From a virus, in IMG/VR virus record IMGVR_UViG_3300021963_000229, positions 1 through 44,180 of that record: DNA of 44,180 nt; one strand, written 5' to 3'. Under the pieces are notes generated by a model. That model worked only from the letters and a program-made list of their open reading frames with translations, did not search any database and was not told the DNA's origin. Position 1 is the stretch's first letter; every line of letters starts with the position of its first letter. Below, piece after piece: positions 1 through 44,180 of this stretch. The position numbers and the translations under genes were made by a program.

Positions 1-2
1 CT

Positions 3-1238
3 GACAAGGCTGAAGCCGAATTAGATGCACGCGTTAAAGCCGCTGTTGCCTCTATCTCTACTGGTGACACAGGTGCTGAGCGCTTGATGGCCGAAGTTGA
101 GAAGCGTTTGGAAAAAGCTGAAGAGTCTAGCAAATCAGTTATCGCTGGTTTAGAGGCTGCTTTAAAAGAGAAAGCGTCTGAAATCGAAGCAATCACAAAA
201 TCTAAAATGTCTTTCCAAGAAGCCAAAGACGGTATGTCTTATGCTGACAAAGAAAAGGCAGTTTTATTGTCTAAAATGGCTGGCAAGTCTGTTGACGGTA
301 CACGTACTGGTCGCGACTTAGTGCAAAAATACGGTGCTCACGTGCCTTCAGCTACATGGGAACTCGAAGTTTCTTTGAATCTTGAGTCTGAAGTTCGTCG
401 TCGTTTGGTTGTTGCTCCAGTGTTCCGTAACATTGCTATGCAAACCAACGTGATGACAATCCCAGTGAACCCAGAAGCAGGTACTGCAACTTGGGTTACT
501 AACGCTGACTTTGGCGCCGTTCCTGCTACCCTTGGTGCAGCTGGTGCTTCTGCTGGTAACACTGCTACTCACGCTCTCAAAGAAATCACTTTGAATGCTT
601 ATAAACTTGCTACAAACGAGTATACAGCATACGAAGAAGAAGAAGATGCTTTGTTGGCTTTGATGCCAATCATCCGTGATGGTATGGTTCGTCGTGTTGC
701 TCGCGCCGTTGACAAGGCCTTCTTGTTAGGTGCTGGTTCTGGTTCTGACCCTGTTAAGGGCTTGGCTAACTGGGCTTCCAACACCACTGCTACTGGTAAC
801 ACTGTTGCTGCTGGCATGAACGTTGCTAAGTTACGCACATTGCGTCAAGGTTTGGGTGCTTGGGGTCTGGATCCCGCAGAAGTAGTTTATATCATTAATA
901 CTGATACATACTACCAGTTGCTGGAAGACACAACCTTCCAAACAATGAACCAAGTTGGTACACAAGCTACATTGTTGACTGGTCAAATCGGTCAAATCGG
1001 TGGTAGCCCAGTGTTAGTTTCTGCAGAATTCGCTTCACCAGGTACTGGTATTGCTGGCGCTATCTGCTTGAACCCAGGCAACTTTATCGTTGGTAACCAG
1101 CGCGGTCTCCGCATTGATACCCAAGAATTAGTTGAGACACAACGTCGTGTTATGGTGGCTAGCCTCCGTACCGGTATGACACGTGTTACTACTAACTTAG
1201 GTAACGCTGTTACAGCACACAAGTACACAGCAACCTGA
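3..1238 (+). CDS. Major capsid protein, HK97 fold (5' end cut by window edge)
   Basis: Shell-forming capsid subunit. The frame is open to the left edge (first full codon at base 3), so the real start lies upstream. The ATG at 87 and TTG at 84 are internal. The visible 411 residues begin with about 90 charged, Ala/Glu/Lys-rich residues predicted to be coiled coil, as in the delta (scaffolding) domain of HK97-type capsids that the maturation protease removes. An HK97-like body follows, with E-x-x-x-R-R-R and a P-V-N-P-E strand region near the middle and a C-terminal beta-rich part. Codons are dominated by GCT, GGT, GTT, CGT and AAC, unlike the AT-richer neighbours, which suits very high expression. 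A terminator follows directly. The fold is inferred from sequence pattern and gene order. Confidence 0.9.
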   Translation, partial: DKAEAELDARVKAAVASISTGDTGAERLMAEVEKRLEKAEESSKSVIAGLEAALKEKASEIEAITKSKMSFQEAKDGMSYADKEKAVLLSKMAGKSVDGTRTGRDLVQKYGAHVPSATWELEVSLNLESEVRRRLVVAPVFRNIAMQTNVMTIPVNPEAGTATWVTNADFGAVPATLGAAGASAGNTATHALKEITLNAYKLATNEYTAYEEEEDALLALMPIIRDGMVRRVARAVDKAFLLGAGSGSDPVKGLANWASNTTATGNTVAAGMNVAKLRTLRQGLGAWGLDPAEVVYIINTDTYYQLLEDTTFQTMNQVGTQATLLTGQIGQIGGSPVLVSAEFASPGTGIAGAICLNPGNFIVGNQRGLRIDTQELVETQRRVMVASLRTGMTRVTTNLGNAVTAHKYTAT

Positions 1239-1256
1239 TCTGTTAGTGTAATTGTT

Positions 1257-1285
1257 AACAAGACCCTCTCGGGGGTCTTGTTTTA
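1257..1285 (+). terminator. Rho-independent terminator after the capsid gene
   Basis: A perfect 10-bp stem pairs bases 1257-1266 with 1273-1282 around a 6-base loop, and a T run overlaps the end of the stem. It lies 18 bases after the capsid stop codon. It probably ends or attenuates the capsid transcript so that the capsid message is more abundant than downstream genes. Confidence 0.85.
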
Positions 1286-1311
1286 TAAAGGTATTATGTG
1301 CCTTTATAAAA
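1281..1311 (+). promoter_or_regulatory. Second perfect hairpin sharing the terminator's T tract
   Basis: An 11-bp perfect inverted repeat pairs 1281-1291 (TTTTATAAAGG) with 1301-1311 (CCTTTATAAAA) around a 9-base loop. Its left arm begins in the T run of the preceding terminator, so the two hairpins compete for two bases. It ends six bases before the GAGG ribosome binding site of the next gene. It could be a read-through regulator, an RNA-stabilising or processing stem, or a protein-binding palindrome. The pairing is visible; the role is inference. Confidence 0.6.
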
Positions 1312-1325
1312 CAAGCGAGGTATTT

Positions 1326-1892
1326 ATGGCAACAAATTTAGTAACAAAAGCAGAATACAAAGCTTACATGGGAATTACTAGTACAAACTCTGACGCAGAA
1401 ATTGATTTCTTAATACCCAAGGTTAGCGATTTAGTAAAAACATATTGCCGTCGTACCTTTATTGATTTTTACGACGAGGCCAAAACAGAAGTGTTCGATG
1501 GTGGCTTTAAACAGATCATCTTAAAAGAAACTCCAGTAGTTACAGTTAATTCAGTTGCATATAGTGCAGATTATGGTAAGACTTATACTAATCTTGTAAA
1601 GTTTACAGACTATGTAGTACGTGATGATTACGTACTTAGTTTAAATCCTGGTGGGTTCCCAGAACAAATTAATGGTTACAAAGTAGTTTATTTTGCAGGA
1701 TACGAAGTAGTTCCTGGCGACTTAAAACTAGCAGTATTAGACTTAATAGAATACTACTCACGAAACAACGGTGCTGTACATAGTACTCGTGATTTAAATC
1801 CTAATACTACTCAGATCAACTACGTAGCTTCTAGTAATTTTCCGGCTTCGATCAAGCGCGTGCTAGATCAGTATATGGCGGACTTTACATGA
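1326..1892 (+). CDS. Head-tail connector, gp6-like
   Basis: A 188-residue protein. The start is placed at ATG 1326 because GAGG (1317-1320) lies upstream at good spacing. The same frame is open further upstream (TTG 1278, ATG 1295), but those starts fall inside the tandem hairpins. The N-terminal half has the helical pattern of gp6/QLRG-type connectors (A-E-I-D-F-L-I-P, then an Y-C-R-R-T-F motif). A beta-rich insert follows, and then a C-terminal helix with A-V-L-D-L-I-E-Y-Y. Such proteins form the ring below the portal that joins head to tail. Its place right after the capsid gene agrees. Confidence 0.75.
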   Translation: MATNLVTKAEYKAYMGITSTNSDAEIDFLIPKVSDLVKTYCRRTFIDFYDEAKTEVFDGGFKQIILKETPVVTVNSVAYSADYGKTYTNLVKFTDYVVRDDYVLSLNPGGFPEQINGYKVVYFAGYEVVPGDLKLAVLDLIEYYSRNNGAVHSTRDLNPNTTQINYVASSNFPASIKRVLDQYMADFT

Positions 1893-3340
1893 GTGCAGAA
1901 GCTTTTAGACGTACTTTAAATAAAGTACCAGAGCTAAAAGAATGGGCTTCTGGTCAACGTAATACAAGATCTATTTTACAACAGAGCAGAGAGTCTAGCA
2001 AAGCTGAAATAGAAAGCTCAACCGTAGATTTAATTATTCCGCTAGATCAACTTAAAAGTATATTAGGCGATGCTACTGCCACTACTATATTTAACGAAAT
2101 AAAATCTGAGAAATACTTACAAGTACCTACCCCCGTAGTTTATCATAGTGCTGCCGGACAAGAGACAGTTATTTTTCAAGGGTTAAACTTTAGAAGTGTA
2201 AATAAAACAGTCGGAGACTATCTGCAACAAATAGCTGCAGATGCTGGTGCACAAAATGCTGAGAATGTATCTCAAACAGTTTTAAATGAAATAAAAAATA
2301 GAAAGTATGATAAGGGCCATGTTTATGGATGGGCCAATACTTTATTACAACGAACAAAGGGTAGCATAGGCGAAGCACTAAAAGACCCTAGACGTAAAGT
2401 ACCTGCAGTACAACTTGATAAAGAACTAAATGCGCTAAACGGTTTTATAGATACTTTACTAGATATTGTAGAAGAATACGACGAGGTTACTAGTGATATT
2501 AAAAGTTTAAAAGCAAAGACTTTTGCTAAGTATCGTAAAACTGATTCTAGTTGGCTTATTGAATGGCAGGGTAGAACTGATCAACAAGCAGCTGGTGGTC
2601 GTGTAGGTCGTGTAACTGGTAAACAAAATACAGGTATTCGCGGATTCTTAAAAGAAGTAGGTTATAGTAATCAAAGCTTGATTGAAAAAGCTCTTGATAG
2701 TATGGTCGATGGTTTTGTTAGAGAAGGCTTAGTAGCTGAAGGTTCGCAAAGTTTAGTAGAACTAGAATCCTCGCCTGCTATTGTAAAATTAATAGAAGAC
2801 AGACTAGTCGCTACTATTAGTGGTAAAAAACGAAAATTAAAAAGCGAATACACAGGAACAATAGGCGGATTGCCTGAGTTAACTGCTAGAAACGTTGTAG
2901 GTGCTGCTAAAGCTAAAGCAGACATTCAAAGAGCTAAAACAGAACTAAAAAGCCTAAAGCAAAAAGTTACTAAGGCAAAACGTGAAGTAAAAAAGCAAGC
3001 ACTGCCAAAAACAGTAAATTTAGTAAATCTACTTGCTATTTTAAACTCTCAGATACAAGACGTAGTTAGCTCAAATATGGGCGACGGAACTAGAAAAGAC
3101 ATACTTAACTATAGAACCGGCAGATTTGCTAGTACAGTTAATATTGATCACTTAACTCAAAATCGAGACGGTTTAATAAGCGTATTCTATAGTTATATGA
3201 AAAATCCGTATGCAACCTTTAGTGCTGGTGGTAAACAAGAGAGACCAAAAACTCGAGATCCTAAACTTCTTATTGGTAAGTCTATACGAGATATTGCCTC
3301 ACAGGTAGTTGCTAATCAATTAAGGGCTATATCAATATGA
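1889..3340 (+). CDS. Neck-region structural protein of unknown fold
   Basis: A 483-residue protein whose ATG overlaps the previous stop by 4 bases. It is long, hydrophilic and Lys-rich, with heptad-like helices around residues 185-215 and 340-370 (many Lys/Glu/Leu) and no membrane segment. Its last ~100 residues (N-Y-R-T-G-R-F-A, then Y-M-K-N-P-Y, then G-K-S-I-R-D-I-A) resemble the C-terminal part of head-closure or HK97 gp10-type joining proteins, which are usually only 100-180 residues. The position between connector and tail terminator is where such a protein is expected. The N-terminal ~350 residues match nothing I recognise. Function is inferred from gene order and this weak resemblance. 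Confidence 0.5.
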   Translation: MSAEAFRRTLNKVPELKEWASGQRNTRSILQQSRESSKAEIESSTVDLIIPLDQLKSILGDATATTIFNEIKSEKYLQVPTPVVYHSAAGQETVIFQGLNFRSVNKTVGDYLQQIAADAGAQNAENVSQTVLNEIKNRKYDKGHVYGWANTLLQRTKGSIGEALKDPRRKVPAVQLDKELNALNGFIDTLLDIVEEYDEVTSDIKSLKAKTFAKYRKTDSSWLIEWQGRTDQQAAGGRVGRVTGKQNTGIRGFLKEVGYSNQSLIEKALDSMVDGFVREGLVAEGSQSLVELESSPAIVKLIEDRLVATISGKKRKLKSEYTGTIGGLPELTARNVVGAAKAKADIQRAKTELKSLKQKVTKAKREVKKQALPKTVNLVNLLAILNSQIQDVVSSNMGDGTRKDILNYRTGRFASTVNIDHLTQNRDGLISVFYSYMKNPYATFSAGGKQERPKTRDPKLLIGKSIRDIASQVVANQLRAISI

Positions 3341-3777
3341 GCAAACGAAACAGTATAGCAAAAGCACTTGCAGAGAAATTAAAAACAATTGATGGTACTG
3401 CTCCTTATACGTCAAACTTATATAACAACAGTTACGCAAAGCTAAAGTTCTGGGACGAGATTCAAGACTTTCCAGCAGTGTACATAGTGCCCGGCACAGA
3501 GATTCGCGAATATCATCCAGCTGATTTTGCTTGGTGCTTTTTAAATTTGTCGTTAAAAGTATACGTAAAAGATCAGGAAGATCCTCAATTCGAACTAGAA
3601 ACCCTATTACACGATTTAGAGAATTGTATCCATAATAATCGCGTATTAGTCTATGACCAAGCTAACAGCCTGGAAACGACCGAAATACTAATTCAGTCGA
3701 TAATGACCGACGAAGGGCTACTAGTTCCTTATGGTGTCGGAGAGATGAACCTACAGGTGCGATATGCACTACAATAA
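3337..3777 (+). CDS. Tail terminator protein
   Basis: A 146-residue protein starting in a 4-base overlap with the preceding stop. The layout (N-terminal helix, strand with P-A-V-Y-I-V-P-G, strand with F-L-N-L-S-L-K-V-Y-V, helix with L-L-H-D-L-E, final beta strand) is that of lambda gpU-like tail terminators, which cap the tail tube at the head-proximal end and stop its polymerisation. Size and position just before the tube gene agree with this. No single catalytic motif is expected in this family, so the call rests on fold pattern and gene order. Confidence 0.65.
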   Translation: MSKRNSIAKALAEKLKTIDGTAPYTSNLYNNSYAKLKFWDEIQDFPAVYIVPGTEIREYHPADFAWCFLNLSLKVYVKDQEDPQFELETLLHDLENCIHNNRVLVYDQANSLETTEILIQSIMTDEGLLVPYGVGEMNLQVRYALQ

Positions 3778-3847
3778 CGTTGCCGGCACCAAAGCAGATA
3801 AATGTCTAGTAGGTGTGCCTTACGTTTCAACCACAAGGAAATAAAAT

Positions 3848-4969
3848 ATGGCATTTAATTTAATTCGTAATAGTCGCGTATTTTACACAAGCAATGTAGA
3901 TGCAACTACAGGTGCAGTTAAAACTACGGGATTCACTACGGCTAATACCCGTGAAATTCAAGTTTTGGAAGGCTTCTCGTTCTCCCAAAACACTACTTCA
4001 GAAACAGTCACATTAAACGAAGCCGGTGCTGCACCAGTTCGTGGACAACGTAGTTTTAATACTGCATTAGATCCAGCTGACTTTTCTTTTACAACCTATA
4101 TGCGTCCTGCAGACACTGGTACAAATATCAGCTGTGAAGAGGCCGTTTTATGGAACGCAATGTTCTCTGCTTCTGAAATTGGTGGTGCAAACCCCGCCTG
4201 GACAGACGGTATTAGTTCAGCTACTTGCGTAGTTACTAACTCAGACAAGCATCAATTGCTGGCGTTTGGTATGATTATTGTAGTTGACGAAACTACTTTT
4301 GTTATTGACAACTGTGTGTTGAATACAGCTACTATTGACTTCGGTTTAGACGCTATTGCCTCAGTGCAGTGGGCTGGACAAGGCGGAGTTTTACGTCAGA
4401 TCACTTCACCAACTATTGGAACTGGGACTTTATCAGGTTCTTTAGGCGGTAACTTTTTAGTTAAGAATACTGCTGCTCCTTATATTGCTAACAAACTTAG
4501 CGTTGTTACACTAGACGAAGGTATCGGTGCAGGCGGTACAGCATATACAGTGCCAATTACTGGTGGTAGCTTAACAATTAGTAACAATGTTACGTATTTA
4601 ACTCCTGCTAACTTAGCAACAGTTAATAAGCCTGTTACTTATTTTACAAGTACACGTGCTATTAGTGGTAGTTTAAATGCTTACTTGCGTACAGGTACAG
4701 GATATACTGCTGATTTGATGGGTACTATGTTGACTAATTCAGCTACTGCTGTTAGCCCTGCATTTTACATGAAGATATCTGTTGGTGGTACTGGTAGTAC
4801 TAAAGTTGACTTTACAATGCCTGGCGTTGTGTTAACAATTCCTACAGTTAATGCTGAGCAAGTTGTTTCAACAACTATTAACTTTACTGCTCAAGGTACC
4901 GCTAGCGGAAACTTTGATATTGGTGTAGCTAACGAGCTGTCAATCGCTTACACAACGCCTAACGTTTAA
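3848..4969 (+). CDS. Major tail tube protein
   Basis: A 373-residue beta-rich protein with Thr/Ser/Gly-rich strands, no signal peptide and no membrane segment. It is preceded by AAGGA (3836-3840). The N-terminus (N-L-I-R-N-S-R-V-F-Y, a T-R-E-I-Q-V-L-E-G-F-S-F strand, then a long loop with P-A-D-F-S-F-T-T-Y) is typical of tube subunits of long-tailed phages. It lies between the tail terminator and the frameshifted assembly chaperone, the lambda V position. At 373 residues it is longer than many tubes, and the last ~170 residues may form a second surface domain. Heavy GCT/GGT/AAC codon use suggests high expression. The 70 bases before it contain only a weak stem. Confidence 0.8.
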   Translation: MAFNLIRNSRVFYTSNVDATTGAVKTTGFTTANTREIQVLEGFSFSQNTTSETVTLNEAGAAPVRGQRSFNTALDPADFSFTTYMRPADTGTNISCEEAVLWNAMFSASEIGGANPAWTDGISSATCVVTNSDKHQLLAFGMIIVVDETTFVIDNCVLNTATIDFGLDAIASVQWAGQGGVLRQITSPTIGTGTLSGSLGGNFLVKNTAAPYIANKLSVVTLDEGIGAGGTAYTVPITGGSLTISNNVTYLTPANLATVNKPVTYFTSTRAISGSLNAYLRTGTGYTADLMGTMLTNSATAVSPAFYMKISVGGTGSTKVDFTMPGVVLTIPTVNAEQVVSTTINFTAQGTASGNFDIGVANELSIAYTTPNV

Positions 4970-4979
4970 TAAACTGATC

Positions 4980-5012
4980 TGGGCTAAGCATGGTGCTTAG
5001 CCCATTGTATTC
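4980..5012 (+). terminator. Hairpin after the tail tube gene, probable terminator
   Basis: A perfect 11-bp stem (4980-4990 with 4994-5004, arms TGGGCTAAGCA and TGCTTAGCCCA) encloses a 3-base loop and starts 10 bases after the tube stop. The tract after it (TTGTATTCTTT) is only moderately T-rich. It is likely a partial terminator that lowers expression of the assembly chaperone relative to the tube. Confidence 0.65.
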
Positions 5013-5027
5013 TTTAATAATAAAAAT

Positions 5028-5438
5028 ATGTCTGAAATTTCTTTAAAATCCCTTTTAGTTCCTAGTAAATCTGTTGAAGTTGAATATCCCGGCATGCCAG
5101 GTTTCAAAGTTAATCTTGCGTTTTTAAGCCGTGAAACATTGCTTAATATTCGTAAGAAGTCAACAAAAACTTCCTTTAAAAATCGTCAAGCTGCCGAAGA
5201 GTTTAATGAAGACTTGTTCTTACAACTCTATGTTGAAGCTGCCGTTAAAGGTTGGACAGGACTTAAAATGTCTTATCTTGAGCAACTTGCCCCAGTTGAT
5301 TTAACTGGACAAAAGCCAGACGATGAACTAGGCTTTACAGCTGAAAATGCACTGTACTTGATGAAAAACTCAAGTAACTTTGATGGCTTCATTAGCGAAC
5401 AGGTCTCAGACTTGGGAAACTTTTCGAAGAGCAACTAA
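5028..5438 (+). CDS. Tail assembly chaperone, zero-frame product (lambda G-like)
   Basis: A 136-residue protein with a beta-rich N-terminus and a helical, acidic C-terminus (F-N-E-D-L-F-L-Q-L-Y-V-E-A-A-V-K-G-W). It lies between tail tube and tape measure, where long-tailed phages encode a pair of chaperones that coat the tape measure during tail assembly. The gene ends six codons after an in-frame slippery heptamer at 5414-5420. A fraction of ribosomes should shift to frame -1 and make the longer G-T-like product. Similarity to lambda gpG is by position and architecture, not by residues I can align. Confidence 0.75.
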   Translation: MSEISLKSLLVPSKSVEVEYPGMPGFKVNLAFLSRETLLNIRKKSTKTSFKNRQAAEEFNEDLFLQLYVEAAVKGWTGLKMSYLEQLAPVDLTGQKPDDELGFTAENALYLMKNSSNFDGFISEQVSDLGNFSKSN

Positions 5439-5458
5439 GTCACGTTACTAGGTTGCTC
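5414..5458 (+). promoter_or_regulatory. Programmed -1 ribosomal frameshift site
   Basis: The heptamer G-GGA-AAC (5414-5420) is in the right phase (codons GGA 5415-5417, AAC 5418-5420) for simultaneous -1 slippage. After an 8-base spacer, GAGCAAC (5429-5435) pairs perfectly with GTTGCTC (5452-5458); AGT/ACT can add a short inner stem. The zero-frame stop (5436-5438) lies in the hairpin loop. Slippage joins the upstream frame to the open frame ending at 5806, giving about 259 residues. This is the classic arrangement of lambda-like G/GT genes. Confidence 0.88.
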
Positions 5459-5806
5459 ACAAACTATATGCAAAATAGCAGTGTTGCAATGACCAAAGAA
5501 GCATACTTTGAAATGTGCGCGGCTTTAGGTAATGAACCTGCAGAAGATGAAATTCCAGTTGAGTTTGAAGACTTTCCACTGGAAGTTCAACAAGCACTAA
5601 TTGCGTATAGGATGCTTCGAGATGAGTGGGATAGCATGAATGGCATTTACTTAGGTAAATCACTGATTGGTATTTCAGAAGTTTTGGAAGCTACAGAAAT
5701 TGATCTTGAAGACAGAAAGTTTATAACTATGCTTGTTCGCACAATAGATGGTGTAAGAATACAAGAGATCAATAATAAACAAAAAACTGAAAAGCCCGCT
5801 AAGTAA
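5420..5806 (+). CDS. Frameshift extension of the tail assembly chaperone (T domain)
   Basis: This stretch is open in the -1 frame from the slippery site to the TAA at 5804-5806 and adds about 128 residues after the shift (reading L-F-E-E-Q-L-S-H-V-T-R-L-L-T-N). It has no good start codon or ribosome binding site of its own. The TTG at 5453 lies inside the frameshift hairpin. The product is acidic and helical, with a Lys-rich tail. By analogy with lambda GT, this domain should bind tail tube subunits while the shared N-terminal domain binds the tape measure. Its last codons form part of the terminator stem at 5790-5823. Confidence 0.82.
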   Translation, partial: LFEEQLSHVTRLLTNYMQNSSVAMTKEAYFEMCAALGNEPAEDEIPVEFEDFPLEVQQALIAYRMLRDEWDSMNGIYLGKSLIGISEVLEATEIDLEDRKFITMLVRTIDGVRIQEINNKQKTEKPAK

Positions 5807-5823
5807 TTTAGTGGGCTTTTTTA
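5790..5823 (+). terminator. Rho-independent terminator overlapping the chaperone stop codon
   Basis: AAAAGCCCGCTAA (5790-5802) pairs with TTAGTGGGCTTTT (5808-5820) with one G-U pair and a 5-base loop, followed by TTT. The chaperone stop codon is in the loop. It separates the head/tube transcript from the tape measure promoter 20 bases downstream. Confidence 0.85.
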
Positions 5824-5842
5824 TGCTTTAAAATTTTATGTA

Positions 5843-5871
5843 TTGACAATTTTGACCATATGTGCTATAAT
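5843..5871 (+). promoter_or_regulatory. Consensus sigma70 promoter for the tail operon
   Basis: A perfect TTGACA (5843-5848), a 17-base spacer and a perfect TATAAT (5866-5871), with a TG one base upstream of the -10 (extended -10). Transcription should start near 5878, about 58 bases before the tape measure ATG. It directly follows a terminator. A near-twin lies at 22246-22274. Confidence 0.88.
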
Positions 5872-5935
5872 GGTCCTAATGAAAAATATCTAAATTTTTT
5901 AATAATGCCACTTAACCATTCAAGGAGGGGGCTTA

Positions 5936-8900
5936 ATGACAAAAGTAACTGTAGGCTTTGAGCTAAAAGACGCGACAAAGTCGGTTGACGGAGTAGACGC
6001 CTCTGGTAAGCGTTTAAATAAGACTCTTGAACGTACTCAAGAGCTGATGAAGGGTACAAAAGGCGGATCAAAAGCAGCTAATGCGGCCTTTCAACAAACA
6101 GAATATAACACAGCTCGTGGTACTATTGGTACTGGTGCTGGAGGTCGTGACTTTGCTAAGCAATCACGTGAACTAGATGGCTTAGTTCGCTTATACGCTG
6201 TGTATGCTGCTAATATCTTTGCCGCAGGTGCTGCTTTCCGCGCACTCAGCGAAGCTATGGATACAACAAACATGATACAAGGCTTAAACCAACTCGGCGC
6301 TGCTAGCGGTGTAGCAATGGGTGGGTTAGCTAAACGATTCTCAGAGGCCAGCGGTGGAGCAATTAGCTTACGCGAGTCTATGGAAGCAACAGCCAAGGCT
6401 GTGTCTAGCGGATTATCCCAAGCACAGTTTTTAAAGCTGGGTGATGTTGCCAAGAAAGCATCTCAAGCACTGGGTGTTAACATGTCGGATGCTGTTAGTC
6501 GTTTGACTCGTGGTATTACAAAGCTTGAGCCTGAGCTTTTAGATGAATTGGGTATTTTTACTAAAGTTGGTAAAGCTACTGAAGATTATGCGCGTGCTAT
6601 TGGTAAGCCCGTTAGTGCGCTAACAGACTTTGAAAAACGCCAAGCTTTTGCTAATGCAGTACTTGAAGAAGGTGCAAAGAAGTTTGGACAGATCGATATT
6701 CCTACTAATCCTTATGACAAGTTATTGGCTACATTAAAGAATGTAGCGCAAGCTGGATTAGAAATTGTAAACAACGTACTTGCACCGTTTGCTAAATTGT
6801 TATCCAACAACACAGGTTTATTGGTAGGTGTTATAGGCTTAATTGGCGCTAAAATTGTCAAAGACGCTCTGCCTGCTATTGGGCAGTGGAGAACAGGCTT
6901 AAAAGACGCAGCAGATGAGGCTCGTAAGCGTAGTTCAGATATTGCTGCAAGTTTTGGTGAAGGCTTTGTTGAGCGCACTAATGCGGCATTTAAAGTCCCA
7001 CAACTAGAAGCGAACTTAAAGAAATCAGAAGAAGCGTACCGTGCTAGTCGTACTAAAATGGCTGCAATGGATACCGACCTTTCTAAGAAACTGCTCAAAG
7101 GCGGTGCAGGAACAGATGACAGAGCTTTAAGATCAGAACAAACACGATATACTAAAGAGATTAATGTTTTAAGACGTCAAGGCTTAGACATAAATAATGC
7201 TCAAATTTTAGCTCTTGAAAAAGAGCGAGCAGTAATTATTTCTTTACGTGGAGACATGAAAGCACTTAATGCTGCTCAAGACGCGGCATTAAGCAAAGCA
7301 AGCGGTGGTAGTATATTTGAAAGAGTCGGTGACTACTTACGTACTAGTGCTGCTAAAGGTGCTCGTGACAAAGCTACACGTTTAGACATACTAAGTGATG
7401 TAAGTAAAAATCAAAGAGAACAAGGATTTGGACCTGCCTTTGATATCATGATGAAAGATCTTGATAAACTACCTGGTAAGTTCCAAAAAGTACGTACAGG
7501 TATAGCCGGTATTGTTATTGCTGGAGCAGGTTCAATAGGTACAGCCGCAGCAGGCTTAAGCAGATTTTTAGGTCCAGTAGGTATCGGTTTAGGTATATTA
7601 CAAGCTGCACTACCACTATTCCGAAACAATGAAGAAGCAGCCGCACGTTTCTCAGGCTCACTTGATTTATTAAAAGAAAATTCAGAAAATGCGTTCCGCG
7701 TACTGGAAAGACTCAGCAAGCTAGATCCTCTAGAGCGTATCTCTGTAGACAATATATTTGCTAAAGGAACAGCCCTTGAAAGCTTAGGCGGAAGTATGTC
7801 TAAGGCATTTACGGATATTGAAACAGAAATAAAAACTCGTAACTGGGCGGACAGTACCACTAATTTCTTAGCAAGTATTATAGGTCGTAGTTCAGAACAA
7901 CTATTAGCTAAACAAGTTGGCAATACAATTGAGCGAGCTGTAAAGTTGTCGGCTAATGGTCCTAACGGTAAAGCTGTTCAGGAAGAACTAGCAAACTTAC
8001 TAAAGTTACCTGCTAATGCTACTACAAAAGGAATTACTGACGCTTTAAATACAGCTAGCCCTGCGGTACAGCAAGCTGCTGCTAAAATAATAGAAGATGC
8101 TGGTAAAAAGGCTGTAGCTTCTGCAGGTTCTCTTAAAACTTTTAAACAAAGTTTGGCCGAGAGTGCAAAGGTTTATCAAGATTTAGTAAATACCACAAAA
8201 AATTCTACTCCACTAACGAAGTTTGCAGAAGATAGTTCTAAACAAATTATAGAACTATCAAAAACACTAGCTAGTGCTGAGTTGCCTGAAAAACTAAGTG
8301 CTCTCAATGATTTATCTAAAGATATTAACTTCTTACAGCTATTTCCCGTAGAAGCAGCACGTAATATCTTATCAACTTCAAACGAATTAAATACTCTTAC
8401 TGTAGAATTAGCAGAAGTAGAACGTAGACAGACTCTATACAATGACGCTTTAAATGAGCAACAAATTATTTTAGATAAATATGCTGGCCGTCGTAGACAA
8501 AGTCTTACTGGCAACGAAGCTAAAGAATTCGAAAACGCTAAAGATGCTATTAATCGTCTGAATAATTTAAACGTTGGGGTACAGGCTACAAGAAGCAGTA
8601 TTGCTGCCTCGCTACAGGGTGCGTCAATAAAGTTTGCAGATTCTATGAAAGCGGGTTTAATAGCTAATATTGACACTTTCACAAGAGGTTTAGTGGAAGC
8701 AGCAGCAAGAGCACGACTCGAAATTCAAAAAGTAGCTTCAGCTGGTATTACTGATCCTAGATTAAAAGCAAGCTATCAAACAGGTCTTGATTTAAAAGGA
8801 CTTGAATTAGATCGTCAAATGCTAAAATCACAAATGGATTTAATTGACTCTAATGCTGAGTTGCGTTTAGCTATAATGGAAAATACTTTTGCTTCAGGTT

Positions 8901-10651
8901 TGGCTAGAGAAGGTATTACAGGTAGTTCTGGAGAGATTCGTGCAAAATTAATTCTTGGAAAAGATTCAGGCTTAGGTGGTTTAAACGATCAACAGAAAGC
9001 TATAGATACTATAAAAGAGAATCGCGGAAAATCTAGTCAACAACTAAGAAAAGAAATAAAACAAGGCGTAGGCCTTGATTCGGGGACATTGGCTGGTATT
9101 GGAGATTTACTATCTACTGCTCAAGCAAAAGAAGCTTTAAAATCGCAACTTGCTCAAATTGCTGGCAAAGAAGCCGGTATTAAGTTACAAGGCGAACTTA
9201 ATCAAATTGATGCGCAAAGAGCCGTTACTTTAGAAAGTTTAGCTAAACTACAAAAAGATATAGATCAAGAACAGTTAAAATTTGCTGAACAAAAAGACTC
9301 TATGACTGAGGCTGAGTTTAAATCTGCTAATCAAGTCTTTTTAATTCGTAAAGCAGATGCCACTAATGCGGCACAAATTATTGAATCTAGCGCTGCATTA
9401 CAAAAAGCACAAGCAGTATCAGGAACACTAGGTACAGAAGTTAGTAAACAAAATTTAGAGTATACTTTAGCAGCTTTTGAAACTTCTATGCGTCAATCTC
9501 TTACAGAAAGAGAGCTTTCAATTTCCGCAGGAGAAAGAGCCTCAGAAATTGCAAATGTTGTAGAGTATAAAACCAGAGAATTAAAAATCGCTGAACAATT
9601 AGGTATAGAAACTACTGCAAGAATAGACCAACAAATTGTTGAAAATAAGCAAGCTCAAGATTTATTAGCCTTTAAAGAACTAGAGGGTACTATAGATAGT
9701 GAGACTCTAAAGAAATTAATGGATTCTTTAAAAGTAGATGAGCAAAAATTAGAGCAAACTAAACAATTGACTGCAGCAAGAATTGCTTATAACCAAGAAG
9801 TAGGTAAACTAGATCTTGCTAAAGAACAAGCTGGCGGATATATACCAGGCAGCCAAAAAGCTATTGACGACAAGACGGCAAGAGACAATCTTGAGGCTAA
9901 CTATCTTACACAAGTAAAAGGTATCACAAGCGTAACTAATGCTCAGATTAGAAGTGCAGAAGCTATTCAGAATTTGACAATTCAACAACAAACCTATACT
10001 GATTTATTTAAGCAAGCGTTTAAAGGTATGGAAGACGCTATTGTTAACTTTACTAAAACTGGTAAATTAAGTTTCAAAGATATGATTAACAGTTTTCTTG
10101 AAGGTCTACTACGTTACGAAATACAACAACAGCAAATTGCTTTATTTTCAGGACTAGGCGGAGCTGGTGGTTTAGCCAAATTATTTATGACGTCAATAGG
10201 AGCATACGGCCAACCTGGAGATTTAAATTATGGTCCAGCAGCTATCAAAGTAAGTGCTAAAGGCAGTGTTTATGATACTGGTTTAACACAGTTTGCCAAA
10301 GGCGGAATGTTTACTAATGGTATTGTCGACCAACCAACACTATTTAAATTTGCCAAAGGCACTGGTCTTATGGGCGAAGCAGGTCCTGAAGCTATTATGC
10401 CCCTAAAGCGCGATAGCAATGGTAACCTTGGAGTACGTGGGGGCGGTGGAGGCAGTAATGTTGATGTAGTTGTTAACAACTATGGCAGCGAAAAAGCAAC
10501 TACCAAAGAAACCACAGATTCTCGTGGAAACCGCCGTATCGAAGTAATGATCGGGGATATGGTAGCAGGCGAGTTAAATCGCGTGGGCTCAAACACTCAA
10601 CAAGCAATGACAGCCAGCTACGGCACATCACCACTAGTGGCAAGGAGATAA
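5936..10651 (+). CDS. Tail tape measure protein
   Basis: A 1571-residue protein, among the longest in the window, with a very strong ribosome binding site (AAGGAGGGGG from 5922). It sets tail length and is ejected with the DNA. Features: a helical N-terminus; hydrophobic stretches near residues 285-305 (L-L-V-G-V-I-G-L-I-G) and 520-560 (I-A-G-I-V-I-A-G-A-G, then a Gly/Leu-rich run) that may cross the host inner membrane; a long Gln/Lys/Glu-rich coiled-coil body (about 800-1370); and a C-terminal part with a T-G-K-L-S-F-K-D-M motif (lambda gpH-like) and the G-E-A-G-P-E-A-I-M-P-L motif typical of tape measure C-termini. I see no peptidase motif. It heads its own transcript. Confidence 0.93.
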   Translation: MTKVTVGFELKDATKSVDGVDASGKRLNKTLERTQELMKGTKGGSKAANAAFQQTEYNTARGTIGTGAGGRDFAKQSRELDGLVRLYAVYAANIFAAGAAFRALSEAMDTTNMIQGLNQLGAASGVAMGGLAKRFSEASGGAISLRESMEATAKAVSSGLSQAQFLKLGDVAKKASQALGVNMSDAVSRLTRGITKLEPELLDELGIFTKVGKATEDYARAIGKPVSALTDFEKRQAFANAVLEEGAKKFGQIDIPTNPYDKLLATLKNVAQAGLEIVNNVLAPFAKLLSNNTGLLVGVIGLIGAKIVKDALPAIGQWRTGLKDAADEARKRSSDIAASFGEGFVERTNAAFKVPQLEANLKKSEEAYRASRTKMAAMDTDLSKKLLKGGAGTDDRALRSEQTRYTKEINVLRRQGLDINNAQILALEKERAVIISLRGDMKALNAAQDAALSKASGGSIFERVGDYLRTSAAKGARDKATRLDILSDVSKNQREQGFGPAFDIMMKDLDKLPGKFQKVRTGIAGIVIAGAGSIGTAAAGLSRFLGPVGIGLGILQAALPLFRNNEEAAARFSGSLDLLKENSENAFRVLERLSKLDPLERISVDNIFAKGTALESLGGSMSKAFTDIETEIKTRNWADSTTNFLASIIGRSSEQLLAKQVGNTIERAVKLSANGPNGKAVQEELANLLKLPANATTKGITDALNTASPAVQQAAAKIIEDAGKKAVASAGSLKTFKQSLAESAKVYQDLVNTTKNSTPLTKFAEDSSKQIIELSKTLASAELPEKLSALNDLSKDINFLQLFPVEAARNILSTSNELNTLTVELAEVERRQTLYNDALNEQQIILDKYAGRRRQSLTGNEAKEFENAKDAINRLNNLNVGVQATRSSIAASLQGASIKFADSMKAGLIANIDTFTRGLVEAAARARLEIQKVASAGITDPRLKASYQTGLDLKGLELDRQMLKSQMDLIDSNAELRLAIMENTFASGLAREGITGSSGEIRAKLILGKDSGLGGLNDQQKAIDTIKENRGKSSQQLRKEIKQGVGLDSGTLAGIGDLLSTAQAKEALKSQLAQIAGKEAGIKLQGELNQIDAQRAVTLESLAKLQKDIDQEQLKFAEQKDSMTEAEFKSANQVFLIRKADATNAAQIIESSAALQKAQAVSGTLGTEVSKQNLEYTLAAFETSMRQSLTERELSISAGERASEIANVVEYKTRELKIAEQLGIETTARIDQQIVENKQAQDLLAFKELEGTIDSETLKKLMDSLKVDEQKLEQTKQLTAARIAYNQEVGKLDLAKEQAGGYIPGSQKAIDDKTARDNLEANYLTQVKGITSVTNAQIRSAEAIQNLTIQQQTYTDLFKQAFKGMEDAIVNFTKTGKLSFKDMINSFLEGLLRYEIQQQQIALFSGLGGAGGLAKLFMTSIGAYGQPGDLNYGPAAIKVSAKGSVYDTGLTQFAKGGMFTNGIVDQPTLFKFAKGTGLMGEAGPEAIMPLKRDSNGNLGVRGGGGGSNVDVVVNNYGSEKATTKETTDSRGNRRIEVMIGDMVAGELNRVGSNTQQAMTASYGTSPLVARR

Positions 10652-10654
10652 TAA

Positions 10655-11044
10655 ATGGCAGTATTAGCATGGCCTACAACGCTTCCGCAAGTGCCTCAAA
10701 AAGGCTTTACTGAATCAGTTGGGATTAATGTTATACGTTCAGCTACAGATGCAGGCCCTGCAAAACAAAGACGCAGGGCCGCGCGTCCAAATGAGTTGAA
10801 CGTAAACTTTTTAATGACTACCGCACAAACGCAAAAACTAGAAGATTTTATTAAAAACTTACCTACTGATGCCACTACACCTGGCATTGCGGGTACTAAT
10901 CGTTTTACTTTTCCACATCCAAGAAAACTTGGCACAACTGTAGAAGTACGTATTGTTCCTGGCAGTGGTGGTGAGTTTTTTAACTTGCAATACATGGCAC
11001 CAGGATATTGGTCTACCAGCCTTAAATTTGAAGTGATGCCATGA
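10655..11044 (+). CDS. Minor tail protein, lambda M-like position
   Basis: A 129-residue beta-rich protein directly after the tape measure, with AGGAG upstream of ATG 10655. It opens with W-P-T-T-L-P-Q and has an internal F-T-F-P-H-P motif, then strands ending in L-K-F-E-V-M-P. This is the pattern of the small minor tail or distal-tail adaptor proteins in this slot of siphophages. It probably helps build the tail tip complex on which the tube polymerises. There is no membrane segment or catalytic motif. The assignment rests on position, size and the N-terminal motif. Confidence 0.6.
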   Translation: MAVLAWPTTLPQVPQKGFTESVGINVIRSATDAGPAKQRRRAARPNELNVNFLMTTAQTQKLEDFIKNLPTDATTPGIAGTNRFTFPHPRKLGTTVEVRIVPGSGGEFFNLQYMAPGYWSTSLKFEVMP

Positions 11045-11568
11045 GCAGACTAAATAGTTTATCACAATCAGCTGTTAGAGCAATGTTTGCTTCGGAAACT
11101 CCCGAAGCATTAATTTTGCTTATTACTATAACAAATCCAGGCGATCCCGCAAACCCTATTCGTTTAGCAGATAGTTATACAAATCGTATTGCTTCCCTGA
11201 CAACAGATACAGATGTGGTATATGGTGTAACTAGTAATTCAAAAGATTATTTATTTATGCCTATGCAAATAGCTTTACCTGGTGAGCAAGAAGCAGGTGC
11301 AGCACAGTGTAGTTTAATACTAAACTTTGTTACTCGCGAAACTATTGATATTATTCGTACTCATCTAACAAGCCCTGTTAGTGTACAAATAGACCTAGTA
11401 CTAGCTAGTAGTCCGAATACTATTGAAACTACTTTTTCAGGTTTTAAAATAACCAATGTTACGTATAACGCAGATCAAATAACATTTGATTTAAACATGG
11501 TCAGCCTTAGCCGCGAACCGTTTCCGTGTTATACATTTACTCCAGCCAACTTTCCAGGACTATTTTAA
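11041..11568 (+). CDS. Minor tail protein, DUF1833-like (lambda L position)
   Basis: A 175-residue protein that starts in a 4-base overlap with the previous stop. The opening (A-M-F-A-S-E-T-P-E-A-L-I-L-L-I-T-I), the R-L-A-D-S-Y motif and the A-A-Q-C-S-L-I-L-N-F strand match the DUF1833-type phage proteins found between the tape measure and the NlpC/P60 or J genes. Its role is inferred to be in the tail tip hub. Unlike lambda gpL, I see no Cys cluster for an iron-sulfur site. The stop overlaps the ATG of the next gene by one base. Confidence 0.65.
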   Translation: MSRLNSLSQSAVRAMFASETPEALILLITITNPGDPANPIRLADSYTNRIASLTTDTDVVYGVTSNSKDYLFMPMQIALPGEQEAGAAQCSLILNFVTRETIDIIRTHLTSPVSVQIDLVLASSPNTIETTFSGFKITNVTYNADQITFDLNMVSLSREPFPCYTFTPANFPGLF

Positions 11569-14500
11569 TGAATTATAATAAGTATATTGGATTACCTTAT
11601 GCCAGCAACGGCAGAGACGAAAGCGGAATTGACTGCTGGGGATTAGTGCGCCTATTTTATAAGCAAGAATACGATATTGAATTGCCAAGTTATACTGAAG
11701 AGTATTCAGGTGCATACGATACACGTATTCTTGATATGATGGATCTTTATAAACATACCTGGGCACAAGTCTCCGAACCTGAAGTTGGTTCCGTTATAGT
11801 ATTCAATATATTAGGCGAGCCTTTCCACGTAGGTGTCTACGTTGGCGAAGATAAATTTATACATGCCCGTGATGGCATGGACAGCGTTTTAGAATCTGTG
11901 AGTAGTCCAAAGTGGGCTAAGCGTATAGAGGGTTACTATAAGTACTCTACAGAAGGTAGCACAGTCCTGGCAGGTAAACCTCATCCTTTTAAAAATACTA
12001 GTTACACAGATGTAGTAATACCAGGGGCTACCCTAGCTGATGTATCACAAAACTTAATTGATACTTATAAAATTAGCGACTACTTTGCTAAAAAGTTAGT
12101 ATTATTTCTAGACGGGGTTAAAGTTCCACAATCAGAGTGGAATACTGTACGTGTACAAGCGGGCCAAAACATAGTTTACAAAGTAGTGCCGGAAGGTAAA
12201 GGTACTTTACGTATGGTTGCTATGATTGCCCTGATGGTTGTTGCGGCTCAGTTTGGTGGTACAGTTGGTATGGAGCTTGGTTTTACTGAAGCAGGCGTTG
12301 GGGCTGCTGAAGGCCAACTGGTTGCTACTACAACAGGTAAAATTGTTGGTACTATGGCTATTAATATGGCAGGTATGGCCCTTATTAATGCTGCCTTTCC
12401 TATTCGCCCACTGACTGGCAAAGATCCAGGAAGTGCCGCACCCGTAAATGCTTTTAGCGGTGCTGCTAATCAAAGTAACCGCTATGGCGCAATCCCTGTT
12501 GTGCTTGGAAAAATGCGTGTAAATGCAATGCTTGGAGCAGTGCCTTACGTAGAAACGCTAACAGACACTAGCTTGTTACATTTATCGCTTGTATGGGGAT
12601 TCGGCCCACTAGCAATAGACGATATTCGTGTAGGTTCAAAGACTTTAAATGAAGTTTACTACACGAGCCAAGCTAGTATGGGGCAAGACGCCCCTGTGCC
12701 AGTTACCTTACTAGGAACACAGCAAGAAGCGCTAAACGGCACTGTAGACGCTTTTGATAAATTGTATCCTACTGACGTAGAGCAACAATTTCCACAAATT
12801 GAACTAGTTAATAATTCAACAGACGGAAATCCTCCAGCAATAATTACGCTAGCAGAATATGCTGAGGATATTGACGTAGCATTTACCTTTCCCGAAGGTA
12901 TGCGAAGAATTAGTACAAAAGACGCAGCAACAAGCGAAGCTACTTGCGGAATTCAAATTCGTTTACGAAAAGAAGGTGAAACATCTTGGTCAACACTGCC
13001 TTCATATCACTTAGGAAACTACTCTTCACCAACGCCTAGTGACGTAGGATTTAAAACTACTATTAGTTCTGCACCTTACTATATTAATACAAATACTGAA
13101 GAATCAATGCCTCTGTATAAGTGGTATGTGCTTGCTATGTCACCAGGCGGCGGCGTGGAAGTATTTAGTGGAGCTGCTACTGACCTTCAATATTCAAATC
13201 CATCTCCTTGGTTAGTATCTTTATATACTCAAGGCTCTTATGCAGCTTTTGTGGGTACTAACAACAATACAATTTTAAGATTACCAACTATTCCTAATGG
13301 TTATGTTAAACTTCATACTATTTGTTTTTATGGAATTAATTATTTAGCTGAATCCACAGTATCGCATTTATCTAATACTGGTACAACTACCATAGAAGGA
13401 CTGAGCCTTATTTCGGTTACGCGTGCACCTCAACTTAATGCAGCTGGTCAACCTGTTTTAGATAGTGATTATAATTCGTTAGTTACTAGTGATTATGTAG
13501 TCAGCATAGCCGCAGGAAGAATTGTAAATAATTCAGCCGCCGCCGGAACTCCACAAACTATATTTAATGCTACTCAATTTCCAGGCGTTGTTTCCGGAAA
13601 TAGTGTAGGTAATTACGGTGGTTGGCATCCGTTTTTACAAGCTAATCGAACATGGGTTAGCGGTGCAGTTGAGTTTGATAAAACTGCTCAAGTAACTTTC
13701 CCAGAGTCAGGATATTACGAAGTAACAGCAAGTGCCGACGACTTAGGCTCAGTATTTATTGATGGTGCTAATTTACTTGTTATTCAGGGTTCTGGTGCGT
13801 ATCGAAATATAGGAAAAACATGGTTTTATGCCGAAGCTAATAGTGTACATGCAGTAAGAATGAAAGGTCAAAATATTACAGGCGCAGCAGCAGTAGCTTT
13901 AACTATTACATATACTAAAAATGCTGGGTTAAATATTGCTGGTTCTATGGGCACTGAACTAATATTTGGTAGAGACGGATTCTTCTCTCAGCGAAAAGAT
14001 GCTTTTAATTATGTGTATAAAATGCGAGGCTTACCGCGAGCTAAGTACTCAATTCAAGTACTTAGAACAAATAATGATGTAACAGAAAAAGAAGAAGACA
14101 AAGATTATAGGTATTATACTAAAGCAATTCTATATGGAGTAACAGGATATAATAAACAGACATTAAATTCTAACAACCAATTAGTTCCTATTCGTGTTGT
14201 AAAAAATCCTCCAAACTGTTATTTAGCAAGAACTTTTATTAAACTGCAAAGTACTAATAAAATAAACGGAAGCTTAGAAGGTGTCAATGCTTTGGTACAA
14301 ACTAAAGCTAATATATTAAACAGGCAAACAAATGATTGGAAAACAGTAGACGTTACTAATAATCCTGCTGCTTTATTTCTTTATGTGTTGATGCATCCTG
14401 CTAATGCTTACAGAGTTGCAGATAACATTATAGATGCTGCAAACTATGTAGATTTAAATGCACTAGCTGATTGGTTTAAATTCTGTCAGCCTATGAACTA

Positions 14501-16109
14501 TACTGGTAGTACGTATACTAGAGATACTACTAAGCCTTGGCTTAGCTATAATGCAGTATTGACCAGTGTTAGTAGTGTTATGGATGTATTAAAAGATATT
14601 TGCTCTGCTGGTAAAGCTAGTCCAAACTATATTGATGGTAAATGGACAGTGGTTATTGATAAGCCCCGTACAGGAGTAGTTCAACACTTTACGCCACACA
14701 ATAGCTGGGGGTTTGAATCAACAAAAATACTTCCACGTATACCTGATGCATTTCGTATTACTATTGCTGATGAAGAAAAAGGCTATCAAGCAAACGAGTA
14801 TAGAGTATATAACATTGGTAAAAATGAAAGTAACGCAGAATTATTTGAAGAAATTAGTTTACCTGGTGTAACTAACTTTGAACAAGCAAAGCACATTGCT
14901 CAATGGCATATGGCGCAGTTAAAATTGCGCCCAGAAATGTATACTTTAAATGTAGACTTTGAATACTTAGTTTGCAATCGTGGAGATGTAGTACGTGTTA
15001 CACACGACGTTCCGTTATGGGGTAGTGGTAGTGGCAGGATTAAAAATTGTGCTGTAGGTAGTGCGACAATAACTTTAACAGAGGAAATTTACTTAGAAAG
15101 CGGAAAGCCTTATAACATTAGGGTTCGAACTAATACAGGCGCTAGTGTATTAAAAGCTTTAACCTCAATAGCTGCAACAGGCTACTACAATAGTATTACT
15201 TTAAATGCAGGACTAACAAGTGGTGATAACATAAATCCTGATGACTTGTTTATGTTAGGCGAAGTAAGTAAAGAGTCACAAGAGCTTGTCGTATTAAGTA
15301 TAGAAACCTCTAGTAATGTTAGCGCAAAATTAACTTTAGCAGACTATTCACCACAAATTTATACCGCAGATTTATCAGGGTATTTATCATATAACTCTAA
15401 TATTACTAGTAGTGCTAATTATTTAGTCACTTCAATTATCAATGAAACTCCTACTATTGTTTCAGTAAATAGTGATAGTGCAATTAGTGATAAAATAGCT
15501 AACGGTACGTACACTAATACTGCAATTATTAGTTATACTAATTCTAACAAACTTAGTGCAAGCGCAGAAAGAGTTCAGTTACAGGTAATTCCTGGTGATG
15601 TAATGTTTGATACAGCTTCTCCATCTTACTACGCACCTAAAGATTCTTCTAGTATTACTGTACAGCAACTTACAACGGGTCTTCTTTATAAAGTTAGAGC
15701 TAGATATACTAATAACTCTGGAAATATTGTTGGACCTTGGTCTGATACTTATTGGTTTACTAATGGCGGTAAGAATAGTAACTTTGGAGTGTCTCCCACA
15801 CTTACTTTAGATTTAGAAAAAACTTATATTGTAGTAGATCCAAATATTATAAACCCGCAAAGTGATATTCAGGCTTACGCATATAGACTATATAAAAGTA
15901 ATGTTACTACAGATTTGTGGGATACTACACCAATTATTCCAGAAGTACAAAGTCAAGGACAAGGCAGACTGGACTTAGAAAAAGTACCAGTACCTCGTAT
16001 ATCTGAAGCCGGTATTGACTATAAGGTAGAATGTAGAGTATTAGATAAAACTAATAACTATAGTGCTGCAAGTTCGTATGCTTTAATTAAAATTAAAACA
16101 ATTGTTTAA
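11568..16109 (+). CDS. Tail tip protein joining NlpC/P60 peptidase, I-like and J-like parts
   Basis: A 1513-residue protein. I start it at ATG 11568, which overlaps the previous stop; the TTG at 11526 lies inside that gene. Residues 1-125 are an NlpC/P60 cysteine peptidase: Cys23 in D-C-W-G-L-V and His87 in F-H-V-G-V-Y-V-G, likely cutting peptidoglycan stem peptides during entry. Residues ~140-220 resemble the ubiquitin-like start of lambda gpI, followed by hydrophobic segments (about 220-290: M-I-A-L-M-V-V-A-A and M-A-I-N-M-A-G-M-A-L). From ~300 on it is J-like: N-R-Y-G-A-I-P-V-V-L-G, W-G-F-G-P-L, a PA14-like insert near 680-790, a hub region and C-terminal fibronectin-like strands. In lambda these are three genes (K, I, J). 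Confidence 0.85.
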   Translation: MNYNKYIGLPYASNGRDESGIDCWGLVRLFYKQEYDIELPSYTEEYSGAYDTRILDMMDLYKHTWAQVSEPEVGSVIVFNILGEPFHVGVYVGEDKFIHARDGMDSVLESVSSPKWAKRIEGYYKYSTEGSTVLAGKPHPFKNTSYTDVVIPGATLADVSQNLIDTYKISDYFAKKLVLFLDGVKVPQSEWNTVRVQAGQNIVYKVVPEGKGTLRMVAMIALMVVAAQFGGTVGMELGFTEAGVGAAEGQLVATTTGKIVGTMAINMAGMALINAAFPIRPLTGKDPGSAAPVNAFSGAANQSNRYGAIPVVLGKMRVNAMLGAVPYVETLTDTSLLHLSLVWGFGPLAIDDIRVGSKTLNEVYYTSQASMGQDAPVPVTLLGTQQEALNGTVDAFDKLYPTDVEQQFPQIELVNNSTDGNPPAIITLAEYAEDIDVAFTFPEGMRRISTKDAATSEATCGIQIRLRKEGETSWSTLPSYHLGNYSSPTPSDVGFKTTISSAPYYINTNTEESMPLYKWYVLAMSPGGGVEVFSGAATDLQYSNPSPWLVSLYTQGSYAAFVGTNNNTILRLPTIPNGYVKLHTICFYGINYLAESTVSHLSNTGTTTIEGLSLISVTRAPQLNAAGQPVLDSDYNSLVTSDYVVSIAAGRIVNNSAAAGTPQTIFNATQFPGVVSGNSVGNYGGWHPFLQANRTWVSGAVEFDKTAQVTFPESGYYEVTASADDLGSVFIDGANLLVIQGSGAYRNIGKTWFYAEANSVHAVRMKGQNITGAAAVALTITYTKNAGLNIAGSMGTELIFGRDGFFSQRKDAFNYVYKMRGLPRAKYSIQVLRTNNDVTEKEEDKDYRYYTKAILYGVTGYNKQTLNSNNQLVPIRVVKNPPNCYLARTFIKLQSTNKINGSLEGVNALVQTKANILNRQTNDWKTVDVTNNPAALFLYVLMHPANAYRVADNIIDAANYVDLNALADWFKFCQPMNYTGSTYTRDTTKPWLSYNAVLTSVSSVMDVLKDICSAGKASPNYIDGKWTVVIDKPRTGVVQHFTPHNSWGFESTKILPRIPDAFRITIADEEKGYQANEYRVYNIGKNESNAELFEEISLPGVTNFEQAKHIAQWHMAQLKLRPEMYTLNVDFEYLVCNRGDVVRVTHDVPLWGSGSGRIKNCAVGSATITLTEEIYLESGKPYNIRVRTNTGASVLKALTSIAATGYYNSITLNAGLTSGDNINPDDLFMLGEVSKESQELVVLSIETSSNVSAKLTLADYSPQIYTADLSGYLSYNSNITSSANYLVTSIINETPTIVSVNSDSAISDKIANGTYTNTAIISYTNSNKLSASAERVQLQVIPGDVMFDTASPSYYAPKDSSSITVQQLTTGLLYKVRARYTNNSGNIVGPWSDTYWFTNGGKNSNFGVSPTLTLDLEKTYIVVDPNIINPQSDIQAYAYRLYKSNVTTDLWDTTPIIPEVQSQGQGRLDLEKVPVPRISEAGIDYKVECRVLDKTNNYSAASSYALIKIKTIV

Positions 16110-16117
16110 GGATAAAT

Positions 16118-17473
16118 ATGGCAGGAACCTTATTTGCAGGCGTAAACTCACTAGTACTAAAGTTAGATACTCCATATGATACAATCAGAACAACTGATGT
16201 TAGAGACGATTTAATTAAAGTAAAAGTTTGGTGTTCTGCAACACCAAACTTTACTCCTGTTGATACTTATAATGCTCTCGGAGTAGCCAATACAGGAGCA
16301 AATCAAGTATTTGATGGTTTAAGTTTATCTATTACTATATCAGGACTACCTAATGGTACAGCTACACCAACTCCATTGGTAGCCGGTACACCTTACTATG
16401 TTAGATACGCTTTTATTAGCGATATTCAAGAAGATGTATATACTGTTTCTAATCAGTTAACCAAAACTCCAATTTCTGCTTCAGCGCAAACTATTGATAT
16501 TTCAGGATATACTAGTTTTGTACAAAATGCAGCACTTGTTTTTACACCTTTAAATGCTACACTAACTGCAGTATTACAGAATATTACAGGAGCCACAAGT
16601 AGTTGGAGCATACAAGGCGGTAGCCCAAGCACTGCAACTGGAGATACTGTTACTATTACTCCTAGTGCTAATGCTGTTAACGTTACTGTAACGCTAACCG
16701 TAAGTGGGGGTAATTTAGTTAGTAATTTAACTAAAACAGTTATAATGCCCATTCTTTACAATGGAGCAAAAGGTGAAGCAGGTATTGCTGGTAGTATGTC
16801 AGCTTTTCCAACAATTTATAAGTGGACTTCTAGTGCTACACCACCAGCACGCCCTACCACAGCGTCTACGTATACATGGGGTAATCCAACGTTTGCTGTA
16901 ACGGATGGCTGGGAAACAACAATACCTTCAAATACTACTCCAGGAGATTATTTGTGGTCTATTACTATCCCATTAGCAACTTCAGGTGAAACTATACAAA
17001 GTAGTTTAGATTGGACTAGTACTAGTTATCCGATTAGAGCTATTTCATATAATGGAAAAGTTGGTGATAAAGGGGATACGGGTAATCCAGGTAGTGCTAG
17101 TTACGTAATTGAGCGAGGTGCTTCTACTAATAGCGCGGCACCTACAAATGCTGAAGTATTTTTTGTAATTGGTAGAAATCCAATAGCTGGAGATATGGCC
17201 ACTGTTAGCTATAACAATTACAATGGTGCACTAATTTACAAGTATAGTGTTGGCTGGGCATTAATGACTACTTACATACCTGGCAGCTTAATTGTTGAAG
17301 GTACTATTACTGGTAATAAAATGGTAACTGGTACAATTGATGCTCAATATTTATCTATTGGTAATCCTAACGTAACTAATTATAATAGGATTCGTTTATA
17401 CGATAATAAAATTGAAGTCTGGGACGCTAGTAATAGCGGCCAACCCCGAGTAAGAATTGGTAATTTAGCCTAA
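16118..17473 (+). CDS. Tail tip fibre protein with collagen-like segments, J C-terminal-like
   Basis: A 451-residue protein 8 bases after the tip protein, with AAGGA upstream. The N-terminal ~200 residues look like fibronectin or Ig-type beta sandwiches. Short collagen-like G-x-y stretches follow near residues 215-226 (G-A-K-G-E-A-G-I-A-G) and 313-327 (G-D-K-G-D-T-G-N-P-G), flanking a domain with Trp-rich strands. The end (V-E-G-T-I-T-G-N-K-M-V-T-G-T-I-D-A-Q-Y-L) is the kind of repeat seen at the C-terminus of J-type central tail fibres. It is probably the detached distal part of the central fibre and would trimerise through the G-x-y segments. Receptor specificity cannot be read from it. Confidence 0.7.
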   Translation: MAGTLFAGVNSLVLKLDTPYDTIRTTDVRDDLIKVKVWCSATPNFTPVDTYNALGVANTGANQVFDGLSLSITISGLPNGTATPTPLVAGTPYYVRYAFISDIQEDVYTVSNQLTKTPISASAQTIDISGYTSFVQNAALVFTPLNATLTAVLQNITGATSSWSIQGGSPSTATGDTVTITPSANAVNVTVTLTVSGGNLVSNLTKTVIMPILYNGAKGEAGIAGSMSAFPTIYKWTSSATPPARPTTASTYTWGNPTFAVTDGWETTIPSNTTPGDYLWSITIPLATSGETIQSSLDWTSTSYPIRAISYNGKVGDKGDTGNPGSASYVIERGASTNSAAPTNAEVFFVIGRNPIAGDMATVSYNNYNGALIYKYSVGWALMTTYIPGSLIVEGTITGNKMVTGTIDAQYLSIGNPNVTNYNRIRLYDNKIEVWDASNSGQPRVRIGNLA

Positions 17474-17482
17474 GGAGCATAT

Positions 17483-17806
17483 ATGGCTTATGGAATGCAA
17501 ATATTTGATGCTATGGGTGACGTATACTACGATACTAGTAGTGAATCAGGAGTATTTGTAGAATTTGTAACACTATTTGTAACAGGCAATTCTAGTGATA
17601 GATATATTACTTATAACGGTGCTAGTGGAAAAAAAGATTTACAAGGCTTACGATTAAGACTATTCACCTTATATGGAGGAGATCACTGGTATGAGGCCGT
17701 GTATAACGGTACTAGTGGTTATCCGCAAATAAAATATGGTGAAATCAATCCAACTGTTCCCGCTTCAGGTAGACGCGGAACAATTTTAATGGTACTAGCA
17801 CGATGA
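17483..17806 (+). CDS. Small tail-tip accessory protein with a Y-G-M-Q-x-F domain
   Basis: A 107-residue protein with TAAGGAG overlapping the previous stop region. It begins M-A-Y-G-M-Q-I-F-D-A-M-G-D-V-Y-Y-D-T. The same pattern appears twice in the next protein, at its N-terminus (S-Y-G-F-K-F-T-N-T-N-G-E-L-V-V-D) and near residue 195 (G-Y-G-M-Q-V-F-D-N). It is therefore a stand-alone copy of a domain that the neighbour carries in tandem. Such Y-G-x-x-x-F beta domains are common downstream of J genes. Whether it decorates the tip or is a chaperone is unknown. It overlaps the next ATG by 4 bases. Confidence 0.6.
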   Translation: MAYGMQIFDAMGDVYYDTSSESGVFVEFVTLFVTGNSSDRYITYNGASGKKDLQGLRLRLFTLYGGDHWYEAVYNGTSGYPQIKYGEINPTVPASGRRGTILMVLAR

Positions 17807-20800
17807 GTTACGGATTTAAATTTACGAATACCAATGGCGAGTTAGTCGTTGATGATTCCAATGTTAAGCCTTGGTATATTGATGGATCTATTACAGGAAG
17901 TACTAATTATTTTGGATTAAACTATAAGACTGTAGACATAAGTTATAATGCTTTTGATTTTGGTATATTTACTCCAGGGTCCAGTGTCAATCAACAACCA
18001 AGTACTAATAATAACAGTCCATACGGACCAAATGGTACTTGGTTTATTTACGATATAAGATATATAGCGCCAGATATTAGTGATTGTTTTTATGCATATA
18101 CACTTCCACGTAGTAACGATAGTAATGTTTGGTACTTTACTCAAGATGTTGGCATTCAGCAACCTAGTGGTAGTACCGCTGGAGCAGGCCCAATACATCT
18201 AGTAAATAATCCTAGAATAGATACGTTACCCATACCTGGTACAGGAGAGCAATATGTTTCTATTTTTGCAATGGTTCCAGAAGCTTGGCTAGCAACAGCT
18301 ACTGCGGAGCAACTTCAGGCAATTATACCAAAAGTATACTTTTTTGGAAGTAAAGAAATAGCAAATAATATACGTAGTAGCGGCTATGGTATGCAGGTAT
18401 TTGATAATACTGCTAAATGCATGTATGATTCTGCAAAGTTACACATACAACTTAAAAGCTACTCGTTCCAAGACTGGACTATTCCACCTCCGCCATATGT
18501 ATCGGGCCCTGACTGGAATGGTGCAGATATTAGATCAAATACTATAACTACTGCTTCTCCTCCAAGCAGCACCGCTTTTGTAATACCAACAGCATCTCAA
18601 TATTTCTATACCGAATATGATTTAGACGGCGTTACCATGGGCTCAGTTAAGGTCCATAGAACTATGGTACAAAGAATAGACTCTGGCACCGATACAGGTA
18701 ACACTAGTATAATACGTACTAGAACTGTACATTGTGGTACTCAAGCTACTCAAGCATTAGGATTAGGAGATAGATTAATAGGAGTACCTAATAATACTTG
18801 GTGGAATTATGGATCAAACTCTTATGCTGGTTGGTTAGGTCAGCAATATAAACTACAAATTTTAGCTTTAGATGCAGGGCCTCTTGATCGCGGCTACTCA
18901 GTAGGCGATTGGCCTTCTACTTTTAGTCTTTCTGTTGATAGAACAACTGTACCTGAAAATCTTAGCAGCAGTCTTAATAAAGTTACTTTTACGCTTAGAA
19001 CTACACGAATAGCTACAGGCTACCAAGCATCATATACTATAAGTGGACCTAATATTACTGCTAGTGATATAGACTTTGTACATAGCAATGGCCAATATGT
19101 AAGTCAGGGTTCTTTAACAGGATATTTTACTGTAGTAAATAATATTGCTACTATTTCGTTGTATATAAGCGAAGATTATGTAGCTGAAGGAACCGAAACA
19201 CTAACTTTAAGCTTAAACAATGGGCTAGCATCAGCCACAGTTTCTTTAACCGAAGACAAAGCGTATAGCCTAATCTTTGCACAAACTCCAGACGTTACAA
19301 ACGCCGGAGTGCCGGGTTTCTATGAAAACTCTGGTAATAATTCTAGAACAGTGCTATTCTCACTATTAACAAAAAATATCTTACCCGGAACAGTAATTCC
19401 TTGGAGATTAGTATACAGTAGTACCGCTAGTGCAAGTGACTTTATTCAAGGAACTAGTGGTAATTTTACAATTGAAGCACTACCCGTTGCCAATGCTCAA
19501 TCTAATGGTGGATATAATGGTAGAGATAATGCCGTTATAATCATTAAAAGAGATTTTTTAACAGAAGGCACAGAGCGAGCAAGGCTAGATCTTACTAATA
19601 TACCTGGAATTTATCTAGATTTTGACATAATAGACACCAGTGGTGGTACACCTGGTGTAACTATATTTAACCCTAACGGCAACTCTCAAACAAGCGGCAC
19701 TGTAAACTTAAGTGAAGGTACAGAATCTATTTGGATAATATATGTTACTAATATATCTACTGCAAATGCTGTATTATATCCTAAAATTACTGGCGGAACA
19801 GCTGATGCGGCAGATATTGTTGTCAAAGACTATCGCGATAATAGCTTAAATCAAGTAACGCTAGATGCGGATGGTTTCGGAATAATTAGTATTACGCCAA
19901 CAGCTGATGTAGCACTAGAAGGTCCTGAAAATTTTACGCTAGGTATTTATTACCCACAAAATACAAAGATATATGATTATAGTGGTACTATAAATATTGC
20001 TGATACTTCTAAGCCTCCTGAGCAATATACTACAACAGTAAGTTCTCAATTTACTGATGAAGGTCTGACAATATCTGTTACTATTACTTCTGCTTATGAT
20101 TACGCTCATCCAATCTATTGGGTTTTTGCAGGACAAAATATAGGCGGAAGTTTCGGAACTCTAAGTTTAGATGACATTTCTAGTATAAGATACCGAGATC
20201 CTGACTATTTAATAACAGGTGGCCCACAGTATGTCAATATAACTAAAAGCGACCGAGGGTCCTTTAGTTTTCCAGGTTCTGGAATCCAGACCCAAAACTT
20301 ACGGTATACTATAGAACTTATTACACTTGACGATGGAGTTACAGAACCTTCCGAGTTTGGTGGTATAACTTTTCGTAATGATAGTTATACTGGGCCTATA
20401 TTAGATATGCCAGGTTTTTTCTTAAAAGATAAAACACCACCAACATACAGTATATATCCTAGTGCCACCACTGTAAACGAGGGAGATACTTTAGTATGGA
20501 CTATCACAACCACTAATGTTCCTAATGGTACAGTATTGTGGTGGATAAGTTTTGGTTCAGCAACAAATGTAGATTATGATGATAATCTATACGGAACATC
20601 AGTAACTATTAATAATAATACAGGAACAATATCACGTGTAGTTAAAGCAGATAATGGGGCATATGAAGGTATGGAAACATCTGTACTAGCATTATACGAC
20701 TCTGCTAGCTATACTAATGAGATAGCTAGATATAGCGGCAGCGTAAGTATTAATGATACTAGTAATAATGTTAATGAAGTATTAACTATTAACCCCTCTA

Positions 20801-22176
20801 GTGTACCTTACCCTAATACTGTTACTGTTTCAATTACTGGTGGTGTTCCAAATACACAAGTACAGTATAGTATAGACAGTACTAATTATGACGGCTCTGT
20901 AACTTTAGACGCAAGCGGTAATTATACAAATAATGCCGCAGCTCCTGGTGAGGCTGTTGGTTCACACACTTTATATGTAAGATTCCCTGCTACAGGGCAT
21001 ACTAGATCAGCCTCTTGGACAGTAACTGCTCCAGCACCAACCTATTCATTTGCTCGCGATCAAAGTATAGTAGATGAAGGCCAAACTATTACTTATACTG
21101 TTACTACAACAAATGTGGCTAATGGTACTAGAGTATACTGGATTAATTACGGTAGCGCAGATGCCAATGACTTTACTAGCTTTACAAATGAAGGTTTTGT
21201 AACTATTAATAACAATACGGGTAGTTTTTATAGAACTTTACGTAACGATATTACGTCTGAAGGCAATGAAACCGTATTTGTGTTCTTTTATGCAGATTCT
21301 GGATATAATGATCTTTTGGGCTATACTGGACAAACAACTGTAAATGATACAAGCGTTCCAGCAGTTGTATATAACGAAACAATAAGTATGACTCCAAGTT
21401 CTGTAACGTATCCAAACGGAGTTACCTTTAATGCTAGCGGCGGTAAGCCAAACGGAAGTTATAGATTTAGTGTAAATAGTCTTAATTTTGATAGCCCTAC
21501 TTATTACTTAAATAGTAGTGGTAGTGCTACTGGCCCTACTGGAGATGCAGGAGCAGGTTTCAATCCTGGTAATTATACAATTTATGTGTATTTTGTAGAC
21601 AGTGGTAACACTCGTCAAGCTTCCTGGACTGTTACAGCCGCAAATCCTGCAGCAGGAACTTTATTAAGTCAATATTGCGGTACAGGCGCTAATCAATATA
21701 CTCGTTATGGTAATTATGCTGATGGAAGCGGCGGCAGTTATGTTCAAGTAATTGAAACAAATGCAGCTTACTGTGGGTACACTCCACCAGCTGGACAAGT
21801 AGTTAGTAATTATAGTTCTACTACTAATGATCCTGGAAATACTGATGTAGAGGGCTCGCCTTCAGCTGCATACGATGGTATACGTTGTCGAGGGGTAGGC
21901 AGAAATCTCATAGACAGTCAAGTAACCAGAACGTTTACCGTAAGTCAGGCTGGAACAATCACTGCATATTTAATAGTAGGTAGTGAAGCAAATTATGATT
22001 TTGGAGAAATATACTTTGATGATGTTCAGTATGCGCGTGGAAGCGGCAACTATAATAGTGGCCCCCTTACAGGACCTATTAGTGCAGGAACTCATACTAT
22101 TAAAGTACGTTATACAAAAGACGGTAGTGTTAGTGGTGGGGATGACTCAGCTTTTGGATATTGGTCTATAACTTAA
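17803..22176 (+). CDS. Large fibre with Calx-beta-like repeats
   Basis: A 1457-residue, beta-rich, Cys-poor protein. Residues 1-370 hold two Y-G-x-x-x-F domains. From ~375 to ~1190 there are about five or six Calx-beta-like repeats, recognisable from V-x-E-G/N-x-x-x strands followed about 70 residues later by E-G-x-E-x (V-A-E-G-T-E-T, L-T-E-G-T-E-R, Y-E-G-M-E-T, T-S-E-G-N-E-T). The last two are close duplicates (T-T-T-N-V-x-N-G-T). Two Ig-like inserts (P-S-S-V-x-Y-P-N) alternate with them near 1010-1080 and 1190-1270. The final ~180 residues have a Cys pair and an adhesin-like fold (D-G-S-G-G-S-Y, A-Y-C-G-Y-T). Calx-beta domains bind calcium, so a stiff, calcium-stabilised side fibre is likely. 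A strong terminator follows. Confidence 0.7.
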   Translation: MSYGFKFTNTNGELVVDDSNVKPWYIDGSITGSTNYFGLNYKTVDISYNAFDFGIFTPGSSVNQQPSTNNNSPYGPNGTWFIYDIRYIAPDISDCFYAYTLPRSNDSNVWYFTQDVGIQQPSGSTAGAGPIHLVNNPRIDTLPIPGTGEQYVSIFAMVPEAWLATATAEQLQAIIPKVYFFGSKEIANNIRSSGYGMQVFDNTAKCMYDSAKLHIQLKSYSFQDWTIPPPPYVSGPDWNGADIRSNTITTASPPSSTAFVIPTASQYFYTEYDLDGVTMGSVKVHRTMVQRIDSGTDTGNTSIIRTRTVHCGTQATQALGLGDRLIGVPNNTWWNYGSNSYAGWLGQQYKLQILALDAGPLDRGYSVGDWPSTFSLSVDRTTVPENLSSSLNKVTFTLRTTRIATGYQASYTISGPNITASDIDFVHSNGQYVSQGSLTGYFTVVNNIATISLYISEDYVAEGTETLTLSLNNGLASATVSLTEDKAYSLIFAQTPDVTNAGVPGFYENSGNNSRTVLFSLLTKNILPGTVIPWRLVYSSTASASDFIQGTSGNFTIEALPVANAQSNGGYNGRDNAVIIIKRDFLTEGTERARLDLTNIPGIYLDFDIIDTSGGTPGVTIFNPNGNSQTSGTVNLSEGTESIWIIYVTNISTANAVLYPKITGGTADAADIVVKDYRDNSLNQVTLDADGFGIISITPTADVALEGPENFTLGIYYPQNTKIYDYSGTINIADTSKPPEQYTTTVSSQFTDEGLTISVTITSAYDYAHPIYWVFAGQNIGGSFGTLSLDDISSIRYRDPDYLITGGPQYVNITKSDRGSFSFPGSGIQTQNLRYTIELITLDDGVTEPSEFGGITFRNDSYTGPILDMPGFFLKDKTPPTYSIYPSATTVNEGDTLVWTITTTNVPNGTVLWWISFGSATNVDYDDNLYGTSVTINNNTGTISRVVKADNGAYEGMETSVLALYDSASYTNEIARYSGSVSINDTSNNVNEVLTINPSSVPYPNTVTVSITGGVPNTQVQYSIDSTNYDGSVTLDASGNYTNNAAAPGEAVGSHTLYVRFPATGHTRSASWTVTAPAPTYSFARDQSIVDEGQTITYTVTTTNVANGTRVYWINYGSADANDFTSFTNEGFVTINNNTGSFYRTLRNDITSEGNETVFVFFYADSGYNDLLGYTGQTTVNDTSVPAVVYNETISMTPSSVTYPNGVTFNASGGKPNGSYRFSVNSLNFDSPTYYLNSSGSATGPTGDAGAGFNPGNYTIYVYFVDSGNTRQASWTVTAANPAAGTLLSQYCGTGANQYTRYGNYADGSGGSYVQVIETNAAYCGYTPPAGQVVSNYSSTTNDPGNTDVEGSPSAAYDGIRCRGVGRNLIDSQVTRTFTVSQAGTITAYLIVGSEANYDFGEIYFDDVQYARGSGNYNSGPLTGPISAGTHTIKVRYTKDGSVSGGDDSAFGYWSIT

Positions 22177-22204
22177 TAACTAAAAACTTTAAAACTTCAC
22201 TGCC

Positions 22205-22242
22205 AAAATACCCTGTCCATTATATGGGCAGGGTATTTTTTT
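22205..22242 (+). terminator. Strong Rho-independent terminator ending the tail operon
   Basis: Bases 22205-22220 pair with 22224-22239 (16 bp, one G-U) around a 3-base loop, and a run of Ts follows. It starts 28 bases after the fibre stop and sits four bases before the next promoter's -35 box. Confidence 0.92.
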
Positions 22243-22245
22243 GCA

Positions 22246-22274
22246 TTGACAACTATGCGCCCTTGTGGTATAAT
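22246..22274 (+). promoter_or_regulatory. Consensus sigma70 promoter for the fibre/lysis block
   Basis: TTGACA (22246-22251), a 17-base spacer, TATAAT (22269-22274), with TG one base upstream of the -10 (extended -10). It has the same architecture as 5843-5871: terminator, then TTGACAA, then TGTGnTATAAT. The predicted start is near 22281, giving a leader of about 117 bases. I found no equally good promoter or terminator between here and the right edge, so it may drive the remaining ~22 kb. Confidence 0.88.
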
Positions 22275-22292
22275 ATATCAAATTGTCAGAGT

Positions 22293-22315
22293 TTGTCAAC
22301 CTTTTTTCTTGACAA
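22293..22315 (+). repeat. Inverted repeat in the leader of the second promoter
   Basis: TTGTCAA (22293-22299) and TTGACAA (22309-22315) are perfect inverted copies 9 bases apart, just after the predicted transcription start. The same heptamer forms the -35 region (22246-22252). It could be an operator-like site or a weak RNA stem. The T-rich spacer also suggests an attenuator, but 7 bp is a weak stem. Confidence 0.4.
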
Positions 22316-22397
22316 GCTTTTAACTAGATGTAAAGGGCAGACCTGCCGTTTAGAATATAATTAAATATACAACCACTGCTAATAAGGAGATCTGATT

Positions 22398-22754
22398 ATG
22401 GTGGAGATTGATAACCACAGCCTCATTCAGACAGTTTCACTAGTTGCGTTAGCAGTTGTTGCTTTCTCAGTTGGAATTCAGAAACTGTTAAAAGACTGGA
22501 AAAGTACCCATGCGGAAACTAGCGTAATTACTTTAATGCACACGGAGCTAGAACGTATGAGTCAACAGAATACCTTACTTGCCACTGAGTTAAATCGCTT
22601 GCAGCAAGAAATGATTCTGCTAAATACTCAACTAGCACAGTTGTGCGTTGAGAATCAGCAACTACAAACTGAAGTTGTTGCACTAACTGAAGAAGTTAAC
22701 AAGTTTCGAGTGTCGGCTACTATAGCAGCAGCTAAAAAGGTTAAGGTGGGCTAA
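22398..22754 (+). CDS. Membrane-anchored coiled-coil protein
   Basis: A 118-residue protein, first gene after the second promoter, with AAGGAGA (22384-22390) at good spacing. Residues ~8-31 form one membrane segment (L-I-Q-T-V-S-L-V-A-L-A-V-V-A-F), followed by a charged linker and a long Leu/Gln/Glu coiled coil (about 45-108) with a Lys-rich end. The shape resembles a holin-associated or i-spanin-like protein, but it is far from the lysis genes and next to fibre genes. It could also be a virion or host-membrane factor. No family recognised. Confidence 0.7.
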   Translation: MVEIDNHSLIQTVSLVALAVVAFSVGIQKLLKDWKSTHAETSVITLMHTELERMSQQNTLLATELNRLQQEMILLNTQLAQLCVENQQLQTEVVALTEEVNKFRVSATIAAAKKVKVG

Positions 22755-23347
22755 TGCAACCAGCAAAAATTAACTATAAAATTTACCAAGGCAGCACTTT
22801 TCAAGAGACATTTCGTTGGGAATCAGAAACAAAAGTTTATGTACCAATTCAGTCTATTGCAAAATCAGCCCCTTGCGTAATTACCACCACCACACCACAT
22901 AATCTACCAGTAGGTTGGAGATTTCGTGTAGTTGGTGCTGGCGGCATGAAAGAAATTAATAGTACAGGTGAAGATTATCACTTGTCTACTCTTACACCTA
23001 CCGCCACTACTGTTGAAATAAATCAAGTAAATAGTTTAGCATATAATACATATACAAGCGGCGGAGTAGTAGAATTTAATCAACCAGTATCACTAGCTGG
23101 ATTTGCTGCGCGTATGCAAATTCGTGAAACAGTGGATAGTCCAACAGTTATTCATGAAGCCACAACACAGAATTCGCAAATTAGTTTAGACAATACTACT
23201 AAAACAATTCAGATTACACTATTAGCAAATGTTACACAAAACTTCTCATTTGCAACAGCAGTATATAGTTTAGAACTATATAACGGCAACAATGTAATCC
23301 CTTTTATTAGTGGAAATCTTACACTAGTTCAGGAGGTTACACGATGA
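22754..23347 (+). CDS. Structural protein with FCCH-like beta domain
   Basis: A 197-residue protein; its ATG overlaps the previous stop by one base, with AAGGTGGG upstream. It opens with I-Y-Q-G-S-T-F, a common start for fibre-attachment or baseplate-type proteins. Residues 35-110 (C-V-I-T-T-T-T-P-H-N-L-P-V-G, then V-V-G-A-G-G-M-K-E-I-N) look like the small beta-barrel called the E1-FCCH-like domain in many aquatic phage structural proteins. The rest is a beta domain with A-A-R-M-Q-I-R. Likely part of the fibre base. The role is inferred from neighbours. Confidence 0.6.
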   Translation: MQPAKINYKIYQGSTFQETFRWESETKVYVPIQSIAKSAPCVITTTTPHNLPVGWRFRVVGAGGMKEINSTGEDYHLSTLTPTATTVEINQVNSLAYNTYTSGGVVEFNQPVSLAGFAARMQIRETVDSPTVIHEATTQNSQISLDNTTKTIQITLLANVTQNFSFATAVYSLELYNGNNVIPFISGNLTLVQEVTR

Positions 23348-23613
23348 GTGCTGAAGTAATCGTAACCCAAAGTGGTGATACTAGTGTTATTCAGGAACAA
23401 GTAGTAACTACTGTAGTAACCGACGATAAACCTCCAAGAATTATTACTAGTGGTATGATGCCACCTCCTGCAGTAAACTCATTAACAAACTCTGCTGACG
23501 TAGATGTTAGCCAATTAAAAGACGGCGGTGTGTTAGTTTATAACACAGCAACAAATTTGTGGACAGCAACTAATTTGTTTGAAAAACAAATTTTTGAAGC
23601 TGGACAGTATTAA
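23344..23613 (+). CDS. Small fibre-linked structural protein
   Basis: An 89-residue protein in a 4-base overlap with the gene before it. The first half is Thr/Val-rich and likely extended. The second half carries D-V-S-Q-L-K-D-G-G-V-L-V-Y-N-T-A-T-N-L-W-T-A-T, a pattern (D-G-x-x-L-x-Y-x-x-x-x-x-x-W) found repeatedly in phage fibre and baseplate wedge proteins as a short beta hairpin unit. Probably a linker or capping piece of the fibre complex. No enzyme motif or membrane segment. Confidence 0.55.
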   Translation: MSAEVIVTQSGDTSVIQEQVVTTVVTDDKPPRIITSGMMPPPAVNSLTNSADVDVSQLKDGGVLVYNTATNLWTATNLFEKQIFEAGQY

Positions 23614-23623
23614 AGGATAGAAT

Positions 23624-24955
23624 ATGGCTTCAATTTTACGAATTAAGCGAAGTGAAACATCAGGTAATCCTGGGGTACTAGCAGCGGGTGAGTTAGCCTA
23701 TTCTGGCTTAACGGATAATGGCTCAAACGGTGGTGATAGACTCTATGTTGGTTTAGGTGTTGAAACCGCAGGAAACGCAGTAAATCACATTATTATTGGT
23801 GGTAAGCGCTATACCGACATGGTTGACGCAGCCACTAACTTGAATAACGTAGGCACTTTAGTAAAGCGTGACTCAAACGGTGACTTTGTTGCACGTCGCA
23901 TTACAGCAGATCTAATCGGAAATGCTGATACAACTACAAAGTGGTTAAATGCACGTAATTTAAGTTTAACAGGTGACGGTACTGCTACTTTAACAGCAGT
24001 AGATGGTTCAGCCAATATCTCCGCAGCACTTACTTTAGCAAATACTGGAGTTACTGCTGGTAATTATGGTAGTGCTACAGCAATACCTACTTTTACAGTT
24101 GACACAAAAGGTCGATTAACTGCTGCAGGAACTGTAGCAGTTGCAACTAACTTATCTATTGCAGGTAATGCTGGAACAGATACAGTTAGTTTATTAACAG
24201 ATACATTAACAATTAGGGGCGGAGTTGGGGTTACAACTGCTATTACAGATAATACAGTTACCATCAACTTGCCACAAGCCGTATCGCCTACATCAAACGT
24301 AACGTTTAACGATGTAACTGTATCAGGCACATTAAACTCAAACGACATTACTGCTACAAATATTCAAATTGCGGGTAATGCTGAAGTAACTGGTAATTTA
24401 ACAGTATTAGGTACTGTTACTACAGTTAACTCAACAACAGTCTCTGTTGGCGATAAAAACCTTGAGTTAGCCAAAGATGCTACTAGTGCAGCACAAGCTG
24501 ATGGTGGCGGTATTACAGTAAAAGGCCCAACAGTTGCAGCTACGTTAACTTACACAAGTGCTGATGACCGCTGGAACTTAAACAAAGATTTAAATGTTAC
24601 TAATGTTTATGCTGAGTTAGTTGGCAATGCTTCAACAGCAACCAAATGGAAAACAGCACGTAACTTGAGTTTAACAGGCGACGCAACAGCTACTTTAACA
24701 GCAGTTGATGGAAGTGCTGCAGTTAGTGCCGCAATTACATTGACAACAGTTAACTCTAATGTAGGTACATATGGTGATGCAATCACTGTGCCAACAATTA
24801 CAGTTAACGGTAAAGGTTTAGTAACTTCTATTTTTCAGTCAGTGATACCAACTGCTACAACTTTAGTAAAAGGTTTGGCAAGTTTTGATGCAACCCAGTT
24901 TACACTTACTAACGGATCTGTATATTTAAGTGTTGTTGATGCTGGTACTTATTAA
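23624..24955 (+). CDS. Tail fibre with duplicated L-x-L-T-G-D beta repeats
   Basis: A 443-residue protein with AAAGGA before ATG 23624. The start (I-L-R-I-K-R-S, then P-G-V-L-A-A-G-E-L-A-Y-S) is the N-terminal motif of many phage fibres, where it binds the attachment site. An internal duplication is clear: residues ~95-165 and ~335-415 share G-N-A-x-T-x-T-K-W, A-R-N-L-S-L-T-G-D, T-A-T-L-T-A-V-D-G-S-A and a V-D/N-x-K-G-x-x-T strand. Between them lies a G-N-L-T-V-L-G-T-V-T-T-V-N-S-T beta-solenoid-like region. This is typical of trimeric fibre shafts. Elevated GCT/GGT/ACA codon use suggests good expression. Confidence 0.75.
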   Translation: MASILRIKRSETSGNPGVLAAGELAYSGLTDNGSNGGDRLYVGLGVETAGNAVNHIIIGGKRYTDMVDAATNLNNVGTLVKRDSNGDFVARRITADLIGNADTTTKWLNARNLSLTGDGTATLTAVDGSANISAALTLANTGVTAGNYGSATAIPTFTVDTKGRLTAAGTVAVATNLSIAGNAGTDTVSLLTDTLTIRGGVGVTTAITDNTVTINLPQAVSPTSNVTFNDVTVSGTLNSNDITATNIQIAGNAEVTGNLTVLGTVTTVNSTTVSVGDKNLELAKDATSAAQADGGGITVKGPTVAATLTYTSADDRWNLNKDLNVTNVYAELVGNASTATKWKTARNLSLTGDATATLTAVDGSAAVSAAITLTTVNSNVGTYGDAITVPTITVNGKGLVTSIFQSVIPTATTLVKGLASFDATQFTLTNGSVYLSVVDAGTY

Positions 24956-24967
24956 TAAGGAAGCGTT

Positions 24968-25408
24968 ATGACAACATTAACTGGACCAATTACTTCTGCT
25001 GTACAATATGATACAATTGCAACATATAATGGACAGTCCGATATAGTAGTAAATGGAGGAAACGGTGACGCAAGAATCAGTATTGCTAATGGTGTTATAA
25101 CTATAACTAATCCTGGTACTAGCTATACAGCAGGTATTGTTACTATAGGTGGTGGTACTAGGATTGTTATTGCGGTTGACGCAAAACTAAAATTACAAGT
25201 TAGGCGAAGTGCTGTAGCTGGAAAAGTTCCTACAGCAGCAGATTTAGAAGACGGTGAGTTAGCTCTAAATACTGCAGACGGTATTCTTTACTATAAAAAC
25301 AATCAGGGCAACATTTCTTCACTATCTAGCGGTGGTGGTGGAAGCACTGCTCTTACGGAACAAATAGCAACAGAAAAAGCTATTATTATGGCAATTGCAT
25401 TGGGGTAA
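24968..25408 (+). CDS. Fibre-attachment protein with G-E-L-A-x-N motif
   Basis: A 146-residue protein. The N-terminal ~75 residues are a Gly/Ile/Thr-rich beta unit (N-P-G-T-S-Y-T-A-G-I-V-T-I) like one unit of the G-x-x-Y-T repeats in the giant fibre gene downstream. Residues ~75-120 hold L-K-L-Q-V-R-R-S, P-T-A-A-D-L-E-D-G-E-L-A-L-N-T-A-D-G-I-L-Y-Y-K, the widespread N-terminal attachment motif of phage fibres. A short Gly-rich and helical tail follows. It looks like an adaptor that combines a shaft unit with an attachment unit. A role in joining neighbouring fibres is inference. Confidence 0.6.
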   Translation: MTTLTGPITSAVQYDTIATYNGQSDIVVNGGNGDARISIANGVITITNPGTSYTAGIVTIGGGTRIVIAVDAKLKLQVRRSAVAGKVPTAADLEDGELALNTADGILYYKNNQGNISSLSSGGGGSTALTEQIATEKAIIMAIALG

Positions 25409-25411
25409 CAT

Positions 25412-25732
25412 ATGGCAACAGTATTTGTAAACGCAATATCACGTGCCGTTGGAACTACCGAAGTAGTTAGTTTTACAGCACCAGAAAAATGCATTGTAAT
25501 TGGTGGAAGTATCTCAAATTTAAAGAGTACAACCATTCCTTTTACATTAAAGATTCGTAGGGGATTGGAAGATACCTACATTCACAAAGATAAAAGAATT
25601 GATGCGGGCGATCCATACGAATTATCAAAAGGTAATAAGTTAGTTCTTGCCACAGGAGATAAATTAATTATCTCCGCCAAAGTAGATTCTAGCATTGATG
25701 CAGTCTTCTCAATATTACAAGGAGTCTCATAA
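25412..25732 (+). CDS. Small beta-sandwich virion protein
   Basis: A 106-residue protein of alternating strands (F-T-A-P-E-K-C-I-V-I-G-G-S-I-S-N-L, then K-L-V-L-A-T-G-D-K-L-I-I-S-A). The pattern resembles small structural proteins found beside fibre genes in aquatic T4-like and siphoviral genomes, which pack as beta sandwiches. It sits in a run of short genes between two fibre genes and overlaps the next ATG by one base. No function is established for the group that I can name. Confidence 0.55.
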   Translation: MATVFVNAISRAVGTTEVVSFTAPEKCIVIGGSISNLKSTTIPFTLKIRRGLEDTYIHKDKRIDAGDPYELSKGNKLVLATGDKLIISAKVDSSIDAVFSILQGVS

Positions 25733-25962
25733 TGGGTGGGTTTTACGAAGGCACAGATTTAGCCGACAAAGTGTTATATGGGTTTCGTCTAGACCCCGAC
25801 ACAGGCAATCTAAACATTGAGATTTTAGACGGAGACACTCCAGTCTCACTACCACAAGATGGTACGATTGATAAGTATGACTACAAACAGTGGGTTTGGT
25901 CAAAAGATACTATTCAATTTGAATGGGGTAACAAAGGACACTTACTTATGAGGCTAATATAA
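25732..25962 (+). CDS. Small conserved structural protein of unknown role
   Basis: A 76-residue acidic protein starting on the last base of the preceding stop. It contains F-R-L-D-P-D-T-G-N-L-N-I-E and W-V-W-S-K-D-T-I-Q-F-E-W. The D-P-x-T-G-x-L pattern is frequent in fibre-linked proteins. One base separates its stop from the giant fibre's ATG, so the two are translated together and it may be a base or capping subunit of that fibre. Not recognised beyond this. Confidence 0.5.
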   Translation: MGGFYEGTDLADKVLYGFRLDPDTGNLNIEILDGDTPVSLPQDGTIDKYDYKQWVWSKDTIQFEWGNKGHLLMRLI

Positions 25963-25963
25963 T

Positions 25964-28900
25964 ATGAGTCAACTTATTGATCTAGGAAAATTACGCTTCC
26001 ACTTTGCTGGTCAGTGGAGCAATGCCACTACATACGAATCTAATGATATCGTTAAGTATGGTGGTAACGTATATGTATATACATTTGCGTTAAAAACAGC
26101 TGGCGTACTGCCAACAGATACGGCTTATTGGGCCTTGATGGTCGAAGGTTTTAACTTTACCGGTACTTTTAGTACAGCTGGTAACTATAAGATTGGCGAC
26201 GGAGTTGCGCACGGCGGTGTTGTATACGTTGCCGTCAAAGATTCCGTAAATATTACTCCTCCTAACGCTACGTACTGGTCTAGGTTCCTAGACGGTATTC
26301 AGTATGAGGGTGCATACTCTGCAACAACTTCTTATCAAAAGAATGACGTTGTTAAATACGGCGGATCTATTTTTGTTGCAAAACAAGATGGAACAAATAA
26401 TTTACCTACAAATACTGTTTATTGGGATAAATTTGTAGAAGGTGTTAGCCCTAGCGGTATTTACAATGAAGCTACTGCATACAAACCAAATGACTTAGTT
26501 GCATACGGTGCTAACATTTATCGTGCTAAAACAGAGACTACTAACAATCCTCCGAGTAACACTGGTTACTGGGAACTGTATGTTGGTGGTATTAAGTTTA
26601 ATGGTAACTATAGCGCAGTAACTGAATACTTTGTAAACGATATTGTTGTTTATGGTAATAACATTTATCGTTCAAAATTAACACAATCTAACACACTGCC
26701 TACAGTTGCCGCAAATTGGGAATTGTTAACAGCAGGTAATAGTTACAAAGGTAATTATGCTAACGCCACTGGATATTTCCAAGGCGATATTGTTAGTTAT
26801 GGTGGTAATGTTTATATTTCACTTGGCGTAACAACTGGTAACTTACCTACTGATGCTACTAAGTGGCAAGTATATAGCTCAGGCTTTTCCTACCAAGGCA
26901 ACTGGTCTAGCGCAACATCTTATAAAATTAATGAAGTTATTGGGTATGGTGGTTCACTATATCGCGCAAAATCAGATAACCAAAACGTTAACCCTACTGT
27001 TACAGCTACTTGGGATAAAATTGTTGCTGGATTTAAAGTTAGCGGTCCTTGGGCTACTACAACACAATACGCAACAGATGAAGTTGTTACCTATGGTGGT
27101 AATACTTATATCTCTATTTTACCACACGCTTCTACAGTATTTGCTACTGACTTAGCTGCTAACAAATGGCAGAAGTTTAACAGCGGTATTCGTTGGATGG
27201 GTCCTTGGGTAAGTACTACACAATACTACAAAGATGACGTTGTTAAGGCTGGTGCCTCTTCGTTTATTGCAAACGTAGATAGTTTAGGCGGAAGTAACCC
27301 AGCTGGCGGAACAAATGCAAATTGGAGCAGCTTTGCTACTGGCGCAGAAGGATTCTTGTCTAAAGATGGCGATGCAATGTTGGGTATGCTTACTTTGTTT
27401 GCAGTACCCACAGACCCGTTGCACGCAGCTACAAAATCATACGTAGACAGATTTATTAATGCTACTACAGGCGGAACGATTCTGGGCCCATTAGTTGCCA
27501 GCGGTGTTGCTGCAAGTTATACTGCACAAAACGGTGCAGTTATTAATATCAATGGCGGTAGTTTAAATCTTACAAACGGTACTACACTTACAACTGACGG
27601 TACTTCTACACTGGGTAATACTCGTGTATCGGGTAATTTAGATGTTGATGGTGATCTTAATGTTGATGGTGGTGATTTAACCGTTTCGGGAACTACTTTC
27701 AATCTTGCAAATACCACAGTTACTACAGTTAATTTGGCTGGTGCTGCTACCGCAGTTAATGTTGGTGCCGCGACTGGTACAACTACTGTTAAGAATAACT
27801 TAACTGTTGACGGTGATGTGCAAGTTAAAGGTGGTGATCTTACTACCAACCAAACAACTTTTAACTTATTAAATAATACAGCTACTACAGTAAATATTGC
27901 TGGAGCCGCAACTACAGTTGAAATCGGTGCTGCAACTGGTACAACCAATATCAATAACAATGTTGTTATTGATGGAGTACTAGATGTTATCTCTGGTTCT
28001 ACAGTTACAAATACAACTGTTGACCCTACTGGTTTTGATAATCAGCATCCTGACACACGTGGTGTGGTAGAATTTAGTGATAACGGTACGCGAGTTTACT
28101 CAATCGACAAAAACGGTGATGTTACTGTTCGCGAGAACAGTCAGTTTGCTACTGGCACAGCCTATCAAACTGCAGCAATAGCAAAAACTCTTGCCATTTA
28201 TCCCGTAGCTGGACAAACAAAGTTTGTGTACTGGATTAGCGGAGTACGTTACGAGAAAACTACTTTAGTAACTAGTACCGCTTCAAATATCAATGGCTAC
28301 AACTATTTCTACTTTAGTGGCGCATCATTAACAAATGGTACTACACGTAACGACGAAATTTTAACTACAAAAGCAAATGTTGCTGCTGTTCGTGGGACTA
28401 GCCAAAACAATCGCTCAATATCAGTAGAAGATCAACGACACGGCATTTCAATTGATGGAGCTACATTAGCTTATATCAAACGTGCCGAAGGCATTAAATT
28501 AGTAAGCGGTCATGGTGTTACACCAGGAACTGTTGGTACTGGTACATATACAAATACTAAAGCTGGCGAATTACGTGATGCAGATTTAACTATTACAAGT
28601 CCTGTAAAAACTGGTAACAAATTCTTAGTACGTGATGTTAATGACTGGAAACTAGCAGATAATAACGATAATTTATTAAGTTATAAATTAGGTGTTTTAA
28701 GTGGCGTAACAGTTACTTCTCAAGGTAGCGGTTATAGTGGACTATCAACTTCATTAAGTGTTCAAGGTGATGGTGAAGGTGCTACAGTAACTCCAGTTTT
28801 GGCAGGTGCTGCACTACAATCAATTACACTTAACAATGGTGGATATAACTACGCTAATAATTCTACTGTTACACTTATTGGTGATGGTAGTGGTGCTACC

Positions 28901-31900
28901 GCAACTATTGTTGTTCCGCCAGGTAAGAACGTTGCAAGCGCAGCTATTACAAATAATGGTTCACGCTATACTAGCGTTACCGGAGCAGTTGTTGGTGGTG
29001 GTGGTACAGGTGCTACAGTTGCTGTAACCCTTAACCTAGGTACTCCAATTGCTGCAGTTCATATGGACTCTTTGGGTAGTGGATATACAACTGCTACCGC
29101 TACAATTAACGGGGACGGTACCGGTGCTACAGCAACAGTAACAATTGTTGCTGGCGCAGTCACAGATATTAATTTAACCTCACCAGGTAGTGGATATACA
29201 TATGCTACTGTAACAATTTCAGGTAACGGTACTGGTGCTGCTGCAACAGTACATACTCGTAAAAGTACAATTTTTGATTACGAAATTACCAATGTGGGTA
29301 GCGGGTATACAAGCAATCCTACAGTAACTATTACTGGTGATGGACACGAAGCTACGGCAACTGCTCAAGTTACTGCTGGTGGCGTAACTGATATTGTAAT
29401 TACAAATCAAGGTCACGGGTATACTTATGCTACTATGACCATTACTGGCGGTGGTGGTACAGGAGCAACAGCTAATGCAATTCTTAGTGGCTATCCATTA
29501 GGCTCTATAACTGTTACAAATCCAGGTAAAAATTATACTAGTCAACCAACTGTACAATTAACGGCTAACCAATACGCTATTGCAGGTTCTGCTTCGGTAA
29601 CATTAGCTCAAGGTAACACTATCGATAGTATTACTTTAAATAATACTGGTACAAACTATACGTACGCGACAGTACAAGTTAATAGTTCTACAGCAGGCAC
29701 AGGAGCTAACTTCACAGTTGCTGCTACACCAAGCGGTATTTTGGGAGTTACAGTTACTAATGGTGGACGTCACTATAGTTATGCAAATATTGTTGTAACT
29801 GATACTGGTGGGGCTACTGGATTTGCTTCAACTACAACACTGACTCCTGTTCCACAGTATAACAATTATGTTAATGTTAGCACAGGATACGACACAAACA
29901 ATATTCCAGCTGGAAAATTTACTAATACTTACTTTATGGCAGTATCCAGTACTGATCGTGTTGTTAAGATTCCTAGTTCGTACTTATTTGATACAGTGCG
30001 CGAAGCTTTCCAGTATGCTGAAAAAGAAATAAAAGAATTACAAACATACGGAATACCTTATACTAATTATAAATTTTTAGGTGTGTCAGTTATTAATAGT
30101 TCAGGGGAACTACAATCTATACCTGATACAAATACTGGAACTGTCTTATACTATGATTTATTAAATAATAGTATTAATCAAGCTCCGCTAAATCCTAACG
30201 GTTCTAAAGTTGGTAGATCTATAACAACAGATGCAACTGGTAATGCAGCACAATGGTTAGGTGCTACCGAATCTTCAAAAGTTTACTATGTTGCACCTCA
30301 CGGACGTGACGCAGTTACTAGCGGTAGTAATATGTCTACTCCGTTTGCAAGTATTAAATATGCTTGTCAGCGTGCTGAGGAAGGTTCTACAATTTTTGTT
30401 AAAACAGGTACTTACAGCGAGCAATTACCAATTACAGTTCCTGCTAATGTAGCTATTGTTGGGGACAATCAGCGTACAGTTATAGTTGAGCCAAAAACTG
30501 GTAATAGCGATGATGGTGTAACACCAAACAATCAGTCTTCAATGTTCTTGCTGAGCAATGGCTCAATTTTAAACAAGATGACTTTTAGGGGAATGACTGG
30601 CTGGGTTCCAGGTTCTACTCCTAGCGATATTACTACTTCTACAATCAAAGGCGTTGTGGTTCGACTCAATCCTGCGTCACCAATCACTCACAAATCTCCT
30701 TATGTCTTAGAATGTTCATTTATTGGTTCGGGTGCTATCGGTGCTTTAATTGATGGTACAGTACATACTACTGGTGCTAAAACAATGATTTTCCACGGCT
30801 ATACTATTATCAATGATAATGGTGTTGGTTATTGGGTAAAAGATGAAGGTAAATCAGAAATTGTAAGTTGCTTTACATATTACAATTATTTTGGTTACAT
30901 AGCAACTGGTGGTGGATTTATTCGTGCACTTAACGGTAACAATAGTTACGGTACTTGGGGTGCAGTGTCTCAAGGTTTTGGAGCTTCCGAAACAGCAGTA
31001 ACTGGTCAATTATTAGGTAAACAACTTAACTTTGTTTATACTGGTGGCACAATTAATGTAGGCGATACATGTACAAGCAGCGGTGGCGGTACCGGCATTG
31101 TTACAAATGTACAGTACAGTGCTAATAAAGTATACTTACGAGATACTTCAGGTACTTTTGCTTTTGGTAATGGTTTAACATTTACCAATGGTGGTACAGG
31201 TACTATCAGCGCAGGCGCACTAGAAGACCAAAAAGGTTTTGTTCTGGTAATGAAAGGCTTAACAGCTGCACCTAAACCTGGACAAAGTATTCAACTAACT
31301 GGCGATACCTATGCTTATGTGGTTCAAAGTGTAACAGGTACTTATGTTAATGCTAACAGTGAAATCACAGTTATCTTAGCGCAAGAAAAACCAAATGGTA
31401 GTGCTAGTGGTACAGCAGTTACTTTACGTAGTAAGTATTCGCAGATTCGTTTAACGGGTCACGACTTCTTGTCAATTGGTACTGGTGGTGTAACAACTAC
31501 AAACTATCCAGGTACACCAACGCAAGCTGCTGCACAAGGTAATGAAACAAATGAGGTCTTCCCAGGACGCGTATACTATGTAAGTACAGACCAAGACGGT
31601 AACTTCCGAGTTGGTGAGTATTTCCGTATTGACCAAGCAACTGGACGTGCTACGCTGAATGCTAACGCGTTCGATCTGGCAGGTTTGACTAGCTTGAAAC
31701 TGGGATCTATTGGAGCGCAGCTGGGCGAAACTATTAACGAGTTTTCTAGCGACGTTAGTATGAGTGGTAATTCAAATACTGCTGTTCCAACAGAGTATGC
31801 GGTTAAAACTTATGTAGATAATAACGACCAAGTATACCTAACTAGTACGATCGGTGTTGATAAATCATTACCGCCCAATAAGTTAGCATTTAGTATGGAT

Positions 31901-31993
31901 ACACTTACTATTTCTGGTACGGCAACGTATACTATACAAAACGGTGGATATCATACAATTATGAATCCTTCTGGATTTGCACTTTCAAAATAA
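25964..31993 (+). CDS. Giant multidomain tail fibre with carbohydrate-binding and beta-helix domains
   Basis: A 2009-residue protein, longest in the window. Residues ~15-455: nine ~48-residue units of the type G-x-W/Y-x-x-x-x-x-Y-x-x-x-D-x-V-x-Y-G-G-x-x-Y, like CBM5/12 chitin-binding modules. Residues ~500-675: beta repeats with A-A-T-x-V-x-x-G-A-A-T-G-T-T. Residues ~910-1295: about ten G-S-G-Y-T-x-A-T-V-T-I-x-G-x-G-T-G-A-T units, probably a beta roll. Residues ~1440-1640: pectin-lyase-like right-handed helix starting Y-Y-V-A-P-H-G-R-D. The C-terminal part (~1870-1930: Y-Y-V-S-T-D-Q-D-G-N-F-R-V-G, then L-K-L-G-S-I-G-A-Q-L-G) matches the ending I know from fibres of marine T4-like cyanophages. 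It likely recognises surface polysaccharide. No clear lyase catalytic residues. Confidence 0.8.
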   Translation: MSQLIDLGKLRFHFAGQWSNATTYESNDIVKYGGNVYVYTFALKTAGVLPTDTAYWALMVEGFNFTGTFSTAGNYKIGDGVAHGGVVYVAVKDSVNITPPNATYWSRFLDGIQYEGAYSATTSYQKNDVVKYGGSIFVAKQDGTNNLPTNTVYWDKFVEGVSPSGIYNEATAYKPNDLVAYGANIYRAKTETTNNPPSNTGYWELYVGGIKFNGNYSAVTEYFVNDIVVYGNNIYRSKLTQSNTLPTVAANWELLTAGNSYKGNYANATGYFQGDIVSYGGNVYISLGVTTGNLPTDATKWQVYSSGFSYQGNWSSATSYKINEVIGYGGSLYRAKSDNQNVNPTVTATWDKIVAGFKVSGPWATTTQYATDEVVTYGGNTYISILPHASTVFATDLAANKWQKFNSGIRWMGPWVSTTQYYKDDVVKAGASSFIANVDSLGGSNPAGGTNANWSSFATGAEGFLSKDGDAMLGMLTLFAVPTDPLHAATKSYVDRFINATTGGTILGPLVASGVAASYTAQNGAVININGGSLNLTNGTTLTTDGTSTLGNTRVSGNLDVDGDLNVDGGDLTVSGTTFNLANTTVTTVNLAGAATAVNVGAATGTTTVKNNLTVDGDVQVKGGDLTTNQTTFNLLNNTATTVNIAGAATTVEIGAATGTTNINNNVVIDGVLDVISGSTVTNTTVDPTGFDNQHPDTRGVVEFSDNGTRVYSIDKNGDVTVRENSQFATGTAYQTAAIAKTLAIYPVAGQTKFVYWISGVRYEKTTLVTSTASNINGYNYFYFSGASLTNGTTRNDEILTTKANVAAVRGTSQNNRSISVEDQRHGISIDGATLAYIKRAEGIKLVSGHGVTPGTVGTGTYTNTKAGELRDADLTITSPVKTGNKFLVRDVNDWKLADNNDNLLSYKLGVLSGVTVTSQGSGYSGLSTSLSVQGDGEGATVTPVLAGAALQSITLNNGGYNYANNSTVTLIGDGSGATATIVVPPGKNVASAAITNNGSRYTSVTGAVVGGGGTGATVAVTLNLGTPIAAVHMDSLGSGYTTATATINGDGTGATATVTIVAGAVTDINLTSPGSGYTYATVTISGNGTGAAATVHTRKSTIFDYEITNVGSGYTSNPTVTITGDGHEATATAQVTAGGVTDIVITNQGHGYTYATMTITGGGGTGATANAILSGYPLGSITVTNPGKNYTSQPTVQLTANQYAIAGSASVTLAQGNTIDSITLNNTGTNYTYATVQVNSSTAGTGANFTVAATPSGILGVTVTNGGRHYSYANIVVTDTGGATGFASTTTLTPVPQYNNYVNVSTGYDTNNIPAGKFTNTYFMAVSSTDRVVKIPSSYLFDTVREAFQYAEKEIKELQTYGIPYTNYKFLGVSVINSSGELQSIPDTNTGTVLYYDLLNNSINQAPLNPNGSKVGRSITTDATGNAAQWLGATESSKVYYVAPHGRDAVTSGSNMSTPFASIKYACQRAEEGSTIFVKTGTYSEQLPITVPANVAIVGDNQRTVIVEPKTGNSDDGVTPNNQSSMFLLSNGSILNKMTFRGMTGWVPGSTPSDITTSTIKGVVVRLNPASPITHKSPYVLECSFIGSGAIGALIDGTVHTTGAKTMIFHGYTIINDNGVGYWVKDEGKSEIVSCFTYYNYFGYIATGGGFIRALNGNNSYGTWGAVSQGFGASETAVTGQLLGKQLNFVYTGGTINVGDTCTSSGGGTGIVTNVQYSANKVYLRDTSGTFAFGNGLTFTNGGTGTISAGALEDQKGFVLVMKGLTAAPKPGQSIQLTGDTYAYVVQSVTGTYVNANSEITVILAQEKPNGSASGTAVTLRSKYSQIRLTGHDFLSIGTGGVTTTNYPGTPTQAAAQGNETNEVFPGRVYYVSTDQDGNFRVGEYFRIDQATGRATLNANAFDLAGLTSLKLGSIGAQLGETINEFSSDVSMSGNSNTAVPTEYAVKTYVDNNDQVYLTSTIGVDKSLPPNKLAFSMDTLTISGTATYTIQNGGYHTIMNPSGFALSK
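26006..27330 (+). repeat. Nine tandem CBM5/12-like units inside the giant fibre
   Basis: Units of about 145 bases encode a Trp/Tyr-rich module. The copies differ enough at DNA level to be old duplications, but the spacing of the aromatic, Asp and Tyr-Gly-Gly positions is constant. Unit number could vary between related phages. Confidence 0.7.
28720..29830 (+). repeat. About ten tandem Gly-Tyr-Thr beta units inside the giant fibre
   Basis: Units of about 110 bases encode G-S-G-Y-T-x-A-x-V-x-I-x-G-x-G-T-G-A-T-A. The middle units (about 29070-29460) are most alike, the outer ones degenerate. This suggests recent internal expansion or gene conversion. Confidence 0.7.
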
Positions 31994-32008
31994 TAAGGAT
32001 ACTATTAA

Positions 32009-32977
32009 ATGTCAAAACTTGTAGTAGATACAATTCAAAGACCAGGGGGAGCGACATTGTCGTTCCCCCTTGCTGACGGCACAGCAAATCAATTTTTAAC
32101 AACAGATGCCAGTGGAAATTTAACATTTGGTAACACGTATACTTTTCCACTTACAGGAGCACCAATACTTGCGCAAGAAGGCAAAGGTATAGTTGGTAGT
32201 GTTTCAAGTTTTACTAATCGCGCAAATGGCTACAGCAGTACAGGCTGGAGTTCGACAGGCCCTAGCGGTGATGCTTATACTGCTTATAACAGCCATGCCG
32301 ATCCCAACATTATACAGTTTGTTAATATGTGTTTGGGTGACGGAGTACCTCAAGGTACTACTGAATGGCAAATTGGTGATGATGAGCGCGGTAGCGGCTC
32401 TAGAGCTTTAATGTTTAGTAACGGTACTCGTTTAGGTTATAAACGCGACAGGTACATGAGGCAAAATGCTACGGGATACGGCGGACATACTTTTAGAATT
32501 ATGCCTATTCGTAATACTACAAATGCAGATATAAGTGTTCCTTTTTATGCATATGCTAGTGATTACTACGAACAAGGCTATGAAGGAACTTGTTTATTTG
32601 TACTTAAACCTAATACTAGCACATACAGTACTGTAACTACAGTATCGGCTACTAGACTTGGATATAGTCAAACTAGTACTGATACAACCGGAGCAAGTCT
32701 TAGTGGTAGCACTACTGTTCCAGCTAATACTACTATTTTAGTATGCTTAGTTAATACTAATGCATATCAAACTACTTATAGATTTAAAGATACAAATTAT
32801 TTTTATTACTTAAGTAATAGCTATACTTTTAGCAACCCAGGTATTGTTTGTGATATGCGTATGTTGTCATCACTGTATACCAGTAATTTTAACTTGCCGA
32901 CCTCAGGAACCTGCAACGGCACAGGTATTTTAGCTCCACTTTGGACTAAAACTGCCACTAATTTTGGAGATAGATAA
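32009..32977 (+). CDS. Fibre protein, copy 1 of a three-member paralogous family
   Basis: A 322-residue protein. The N-terminal ~60 residues (S-K-L-V-V-D-T-I-Q-R-P-G-G, then A-N-Q-F-L-T-T-D-A-S-G-N-L) form a small attachment unit shared with the genes at 33385 and 34672. The rest is a domain with I-I-Q-F-V-N-M-C-L-G-D-G, R-I-M-P-I-R-N-T-T-N, Y-R-F-K-D-T-N-Y-F, I-V-C-D-M-R-M-L-S and a final G-D-R, all present in the other two copies. Likely interchangeable receptor-binding or decoration proteins fixed to a common base. I do not know a named family. Confidence 0.65.
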   Translation: MSKLVVDTIQRPGGATLSFPLADGTANQFLTTDASGNLTFGNTYTFPLTGAPILAQEGKGIVGSVSSFTNRANGYSSTGWSSTGPSGDAYTAYNSHADPNIIQFVNMCLGDGVPQGTTEWQIGDDERGSGSRALMFSNGTRLGYKRDRYMRQNATGYGGHTFRIMPIRNTTNADISVPFYAYASDYYEQGYEGTCLFVLKPNTSTYSTVTTVSATRLGYSQTSTDTTGASLSGSTTVPANTTILVCLVNTNAYQTTYRFKDTNYFYYLSNSYTFSNPGIVCDMRMLSSLYTSNFNLPTSGTCNGTGILAPLWTKTATNFGDR

Positions 32978-32978
32978 A

Positions 32979-33371
32979 ATGTTTGTAAAATTCAATGAAC
33001 AAAATATGGCATCAGAAGTTCAAGGACTGTTGCCACCCACTGAAAATCCAGCTGACTGGACTGTTTGCGATGACGCACTAATGTCAGCTCGTCGTATTAT
33101 TAAAGACGGCGATACTGTACGTGCTGCAACTGATGCAGAATGTGATGCTGAATTAGCTACACTTCGTACTGCTGCAGCCGCAAATAAAATGCGCTGGGAA
33201 CGAGATCAAATGTTAGCAATTTCTGATTCTTGGATGCTTGCAGATCGTTGGGCTAAATTTACAGCCGCTAAACAAGCTGAAATTACCACCTTCCGCGAAG
33301 CTTTACGTAATCTTCCAGCTCAACCAGGATTCCCACTAGAAGTTACAATTCCGCCTGCACCAGTAGTATAA
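32979..33371 (+). CDS. Tail fibre assembly chaperone-like protein, copy 1
   Basis: A 130-residue protein. The start is set at ATG 32979 because GGAGA (32966-32970) is well spaced, although the frame is open upstream to an ATG at 32964. The C-terminal half (R-W-E-R-D-Q-M-L-A-I-S-D-S-W, then F-R-E-A-L-R-N-L-P-A-Q-P-G-F-P) is the signature of the phage tail (fibre) assembly chaperone family (PF16778-like), in which R-x-x-L-R-x-L-P closes a helical domain. It lies between two paralogous fibres and probably helps fold or trimerise one of them. A second member is at 36964. Confidence 0.75.
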   Translation: MFVKFNEQNMASEVQGLLPPTENPADWTVCDDALMSARRIIKDGDTVRAATDAECDAELATLRTAAAANKMRWERDQMLAISDSWMLADRWAKFTAAKQAEITTFREALRNLPAQPGFPLEVTIPPAPVV

Positions 33372-33384
33372 TAGGAATTAGCAT

Positions 33385-34671
33385 ATGTCAAAGATTATAG
33401 TAGACCAAATACAAAAACTAACAGTGCCTAGTAGTCCTAGCGTACTCACAGTTACTAATTCGGGTTCAGGCTCTTATACAATTAATACTCAATCCAACCC
33501 AACATTAACTCTGGTTAGAGGTTCTACTTATACCTTTAACATTAATGCAAACGGGCATCCATTTCATATACAAACAGTAAATAGTGCTTATAGCTCTAGT
33601 GATGTATATACTAGTGGAGTTACTAATCCAGGAGCGCAAACAGGAACTGTAACTTTTACAGTTCCTGGTGGTGCCCCAAATACTTTATATTATGTTTGTC
33701 AGTACCACGGAGCAATGCGTGGAACAATTAATATAATAGATAATACTGCAGCAGCTTTTAATATTCCTGCAACCGATGGAACTGCTGGTCAGTTCATGAA
33801 AACCGATGGTAGTAGAAATTTGGGTTGGGGCACTATGACAAACCCAAATCCTCCAACTCAACCAGGTTTACCTGTACAAGAAGGTAAAGGTATTATAGGT
33901 AGTATTGTAACACGCAGTGATCGTGAAAATACGTACTCAACTGGTGAATGGACTAGTGGCGGTGCTTGGACAACGTTTTATAACTATGCTATTGACGCAG
34001 ATAATAGTGCTATTCAATTCTGGAACATGGTACTTGGAGATGGGCAAGCTAATAGAACTGATACAACCACTGAGTTTATGCCTGGCGGAGATTCAGAACA
34101 TCAATTTGCAAGAACACTACAATTTGCAAATGGTAAGCGTTTAGGCTATGCTAGAGATTTCTTTCACTACGATAATGCCACAGGCACTCCTGGAGCAAGC
34201 TGGAGAGTTATGCCGATACGTAATACTACTAATGCTGCAATCACAGTTACTCTTAGTGGACGTGCTAGCGACTATTGGTCTAATGGGTATGAAGGTTCGT
34301 GTCTAGCAGTATTTGAACCTAATAGTACTACATATAGTACAGTAACAAGTGTTACAGGTACTAGGGTTGCATATACACAAAACGGTGCACAATCTAATAG
34401 TTTAAGTGGTACTTATAGTATACCGGCAGGTAAAACAGTACTAGTTTGTTTAGCAAGTACTGATCAGTATATGACCACATATAGGTTTAGAGACACAAAC
34501 TATTTTAACGAATTAAATACAACTTTTAGCAATCCAGGTATTATTTGTGATATGCGTATGTTGTTTAACTTGCACAATAGTAGATTTACCGATTTAAATT
34601 ATACAGGTAGTTTTACCCCACAAATTTCAGCTATTTGGAAACAATGTGCAGTTAACTATGGAGACAGATAA
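33385..34671 (+). CDS. Fibre protein, copy 2, with inserted cupredoxin-like copper domain
   Basis: A 428-residue protein. Same attachment unit (S-K-I-I-V-D-Q-I-Q-K) and same C-terminal domain as its neighbours (Q-F-W-N-M-V-L-G-D-G, R-V-M-P-I-R-N-T-T-N, I-I-C-D-M-R-M-L, final G-D-R). Residues ~15-118 are extra: a plastocyanin-like beta sandwich with G-H-P-F-H (His58, His61) and C-Q-Y-H-G-A-M (Cys105, His108, Met111), a full type-1 copper ligand set in the usual order. Cupredoxin-like domains with C-Q-Y-H occur in virion proteins of marine phages, but their role is unknown. There is no signal peptide, so copper would be loaded in cytoplasm or after release. Confidence 0.75.
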   Translation: MSKIIVDQIQKLTVPSSPSVLTVTNSGSGSYTINTQSNPTLTLVRGSTYTFNINANGHPFHIQTVNSAYSSSDVYTSGVTNPGAQTGTVTFTVPGGAPNTLYYVCQYHGAMRGTINIIDNTAAAFNIPATDGTAGQFMKTDGSRNLGWGTMTNPNPPTQPGLPVQEGKGIIGSIVTRSDRENTYSTGEWTSGGAWTTFYNYAIDADNSAIQFWNMVLGDGQANRTDTTTEFMPGGDSEHQFARTLQFANGKRLGYARDFFHYDNATGTPGASWRVMPIRNTTNAAITVTLSGRASDYWSNGYEGSCLAVFEPNSTTYSTVTSVTGTRVAYTQNGAQSNSLSGTYSIPAGKTVLVCLASTDQYMTTYRFRDTNYFNELNTTFSNPGIICDMRMLFNLHNSRFTDLNYTGSFTPQISAIWKQCAVNYGDR

Positions 34672-35634
34672 ATGTCAAGAATTTTTACTGATCAAATACA
34701 AAAACCTAGTGGAACTGCATTTACGTTGCCAGTAAGTAACGCAGCTTCGGGAAAGTTTGTTCAAACTGACGGACAAGGAAACTTGTCCTTTGAAAATCCT
34801 ACAGTTTTTCAACCTGCAGAAAGCTGGCTTGTTGCTCCAGAAAGTAGTTATAATGTTGGCACAGTATCTTCGCATACTGATCGTAGCAACATTTACTCAA
34901 CAGGTGAGTGGGGCGGCAGTAGTAGTTGGACTACGTACACAAACTATCAAATACATACCGACAATAGTGCTATCCAATTTTGGAATATGCTATTAGGTGA
35001 TGGTCAAAGTAATCAAAATGTTACCAGCGAGTACATGCAGGGTGGAGATTCAGAAGATGAATTGCCTCGTAGAGTACAGTTTGCTAGCGGTAATCGCGTA
35101 GGGTATATGCGAGATGTTATGCACTGGGATAATGTTCAAGGTAATCCTGGACATACTCTTAGAGTCTTACCAATTCGCAATACTAATAGTGGAAGTGTTT
35201 CAGTAAACATAACAGGATATGTATCTAACTATTGGAGTAGTGGAAATGAAGGCGGAGTATTAGCATCGTTTGTTCCCAATGCTGGTAAATATAGTGCTGT
35301 AACTACTGTAACTGGCACAAGTATGGCAAATGTAACAAGCAGCAATAATACTATGTATAAAGAATTAACAGGAAGCGTAACTATTCCTGCTAATACAACT
35401 GCTTTAATAGCATTAACCAGTACTGATTGTTATCAAACTACATATAGATTTAAAGATACAAACTACTTTAGTAAATTAAATGAAACTTTTACTGGATCAA
35501 ATGGAGTTATTTGCGATATGCGTATGCTATCACATTTAGTTCGTGGAAGACCAATATTAACGTATGCAGGCGGTTTTGCTAGTCTATTACCACAATTATG
35601 GACAACTTGCGCTACGCAATGGGGAGATAGATAA
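34672..35634 (+). CDS. Fibre protein, copy 3 of the paralogous family
   Basis: A 320-residue protein with no gap from copy 2 (stop then ATG). The N-terminus S-R-I-F-T-D-Q-I-Q-K-P-S-G-T is nearer to copy 2's attachment unit, while its overall length matches copy 1. The conserved domain carries A-I-Q-F-W-N-M-L-L-G-D-G, G-G-D-S-E-D-E, R-V-L-P-I-R-N-T, Y-R-F-K-D-T-N-Y-F, V-I-C-D-M-R-M-L-S and the final G-D-R. The most variable stretch between copies is residues ~210-250, a possible receptor-contact loop. Lacks the copper domain. Confidence 0.65.
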   Translation: MSRIFTDQIQKPSGTAFTLPVSNAASGKFVQTDGQGNLSFENPTVFQPAESWLVAPESSYNVGTVSSHTDRSNIYSTGEWGGSSSWTTYTNYQIHTDNSAIQFWNMLLGDGQSNQNVTSEYMQGGDSEDELPRRVQFASGNRVGYMRDVMHWDNVQGNPGHTLRVLPIRNTNSGSVSVNITGYVSNYWSSGNEGGVLASFVPNAGKYSAVTTVTGTSMANVTSSNNTMYKELTGSVTIPANTTALIALTSTDCYQTTYRFKDTNYFSKLNETFTGSNGVICDMRMLSHLVRGRPILTYAGGFASLLPQLWTTCATQWGDR

Positions 35635-36011
35635 TGAGTGCAAATATAATTGAAAACTTAACAGTAAGTGAAGTAAAGGAAACGATGAGTACTCCTTTAT
35701 ATCAAACAAGTACTTTTTCACTAACAGATGCAGGTACTTTTTATGTAGCAAGTAACCCTGGCACAACTATAAATTTAACTAATGTTAACTTAGCTAACAA
35801 TGGGGTAGTTACAGTAACTTTTATATCGCCTAATGGTAGTATGCAAATACCAACTACATTAACAATAAACGGTACCGCAGCAAGTGTTAAATGGCAGAGT
35901 GGCACTACTCCTAGTCAAAGCAGTAACCAAATACAGTTAATAGTATACTCTATAATTACTGTTAACAGTGCTGTAGCGCATGTAATTGGTGCAAAATCAA
36001 ACTATAATTAA
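35634..36011 (+). CDS. Small fibre-associated beta protein
   Basis: A 125-residue protein, start overlapping the previous stop by one base. Ser/Thr/Asn/Val-rich strands (S-T-F-S-L-T-D-A-G-T-F-Y-V-A, then V-V-T-V-T-F-I-S-P-N-G) and a C-terminal V-A-H-V-I-G motif suggest a single beta-sandwich. The N-terminal 20 residues are helical (N-L-T-V-S-E-V-K-E-T). It lies inside the fibre cluster and is probably a decoration or adaptor subunit. No family recognised. Confidence 0.5.
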   Translation: MSANIIENLTVSEVKETMSTPLYQTSTFSLTDAGTFYVASNPGTTINLTNVNLANNGVVTVTFISPNGSMQIPTTLTINGTAASVKWQSGTTPSQSSNQIQLIVYSIITVNSAVAHVIGAKSNYN

Positions 36012-36019
36012 GGTATAAC

Positions 36020-36952
36020 ATGACATTTCTAAATAGAGTTTCTTCTCAGGTTATACTAGCTCCCCCTACAGGCGGTGCAACCGGCCCTGCTTATGTAGCA
36101 CCTCCAGGACAAGCCCTATTTGGCACCAATGTAGGTGCGGGTACTTTTACCTGGACTGTGCCCAAAGGTGTTACAACCATCAGTGCTGTAGCTATTGGTG
36201 GTGGTGGAGGTGGCCCCTATATCTGGGCATATCCAGGAGGATGTGGTGGTGGATTAGGTTGGAGAAATAATATTCAAGTTCAACCTGGCGGAAGTGTAAC
36301 CGTAGTAGTAGGTGCTGGAGGTGGACACTGGAGTTTTGGTGCTAGCAACGGTGGCGAAAGCTACGTAGTTAATACTAGCGTTGTGCGAGCCGGTGGTGGT
36401 GCAGCAGGCGACAACGGTTTTGCACAATATGGTACTTATACTGGTGATGGCGGAGGCAATGGCGGAACTACTGGTTTCTTTGCATCTCCGGGCGGCGGGG
36501 CCGGTGGATACACTGGTGCTGGTGGCAACGGAGGTAGTCCAAGTTTTGGTTTTGGTGGTGGCGGAGGTTGTTTTTATAGCAGCTTTGCCGGAAGCGGAAG
36601 CGGTGGCGGAACTGGTTTACGAGGCACTCAAGTTCCACCAGACGGGTTTGGCTCAGCCACTGTTTACTTTTACAGCCCCTATAGTGGTTATACTAGTTAT
36701 ACTGGTTTTGGTAATGGTGGCGGTGGCGGTGCTGGCGGCGGAGTAAGTGGTCAACTAGGTCAAAGTCCTTGGACTAGTTTTGGTCCTAACGGTCAATATA
36801 CTGTAGGCGGCAACTATGGTGGTGGTGCGGGAGGTAGCGGTACCCACGGATTTAATGGATATACTGGTGGGAATGGTGCTCAGGGTGGTTGTCGTATTAT
36901 TTGGGGTAAAGGCAGAGAGTTTCCTGGTACTTTAACGGATGATATTAGTTAA
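36020..36952 (+). CDS. Glycine-rich adhesin-like protein
   Basis: A 310-residue protein, about one third Gly. The N-terminal part (Q-A-L-F-G-T-N-V-G-A-G-T-F-T-W-T-V-P-K-G-V-T) is the start of the widespread glycine-rich phage/bacterial domain. After it come runs of G-G-G-G-G spaced by Tyr, Phe and Ser loops (e.g. residues 60-80, 150-195, 230-250). Such spacing resembles the polyglycine-helix adhesins (gp38 type) that tip some T-even fibres, with variable loops between Gly sections that contact the receptor. Here the resemblance is by composition only. It is followed directly by an assembly chaperone-like gene. Confidence 0.65.
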   Translation: MTFLNRVSSQVILAPPTGGATGPAYVAPPGQALFGTNVGAGTFTWTVPKGVTTISAVAIGGGGGGPYIWAYPGGCGGGLGWRNNIQVQPGGSVTVVVGAGGGHWSFGASNGGESYVVNTSVVRAGGGAAGDNGFAQYGTYTGDGGGNGGTTGFFASPGGGAGGYTGAGGNGGSPSFGFGGGGGCFYSSFAGSGSGGGTGLRGTQVPPDGFGSATVYFYSPYSGYTSYTGFGNGGGGGAGGGVSGQLGQSPWTSFGPNGQYTVGGNYGGGAGGSGTHGFNGYTGGNGAQGGCRIIWGKGREFPGTLTDDIS

Positions 36953-36963
36953 TTAAATAAAAC

Positions 36964-37449
36964 ATGAAATTATATATTAAATTAGACGGAAGTGGTGGTG
37001 TTATAAATCATCCAATGCAATTTGATTCTGCGCAAGTAAGCGTAAGCTTTGTTCTAAACAAAGAAGCTGAGCTGGTAACTGAAGAAGAAATATTAGCAAA
37101 TTATTTTGCAATTTTTGAAAATCCTGTACTTGATATTGCTGAAGAAGTTATTGGGGATAATGGATATAAACAGTTACCCAACGGTAATTGGACTAAAGAT
37201 TATATCTTAAAACAACTAACTCAACAAGAAAAAGTTGATAAATGGGTTCGCGGTTTACGTGACCATAGGTTATATATTAGCGACTGGTCACAGCTAGTAG
37301 ATAATGAGCTTACTGAAGCAGAACGCACAAAATGGACAGAGTATCGGCACTATTTAAGAAAAATGCCAGAAATCTATGCAGATGTCAATCATCCCGAGGA
37401 AGTAGTATGGCCCGAACCTCCATTACGAAAACCACTACCCAAAGTCTAA
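36964..37449 (+). CDS. Tail fibre assembly chaperone-like protein, copy 2
   Basis: A 161-residue protein. The C-terminal half (V-R-G-L-R-D-H-R-L-Y-I-S-D-W-S-Q-L-V-D, then A-E-R-T-K-W-T-E-Y-R-H-Y-L-R-K-M-P) is the PF16778-like tail assembly chaperone signature and is closer to the family consensus than the copy at 32979. The N-terminal half is a beta domain with N-H-P-M. It sits after the Gly-rich adhesin and is the likely helper for it. No clear Shine-Dalgarno precedes its ATG (upstream is AT-only). Its stop is one base from the heme oxygenase ATG. Confidence 0.75.
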   Translation: MKLYIKLDGSGGVINHPMQFDSAQVSVSFVLNKEAELVTEEEILANYFAIFENPVLDIAEEVIGDNGYKQLPNGNWTKDYILKQLTQQEKVDKWVRGLRDHRLYISDWSQLVDNELTEAERTKWTEYRHYLRKMPEIYADVNHPEEVVWPEPPLRKPLPKV

Positions 37450-37450
37450 A

Positions 37451-37987
37451 ATGACTACATTAAAAGACTTAACTCATGAAATTCATGAACAAGCAGAGTC
37501 TCACCCATTTACTAAACTAGTTTTATCAAAAAATATCTCTAATCAAGTATATGGGGACTTTCTATATAATCAACACGCAGTATACCATACACTGGAAACA
37601 GTGGCTGGTGTGCGCGGATTATTAATAGACTTGCCAGGATTATGTAGAACAGATTTAATCAGACAAGATTTAGATGATTTAAACATAACAACAGTTAAAC
37701 TATATGCTAGTACCCACAAGTATACACACTATGTGGCTTGTAACTTAACCGATCATCAACTATTAGCCCACTTATATGTCCGACACATGGGCGATATGTA
37801 CGGTGGTCAAATGATTAAAAAGTGTGTTCCTGGTCGCGGTCGTATGTATGATTTTGAAAATCGTTCTGATTTAATAGCAGCACTACGCAGCAAACTAGAT
37901 ACATCAATGGCTTCAGAAGCTATCCATTGTTTTGGTTATGCTATACAATTATTCACAGAGTTAGCTAATGAGCACAATATTCAGTAA
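37451..37987 (+). CDS. ho1: Heme oxygenase (biliverdin-forming)
   Basis: A 178-residue protein. Family reaction: heme plus O2 and reductant to biliverdin IX-alpha, CO and Fe2+, in the cytoplasm. Visible features: proximal heme ligand His12 in E-I-H-E-Q-A-E (like E-V-H-T-Q-A-E of HO-1) and the distal-helix motif G-D-M-Y-G-G-Q at 114-120 with Asp115 and Gly118/119 where canonical enzymes have G-D-L-S-G-G. Tyr-rich helices lie between. It is short next to cyanobacterial HO1 (about 240) but near bacterial HemO size, and has no membrane anchor. No clear Shine-Dalgarno precedes ATG 37451, so translation probably depends on coupling to the chaperone gene one base upstream. The bilin reductase start lies inside its last 20 bases, so the two work in sequence. 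Confidence 0.9.
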   Translation: MTTLKDLTHEIHEQAESHPFTKLVLSKNISNQVYGDFLYNQHAVYHTLETVAGVRGLLIDLPGLCRTDLIRQDLDDLNITTVKLYASTHKYTHYVACNLTDHQLLAHLYVRHMGDMYGGQMIKKCVPGRGRMYDFENRSDLIAALRSKLDTSMASEAIHCFGYAIQLFTELANEHNIQ

Positions 37988-38654
37988 ACTAAAAGCTCAT
38001 GCACAAGAGTTGGAATCAATTCTTGCTGCACGAGCTTTTCCTTTGCCAACAGAGTATGACTCTGGATGGTATACAAAGAATTTTTCAAGCGCTTGGATTC
38101 GACGCGGTAACTTAGATGTTATAGACGTAAGCGAATCCAAAAAGCTTTATATGATGCACTTGTGTATATTCCCGCACGTTTACGATGCAGCCCCAATTTA
38201 CGGCTTCGACATTGTAGCAGGAACAAACAAAATCACAGGAGCATTTTTAGATTTTTCACCTACAGGCGACCCTGAGCATCCTATGTGCAAATGGTTTCAA
38301 GAGTTTGTAGAGCCAACCTCGTGGGCAAAACCCCGAGAATTGCCAGAGTGGGCAAGAAATATATTTTCAAACCGCATGGTTGCTGCTGGAAATATTAATA
38401 CTGATTTTGAACTAAGTGTAATCTTAGAGATTTCAAAGAAGTCTTTGCTGTATTATTTGGACAACATAAAAAAATATCGTCCAGCGTTAAAATACGAAGA
38501 TATGGTAGCACAGAATAATTTTACCAAAAAACAAAATTATTACTGTCAGCAACAAAAATGTAATCCACATACTCCCAGAGTATTGAAAACACTAGGATTT
38601 GAAGATGATCAAGTACATGAGTACATACATAAAGAACTATTTCCTGAAGTATGA
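37968..38654 (+). CDS. Ferredoxin-dependent bilin reductase (PcyA/PcyX/PebS family)
   Basis: A 228-residue protein (PcyA about 248, PebS about 233). The family reduces biliverdin with electrons from ferredoxin. The core motif M-M-H-L-C-I-F-P-H at 62-70, then P-I-Y-G-F-D-I-V at 76-83 and F-L-D-F-S-P at 93-98, aligns by hand with PcyA: His64 to PcyA His88 and Asp81 to PcyA Asp105. The PcyA Glu76 position seems to be Asp53 or shifted. The C-terminal block (N-P-H-T-P-R-V-L near 199-206, then H-E-Y-I-H-K-E-L-F) has Pro-His where N-D-K-T is usual, so the second catalytic Asp is not visible. These changes fit a phage PcyX-like branch, but the product (phycoerythrobilin, phycocyanobilin or a dihydro-bilin) cannot be read from sequence. 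No ferredoxin gene is in the window. Confidence 0.9.
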   Translation: MSTIFSKLKAHAQELESILAARAFPLPTEYDSGWYTKNFSSAWIRRGNLDVIDVSESKKLYMMHLCIFPHVYDAAPIYGFDIVAGTNKITGAFLDFSPTGDPEHPMCKWFQEFVEPTSWAKPRELPEWARNIFSNRMVAAGNINTDFELSVILEISKKSLLYYLDNIKKYRPALKYEDMVAQNNFTKKQNYYCQQQKCNPHTPRVLKTLGFEDDQVHEYIHKELFPEV

Positions 38655-38699
38655 GCAAGAGTGGATAGAATATTGGGCATATTACGGGGGACTTAAATA

Positions 38700-39119
38700 A
38701 TGTGGATTTTACAATTTTTACCAAACTGGATATTTTACGTATTATGTTTTGCAGGCGTAGCGGCATTTTTAATTACTAAATTTGTTAAAATATTACCTAA
38801 TGCACAACTAATTCAAGCTGCAAGCGTTGCAGTAGTTTTGTTTAGCATTTATATGATAGGTGCTATATCAAACAATGATGCGTGGTTAGCCCGTGTTAAA
38901 GAAATGGAAGCAAAAGTAGCTGAAGCAGAAGCCAAATCGGCTACAGCAAACACTGATATTGTAGAAAAGACTGTTATAAAAACTCAAGTTATCAAAGAAC
39001 GTGGTCAAGACATAGTAAAGTATGTAGATCGTGAAGTTGTTAAATATGATACAACTTGTATAGTTCCCAAAGAGTTTGTAGCAGCACATAATAAAGCAGC
39101 AGAGGCACCAAAGAAATGA
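38700..39119 (+). CDS. Two-TM membrane protein with coiled coil, candidate i-spanin (possibly with holin role)
   Basis: A 139-residue protein, preceded by a G-rich site (GGGGGA, 38686-38691). Two membrane segments (about 4-28 and 37-56) are followed by a Glu/Ala/Lys coiled coil (62-105) and a Lys/Pro tail. The next gene is an o-spanin-like lipoprotein overlapping by 4 bases, then an endolysin, so the i-spanin role (joining inner and outer membranes at lysis) is likely. A classic i-spanin has one TM. With two, both ends would have to be periplasmic. No separate holin is evident in the cassette, so this gene might supply part of that role. That is speculation. Confidence 0.65.
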   Translation: MWILQFLPNWIFYVLCFAGVAAFLITKFVKILPNAQLIQAASVAVVLFSIYMIGAISNNDAWLARVKEMEAKVAEAEAKSATANTDIVEKTVIKTQVIKERGQDIVKYVDREVVKYDTTCIVPKEFVAAHNKAAEAPKK

Positions 39120-39382
39120 AATTATTAGCTATTGCACTAGTTTTATTACTAAGTGCTTGTTCCACAACTGTACCAGTTACAGCAAAATTTCCAGCAGCTC
39201 CAGGTACATTAGTACAAGAGCCATGCCCTGACCTTAAAAAACTTGCGGACGATGTTAAACTATCGGATGTAGCAAAAACTGTAACAGTTAACTATTCGGA
39301 ATACTATATGTGTGCTGTTAAGCTAGAAGCATGGCAACGTTGGTATCGTGAACAGAAAACCATTTATGAAAGTTTGAAATAA
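39116..39382 (+). CDS. Outer-membrane lipoprotein, candidate o-spanin
   Basis: An 88-residue protein whose signal sequence ends in L-L-L-S-A-C-S, a lipobox with the lipidated Cys at 15. Ser16 at +2 predicts transport to the outer membrane. The mature part begins with Thr/Val/Pro-rich sequence, as in Rz1-type o-spanins, and ends in a Trp/Tyr/Lys helix that could meet the partner's coiled coil. It overlaps the upstream membrane gene by 4 bases and its stop overlaps the endolysin ATG by one, forming a compact lysis cassette. Two further Cys (E-P-C-P, M-C-A-V) are unusual and could form a disulfide. Confidence 0.78.
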   Translation: MKLLAIALVLLLSACSTTVPVTAKFPAAPGTLVQEPCPDLKKLADDVKLSDVAKTVTVNYSEYYMCAVKLEAWQRWYREQKTIYESLK

Positions 39383-39996
39383 TGGAACTAACCCTCGATC
39401 AACTAAAACAAATTGTTGAAAAGAATCCTTATATAGAATACTGGCACAAAGCATTAGTTCAGTTATTGCCAGAATATGAAATTAATACTCCGCAACGTAT
39501 GGCTGCTTTTTTAGCACAATGCGCACACGAGTCAGGCGGGTTCAAAGCAATCAAAGAGAATTTAAACTATCGTGCAGTTACCCTACGTAAGATTTTTGGA
39601 AAATACTTTCCAACAGACGAGATGGCGGCACAGTATGCAAACAAACCCGAAGCAATTGCCAATTTAGTTTATGCTAATCGTATGGGCAACGGAGGTCCAG
39701 AAACAGGAGACGGATATCGTTACTGCGGTCGAGGTCTTATTCAACTCACTGGCAAAGACAACTACTTTTGGTTTGCAGCCAGCTTACAAATCACACCTGA
39801 AGAAGCTTCACAGTACATGGAAACTTTTGAAGGGGCGGCCCAATCAGCATGCTGGTTCTGGGAAACTAACAACTTAAATCAGTGGGCGGATAAAGACGAT
39901 ATCCTAACACTAACTAAACGTATCAACGGCGGTACTATCGGATTAGAAGATCGTAAAAAACATTATGAACATGCCAAGCATGTATTAGGAGCGTAA
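39382..39996 (+). CDS. Endolysin, glycoside hydrolase family 19 (chitinase-like muramidase)
   Basis: A 204-residue single-domain enzyme that cuts peptidoglycan glycan strands at lysis. Catalytic Glu50 in A-H-E-S-G-G-F, then the substrate-cleft motif Y-C-G-R-G-L-I-Q-L-T-G-K at 114-125, and I-N-G-G-T-I-G-L at 181-188, all in the order and spacing of phage GH19 endolysins. No signal peptide or SAR segment, so it needs a membrane lesion to reach the wall. No separate cell-wall binding domain. It follows the o-spanin gene with a one-base overlap. Confidence 0.92.
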   Translation: MELTLDQLKQIVEKNPYIEYWHKALVQLLPEYEINTPQRMAAFLAQCAHESGGFKAIKENLNYRAVTLRKIFGKYFPTDEMAAQYANKPEAIANLVYANRMGNGGPETGDGYRYCGRGLIQLTGKDNYFWFAASLQITPEEASQYMETFEGAAQSACWFWETNNLNQWADKDDILTLTKRINGGTIGLEDRKKHYEHAKHVLGA

Positions 39997-39997
39997 T

Positions 39998-41113
39998 ATG
40001 GTTAAAAAGGTTTTAGCAGGCTTATTAGTCTTTGCAATAAGTAGTGTGGGTGCTCAAACCCTAATTAATCAAGGAACATACGATTCCAAAACACTAGTGG
40101 ATACTAATTCCACTAGTGTTTCTACCTCAACAGTCAATTCCAATTCTAATACTACTAGCAATTCGAATGCAACTAGTACTTCAACAGTTAATAGTACTAG
40201 TACAAATACTAACAACAACAATAATACAAGTACTAGTACGAATACAAATAACAATGTTCAGAGTGGAACAGTAACCAACAATAACAATAATGTTATGTCG
40301 GGAACAGTTACCTACAACAATAATAATGTTAATTCGGGTACAATGACTTACAACAACAACAATGTAAGTACATCAGTAAATACTAATAATAACATTAATT
40401 CAGGCACGATGACTTACAACAATAATAATGTAAATACATCGACCGCAACAAATAACAATAATAATGTTAACACTGGTGATATGACTAATCGTAATATCAA
40501 TACTAGTACATCAACTTCGACTAACAATAATATTCAGTCAGGGTCAATGACTAATATTAATCAAAATACTTCAACTGCGGTATCTACAAATACCAATGTT
40601 AACCAAAACACAAACGCCAACACTAATATTAATCAGAATATTAATAGTGGCGAAGTAACTAATCGTAATATCAACGAATCGATTATTACACAAAAAGTTA
40701 TTCAGCCTCCTCCAACAGCAGTCGCGCCCACAATGATGAGTGGCGGAAATGCTGATTTGTGCTCCACAGGCACATCAGGCTCAGTACAGACACAAATCTT
40801 TGGCGTCTCAGGTGGTGGAACTACCCGCGACTTAAACTGTGAACGACTCAAGCTATCAAAAACATTATTTGACATGGGCATGAAAGTTGCAGCAGTTGCT
40901 ACAATGTGTCAAGATCGTCGCGTGTTTGATGCCATGTTGGCTGCTGGCACACCTTGCCCTTATGAAGGCAAAATCGGCGAGCAAGCAAAACTTGCATGGG
41001 AAGCAAATGCTGATAAAGTACCTAAACTTGACAAGTTGGAGAAAATAGATGATACTACTAAGAAAATTGGTATTGGTGCTTTGTTGGGCGTGCTGGTTCA
41101 CAAACTCTTCTAA
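39998..41113 (+). CDS. Secreted Asn/Thr/Ser-rich repeat protein
   Basis: A 371-residue protein with AGGAG upstream. Residues 1-19/20 are a Sec signal peptide (V-K-K, hydrophobic core, S-S-V-G-A-Q). Residues ~28-235 are almost only Asn, Thr, Ser, Val and Gly, with runs of four or five Asn and recurring N-S-G-T-M-T-Y-N-N-N-N-V units. Residues ~245-345 form a compact domain with four Cys (D-L-C, L-N-C-E-R-L-K-L, A-T-M-C-Q-D-R-R-V-F-D-A-M, G-T-P-C-P). It ends with a small hydrophobic stretch (I-G-I-G-A-L-L-G-V-L-V). I have seen the Cys domain pattern in other aquatic phage proteins of unknown function. It may be exported to the envelope or be a fibrous virion protein. Function unknown. Confidence 0.75.
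   Translation: MVKKVLAGLLVFAISSVGAQTLINQGTYDSKTLVDTNSTSVSTSTVNSNSNTTSNSNATSTSTVNSTSTNTNNNNNTSTSTNTNNNVQSGTVTNNNNNVMSGTVTYNNNNVNSGTMTYNNNNVSTSVNTNNNINSGTMTYNNNNVNTSTATNNNNNVNTGDMTNRNINTSTSTSTNNNIQSGSMTNINQNTSTAVSTNTNVNQNTNANTNINQNINSGEVTNRNINESIITQKVIQPPPTAVAPTMMSGGNADLCSTGTSGSVQTQIFGVSGGGTTRDLNCERLKLSKTLFDMGMKVAAVATMCQDRRVFDAMLAAGTPCPYEGKIGEQAKLAWEANADKVPKLDKLEKIDDTTKKIGIGALLGVLVHKLF
40130..40680 (+). repeat. AAT/AAC-rich low-complexity tract coding for poly-Asn repeats
   Basis: Degenerate repeats of AAC/AAT codons mixed with ACT/AGT units. The closest copies are near 40290-40440, where a unit of roughly 39-48 bases recurs with few changes. Such a tract can expand or contract by slippage or recombination, and it could confuse short-read assembly. 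Confidence 0.7.
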
Positions 41114-42713
41114 TGCACAAACTATAGATACAACAGGCAATGTTGTAAACAACAATCAATGGAATAACGCAGTATATCAAAATCAATTAACCTGTTGGGG
41201 ATATGGAGATCCTGGATACTGCGGACCTAATCCAATAGTACGTCCGGGTGGTAATATAAACTTTAGTTACGGTACTGCAGACTTATATCAAATTAAGTCA
41301 ATTGCTAGCATACTGCCTAATTCAGGAACTGGTCTACAAGTTAGTGGATTTAATTTTGGATTTACTGCTAAAAATGGCAATGGCTGGGACGATGGCAGAC
41401 AAGATTACTTAAGTGCATACGTAACACTTTATAATAAAACTGGTGGAGTAGCTGCCAACTATGATTATACTCAGTATACCAATCAAAGATATAATTGGAC
41501 TCAATTTAATTTTTCAGAAACGTTTACAACACCATATGCAGTACCTGAGCTATCAAATGTCCGTTATGGATTAATTGGTCGGGATAATAACTTTTGGGCA
41601 GGACCGTACGGGCCTGAAGTGTACGGGGTTAATTTCTCACTAAAGTATAGCGTAGACCCTTGTTCAACCAATGTTTATTACAGTACAAGTTGCAGTGGAT
41701 ACTTTGATGCACTAGCTAAATTAGCGCCAGCATCTACCACAAATACTACTTTAGCATATACGCCGCCACCTGATAGTCCTGAACCACCTACACCACCTCC
41801 TGGTGAAAACGGTGGAACACAACCTCAACAAGGGCTACCTCCACCTCCTGGAGCACCGCTTCCACCAGGCCAAGCCCCACAACAACAAGCTAGTCAACAA
41901 ACTGCACCCGCAGCAACACAAGCTAGTCCACAAGAAAAGTCTAGTGGTGGAGCATCAAACGTAGGCTTTGCACTATCCCTAATAGCCAAGAATTCAGAGC
42001 GTGAAAAAGCAGTGGCACAACAAGTAGTGGCTACTGCAGAGTCTCAAGCTCAAGCAGCAGGTGATAGAGCACAACAAACTGCAACGGCTACTGCAAGCGC
42101 AGCAGTAGCACAAAGCACCGCAAGCATGGACAGTGGTTTTTCAGGAACAGGTATTCAGGCCTCCAACTCTAGCAGCCGCAGCAGTGTAGGCTTAGTAGCT
42201 ATGCAACAGCAGTCTAGTTCAACAACACTGCTAAGCGCTCAGAGTTTTATAACAACAACTAGTCAGCAAAATACTGGACCCCAACTTGTAGCACCTGCGA
42301 CATTTGAGCAAATACAAAGTACGCAAAATTACTCAATATTTGCTGTACAGGAATATCGTCAGCAAGAATCCGAGCAGATCACGCAAACTGTGAACTTTTT
42401 AACTGACTTAAATAGTCCACTCAAGCAAATACTTGATGCTCAACAGTTTCAACAGGCTAGCACAGACGCGCCGCCGCAAACACAACGTCGTGACACCACT
42501 CCCAACGAATTGGCAGTAGGTGTTAATATAGCACAAATGGCAACACAGCCACAAGGTTATGGTAATTATTTAAATCTTGTATTACGTGATGCAAGTTTTT
42601 ACGAACCCAAGGAAGTTTATCGAAATCAAACAGTTATCGATAATGTAAGAGTTTTACGCGGTTTAGGGTCGGATCAAAAGCATCAAGACTTAGTAAACCT
42701 GCAATACAAATAG
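41049..42713 (+). CDS. Secreted Pro/Gln/Ala-rich protein with overlapping signal peptide
   Basis: A 554-residue protein starting inside the previous gene: GGAG (41038-41041) is 7 bases before ATG 41049, and residues 1-24 form a Sec signal peptide (L-L-R-K-L-V-L-V-L-C-W-A-C-W, cleavage after S-N-A). The 65 overlapping bases code the hydrophobic tail of the upstream protein in one frame and this signal peptide in the other. Residues 25-225 form an aromatic, Gly-rich beta domain. Next is a Pro-rich hinge (about 230-285), an Ala/Gln/Ser helical region (about 290-400) and a Gln-rich C-terminal domain with A-S-F-Y-E-P-K-E-V-Y. No family recognised. Probably works with the neighbour at or beyond the inner membrane. 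Confidence 0.75.
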   Translation: MILLRKLVLVLCWACWFTNSSNAQTIDTTGNVVNNNQWNNAVYQNQLTCWGYGDPGYCGPNPIVRPGGNINFSYGTADLYQIKSIASILPNSGTGLQVSGFNFGFTAKNGNGWDDGRQDYLSAYVTLYNKTGGVAANYDYTQYTNQRYNWTQFNFSETFTTPYAVPELSNVRYGLIGRDNNFWAGPYGPEVYGVNFSLKYSVDPCSTNVYYSTSCSGYFDALAKLAPASTTNTTLAYTPPPDSPEPPTPPPGENGGTQPQQGLPPPPGAPLPPGQAPQQQASQQTAPAATQASPQEKSSGGASNVGFALSLIAKNSEREKAVAQQVVATAESQAQAAGDRAQQTATATASAAVAQSTASMDSGFSGTGIQASNSSSRSSVGLVAMQQQSSSTTLLSAQSFITTTSQQNTGPQLVAPATFEQIQSTQNYSIFAVQEYRQQESEQITQTVNFLTDLNSPLKQILDAQQFQQASTDAPPQTQRRDTTPNELAVGVNIAQMATQPQGYGNYLNLVLRDASFYEPKEVYRNQTVIDNVRVLRGLGSDQKHQDLVNLQYK

Positions 42714-42721
42714 GAGTTAGT

Positions 42722-43279
42722 ATGGCAGAAGATTTAAACAAAAAAGTTGAAGAACTAGAAGCTGCAGCTAAAAAATATGCATCAAAAGATACTGTTATTA
42801 GCGTTGGCGGATATGAATTTACACCTGCTAAACTAATGGTAGCTGCTACTATTGTAAGTTCTACCCTAGGCGGTTTGTATGGTACTTTTGAAGTATACAA
42901 AGATTACATGGGTATGAAGAAAAAAATTGCTGAATACATTACTCCAGACTTGTCAGAGTTTGATAAGCGTTTAGCAGTAATTGAGCAGAATTCAGCTAAA
43001 ACTGCTGACTATACCCGTGACATTAAAGTTGACTTAAAAAACGACTTGCGTAGAAATGAAACTGTTACTGAAACAATTGAGCGATCAGTAAAACAATCGC
43101 AACGTGAAATCGACACAGACTTAAAAACAATTCAAAAAGATTTGCGTGCTAGTTTAGATCGTACTCGTGACGATATGGAAAAACTAAAACGTGATACCGA
43201 TTCCAGGCTTGATAAGTTAAATCGGGAAGTAGACTCAAAAATACAAAAAGCTATTGATAACCCATTGGCCAACAAGTAA
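42722..43279 (+). CDS. Membrane-anchored coiled-coil protein
   Basis: A 185-residue protein with TAGGAG overlapping the previous stop. The N-terminus is charged, a hydrophobic stretch lies near residues 37-58 (A-K-L-M-V-A-A-T-I-V-S-S-T-L-G-G-L-Y-G), and the remaining ~120 residues are a continuous Lys/Asp/Glu/Arg coiled coil. It may span the inner membrane with a long rod. No enzyme motif. Its stop overlaps the ATG of the next small gene. Function unknown; the context is a run of secreted and membrane proteins after the lysis cassette. Confidence 0.75.
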   Translation: MAEDLNKKVEELEAAAKKYASKDTVISVGGYEFTPAKLMVAATIVSSTLGGLYGTFEVYKDYMGMKKKIAEYITPDLSEFDKRLAVIEQNSAKTADYTRDIKVDLKNDLRRNETVTETIERSVKQSQREIDTDLKTIQKDLRASLDRTRDDMEKLKRDTDSRLDKLNREVDSKIQKAIDNPLANK

Positions 43280-43410
43280 TGGCTACGATGTTTCTTGCCT
43301 TTATACTAAATTATACTAAACCACCAGAATATGAATGCGTGCGATGGGCATGGTCTGGAGATGTGTATAATCGAAAGGTAGTCTGTTTAGAGTGGAGGAA
43401 GAAAAAATGA
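43279..43410 (+). CDS. Very small conserved-looking protein (43 residues)
   Basis: The ATG shares a base with the preceding stop (TAATG), and the TGA overlaps the next gene's ATG by 4 bases (ATGA). This tight coupling on both sides strongly supports translation. The product begins M-A-T-M-F-L-A-F-I-L-N-Y and continues with P-P-E-Y-E-C-V-R-W-A-W-S-G-D-V, then V-V-C-L-E-W-R and a Lys tail. It has two Cys, three Trp and a short hydrophobic start, too short for a firm membrane call. No family named. Confidence 0.7.
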   Translation: MATMFLAFILNYTKPPEYECVRWAWSGDVYNRKVVCLEWRKKK

Positions 43411-43901
43411 TAGATCCAATAACCGCATTAGCGGGGATACAATCAGCAATTTCAATGGTAAAGAAAGCCAGCGCAGTTGCTAACGATTTAGGGTCGTTAG
43501 CACCAATGATTGGTAAAATGTTTGACGCTAAGAGCACGGCTACTAAAGCTTTAATGGAAGCAAAGAAGTCTAAAAAAGGTTCAAACATGGGTACAGCTCT
43601 ACAAATAGAGATGGCCTTAGAACAAGCCAGGGCATTTGAAGAAGAACTTAAAATGTTGTTTATGCAAACTGGTAAGATAGATGTGTGGAATAAAATTAAA
43701 GCTCGTCAAGCAGAGATGGACGCAGACGATGCTAATGATATAAGACTTTTTAATGCTCAAGAACGTGCACGTAAACAAAAAGAACAAGAATTAAATGAAT
43801 GGGCGGTAATATTAAGTGTTTGTGCATTTATTTTGTTTATATTGTTTGTTGGTGGATATGAAATGATGCAATACTGTCAGACTAATAGGTGCGGCCGATG
43901 A
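43407..43901 (+). CDS. C-terminally membrane-anchored helical protein
   Basis: A 164-residue protein. The start is ATG 43407 with GGAGG (43394-43398) at good spacing; the open frame extends to a GTG at 43392 that lies inside the ribosome binding site region. Residues 1-55 are amphipathic Ala/Lys/Ser helices, 60-125 charged coiled coil, and 132-155 one membrane segment (W-A-V-I-L-S-V-C-A-F-I-L-F-I-L-F-V-G-G), followed by a short tail with two Cys (Y-C-Q-T-N-R-C). A tail-anchored protein, probably with a cytoplasmic coiled coil. Function unknown. Confidence 0.72.
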   Translation: MIDPITALAGIQSAISMVKKASAVANDLGSLAPMIGKMFDAKSTATKALMEAKKSKKGSNMGTALQIEMALEQARAFEEELKMLFMQTGKIDVWNKIKARQAEMDADDANDIRLFNAQERARKQKEQELNEWAVILSVCAFILFILFVGGYEMMQYCQTNRCGR

Positions 43902-44047
43902 ATGAATACCAAAAAACAGCCGATTTGTGCTTTAAAATATTTGTTTATGGAAGTGTAGCACTATATTTCTTTGGTTTTTTAAAATTTTTACCCAACGATT
44001 TATCGGATAAAATCGTTAATTTATTACTAGGAAAAGTAGGCTTGTAG
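43898..44047 (+). CDS. Small single-TM protein (49 residues)
   Basis: The ATG at 43898 overlaps the previous stop in an ATGA. The product has a short polar start (M-N-E-Y-Q-K-T-A-D), a membrane segment (C-F-K-I-F-V-Y-G-S-V-A-L-Y-F-F-G-F-L) and an amphipathic end (L-S-D-K-I-V-N-L-L-L-G-K). The size and shape are those of a small holin or membrane regulator, but there is no direct evidence. Its TAG is followed at once by the ATG of the next gene. Confidence 0.65.
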   Translation: MNEYQKTADLCFKIFVYGSVALYFFGFLKFLPNDLSDKIVNLLLGKVGL

Positions 44048-44180
44048 ATGCATAATGATTTAAAACTATTTAAATGGGCAATAGTCTTGCTATCCATACC
44101 TGTGGCTTTGGCATTTTTTGGTAAGGATAGTTTTAGATACCCTTGCCAAGATCCAGCAAACTGGGACAAAGATTTTTGTA
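44048..44180 (+). CDS. Small membrane protein, 3' end cut by window edge
   Basis: It starts directly after the previous TAG (ATG 44048) and is still open at the right edge, giving 44 visible residues. There is a membrane segment (W-A-I-V-L-L-S-I-P-V-A-L-A-F-F) and then R-Y-P-C-Q-D-P-A-N-W-D-K-D-F-C. The Y-P-C-Q-D-P-x-N-W pattern with a following Cys is a recurring ending of short membrane proteins in aquatic phages, with no assigned function that I know. Confidence 0.65.
   Translation, partial: MHNDLKLFKWAIVLLSIPVALAFFGKDSFRYPCQDPANWDKDFC

Follow-up and report, generated by a model that had tools for sequence, protein, structure and literature searches.

A candidate heme-to-bilin gene pair of the hemO-pcyX type in a T5-like siphovirus and its relatives among phages

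The purpose of a heme oxygenase and a bilin reductase in phages of non-photosynthetic bacteria has been called "still enigmatic" (PMC11480375). The question is raised anew by a viral record fragment of 44,180 bases (IMGVR_UViG_3300021963_000229; the window, meaning the whole stretch analyzed), in which a first-pass annotation made from the sequence had picked out two overlapping genes for consecutive steps from heme to a reduced bilin. Both genes lie on the plus strand, the heme oxygenase (HO) at 37451-37987 (178 aa, a compact core) and a PcyX-type ferredoxin-dependent bilin reductase (FDBR) at 37968-38654 (228 aa). They share 20 bases (37968-37987), an overlap that may couple their translation. 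Directly 5' of HO is the gene for a tail-fibre assembly chaperone (36964-37449, plus strand; Pfam PF16778, 1e-12), whose TAA stop codon occupies 37447-37449, with the HO start one base further. On the 3' side, also on the plus strand, follow genes for an Rz-like inner spanin (38700-39119; PHROG phrog_4952, 9.3e-11, with weak matches to phrog_2536 and phrog_312), a lipoprotein-like outer spanin (39116-39382; PHROG phrog_456 and phrog_812, Rz-like spanin) and an endolysin (39382-39996; PHROG phrog_181, 7.6e-75). The two reading frames, their overlap, the fibre-chaperone and lysis-gene flanks and all motifs named in the first-pass annotation were recovered in this analysis. The late expression that it had also proposed gained no such support; gene position is its sole basis, and a promoter scan gave matches no commoner than in shuffled sequences. 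A search with a defence library matched neither HO nor FDBR.

The identity of the two enzymes was examined by profile searches, comparison with solved structures and structure prediction. HO matched Pfam Heme_oxygenase (PF01126; 3.8e-17, 63.2 bits against a cut-off of 23), had solved HO structures among its relatives, and gave an AlphaFold model (pLDDT 95.9) for which Foldseek returned HmuO, HO-1 and HO-2. FDBR matched Pfam Fe_bilin_red (PF05996; 1.4e-18, 67.8 bits against a cut-off of 31). Its best solved match was PcyX_EBK42635 (5owg) at 1e-52, compared with about 1e-10 for PcyA, and Foldseek analysis of its AlphaFold model (pLDDT 89, pTM 0.89) returned FDBRs of the PcyX and PcyA types, again with 5owg at the top. 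HO carries His12, the motif G114-D115-x-x-G118-G119 and Arg146, with H12, D115, G118 and G119 invariant across 27 phage HOs. FDBR carries H64-x-C66-x-F68-P69 and F80-D81-I-V; H64 (His88 of PcyA) and D81 (Asp105 of PcyA) were present in all 127 phage FDBRs compared. By profile, fold and motifs, the window HO is predicted to be complete and of the HO-1 type, and the catalytic residues of both enzymes appear intact. The consecutive-step enzymes proposed at first pass are therefore borne out by profiles, solved relatives and predicted folds alike; with both Pfam scores above their cut-offs and both folds of the HO or FDBR type, nothing in these searches spoke against them, and we regard the enzyme identity of the pair as close to certain.

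The class of the reductase was assessed from diagnostic residues and phylogeny. D50 of the window FDBR aligns with the PcyX-specific Asp55, where PcyA has Glu76; an Asp occupied this position in 126 of 127 phage FDBRs and a Glu in all PcyA references. N199, kept in 125 of the 127, aligns with Asn219 of PcyA and not with Asp206 of PebS. Trees built against a reference set without alphaproteobacterial PcyA, CB_2 and pre-PcyA placed all phage FDBRs and 5owg in one clade, apart from the PcyA, PebA, PebB and PebS references, with modest support (FastTree 0.79; UFBoot 66); the kinship with PcyX suggested at first pass is supported. Identity with PcyA was ruled out by D50 at the Glu76 position and by the NCBIfam PcyA equivalog, against which the window FDBR scored 88 bits, below the cut-off of 206. 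Identity with PebS was rejected on N199 and H64, whereas PebS of P-SSM2 has Asp206 and, at the His88 position, an Asn. Taken together, the PcyX-type residues, the tree placement and the missed PcyA cut-off lead to phycoerythrobilin (PEB) as the predicted product, which we consider the likelier outcome without regarding it as secure. One residue tempers this prediction. The window FDBR has N48 at the position of PcyA His74, an Asn found in its own subclade (26 of 127 phage FDBRs), and in PcyA, His74 contacts the water network of the active site (PMC9800206). Because most PcyX, like PcyA, have His at this position, the product of the window enzyme may differ.

The window holds mostly structural genes; those for capsid, head-tail and tail proteins have their matches in T5-like phages. 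For the major capsid protein (84-1238, plus strand; Pfam PF05065), the best matches came from T5-like phages, at about 31%; most of these phages are 105-122 kb long. Pfam T5_p143 was also matched in the window, and the C-terminal domain of the tape measure is of the lambda type. A complete relative, G001 (contig of L004; 99,690 bases, terminal repeat of 105 bases), is about 83% identical to the window over 17.9 kb, the pair included. The capsid matches, T5_p143 and this 99.6-kb relative point to a T5-like phage, and the lambda-like siphovirus of the first-pass annotation was rejected. Among the T5-like relatives we also observed genes for a Dps mini-ferritin with all four ferroxidase residues (L081:4242-4676 in G001; L313, L316, L317 and L312); the Dps gene of G001 lies about 5 kb from the cassette.

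Evidence on the host came from tmRNAs and from searches for photosynthesis genes. No tRNA or tmRNA was found in the window. Two-piece tmRNAs were present in 13 of 27 related records; nine matched Rfam beta_tmRNA best within its clan, that of the T5-like G002 included, and G003 and G786 gave marginal alpha_tmRNA matches. A tmRNA may mislead on the host, because phage Melnitz infects OM43 though its tmRNA is of the alphaproteobacterial type (PMC9004378). Neither psbA nor hli was matched in 20-27 related records, complete G001 included; no ferredoxin was found in these records or in the window, with phage Mosig as the sole exception; and no phycobiliprotein scored above cut-off in the related records, G001 included. 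Phycobiliprotein-like PF00502 domains in G789 and G790 fell below cut-off, lay inside giant fibre-like proteins and were taken as chance. With its two-piece, beta-type tmRNAs, this group of phages very probably has a host other than a cyanobacterium, as the first-pass annotation had supposed, and the negative searches, one complete genome among them, agree with its remark that no photosynthesis gene is in view. The host is probably a heterotrophic proteobacterium, beta likelier than alpha, and a betaproteobacterium is a reasonably good expectation. The tmRNA tag ANDS[QRH]FALAA was also considered as a host clue; it occurred only in two Alcaligenaceae, Jezberella and Paralcaligenes; both have one-piece tmRNAs and were dismissed as the source. 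Six loci (L292, L293, L294, L295, L297 and L298, about 1410-1925 each) hold two-piece tmRNAs with a beta_tmRNA Rfam match and predicted tags of 23-30 residues, compared with about 10 (for example ANASTFEYFTVEGFTADNGLVAA); tags of this length may be genuine or may reflect a misplaced boundary in the ARAGORN prediction.

To determine the spread of the pair, viral contigs were scanned using three queries: the FDBR of the window, an alignment of FDBRs and an alignment of HOs. This analysis revealed 216 loci representing 129 distinct cassettes, and the alignment scans of one collection confirmed at least 587 and at least 595 relatives. HO lay directly 5' of FDBR in 210 of the 216 loci, and the remaining six end at contig ends. 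Loci retrieved with HO as bait (the best 80 HO loci) showed equal pairing, and no HO without an FDBR was found among the nearest HO relatives sampled. The two genes overlapped, or were separated by a gap within 60 bases, in 193 of the 210 paired loci. Among window-related lysis regions with at least 9 kb upstream, the pair was within reach in 6 of 47, a lower bound, as some carriers have the pair more than 10 kb away; the pair is an accessory module. Within the reach of the search patterns, 84,980 bacterial and archaeal genomes yielded no PcyX relative, and none of 398 Pseudomonadota had an FDBR of any type.

Both genes are under purifying selection, with median dN/dS values of 0.108 for HO and 0.080 for FDBR (85 pairs in which both genes were unsaturated), values that make FDBR no less constrained than HO. 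At larger distance HO was the more diverged gene; identity between the window and G002 was 53% for HO versus 88% for FDBR, at similar synonymous divergence. An FDBR pS below 0.5 accompanied an HO pS above 0.6 in 42 pairs, and the reverse was seen in 11. Because the synonymous distances of the two genes differ in some pairs, recombination also plays a part; selection does not fully account for the high FDBR identity as its sole cause, and the histories of FDBR and HO partly differ.

The genomic settings of the 129 distinct cassettes were diverse. T5-like spanin/endolysin genes adjoined 29 cassettes, T4-like neck genes 27 and fibre genes only 43, while 21 lay directly 3' of genes for DnaK, Hsp20 and ClpS, most of them followed by CsgF/CsgG/curlin-type genes. 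The HO-PcyX pair is spread over T5-like, T4-like and jumbo phages, and in one lineage it lies in a DnaK-Hsp20-ClpS stress operon. L280:2610-8063 and about 20 similar loci (among them L287, L261 and L200) belong to this single large-phage lineage, with DnaK-Hsp20-ClpS followed by HO-FDBR; to our knowledge, a bilin module in a stress-chaperone operon has not been described before. In the window, a glycine-rich fibre protein is encoded 5' of the pair (36020-36952). Such proteins, together with fibre chaperones, recur at this place in related loci of different phage types, which suggests that the pair often inserts in the fibre region.

PcyX was reportedly characterised from marine viral DNA. The window FDBR shares with PcyX_EBK42635 (5owg), of the marine viral hemO-pcyX system, a single-polypeptide form, the PcyX aspartate, the catalytic His and Asp and the fold, but it is clearly diverged, belongs to a subclade with Asn at the PcyA His74 position and is set in a T5-like siphovirus. 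PebS and PcyA of cyanophages P-SSM2 and P-SSM4 share the enzyme superfamily and the heme-to-bilin logic; they fall on other FDBR branches, have cyanobacterial hosts and are accompanied by photosynthesis genes. Pelagibacter phage Mosig EXVC030M (MT647606), with a non-photosynthetic host, likewise has adjacent, overlapping HO and FDBR genes, their products 36% (HO) and 43% (FDBR) identical to those of the window. In contrast to the window phage, Mosig is a T4-like myovirus with a putative ferrochelatase and a ferredoxin, neither of which was seen in the window. In the Mosig locus (L001, 3488-8573), HO and FDBR lie near the putative ferrochelatase and several 2OG-Fe(II) oxygenases, such that one phage has both heme-making and heme-breaking genes.

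The HO-PcyX arrangement of the window is also that of the hemO-pcyX cassette of Wegner et al. 2024; in that study, phages from marine and fresh waters had hemO-pcyA/X together with valaS or close to it, and non-photosynthetic hosts were proposed for some of them (PMC11480375). The CB_2 cassette from that study resembles the window in its aquatic phage, its HO and FDBR and its proposed non-photosynthetic host. The CB_2 reductase lacks the PcyX aspartate and proved to be a true PcyA, and valaS is present (PMC11480375), whereas the window FDBR has the aspartate. A three-gene valaS-hemO-pcyA/X cassette was rejected for our phages, as alaS (TIGR01821) had no match in 21 related records, complete G001 included, or beside the pair in the window, itself a fragment. 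As the first-pass annotation had stated, such pairs are known; hemO-pcyX cassettes in aquatic phages, the PcyX class and carriers with non-photosynthetic hosts are published (PMC11480375), and Mosig has the pair. New here are the T5-like siphovirus carrier, its relatives without alaS and the His74-to-Asn subclade; how broad the family is, how strictly its two genes are paired and their association with DnaK-Hsp20-ClpS are likewise new.

As a whole, the evidence is best explained by a functional heme-to-bilin module of the known hemO-pcyX type, located in the late part of a T5-like siphovirus genome, a reading that we consider probable. Heme oxygenases convert heme to biliverdin IXalpha, iron and CO, and bilin reduction from biliverdin through 15,16-dihydrobiliverdin (DHBV) to PEB with ferredoxin electrons is established biochemistry. 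Judging from their position, the window genes would be transcribed late in infection. HO would open heme to biliverdin IXalpha with release of iron and CO, and FDBR would reduce biliverdin, most likely by way of 15,16-DHBV to PEB, with ferredoxin of the host as the presumed electron donor (none encoded by the phage was found). Because the host is probably a heterotrophic proteobacterium, this product would not serve a phycobilisome.

A role in photosynthesis is unlikely on other grounds as well. If the host were a cyanobacterium, the pair could sustain phycobilisomes or light harvesting, as cyanophage PebS, PcyA and HO are thought to do, and the N-terminus of the tail fibre is 29-33% identical to cyanophage fibres. 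This reading is strongly disfavoured by the lack of psbA, hli and ferredoxin in 20-27 related records that include a complete genome, by tmRNAs that fit beta_tmRNA and not cyano_tmRNA, by a nearest pair-carrying isolate that infects Pelagibacter, and by an FDBR of the PcyX type instead of cyanophage PcyA or PebS. Scarcely more probable is that destruction of heme, or production of CO, halts host respiration just before lysis. The pair does adjoin spanin and endolysin genes in the window, but this adjacency is not conserved, other carriers having neck, fibre or DnaK-Hsp20-ClpS genes instead; release of CO does not need FDBR, and related phages have heme-building genes (the Mosig ferrochelatase; alaS in PMC11480375). 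The bilin could instead be the chromophore of a host phytochrome-like protein or a bilin-binding globin and alter signalling. FDBR conservation suggests that the product itself matters, HO and PcyA of CB_2 were able to load a phytochrome in E. coli (PMC11480375), and bilin-binding globins accompany bacterial pre-PcyA clusters (PMC10151467). We nevertheless consider this improbable, given that no recurrent bilin-binding partner gene stands beside the pair (PF00502 matches were below cut-off), that signalling would have little time to act from a late gene position, and that the absence of FDBR from the 398 Pseudomonadota indicates hosts not adapted to phycobilins.

A serious rival, though still rather unlikely, is the proposal that iron supply is the aim, with HO freeing heme iron for phage and host iron enzymes and FDBR merely disposing of biliverdin. 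HO chemistry does release iron, 2OG-Fe(II) oxygenase genes lie near many cassettes (in L270 between HO and FDBR), Dps mini-ferritin is encoded in G001, G003, G004, G005, G006 and G010, with the four ferroxidase residues in those aligned, and the idea has been put forward before (PMC11480375). However, many phages that lack the pair also have Dps, and a control scan that found the cassette at only 1 of 80 Dps loci (10-kb flanks) ruled out Dps as its specific iron partner. Mosig, moreover, pairs HO with a putative ferrochelatase, an iron user. Iron or CO alone would need HO only, so that loss of FDBR would be expected now and then; none was seen in the sample, and the constraint on FDBR is no weaker than that on HO.

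Wide spread, at least four genomic settings, no splitting in the sample and purifying selection together argue that selection keeps the reduced bilin and not just heme breakdown. For the heme-to-bilin module we tentatively propose that the benefit is completed heme turnover giving both iron and a reduced bilin. On biochemical reasoning, removal of biliverdin would pull HO forward; FDBR would clear biliverdin and keep HO turning over, and heme would be dismantled fully in late infection, leaving usable iron and a reduced antioxidant bilin. More speculatively still, phage-made reduced bilins may have a conserved, non-light-harvesting job in non-photosynthetic cells, for example in limiting oxidative, light or protein damage during infection. 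A pair this widespread (at least 580 relatives in one collection), in at least four settings, bears on the enigmatic purpose of such genes (PMC11480375), and betaproteobacterial and pelagibacterial systems are where the question of what the bilin is for can be tested.

Further genes were observed around the cassettes. In L270 the gene between HO and FDBR (5429-5974) encodes a 2OG-Fe(II) oxygenase (PF13640), and related oxygenases are encoded just 5' of HO in many other cassettes. In the window, the endolysin gene is followed by genes for a repeat protein rich in Asn/Ser/Thr that looks secreted and curlin-like (39998-41113; phrog_20531, without a Pfam match), a secreted-looking 554-aa protein (41049-42713) and a 185-aa protein (42722-43279). 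The latter two have close relatives in G003, and the whole block (39998-43279) is missing in G001 between the endolysin and the next gene.
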